A model generated the notes under the pieces. That model ran no database searches, was not told where the DNA came from, and saw nothing but the letters and a program-made list of their open reading frames with translations. Below are positions 1 through 9,856 of a stretch of 9,856 nucleotides of DNA, one piece after another. The position numbers and the translations under genes are program-made. Source of the stretch: Sulfuricurvum sp. (GTDB lineage: Bacteria > Campylobacterota > Campylobacteria > Campylobacterales > Sulfurimonadaceae); contig JAGXHZ010000071.1 of the NCBI GenBank assembly GCA_024635855.1, positions 1 to 9,856 on the forward strand, in the 5' to 3' direction. How positions within the stretch are numbered: position 1 is the stretch's first letter; each line of letters starts with the position of its first letter.

Positions 1-1286
1 ACTTTTTTCTTAACAACGCCCGGCTTAACTTTAAACGGCTCAGTAGGTGTCCCTATTTTGATTTTACCTTCCATCCCCTTTGGTGCAATAACATCAAAGT
101 AGTAGCTGTGATCTTCATTGAGCGTGTTTTGCAACAAGAACGTATAGGCGTTATCAACCCGTACTTTCCCCTCATCGGTGTGATTAATTGCATAAAGACG
201 ATTCTCTTTGTTGATGTTCAGGAGCATATATTCTTTTTCACTTCCCATCATCCCTAAAATAATGCTGACAACAATCAAGATACCAATGTAACCCAAAATT
301 TTAGGACGGAAATAGTGTGTTTTCCCCTTCATAAAGAGAGTTTCTTTTTCACTCGACCATTCAATCAAACTTGGTTTTCCAAGCTTGCCCATGACTTCCG
401 TACACGCATCGACACACTCAAGACAGTTGATACACTCAAGTTGTAGCCCTTTTCGAATATCGATGTGAGTAGGACATACCGCTACACAGCTCTCACAGGT
501 AGTACACTCTGCCTTCGCATTCACACTCAATAAATCTTTTTGCTTAGTATACAACTTCTCTTTTTGCTCATTATAAATCTCACCACCACGATTCGGATTA
601 TAAATCGCCATGATAGTATCATCATCATAGAGAACCGATTGAATACGGGAATAAGGACATACGTAAACACAAAAATTTTCTTGCAAGAAAATGATATCAT
701 AAACCAAGAAAGCAACAATACCGAGGATTGCACCTACAAGAACGAGATGCTCATTAGGATTTTGGATGTACGCCAAGAAATCTTCAGGAGGGACAAAATA
801 CCACATCAAATCCGCCGCCGCAATAAATGCCAATCCCGTCCAAATTAAAATCGCCACCAAACGCTTGATTTTATTCTCTGTCTTTGAATAATCAGGCTCT
901 TGCTGCTTATTTTTAATCCGCTTGTGAAGCCCAAGGAGTTTTGTCTCGATCAAATCACGGTAAACAACCCTAAAAATAGTTTGAGGACATATCCATCCAC
1001 AGAAAACACGACCACCCAAGACGGTAATACCAAAAACGCCTATAAACAAGAGCATCAATAGAAATGGCATCAAATAAAGTTCTTGCATATCAAACTGAAT
1101 AAACATCAGGTGGAGTTTTAACTTATCAAAACTCAACAAGAAGAGATGATTTCCATCAATGCGTATCCACGGAATAATCAATGACAAAATGGTCACAAAT
1201 CCATAAAACCAATACCGCTTAATTCTCCATGGAACCCACTTGCTCAAATAAGCTTTCCCCGTAAGGGATACTTCTTCCGTACTCAT
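1..1286 (-). CDS. ccoG: CcoG (RdxA/FixG-type) cbb3 oxidase assembly ferredoxin protein, 3' end outside window
   Basis: Membrane iron-sulfur protein needed to assemble cbb3-type cytochrome c oxidase; the family is known to act as a Cu(II) reductase supplying copper to the oxidase. I translated 428 codons before the window edge. The N-terminal half has membrane segments near residues 25-43, 70-92, 143-165 and 181-200, with the Cys pairs CGWICP (C96, C100) and CVYVCP (C206, C210). Two [4Fe-4S] motifs follow: C261, C264, C267, C271 and C285, C288, C291, C295. A last membrane segment lies near 330-347, followed by the start of the extracytoplasmic C-terminal domain. Family members are about 460-480 residues, so roughly 40-50 residues are missing. 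The ATG at 1286 overlaps the stop of the recombinase-like gene in an ATGA, with AAGGAGA at 1297-1291 as ribosome binding site. Identification is secure. Confidence 0.95.
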   Translation of the reverse strand, partial: MSTEEVSLTGKAYLSKWVPWRIKRYWFYGFVTILSLIIPWIRIDGNHLFLLSFDKLKLHLMFIQFDMQELYLMPFLLMLLFIGVFGITVLGGRVFCGWICPQTIFRVVYRDLIETKLLGLHKRIKNKQQEPDYSKTENKIKRLVAILIWTGLAFIAAADLMWYFVPPEDFLAYIQNPNEHLVLVGAILGIVAFLVYDIIFLQENFCVYVCPYSRIQSVLYDDDTIMAIYNPNRGGEIYNEQKEKLYTKQKDLLSVNAKAECTTCESCVAVCPTHIDIRKGLQLECINCLECVDACTEVMGKLGKPSLIEWSSEKETLFMKGKTHYFRPKILGYIGILIVVSIILGMMGSEKEYMLLNINKENRLYAINHTDEGKVRVDNAYTFLLQNTLNEDHSYYFDVIAPKGMEGKIKIGTPTEPFKVKPGVVKKK

Positions 1287-1984
1287 TCATTCTCCTTTTT
1301 GATTGGTTCAATGCTTGGGCATTGAATGGTTTCGATCATAATCGCTCTTGCATCTGACTCGTTATTCGAAAGAACAACTCCCCCAACCAAGGCTTTTAAC
1401 TCTCGCGATTCGACATAATCTTTTAATGAGCTGCGACTCACTTTCATTTGACGAGCTATTTCACTGACGCTATTGCCCTGCTTGAGCAGAGAAATAATTT
1501 GATCTAACTTTAAATCAAATTTTGATACCGATTTAGACCCGCGTGGTCGCCCGATCCCTTTTTTGTCATCATTTTGTACCATTTGACGAAGCTGGTCAAT
1601 AAGTCCTAAAACGACCATTATATCACTCTGTGCGTTGATTATAATCCCTTGTTTTACACAATGAATCGTATTGCCATTTTTAAGAAGACAACTCATCACC
1701 TGCACCACATCTTCGATATTAACGCTCAGTACCCACACGTCATAAATCAATAATGTATCTGCCCTCAAAGAACGAAAGAGCTCAACGACATTATTTCGAT
1801 CATTTATCCGTTTATTTTGGGAAAGCTGGTCAATCAGCTCTTTATTGATTGGGAGTTTCATTTGATCGCTATAAGCATTAATCAATTTTAATTGCTCATA
1901 AACGTTATCAAAATCTTTATCAGGACGAATATAGCTCACAGTCATTGCGGTTAAATTCCTCTCAAAGTTGAATTTATTCGTCAT
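1283..1984 (-). CDS. Degenerate serine-recombinase-like protein with C-terminal helix-turn-helix, probably a regulator
   Basis: This 233-residue protein aligns by eye with gamma-delta/Hin-type resolvases. The N-terminal strand SYIRPDK (17-23) sits where resolvases have Y-x-R-V-S-T, and LRADTLLIYDVWVLS (73-87) sits where they have the DRLGR segment. A GIGRPRGSK linker (143-151), resembling the minor-groove arm or an AT-hook, leads to a helix-turn-helix at about 157-191 with the typical GNSVSEIARQMKVSRSSLKDY pattern. The nucleophilic Ser is replaced by D22, and the D-R-x-x-R arginines become W84, V85 and V88; R20 and R63 remain. The E-helix region is short and lacks its ER-x-x-x-x-ER residues. 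Recombination is therefore unlikely, and I infer a DNA-binding regulator. It overlaps ccoG by 4 bases. M14 (ATG at 1945) is an alternative start: it matches where resolvases begin and has GAGAGGA upstream at longer spacing. Confidence 0.75.
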   Translation of the reverse strand: MTNKFNFERNLTAMTVSYIRPDKDFDNVYEQLKLINAYSDQMKLPINKELIDQLSQNKRINDRNNVVELFRSLRADTLLIYDVWVLSVNIEDVVQVMSCLLKNGNTIHCVKQGIIINAQSDIMVVLGLIDQLRQMVQNDDKKGIGRPRGSKSVSKFDLKLDQIISLLKQGNSVSEIARQMKVSRSSLKDYVESRELKALVGGVVLSNNESDARAIMIETIQCPSIEPIKKENE

Positions 1985-2024
1985 AGTAGCCTATTTCGAC
2001 GGCTTAAGTCAATAAAGAATCTAT

Positions 2025-2819
2025 TTATTTCGTCACAATCGTATCACTCAAAAGTACGACTTCGCATTGCAACTCAATTTCAAACTGTTCAAACACCTGT
2101 TTTTGGGCTTCTTTTATCAGAAAAAGGGCATCTTCATACTCTCCTCCGCCGTAGTTGACGAGAAAATTAGCATGAACATCACTAAATGCCATCGCACCCA
2201 CCCGTTTTCCTTTTAATCCTACTGCCTCAATAAGCCGTCCCGCATAATCGTTTGGAGGATTTTTAAAACAACTTCCTGCACTGGGAACATTTGGCTGATT
2301 GGAACGCATTTGGGCAAACATTTCCAATCGCTCATGCGAAAATCCCTCTTCAAGCTCAAAAGCCGCCTCAAAAACGACTTCATTGATGGATGTTTTTCGA
2401 TAACCATACACAATGTCAGTTTTTTGTTTCCATCCGCTTTGAGTACGAATCGCAATCAAATGGTTGAAAATCTCATACTCTTTAAGCCCTGCATTCATTT
2501 TTAGCATCCCACCCAAAGTGCCCGGAAGCTTGGAAAGATATTCGAAATGAGCAATATTGTTTTTTTTGCAAAACGACACAACTCGTCCTCCGGGAGTTGC
2601 CGCACCGATAATCAGACGATTCTCCTCAATGCGGATAAAATCATACTGCTTTGAAAGCATCATGAGCGGTGGAGGAGTGGGTGAAACGAGGAGGTTATTG
2701 GCACTTCCGACAATAACGCAACCTTCGGGAACATTATCATCTTCGATCAGAACTACATCGACAACAGGACCGATGCGAATAGAACTAAATTTGGAGAAAT
2801 CAATGGTTTTAGAAATCAT
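2025..2819 (-). CDS. murB: UDP-N-acetylenolpyruvoylglucosamine reductase MurB
   Basis: FAD enzyme that reduces UDP-GlcNAc-enolpyruvate to UDP-MurNAc with NADPH in the cytosol, the second committed step of peptidoglycan synthesis. The 264-residue product carries FAD-binding motifs GSANNLLV (38-45) and LPGTLGGMLKMNAG (98-111), the active-site segment YGYRKT (138-143), the proton-donor serine in AGSCFKNP (S183), GLKGKRVGAMAFSDVHANF (201-219) and a conserved glutamate in LQCEVVLLS (E253). It is shorter than the E. coli enzyme, consistent with the type II form found in this group. Its ATG overlaps the fliQ stop as ATGA, and I see no Shine-Dalgarno sequence just upstream, so translation probably depends on coupling to fliQ. 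A 40-base gap without an obvious terminator separates it from the next gene. Confidence 0.95.
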   Translation of the reverse strand: MISKTIDFSKFSSIRIGPVVDVVLIEDDNVPEGCVIVGSANNLLVSPTPPPLMMLSKQYDFIRIEENRLIIGAATPGGRVVSFCKKNNIAHFEYLSKLPGTLGGMLKMNAGLKEYEIFNHLIAIRTQSGWKQKTDIVYGYRKTSINEVVFEAAFELEEGFSHERLEMFAQMRSNQPNVPSAGSCFKNPPNDYAGRLIEAVGLKGKRVGAMAFSDVHANFLVNYGGGEYEDALFLIKEAQKQVFEQFEIELQCEVVLLSDTIVTK

Positions 2820-3085
2820 TGCATAAAAGTCGGAATCAGATTAAACATCCGAATAGTGAAATCTTGCATCTCGTTCATCATCCATGGCATCGTTAAAATA
2901 ATGACAATAATAATTCCGACAATCTTCGGAATAAAACTCAGCGTCATCTCATTGATTTGAGTCGTGGCTTGGAAAATACTCACGGCAAGTCCCAAAAACA
3001 TCCCTACAAGCAATGCGGGCAAGGATAAAATCAATGCGATTTTAAACGTCTCAATACCAAGACCAATCAGCTCTTCTTGCATCAT
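2816..3085 (-). CDS. fliQ: Flagellar export gate protein FliQ
   Basis: Small inner-membrane component of the flagellar type III export gate (FliP-FliQ-FliR). The 89-residue protein has two hydrophobic segments, about 14-37 and 50-70, separated by the typical ATTQINEMTLSFIPK loop (40-54), and ends in a short amphipathic tail; length and layout match the family. The gene begins with two consecutive ATG codons. GAGGA lies about 9 bases before the first, inside the end of mqnD, whose stop is 1 base away. The gene stands apart from other export genes and is paired with murB, an arrangement I recall from Campylobacter. Virulence-type homologues (SctS) look similar, but no other type III secretion gene is present. 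Confidence 0.93.
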   Translation of the reverse strand: MMQEELIGLGIETFKIALILSLPALLVGMFLGLAVSIFQATTQINEMTLSFIPKIVGIIIVIILTMPWMMNEMQDFTIRMFNLIPTFMQ

Positions 3086-3086
3086 A

Positions 3087-3950
3087 TTAGTTATTCCTCA
3101 ATGCGGTGTATTCTTGCGGAATACAAAAATCACGTGCATCCATTTTTTGATCAAAAAAGTTGTGTTTATACCCGATTTCAAAGAGTTTGTTTATCGCTTC
3201 AAACTGTACATCACTGAGGCTGATTGACTCATCATTTGCGTACAATTCGAGATATTTTTCCAATGTTTCGGCATCAATTCGTACCAACGAACGCTCGATG
3301 AGCATTTTTGAGAGAAGTTCTTTGTGATCCCGTGCTACCTGTACCGCTTTGGTGAGAAGATTTTCATACGAGATAGCCGATGTCAGAGGTAAAGAACGTC
3401 GAATCGCCATTCCGCCCAAGGGCAGAGGAAGATCACCGCCGCTTAGTTCGCACCATATATCCCATAGCTCTCGCTCGACCACCAAAGAATCATCGTAACC
3501 TAAAATACTTTCATGGATCAATACCCCAGCATCCACTGTCCCGTCTATCACTGCTTGTTCAATATCGAGAAAATTCATGTAAACAATTTTAGCGTCAGGA
3601 TAGGCAATACGAAAGAGAAGGGCATTGGTCGTATATTTTCCGCTAAGTGCCACTTTGAATTTACGTTTTAATACCGTATCGCGTTTGCGAATAAGCTTAG
3701 GTCCATAACCGCTTCCAAAGCTGACTGCGGTACGAATAAGGGCATATTCTTGGGCAATATGGGGATATAAACCAAAGCTGATTGCGCTTATATCGTATGT
3801 CCCTTTGAGGGCTTCAATATTAAGTGTTTCAATATCAAGCGGTATATTTTCAAAAACGGTATTAGTACGACCTACCCACCCAAACTTGATGGCGTAATAC
3901 ATAAAAATATCATCCGCATCAGGAGAGTGGGCAATTACCATTTTTTTCAC
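3087..3950 (-). CDS. mqnD: MqnD-type menaquinone biosynthesis enzyme (1,4-dihydroxy-6-naphthoate synthase)
   Basis: Likely converts cyclic dehypoxanthinylfutalosine to 1,4-dihydroxy-6-naphthoate in the futalosine pathway to menaquinone, the standard quinone route in Campylobacterota. The fold is the MqnA/MqnD periplasmic-binding-protein type. Visible motifs, numbered from the start used here, are the N-terminal AHSPDADDIFMYYA (7-20), TLNIEALKGTYDISAISFG (42-60), LIHES (144-148) and LPLPLGGMAIRR (174-185). H146 in LIHES seems to match the catalytic histidine of MqnD; the 'HE...PLG..A.RR' spacing favours MqnD over MqnA, but substrate is not proven by sequence. I chose the GTG at 3950 (287 residues) because AAGAGG at 3964-3959 lies 8 bases upstream. 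A GTG at 3959 would overlap that site, and the ATG at 3941 is too far from it. First gene of the leftward operon; fliQ starts 1 base after it. Confidence 0.82.
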   Translation of the reverse strand: MKKMVIAHSPDADDIFMYYAIKFGWVGRTNTVFENIPLDIETLNIEALKGTYDISAISFGLYPHIAQEYALIRTAVSFGSGYGPKLIRKRDTVLKRKFKVALSGKYTTNALLFRIAYPDAKIVYMNFLDIEQAVIDGTVDAGVLIHESILGYDDSLVVERELWDIWCELSGGDLPLPLGGMAIRRSLPLTSAISYENLLTKAVQVARDHKELLSKMLIERSLVRIDAETLEKYLELYANDESISLSDVQFEAINKLFEIGYKHNFFDQKMDARDFCIPQEYTALRNN

Positions 3951-3967
3951 TAAAAACACCTCTTAAG

Positions 3968-3985
3968 TTTACAAATCTATGTAAA
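3968..3985. promoter_or_regulatory. Inverted repeat upstream of mqnD, possible operator
   Basis: TTTACA at 3968-3973 and TGTAAA at 3980-3985 are perfect inverted 6-bp arms around a 6-bp centre, 18 bp in all. The element sits 18 bases upstream of the mqnD GTG at 3950, just beyond its ribosome binding site. A weak -10-like TAAAAT on the minus strand at 3990-3985 would place transcription start inside the repeat. This is the geometry of a repressor site, but no regulator is known to me for it. It could also be chance in an AT-rich region. Confidence 0.35.
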
Positions 3986-4043
3986 TTTTAACGAAATAAC
4001 GCTAAAATATCTCTATAAATATTCGAATGAATGTATTGTATTG

Positions 4044-4086
4044 CAATTTGTCATATTTTTAACAAATATTTTCAATTTGTCATATT
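4044..4086. repeat. Pair of 14-bp direct repeats upstream of recA
   Basis: The 14-mer CAATTTGTCATATT occurs perfectly at 4044-4057 and 4073-4086, with a 29-bp start-to-start distance (close to three helical turns). The downstream copy contains the proposed -35 of the recA promoter; the upstream copy has the same TTGTCA but no good -10 at the right distance. Possible explanations are a two-site operator or a duplicated promoter fragment. Confidence 0.6.
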
Positions 4087-4104
4087 ATTGTCTAACTTTA
4101 TATT
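4077..4104 (+). promoter_or_regulatory. Probable sigma-70 promoter for the recA operon
   Basis: TTGTCA (4077-4082, 5 of 6 to consensus) and TATATT (4099-4104, 5 of 6) are separated by 16 bases. Transcription would start near 4111, giving a leader of about 18 bases that carries the ribosome binding site AGGAGA at 4115-4120, 8 bases before the recA ATG. No E. coli-type SOS box (CTG-N10-CAG) is present. Confidence 0.55.
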
Positions 4105-4128
4105 TTACCCTTTTAGGAGAACACGACA

Positions 4129-5169
4129 ATGGTAGATCCAAACAAACTCAAATCACTCGAATTGGCTATGAAACAAATCGATAAAACATTCGGAAAAGGG
4201 ACGCTTATGCGTCTGGGTGATAAGGTAATTGAGCCAATAGGCTCTATTAGCACTGGCTCGCTTGGACTTGATTTGGCGCTTGGTATTGGTGGAGTTCCTG
4301 AGGGGCGCGTGGTTGAGATTTACGGACCTGAGAGCTCAGGAAAAACAACTTTGACCCTTCACATTATCGCCGAAGCGCAACGAAAAGGGTCTATTTGTGC
4401 CTTTATCGATGCGGAACATGCATTGGATGTCGGATACGCTAAAAATTTGGGCGTGGATGTTGAAAATCTTCTTGTCTCACAGCCTGATTACGGCGAACAA
4501 GCACTCGACATTGTCGAAACCATTGCTCGCAGCGGTGCCGTCGATCTTATCGTCATTGACTCCGTGGCAGCTCTCACTCCTAAAGTAGAAATCGAAGGGG
4601 AAATGGGAGATCAGCAAGTAGGAGTACAAGCACGTCTCATGTCCAAAGCATTGCGTAAGCTCACCGGTGTTTTACATAAAATGAACTGTACTATTATCTT
4701 CATCAACCAAATCCGTATGAAAATCGGAACCATGGGATACGGTTCACCTGAAACAACCACAGGGGGAAATGCTCTGAAATTTTACGCATCGGTTCGTATC
4801 GATATTCGTAAAATCGCAACGCTTAAACAAGGTGAGAGCCAAATCGGAAATCGCGTTAAAGCCAAAGTCATTAAAAATAAAGTGGCTCCTCCGTTTCGTC
4901 AGGCAGAATTTGATATTATGTTTGGTGAGGGGATTTCCAAAGAGGGTGAACTTGTTGATTACGGCGTAAAACTTGATATAATAGACAAAAGTGGAGCATG
5001 GTTTAGTTTTGAAGATACAAAACTAGGACAAGGTCGTGAAAACGTCAAGCAAAAGTTCAAAGACGAGCCTGAGCTGGCAAAGAAAATCGAAGAAAAAATT
5101 AAATCCGCAATGGGTGTTAATAACATCATGATTATGGGTGAATCTGAAATGAATGAGGTGGATGAATGA
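4129..5169 (+). CDS. recA: Recombinase RecA
   Basis: ATP-dependent strand-exchange protein for homologous recombination and DNA repair, acting as a filament on single-stranded DNA. The 346 residues are full length for the family. Motifs: Walker A GPESSGKT (66-73), catalytic glutamate E96 in [10 protein letters not shown], Walker B LIVIDS (140-145), Q194 in FINQIR that senses ATP, and the L2 DNA-binding region with [19 protein letters not shown] (205-223). The C-terminal domain ends in an acidic tail (E338-E346), as in other RecA proteins. The start is supported by AGGAGA 8 bases upstream. The TGA stop overlaps the eno ATG in an ATGA, so RecA and enolase are co-transcribed and probably translationally coupled. 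Without an SOS box, expression may be constitutive or controlled through the direct repeats. Confidence 0.98.
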
Positions 5170-6434
5170 TTTTTATTGATGAAGTAAGCGCAATTGAAGT
5201 AATGGATTCTCGTGGCAATCCAACCGTAAAAGCAACAGTACAGTTGAGTGACGGAACACGCGAAAGCGCAATCGTACCAAGCGGTGCAAGCACAGGAAAG
5301 CGTGAAGCGCTGGAATTACGTGATGGCGACAGTCGTTACATGGGTAAAGGTGTACTCAAAGCAGTAGGTCACGTGAATAATGAAATCGCTGATGCAATCA
5401 TGGGTCTTAGCCCTTATAATCAAGCAATGGTTGATGCCGTTATGAAAGAGATTGACGGTACTGAAAACTATGGGAACCTTGGTGCAAATGCCGTTTTAGG
5501 TGTTTCTATGGCGGTTGCTCGGGCTGCTGCTAAAAGTTTAGATATTCCTCTTTATCGATATCTCGGCGGTGCGAATGCAATGGTTATACCGGTTCCGATG
5601 CTTAATATCATCAATGGCGGATCTCATGCGGATAACAGTGTTGATTTTCAAGAGTATATGATCATGCCGATTGGTTTTGACGATTTTAGTGAAGGGCTAC
5701 GTGCTTCTGCTGAAGTGTATCACAATCTAAAAGGCATTTTAAAAGCCAAAAAACACAATACGGCATTAGGTGACGAAGGTGGTTTTGCACCCGATTTGAG
5801 TTCCAATGAAGAGCCTATTCAAATCATAATGGAAGCGATCGAAAAAGCGGGCTATAAAGCAGGTGAACAAATCGCTATCGCACTTGATGTTGCGGCATCT
5901 GAGCTTGTTACGGAAGGCGGCTACAAACTCGACTCTGAAAATAGAACCGTAAGCAGCGAAGAACTTGTAAATTATTACGTAGATTTATGCTCTAAATACC
6001 CTATTGTCTCGATCGAAGACGGCTTAAGCGAAGACGATTGGGATGGATGGAAAATTCTCACTGAAAAATTGGGATCAAAAGTTCAACTCGTCGGGGATGA
6101 TTTATTTGTTACCAATGCCAGTATTTTGGCAGAGGGGATTAGCAAAGGAATTGCTAACTCGATCCTCATCAAGCCCAACCAGATCGGTTCCGTTTCTGAA
6201 ACAATGCTTACCGTTCGTTTGGCGCAGCGTAATGGTTATAAATGTGTTATGTCACATCGCTCAGGTGAGAGTGAAGATGCATTTATTGCGGACTTTGCCG
6301 TTGCACTTAACTGCGGTGAGATTAAAACCGGTTCGACTGCACGCGGTGAACGTACGGCTAAATACAACCGTTTGCTTGAAATCGAAAATGAAGTAATGTA
6401 CGGTGAATACCTTGGGAGTAGTTTATTTAAATAA
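5166..6434 (+). CDS. eno: Enolase
   Basis: Cytosolic 2-phosphoglycerate hydro-lyase of glycolysis and gluconeogenesis. The 422-residue product is full length. Visible elements are the SGASTGKRE loop (39-47), the catalytic glutamate in GDEGGFAP (E204), magnesium ligands in ALDVAASE (D241), SIEDGL (E284) and VGDDLFVTN (310-312), the catalytic base lysine in LIKPNQIGS (K336), MSHRSGE (362-368) and IKTGS (K387-S390 region). GAGGTG at 5155-5160, inside the end of recA, lies 5 bases before the ATG, and start and stop overlap by 4 bases. The eno stop overlaps the start of the next gene by 1 base (TAATG). Confidence 0.98.
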
Positions 6435-6751
6435 TGAACTATCAAGAGCATGACCAAATACTCGATTCAAGCGTCGCTGAACAGAGTTTCAGTGAACGTC
6501 GTTTTGGTCTCTCAACTCCAAAATTTTTTCTGGTAGCTGGATTAATTGTAGCTATTTTATTCTATCTTAGTGTTCTTATTTTTGGAAACAATTCTCTTTT
6601 AGTTTTAATTAATCTTGAAGAGTATCAAACCTTTCTTTCAGAAGATATTGAACATCTAAAAAGTGAAAATGCTTCCTTACAAAAGCAATATTTTGAGCTA
6701 AAAGAATTAGACGCAGATTCTGGATCAATACCAAAAGATGAGCAACCATGA
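6434..6751 (+). CDS. FtsB/DivIC-like small membrane coiled-coil protein
   Basis: A 105-residue bitopic membrane protein with a polar N-terminal tail (1-30), a single membrane segment (about 31-50), FGNNSLL immediately after it (50-56) and a coiled coil (about 60-92) with hydrophobic positions near L61, Y64, I72, L75, L82, Y86 and L89. This is the layout of septum initiators FtsB and DivIC, where a short FG-x-N-type motif also follows the membrane helix. In gammaproteobacteria such as Pseudomonas, ftsB lies directly after eno, which supports the assignment. The N-terminal cytoplasmic tail is longer than in E. coli FtsB. The gene overlaps eno by 1 base and the next gene by 4. The nearest Shine-Dalgarno-like GGGAG (6414-6418) is too far upstream, so coupling to eno is likely. 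The division role is inferred. Confidence 0.72.
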   Translation: MNYQEHDQILDSSVAEQSFSERRFGLSTPKFFLVAGLIVAILFYLSVLIFGNNSLLVLINLEEYQTFLSEDIEHLKSENASLQKQYFELKELDADSGSIPKDEQP

Positions 6752-7359
6752 AAAAAACACTCCTTCTCTCATCTCTTTTAATTACAACTCTTTTTGCACG
6801 TGAAAATCCATTTTTTTCTCTTTCAGAAGGGGCGAGTCTTCCCATTTCATCTGAGATAAATGACCATAAACCTCCACTTACCTCAATGACCTATAATTTT
6901 CCCAACAACTCACGCCTCCTCAAAGATGTAAGTTTTACCCTTCAAAATGTTGATGGAAGCTTCGAAACCCGAAAACTTGAGATTGACCAAAGTATTGACT
7001 GGCGATCTCCTCTCGTACTTTCACAATCAAACGCACAAATTCATTCCTCTGCAACAGAAAATAAATCTTCTTCAAACAGCAGCTTTATACAATTTGTTAA
7101 TTCAGGCAATCAAATGTCTCTTATTAGTAAAAAATCCATGCTGCGCCACTTTACGCTAAGTGATCCACACACTGTTATCGTAGATTTTAAGTATGCCGGA
7201 GTATTTGAACCCTATCAAAAAGAGCTCTCTTCACGTCCCTATACAAAAGTAAAAGTAACCAACCATGGCAGTTTTGCACGAGTCATTCTGACTCTTGACG
7301 GACCTCATGTTTGCAACGTTTCTAAAACAGATCAAGGCGCCAGTGTTATTTGTAAATAA
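6748..7359 (+). CDS. AMIN-domain-like exported protein
   Basis: A 203-residue exported protein. It begins with a clear signal peptide (MKK, then hydrophobic 4-16; cleavage plausible after A17), followed by RENPFF (18-23), a motif I associate with AMIN-domain proteins of Campylobacterota. Residues 24-112 are polar and Ser/Asn-rich, suggesting a flexible linker. Residues about 113-203 alternate short hydrophobic strands (TVIVDF 142-147, TKVKV 166-170, ARVILTLDG 177-185), consistent with an AMIN beta-sandwich, a domain that targets proteins to periplasmic peptidoglycan or septa. C189 and C202 may form a disulfide. From memory, the C. jejuni gene at the same place encodes glycoprotein CgpA (Cj1670c). 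The start overlaps the FtsB-like gene as ATGA. Molecular function is unknown; a link to division or the envelope is inference from neighbours. Confidence 0.75.
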   Translation: MKKTLLLSSLLITTLFARENPFFSLSEGASLPISSEINDHKPPLTSMTYNFPNNSRLLKDVSFTLQNVDGSFETRKLEIDQSIDWRSPLVLSQSNAQIHSSATENKSSSNSSFIQFVNSGNQMSLISKKSMLRHFTLSDPHTVIVDFKYAGVFEPYQKELSSRPYTKVKVTNHGSFARVILTLDGPHVCNVSKTDQGASVICK

Positions 7360-7387
7360 AAAAATTTGATGAAGATTTAGAAGAATC

Positions 7388-7402
7388 TGCCTCGAAGAGG
7401 CA
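7388..7402. terminator. Hairpin between convergent genes, possible tpx terminator
   Basis: TGCCTC (7388-7393) and GAGGCA (7397-7402) form a perfect 6-bp stem with a 3-base loop. Read on the minus strand, downstream of tpx, it is followed by a moderately T-rich stretch and, about 30 bases on, a run of seven T. That could give a weak intrinsic terminator for tpx. On the plus strand the tail is not T-rich. Confidence 0.4.
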
Positions 7403-7430
7403 AGCTTTAGTGCCTTGTGCTGCAAGCGTA

Positions 7431-7454
7431 GCCAAAGGGATGAATTCCTTTGGC
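7431..7454. terminator. Strong palindrome in the 3' region shared by the AMIN gene and tpx
   Basis: GCCAAAGG (7431-7438) and CCTTTGGC (7447-7454) form a perfect 8-bp stem around an 8-base loop, extendable inward by an A-T and a G-T pair. It lies 16 bases beyond the tpx stop and about 70 beyond the AMIN gene stop. Neither side carries a T-tract, so it may act as an RNA 3'-end stabiliser or a dispersed palindromic repeat rather than a classical terminator. Confidence 0.45.
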
Positions 7455-7469
7455 GTTCAATAAAGATAA

Positions 7470-7973
7470 TTACGCTACAGCAGCCAAAGCAGCTTCGTAG
7501 TTAGGCTCTTCAGTGATTTCAGGAACGATTTCTTTATACGTAACAACACCCTCTTCGTTTACTGCGAAAATTGCGCGACATGTTACACCTGCAAGAACTG
7601 AACCACCAAGCAATACACCATAAGCATTTGCAAATTCTTTGTTACGGAAGTCAGAACATACAGTTAAATTATCGATACCTTCTGCTTGGCAAAAACGTCC
7701 TGCTGCAAACGGAAGATCAAGAGATACGATTGTTACCGTAACATCAGTTAGACCTGCAGCTTTTGCATTGAAGTTACGAGTTTCAGTAGCACATACACCT
7801 GTATCCAAAGAAGGAACAACAATAATAAGTTGTTTTTTACCCGTTGCGCCGCCTACAACAACGTCACCAAGCCCTGCTGAGTTTACTACAGTAATTGCCG
7901 GTGCTTTATCGCCAACGTTAACAGTGTTTCCTAAAAGTTCTACGTCTGTACCTTTGAATTTTGTTGTTGCCAT
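7470..7973 (-). CDS. tpx: Thiol peroxidase Tpx
   Basis: Atypical 2-Cys peroxiredoxin that reduces hydrogen peroxide and organic hydroperoxides, recycled by thioredoxin. The 167-residue protein is full length. The peroxidatic cysteine is C61 in PSLDTGVCATET (54-65) and the resolving cysteine is C95 in RFCQAEGI (93-100), the same positions as in E. coli Tpx. The Thr and Cys of the TxxC-type active site and a downstream Arg (R133) are in place. Two further cysteines, C106 and C132, are present. The ATG is preceded by AGGAG at 7984-7980 with a 6-base spacer. It has the same orientation as tsaD but is separated from it by 93 bases with a likely own promoter, and it converges on the AMIN gene. Confidence 0.96.
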   Translation of the reverse strand: MATTKFKGTDVELLGNTVNVGDKAPAITVVNSAGLGDVVVGGATGKKQLIIVVPSLDTGVCATETRNFNAKAAGLTDVTVTIVSLDLPFAAGRFCQAEGIDNLTVCSDFRNKEFANAYGVLLGGSVLAGVTCRAIFAVNEEGVVTYKEIVPEITEEPNYEAALAAVA

Positions 7974-8003
7974 TTTGGGCTCCTGTTTTTATTTATATGG
8001 GGA

Positions 8004-8009
8004 ATTGTA
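8004..8009 (-). promoter_or_regulatory. Candidate -10 element for tpx
   Basis: On the minus strand TACAAT (5 of 6 to TATAAT) lies at 8009-8004, directly preceded by a T-rich TTTTTG, the pattern usual for sigma-70 promoters in Campylobacterota, which often lack a clear -35. Transcription would start near 7997, leaving a leader of about 24 bases with AGGAG at 7984-7980. An alternative -10 (TATAAA at 7997-7992) is too close to the ribosome binding site to be preferred. Confidence 0.4.
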
Positions 8010-8066
8010 CAAAAATCAGACAATTTTACTCTGAATTCTAAAATATATCTTTTGGTTTAAGTTAAA

Positions 8067-9044
8067 TCACAGTTTGCAACGGGGATTAATCGTCACGTCC
8101 CTATGATTTACAAAGAGATTAAGGGAATACGCTTCGAGCGCACATCGACCTATCATCGCGGCATTATCCGAGCAGTACTCTAATGGAGCTAACAATAAGG
8201 GTGCTTTATAGGTGGTGAGCATCTGCTGTACTTGTGAGCGTAAATAGAGGTTGGCACTTGCTCCGCCCACGATAGCAAAGCGTATCGGAGGGTTGGTCTT
8301 GAAATATTTTTTGAGCTTTTGGATCAAATGATCAGTGGCAGTTTTTTGAAATGCGGCAGCTATATCAGGGTATGTTTCAGATGAGGCAGATTCAACCGCT
8401 AAACGAACTTGATTTTTAAGCCCTGAATAACTAAAAGCAATCAACGGTGATTGCCACAGAGGGACAGTAAATGAAAGTTTGGATGCATCACCGCTGTGTG
8501 CCAACTGCTCAATCACTGGACCCCCTGGATAGCCAAGCTTCATCATTTTTGCTACTTTATCGAAGCTTTCTCCGTAACTGTCATCCATTGTGGTTGCAAC
8601 TGTTTCCATCTGGGAGTACGACTTCACTTCAATAAGCTGTGTATGCCCTCCAGAAACCAGCAGTACGGTAAGTGGCAATTGAGATTCTTTTTCAATAAAG
8701 AGAGAATAGATATGCCCCTTCAGGTGATTAATCGGCAGGATTGGAATATTAAGAGAGATAGAGAGTGCTTTTGCCATCACAACACCCTCTATCAGTGTTA
8801 CTCCTAATCCCGGTTCACTGGTTACGGCAATGGCTTTTAGCTCATTAAACCACACCTTGCATTCACTTAAAATGGCAGGAAGAGCAACAGCATGAAGACG
8901 GCTGGCAAGCTCAGGAACGACACCGCCGTATTGGGAATGTTCGAGCTCTTGGGATATTTTTTTATGGTAGATAAGTTTTTTGGTTGCAATCTCAGTAATC
9001 GCGATTGAGCTATCGTCACACGAACTTTCGATACTCAAAATCAT
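8067..9044 (-). CDS. tsaD: tRNA threonylcarbamoyladenosine transferase subunit TsaD
   Basis: Catalytic subunit that transfers the threonylcarbamoyl group to A37 of ANN-decoding tRNAs (t6A), acting with TsaB and TsaE in the cytosol; formerly called Gcp/YgjD. The 325 residues start [13 protein letters not shown], matching the conserved family N-terminus. Metal ligands are H107 and H111 in NHLKGHIYS and D293 in CSDNAAMIG; nucleotide-binding segments are SGGHTQL (131-137), [13 protein letters not shown] (156-168), GYPGGPVIE (171-179) and VGGASAN (259-265). The reading frame stays open for 10 more codons (to 9074), but that extension lies inside the hydrolase gene and has no family match. The ATG at 9044 forms an ATGA overlap with the hydrolase stop. 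No strong Shine-Dalgarno is seen, so coupling is likely. Confidence 0.96.
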
Positions 9045-9574
9045 TGCATTACCCACTCTTTTACCCACGGCCATTCTCCATAGCCTGAATCAGCATTGAG
9101 ATGCCCTCCATCTCGTATCACCTTCATCTCCACACCAAGTACCTTTTGTAGCGCTAACGCCTCTTCTTGGCTCATGTAAGGGTCATTATCGGAGGTTACC
9201 AGCATAACCTCATCGGCATACAATGAATTCGGAGATTCAAGGGGAAAAAAGCTTTTGAGAGTTTCGAGCTCGCAAGTCAAACGGGGAGGCGCAACCAAAA
9301 GAAGTCGTTTGACCGGAGTGATCTCACCTTCCTGACACAAATGAAACCACAAGGTATTTGCCAGTGAATGACAAATAACAACCTCCGGCTGAAATTCATT
9401 TAAAAGTGCTTTTACTTGCTTCATCCATCTATTTTTACTCGGAAAATGAGGATTATCCAAAAGGGGAAAAGAGACTGTTCCGTAATCTTTGGCTATTTCG
9501 CCTGCGAGCCATGCTTGCCAATGGGGATCATCACTTCCACCCCATCCGTGCAATAAAAGGGTTTTTTGTCTCAT
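9041..9574 (-). CDS. RBBP9/YdeN-family alpha/beta hydrolase
   Basis: A 177-residue single-domain serine hydrolase. The oxyanion-region motif [18 protein letters not shown] (6-23) is characteristic of RBBP9/YdeN proteins. The likely catalytic triad is S70 in ICHSLANT, D131 in TSDNDPYM and H158 in [15 protein letters not shown]. The nucleophile elbow reads C-H-S-L-A instead of the usual G-x-S-x-G, so glycines at both outer positions are replaced. The substrate is unknown; family members are broad serine hydrolases or esterases. AGGAG lies 6 bases before the ATG, inside the end of dxr, and the start overlaps the dxr stop as ATGA. Its own stop overlaps the tsaD start in the same way, so it is locked between two essential-type genes. 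Confidence 0.85.
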
Positions 9575-9856
9575 GCGAGACTCCTGACATACTGACGCAC
9601 TTCAGTGTTGAGAGCAAAAATATCTTCAATGCATTTTGGCTCTTGCTCAAAGCGTTTAAAAGCATTCATAACCAGCTTTGATATCTCCAAAAAGGTGATT
9701 TTACCCTCGACAAATTGCTCTATTGCCACTTCATTAGCAGCATTGACGACAACGCCTCGCGCAGGGTTTGCCAGTAACTCTTTTCGAATATCCCAAATCG
9801 GATAACGCTCACTGGTGATCTCTCGAAATTCCAAAGACCCCACTTCAAGCAAATTG
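9571..9856 (-). CDS. dxr: 1-deoxy-D-xylulose 5-phosphate reductoisomerase Dxr, C-terminal part only
   Basis: Enzyme that converts DXP to MEP with NADPH, the first committed step of the MEP isoprenoid pathway. Only the last 94 residues are in the window; the 5' end lies beyond 9856. The segment has LEVGSLEFREI near its beginning, the conserved VVVNAANEVAIEQFVEGKI (about 36-54) of the Dxr C-terminal helical domain, and a helical end (QYVRSLA). The first codons visible read N-L-L-E, so a TTG at 9852 is an internal leucine, not a start. The stop overlaps the hydrolase start by 4 bases. Catalytic residues are outside the window, but the C-terminal signature is distinctive. Confidence 0.88.
   Translation of the reverse strand, partial: NLLEVGSLEFREITSERYPIWDIRKELLANPARGVVVNAANEVAIEQFVEGKITFLEISKLVMNAFKRFEQEPKCIEDIFALNTEVRQYVRSLA

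What the first reader, a model, noticed from the sequence alone, without database searches (positions are those of the whole stretch)
1283..1984. Serine-recombinase fold that has lost its catalytic residues, coupled to ccoG
Directly visible: a resolvase-like N-terminal domain, a GRPRG linker and a C-terminal helix-turn-helix in the right order. The nucleophile position is Asp (D22) and the DRLGR-type motif is W-V-L-S-V. From family knowledge, loss of Ser and these Arg residues abolishes strand cleavage, while DNA binding by linker and helix-turn-helix should survive. The ATGA overlap with ccoG and co-orientation with mqnD suggest a regulator tied to respiration. That would be an exapted recombinase acting as a transcription factor rather than a pseudogene, since the frame is intact and embedded in a core operon.
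Basis: partly seen in the sequence, partly recalled or inferred. Interest (0 to 1): 0.7.

Follow-up and report, generated by a model that had tools for sequence, protein, structure and literature searches.

The report
Dead recombinase turned gene switch
A DNA-cutting enzyme of the resolvase family has lost its cutting residues and appears to have become a gene switch that sits next to, and probably controls, copper-handling and sulfide-oxidation genes in sulfur bacteria.

Summary
In detail: the ORF has a serine-recombinase fold, Asp at the nucleophile position and no DRLGR arginines. The change is old and fixed: in 164 distinct relatives (Sulfuricurvum, Sulfurimonas, Sulfurovum, Sulfurospirillum and kin) Ser occurs in 1 and Arg at either DRLGR position in 0. 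They form one clade apart from canonical recombinases. dN/dS is 0.07-0.10. ccoG follows directly in 179 of 180 loci; the exception is a contig end. The true start is 13 codons later (1945).

New here: (1) a conserved promoter-operator before the gene, TGACG-(18, A/T-rich)-TTGACTTNANTCGTCA-(8)-TATAAT, core found in 146 of 164 upstreams versus 0 of 164 shuffled. (2) The same operator before a sulfide:quinone-oxidoreductase-like gene in 15 of 28 genomes with the regulator and 0 of 10 without; in 34 of 63 group B loci that gene lies downstream of ccoG in the same cluster. (3) Two near-invariant cysteines: C99 164 of 164, C222 163 of 164.

Best reading: a domesticated resolvase acting as an autoregulated, probably thiol-sensing repressor of a ccoG/SQR-like regulon. 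Binding, repression and signal are inferred.

The parts
1283..1945 (-).
1946..1984 (-).
1919..1921 (-). Codon D22 at the catalytic Ser position (Ser in 1 of 164 relatives)
1721..1735 (-). Codons W84-V88, replacing DRLGR (no Arg at positions 85 or 88 in 164 relatives)
1688..1690 (-). Codon C99, invariant Cys (164 of 164)
1319..1321 (-). Codon C222, near-invariant Cys of the C-terminal tail (163 of 164)
1538..1552 (-). GRPRG arm (minor-groove arm in Hin-type proteins, recalled)
1406..1516 (-). Helix-turn-helix domain; S183-R184-x-S186-L187-x-D189-Y190 kept in at least 93% of each group
2025..2035 (-). Operator box 1, TGACGAAATAA (overlaps the 3' end of murB)
2007..2012 (-). -35 hexamer TTGACT
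1997..2002 (-). Operator box 2, CCGTCG here (family consensus TCGTCA, inverted to box 1)
1983..1988 (-). -10 hexamer TACTAT
1973..1983 (-). Operator box 3, TGACGAATAAA (seen in many group A upstreams printed; not counted)
1958..1963 (-). Ribosome-binding-site-like GAGAGG
3..1286 (-). ccoG (cupric reductase for cbb3 oxidase assembly), cut by the window edge; overlaps the regulator by ATGA

Best explanation
A resolvase-type serine recombinase was domesticated once in a Campylobacterota ancestor, lost strand cleavage and became a dedicated transcription factor. Its HTH reads TGACG, and its GRPRG arm lies in the adjacent A/T tract. The sites are an inverted pair flanking and overlapping the -35/-10 region of its own promoter, so bound protein would block RNA polymerase and repress the regulator-ccoG operon, much as TnpR of Tn3 represses from res. 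In part of the family the same protein would also control an SQR-like flavoprotein gene and, in some genomes, NifX-like, DUF6858 or rhodanese genes through the same operator. The two near-invariant cysteines (C99, C222) probably form the sensor; I favour modification or bridging by sulfide/polysulfide or oxidant, which would release DNA and turn on CcoG and the SQR-like enzyme; copper is the rival signal. Shown by sequence: fold, loss of catalytic residues, conservation, linkage, operator and operator-regulator co-occurrence. Inferred: binding, the sign of regulation, the Cys switch and its signal. The confidence given is for the core claim (a DNA-binding regulator of its own operon).
For: Fold. 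Catalytic loss fixed: Ser at position 22 in 1 of 164, Arg at 85 or 88 in 0 of 164, while 28 of 28 canonical recombinases with an intact N-terminus from the same phylum show R-[VI]-Ser (counted from the printed sequences). One clade, SH-aLRT 100. dN/dS 0.07-0.10. ccoG adjacency 179 of 180 loci. Operator core with at most 1 mismatch in 146 of 164 upstreams, 0 of 164 shuffled; box 1 exact in 142 of 164, spaced 17-19 bp in 140 of those 142. Whole-genome pattern: 30 of 50 genomes with the gene (28 at its own promoter) versus 1 of 20 without; reversed control pattern 5 hits in the 70 genomes (Fisher p 1.4e-5). SQR-like upstreams: 15 of 28 gene-bearing versus 0 of 10 gene-less with at most 4 of 15 mismatches; shuffles 14 of 560 and 3 of 200 (p 0.0024). 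SQR-like gene downstream of ccoG in 34 of 63 group B loci. Cysteines. Not found in viral contigs with the one peptide pattern scanned.
Against: No binding or expression data. Genomes in the Fisher tests are related, so p values are optimistic; shuffles keep base content only. In 13 of 28 gene-bearing genomes the SQR-like upstream shows no clear operator, and 18 of 164 gene upstreams lack a good core. With the -10 hexamer added the pattern finds only 32 of 80 and 3 of 18 gene-bearing genomes. Several off-gene pattern hits look like chance (one, L234, lies inside a reading frame). ccoG is in 387 of 397 genomes but the regulator in only 98, so ccoG can do without it. Box 2 is degenerate in the window. 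The box 1-box 2 span (39 bp) is longer than the res subsites recalled (25-34 bp). The promoter scan of the window finds no more promoter-like sites than its shuffles (2 versus mean 2.8).
Confidence: 0.8

Rival explanations
1. The same repressor, but copper rather than sulfide or oxidant is the signal: C99 and C222 bind Cu(I), and the operon answers copper supply for cbb3 oxidase through the cupric reductase CcoG.
For: ccoG is the one partner kept in 179 of 180 loci. CcoG is described as a cupric reductase, and its deletion lowers oxidase activity by about 50% in Campylobacter jejuni (PMC8267372, passages). A Cys pair is a usual Cu(I) ligand set (recalled).
Against: The other genes tied to the operator or the operon are SQR-like, NifX-like, DUF6858 and, in one genome, rhodanese genes, which point to sulfur or redox chemistry. 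I did not search the loci for copper pumps or chaperones.
Confidence: 0.3
2. The protein activates rather than represses: box 1 upstream of -35 recruits RNA polymerase.
For: Box 1 sits just upstream of -35 at a fixed spacing of 17-19. In several SQR-like promoters (L329, L330, L331, L333) the two boxes persist where TTGAC is weak.
Against: Box 2 lies between -35 and -10 and, in group A, box 3 overlaps -10, positions typical of repressors (recalled); many own promoters have near-consensus -35 and -10 hexamers.
Confidence: 0.15
3. A recombinase that still cleaves or synapses DNA with unconventional residues, inverting or excising at the TGACG sites.
For: The fold, two active-site arginines (R20, R63) and DNA-binding parts are kept; the sites are inverted repeats.
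Against: The Ser position varies freely in group B (thirteen residue types) and DRLGR arginines are absent in 164 of 164. Helix E is about 10 residues shorter than in the canonical L189. The three weak inverted repeats found in 900-3200 do not coincide with the operator boxes. Sulfuricurvum-type loci stay collinear around the gene.
Confidence: 0.02
4. A decaying pseudogene that hitch-hikes beside ccoG.
For: Catalytic residues are lost; one genome (G198, locus L176) does carry a broken copy beside ccoG.
Against: dN/dS 0.07-0.10, invariant residues in 164 relatives, conserved operator.
Confidence: 0.01

Closest known systems
Tn3/gamma-delta TnpR resolvase
   Same: Same fold and domain order; TnpR also represses its own promoter and tnpA by binding res (PMC7157771, passages).
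   Different: TnpR keeps Ser and DRLGR and recombines; this family has lost them, has a shorter helix E, two near-invariant Cys and sits beside ccoG.
Hin/Pin/Mpi DNA invertases (database labels: 'DNA invertase Pin-like', 'recombinase family protein')
   Same: GRPR arm followed by HTH (recalled for Hin); best NCBIfam match is Mpi invertase PRK13413 (43.9 bits).
   Different: Far below that model's cut-off (272 bits); catalytic residues gone; no invertible segment found in 900-3200.
Sulfide/persulfide-sensing repressors (BigR, SqrR, CstR)
   Same: Cys pair in the protein; an SQR-like gene among the targets; BigR is inactivated by H2S and polysulfides (PMC5823870, abstract).
   Different: Those are ArsR- or CsoR-type folds (recalled); here the fold is a serine recombinase. 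Sensing is not shown.
[quoted passage not shown]
   Same: A mobile-element protein reused as a DNA-binding regulator (search listing of PMC13418256; their origin as nuclease-dead TnpB is recalled).
   Different: RNA-guided TnpB fold versus sequence-reading HTH on a recombinase fold.

Membership tests
Active serine recombinase (resolvase/invertase) | Resolvase fold followed by HTH | tested here: met
Active serine recombinase (resolvase/invertase) | Nucleophilic Ser | tested here: not met
   Asp in the window; Ser in 1 of 164 relatives; 28 of 28 canonical controls with intact N-terminus keep it
Active serine recombinase (resolvase/invertase) | DRLGR arginines | tested here: not met
   0 of 164; R[LF]xR seen in 23 of the 28 controls, the other five read SRI where the print ends
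Active serine recombinase (resolvase/invertase) | R8 and R45 equivalents (R20, R63) | tested here: met
   R63 164 of 164; R20 101 of 101 in A, in B R 39, K 23, Q 1
Active serine recombinase (resolvase/invertase) | Invertible or resolvable DNA segment | tested here: inconclusive
   Only three weak inverted repeats in 900-3200, none at the operator boxes
NCBIfam PRK13413 Mpi invertase | Score above the curated cut-off | tested here: not met
   43.9 versus 272 bits
Autoregulatory transcription factor | Conserved operator at its own promoter | tested here: met
   146 of 164 upstreams
Autoregulatory transcription factor | Operator at another gene's promoter only where the regulator is present | tested here: met
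   SQR-like upstreams: 15 of 28 versus 0 of 10
Autoregulatory transcription factor | Binds DNA and changes transcription | not testable with these tools
   needs EMSA, footprint, deletion
Thiol-based sulfide/persulfide sensor | Conserved reactive Cys pair | tested here: inconclusive
   conservation met: C99 164 of 164, C222 163 of 164; reactivity and distance not testable here
Thiol-based sulfide/persulfide sensor | Responds to sulfide or persulfide | not testable with these tools
   no expression or binding data

The most novel reading that the evidence does not exclude
A previously undescribed family of sulfide/persulfide- or copper-responsive repressors whose sensing and dimerisation domain is a catalytically dead resolvase, domesticated once in Campylobacterota and used to couple cbb3-oxidase copper supply (CcoG) to sulfide oxidation (SQR-like) and, in a few genomes, cytochrome bd.
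Probability: 0.45. Interest if true: 0.85.

Novelty: new variant of a known kind. Interest (0 to 1): 0.74.

Why it matters
Where databases name this gene at all, they call it a recombinase, DNA invertase, HTH or hypothetical protein, so a probable regulator of respiration and sulfide use in Sulfuricurvum, Sulfurovum and Sulfurospirillum is hidden behind the wrong name. It would be a serine recombinase fixed as a pure transcription factor with a defined operator and regulon, and it makes testable how these sulfur bacteria match oxidase copper loading to sulfide. The operator and the Cys pair make the hypothesis directly testable with one purified protein.

Tried and rejected
Pseudogene or lone variant: rejected. 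Embedded in a core mqnD-murB operon: rejected as a general rule. Mobile element: no relative in viral contigs by the one peptide pattern used; plasmid matches in 36 records, all under 60% identity, the five shown at 26-31%; the phage collection was not searched. Stand-alone DUF6858 copies in other genomes were a false lead: in 20 regions fetched (7 group A and 3 group B genomes with the gene, 10 without) no SQR-like neighbour and no operator. The own genome is not held, so the regulon in the window's own strain could not be listed. The pattern had the wrong spacing (5 instead of 6); it hit 6 of 70 genomes, none at the gene, and serves as a chance level. Reversed control patterns gave 5 hits in 70, 6 in 80 and 1 in 68 genomes. 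Off-gene hits not followed up: G063, G212 and G224, G361:C25, G393:C76, G146, G212 and G383, G126, G390, G373, G313 and G047. The AlphaFold job gave no coordinates, so the C99-C222 distance is unknown; the second job was not used. Paper searches whose listings showed nothing on this family: (open-licence PMC only). The review PMC8987985 (passages) names no serine recombinase turned transcription factor in the passages shown.

Full report
What is there. The window (Sulfuricurvum-like; nearest locus L001, a Campylobacterales MAG, 96% identical over the protein) encodes on the minus strand an mqnA/D-like gene, fliQ, murB, then the flagged gene, then ccoG (gene names other than the flagged one are read from the sequence and recalled). 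The flagged protein passes the Pfam cut-offs for the resolvase domain and for the resolvase HTH. Its AlphaFold model (mean pLDDT 74, pTM 0.58, 35 sequences) matches Tn3, gamma-delta and Sin recombinases. D22 stands where canonical recombinases have Ser; V85 and V88 stand where DRLGR has arginines (alignment with L189).

Start codon. The gene is therefore 1283-1945.

How widespread and how dead. Loci (80 kept of 233 that encode a relative), searches of 397 Campylobacterota genomes and regions fetched gave, with the window, 180 ORFs in two groups: A (117, Sulfuricurvum/Sulfurimonas-like) and B (63), 164 distinct sequences (101 A, 63 B). Fourteen weaker hits were kept apart. Some loci repeat one genome in two collections. 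Named members include Sulfurimonas indica, Sulfurovum sp. NBC37-1 and S. lithotrophicum, and Sulfurospirillum barnesii, diekertiae, cavolei and arcachonense; for these last the position-by-position check was made only on the loci, not on every database hit. Of 397 genomes, 193 match the A+B alignment at E <= 1e-3, but 98 at E <= 4e-59, with a gap down to 5e-24. The Ser position is D 98, E 3 in A and thirteen residue types in B, Ser in one. Arg at position 85 or 88: 0 of 164. Of 30 PF00239 loci fetched from 25 genomes of the phylum (15 of which had a match at 1e-15), 28 have an intact N-terminus, and 28 of 28 show R-[VI]-Ser; 23 show R[LF]xR and five read SRI where the print ends (some of the 30 are near-copies). 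In a quick tree of 86 rows (16 A, 35 of 63 B, 10 C, 25 canonical) A+B form one clade, SH-aLRT 100. The helix E region is about 10 residues shorter than in L189.

Selection and linkage. dN/dS of the window against L001-L004 is 0.072, 0.079, 0.072 and 0.095 (own Nei-Gojobori script; the 13 leader codons are included, which can only blur it). ccoG lies directly downstream on the same strand in 116 of 117 A and 63 of 63 B; the single miss, L067, ends 135 bp after the gene. Other window neighbours are lineage-bound: murB 46 of 117 and 1 of 63, mqnA/D 42 and 0, recA 32 and 1. Of the 98 genomes two were not fetched: G035, where the coordinates show adjacency (47 bp), and G282, whose hit lies at a contig end. 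ccoG itself is in 387 of 397 genomes, so the linkage runs from regulator to ccoG and not the reverse.

Operator. Upstream sequences were taken for all 164 (half of them printed). They share TGACG, 18 A/T-rich bp, TTGACTTNANTCGTCA, 8 bp, TATAAT. The core TTGACN6CGTCA occurs with at most one mismatch in 93 of 101 A and 53 of 63 B, and in 0 of 164 shuffled upstreams; TGACG is exact in 142 of 164, at 17-19 bp in 140 of those 142. The window site scores 45.3 bits with the matrix, which it helped to train; 189 kb of shuffled loci gave no score of 14 or more, the same 20 real loci 19. Each half-site is a TGACG word followed by an A/T tract, which suits an HTH plus a GRPRG minor-groove arm (inference from Hin, recalled). 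The word and the recognition-helix residues are both highly conserved.

Regulon. The pattern TGACGN{15,24}TTGACN6CGTCA hit 30 of 50 genomes that have the gene (28 at its promoter) and 1 of 20 that lack it; the reversed control hit 5 times in the 70. With a -10 hexamer in place of box 1: 32 of 80 and 3 of 18 gene-bearing genomes, 3 of 50 gene-less ones, these three away from the ccoG places listed. Of the off-gene hits, some lie before an SQR-like gene (G361, G365, G393) or a NifX-like gene (G365, G306, the latter followed by a rhodanese); one (L234) lies inside a reading frame, and the rest, listed under Tried and rejected, were not followed up. Independently, in group B the SQR-like gene lies downstream of ccoG on the same strand within 6 kb in 34 of 63 loci, DUF6858 in 16, a lipoprotein in 13, NifX-like in 6 and cydA-like in 2: genes that share an operator in one lineage share a cluster in another. 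Direct test: SQR-like genes were found in 48 of 70 genomes; among the 28 gene-bearing group A genomes with one, at most 4 of 15 operator positions mismatch in 15, against 0 of 10 gene-less genomes (minimum 6); shuffles 14 of 560 and 3 of 200. A stricter scan that also asks for a -10 hexamer finds 6 of 28 and 0 of 13. Three of those 13 gene-less genomes (G338, G180, G199), left out's count, have ccoG beside the SQR-like gene but no operator. Relatedness makes the p values optimistic. The SQR-like protein is related to sulfide-quinone reductase 3hyv (E 1.6e-25) and keeps two Cys in 35 of 35 that align with Cys of 3hyv; the middle SQR Cys (recalled) is missing, so its activity is unproven.

Sensor. 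In a family where the mean column identity over 56 representatives is 42%, C99 is invariant (164 of 164) and C222 nearly so (163 of 164; the exception, L172, has a shorter tail). The 14 weaker hits, among them the canonical L189, have no Cys at 99. With SQR-like and cupric-reductase targets, a thiol switch is the most economical reading; sulfide/polysulfide, oxidant and copper cannot be told apart here. BigR is a published analogue by function (abstract of PMC5823870).

Mechanism and precedent. TnpR of Tn3 represses tnpA and itself by binding res, where the promoters lie (PMC7157771, passages). Losing catalysis while keeping this second job is a short evolutionary path (inference). No relative was found in viral contigs with the pattern scanned.

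Verdict. The finding is real and larger than reported: a domesticated, catalytically dead resolvase with its own operator and a small regulon around ccoG and an SQR-like enzyme. That it is a transcription factor is well supported by comparative evidence; the sign of regulation and the signal are inference.

Noticed in passing
L174, L175, L177-L185 (around 4.3-5.5 kb in each locus): A second, separate family of apparently dead serine recombinases: Asn at the Ser position in 11 of the 14 weak hits, DRLGR replaced by DLNVFGR-like sequences; 10 rows form one clade (SH-aLRT 99). In 11 of 11 loci compared it lies beside the same five chromosomal genes, UbiX-, CoaD-, Tmk-, HisS- and SpeA-like (names recalled from sequence). 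No ccoG hit in these loci.
   Followed up: partly
L176 (G198), beside ccoG: A broken copy of the regulator gene beside ccoG, in pieces with stops: apparently a natural loss in progress.
   Followed up: no
L357, L358, L359: Genomes with ccoG and the SQR-like gene adjacent but neither regulator nor operator found: the pairing of CcoG with the SQR-like protein exists without the regulator.
   Followed up: partly
L231:5977-6366, L230:4623-5012: DUF6858 (PF21651) recurs with the ccoG/SQR-like cluster; no paper in the library holds the term.
   Followed up: partly
L149, L154 (downstream of the SQR-like gene) and L231:10171-11706: A cytochrome bd subunit I gene (cydA-like, named from recalled sequence features) follows the ccoG/SQR-like cluster in two group B loci and lies near the operator-bearing cluster in L231.
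   Followed up: no
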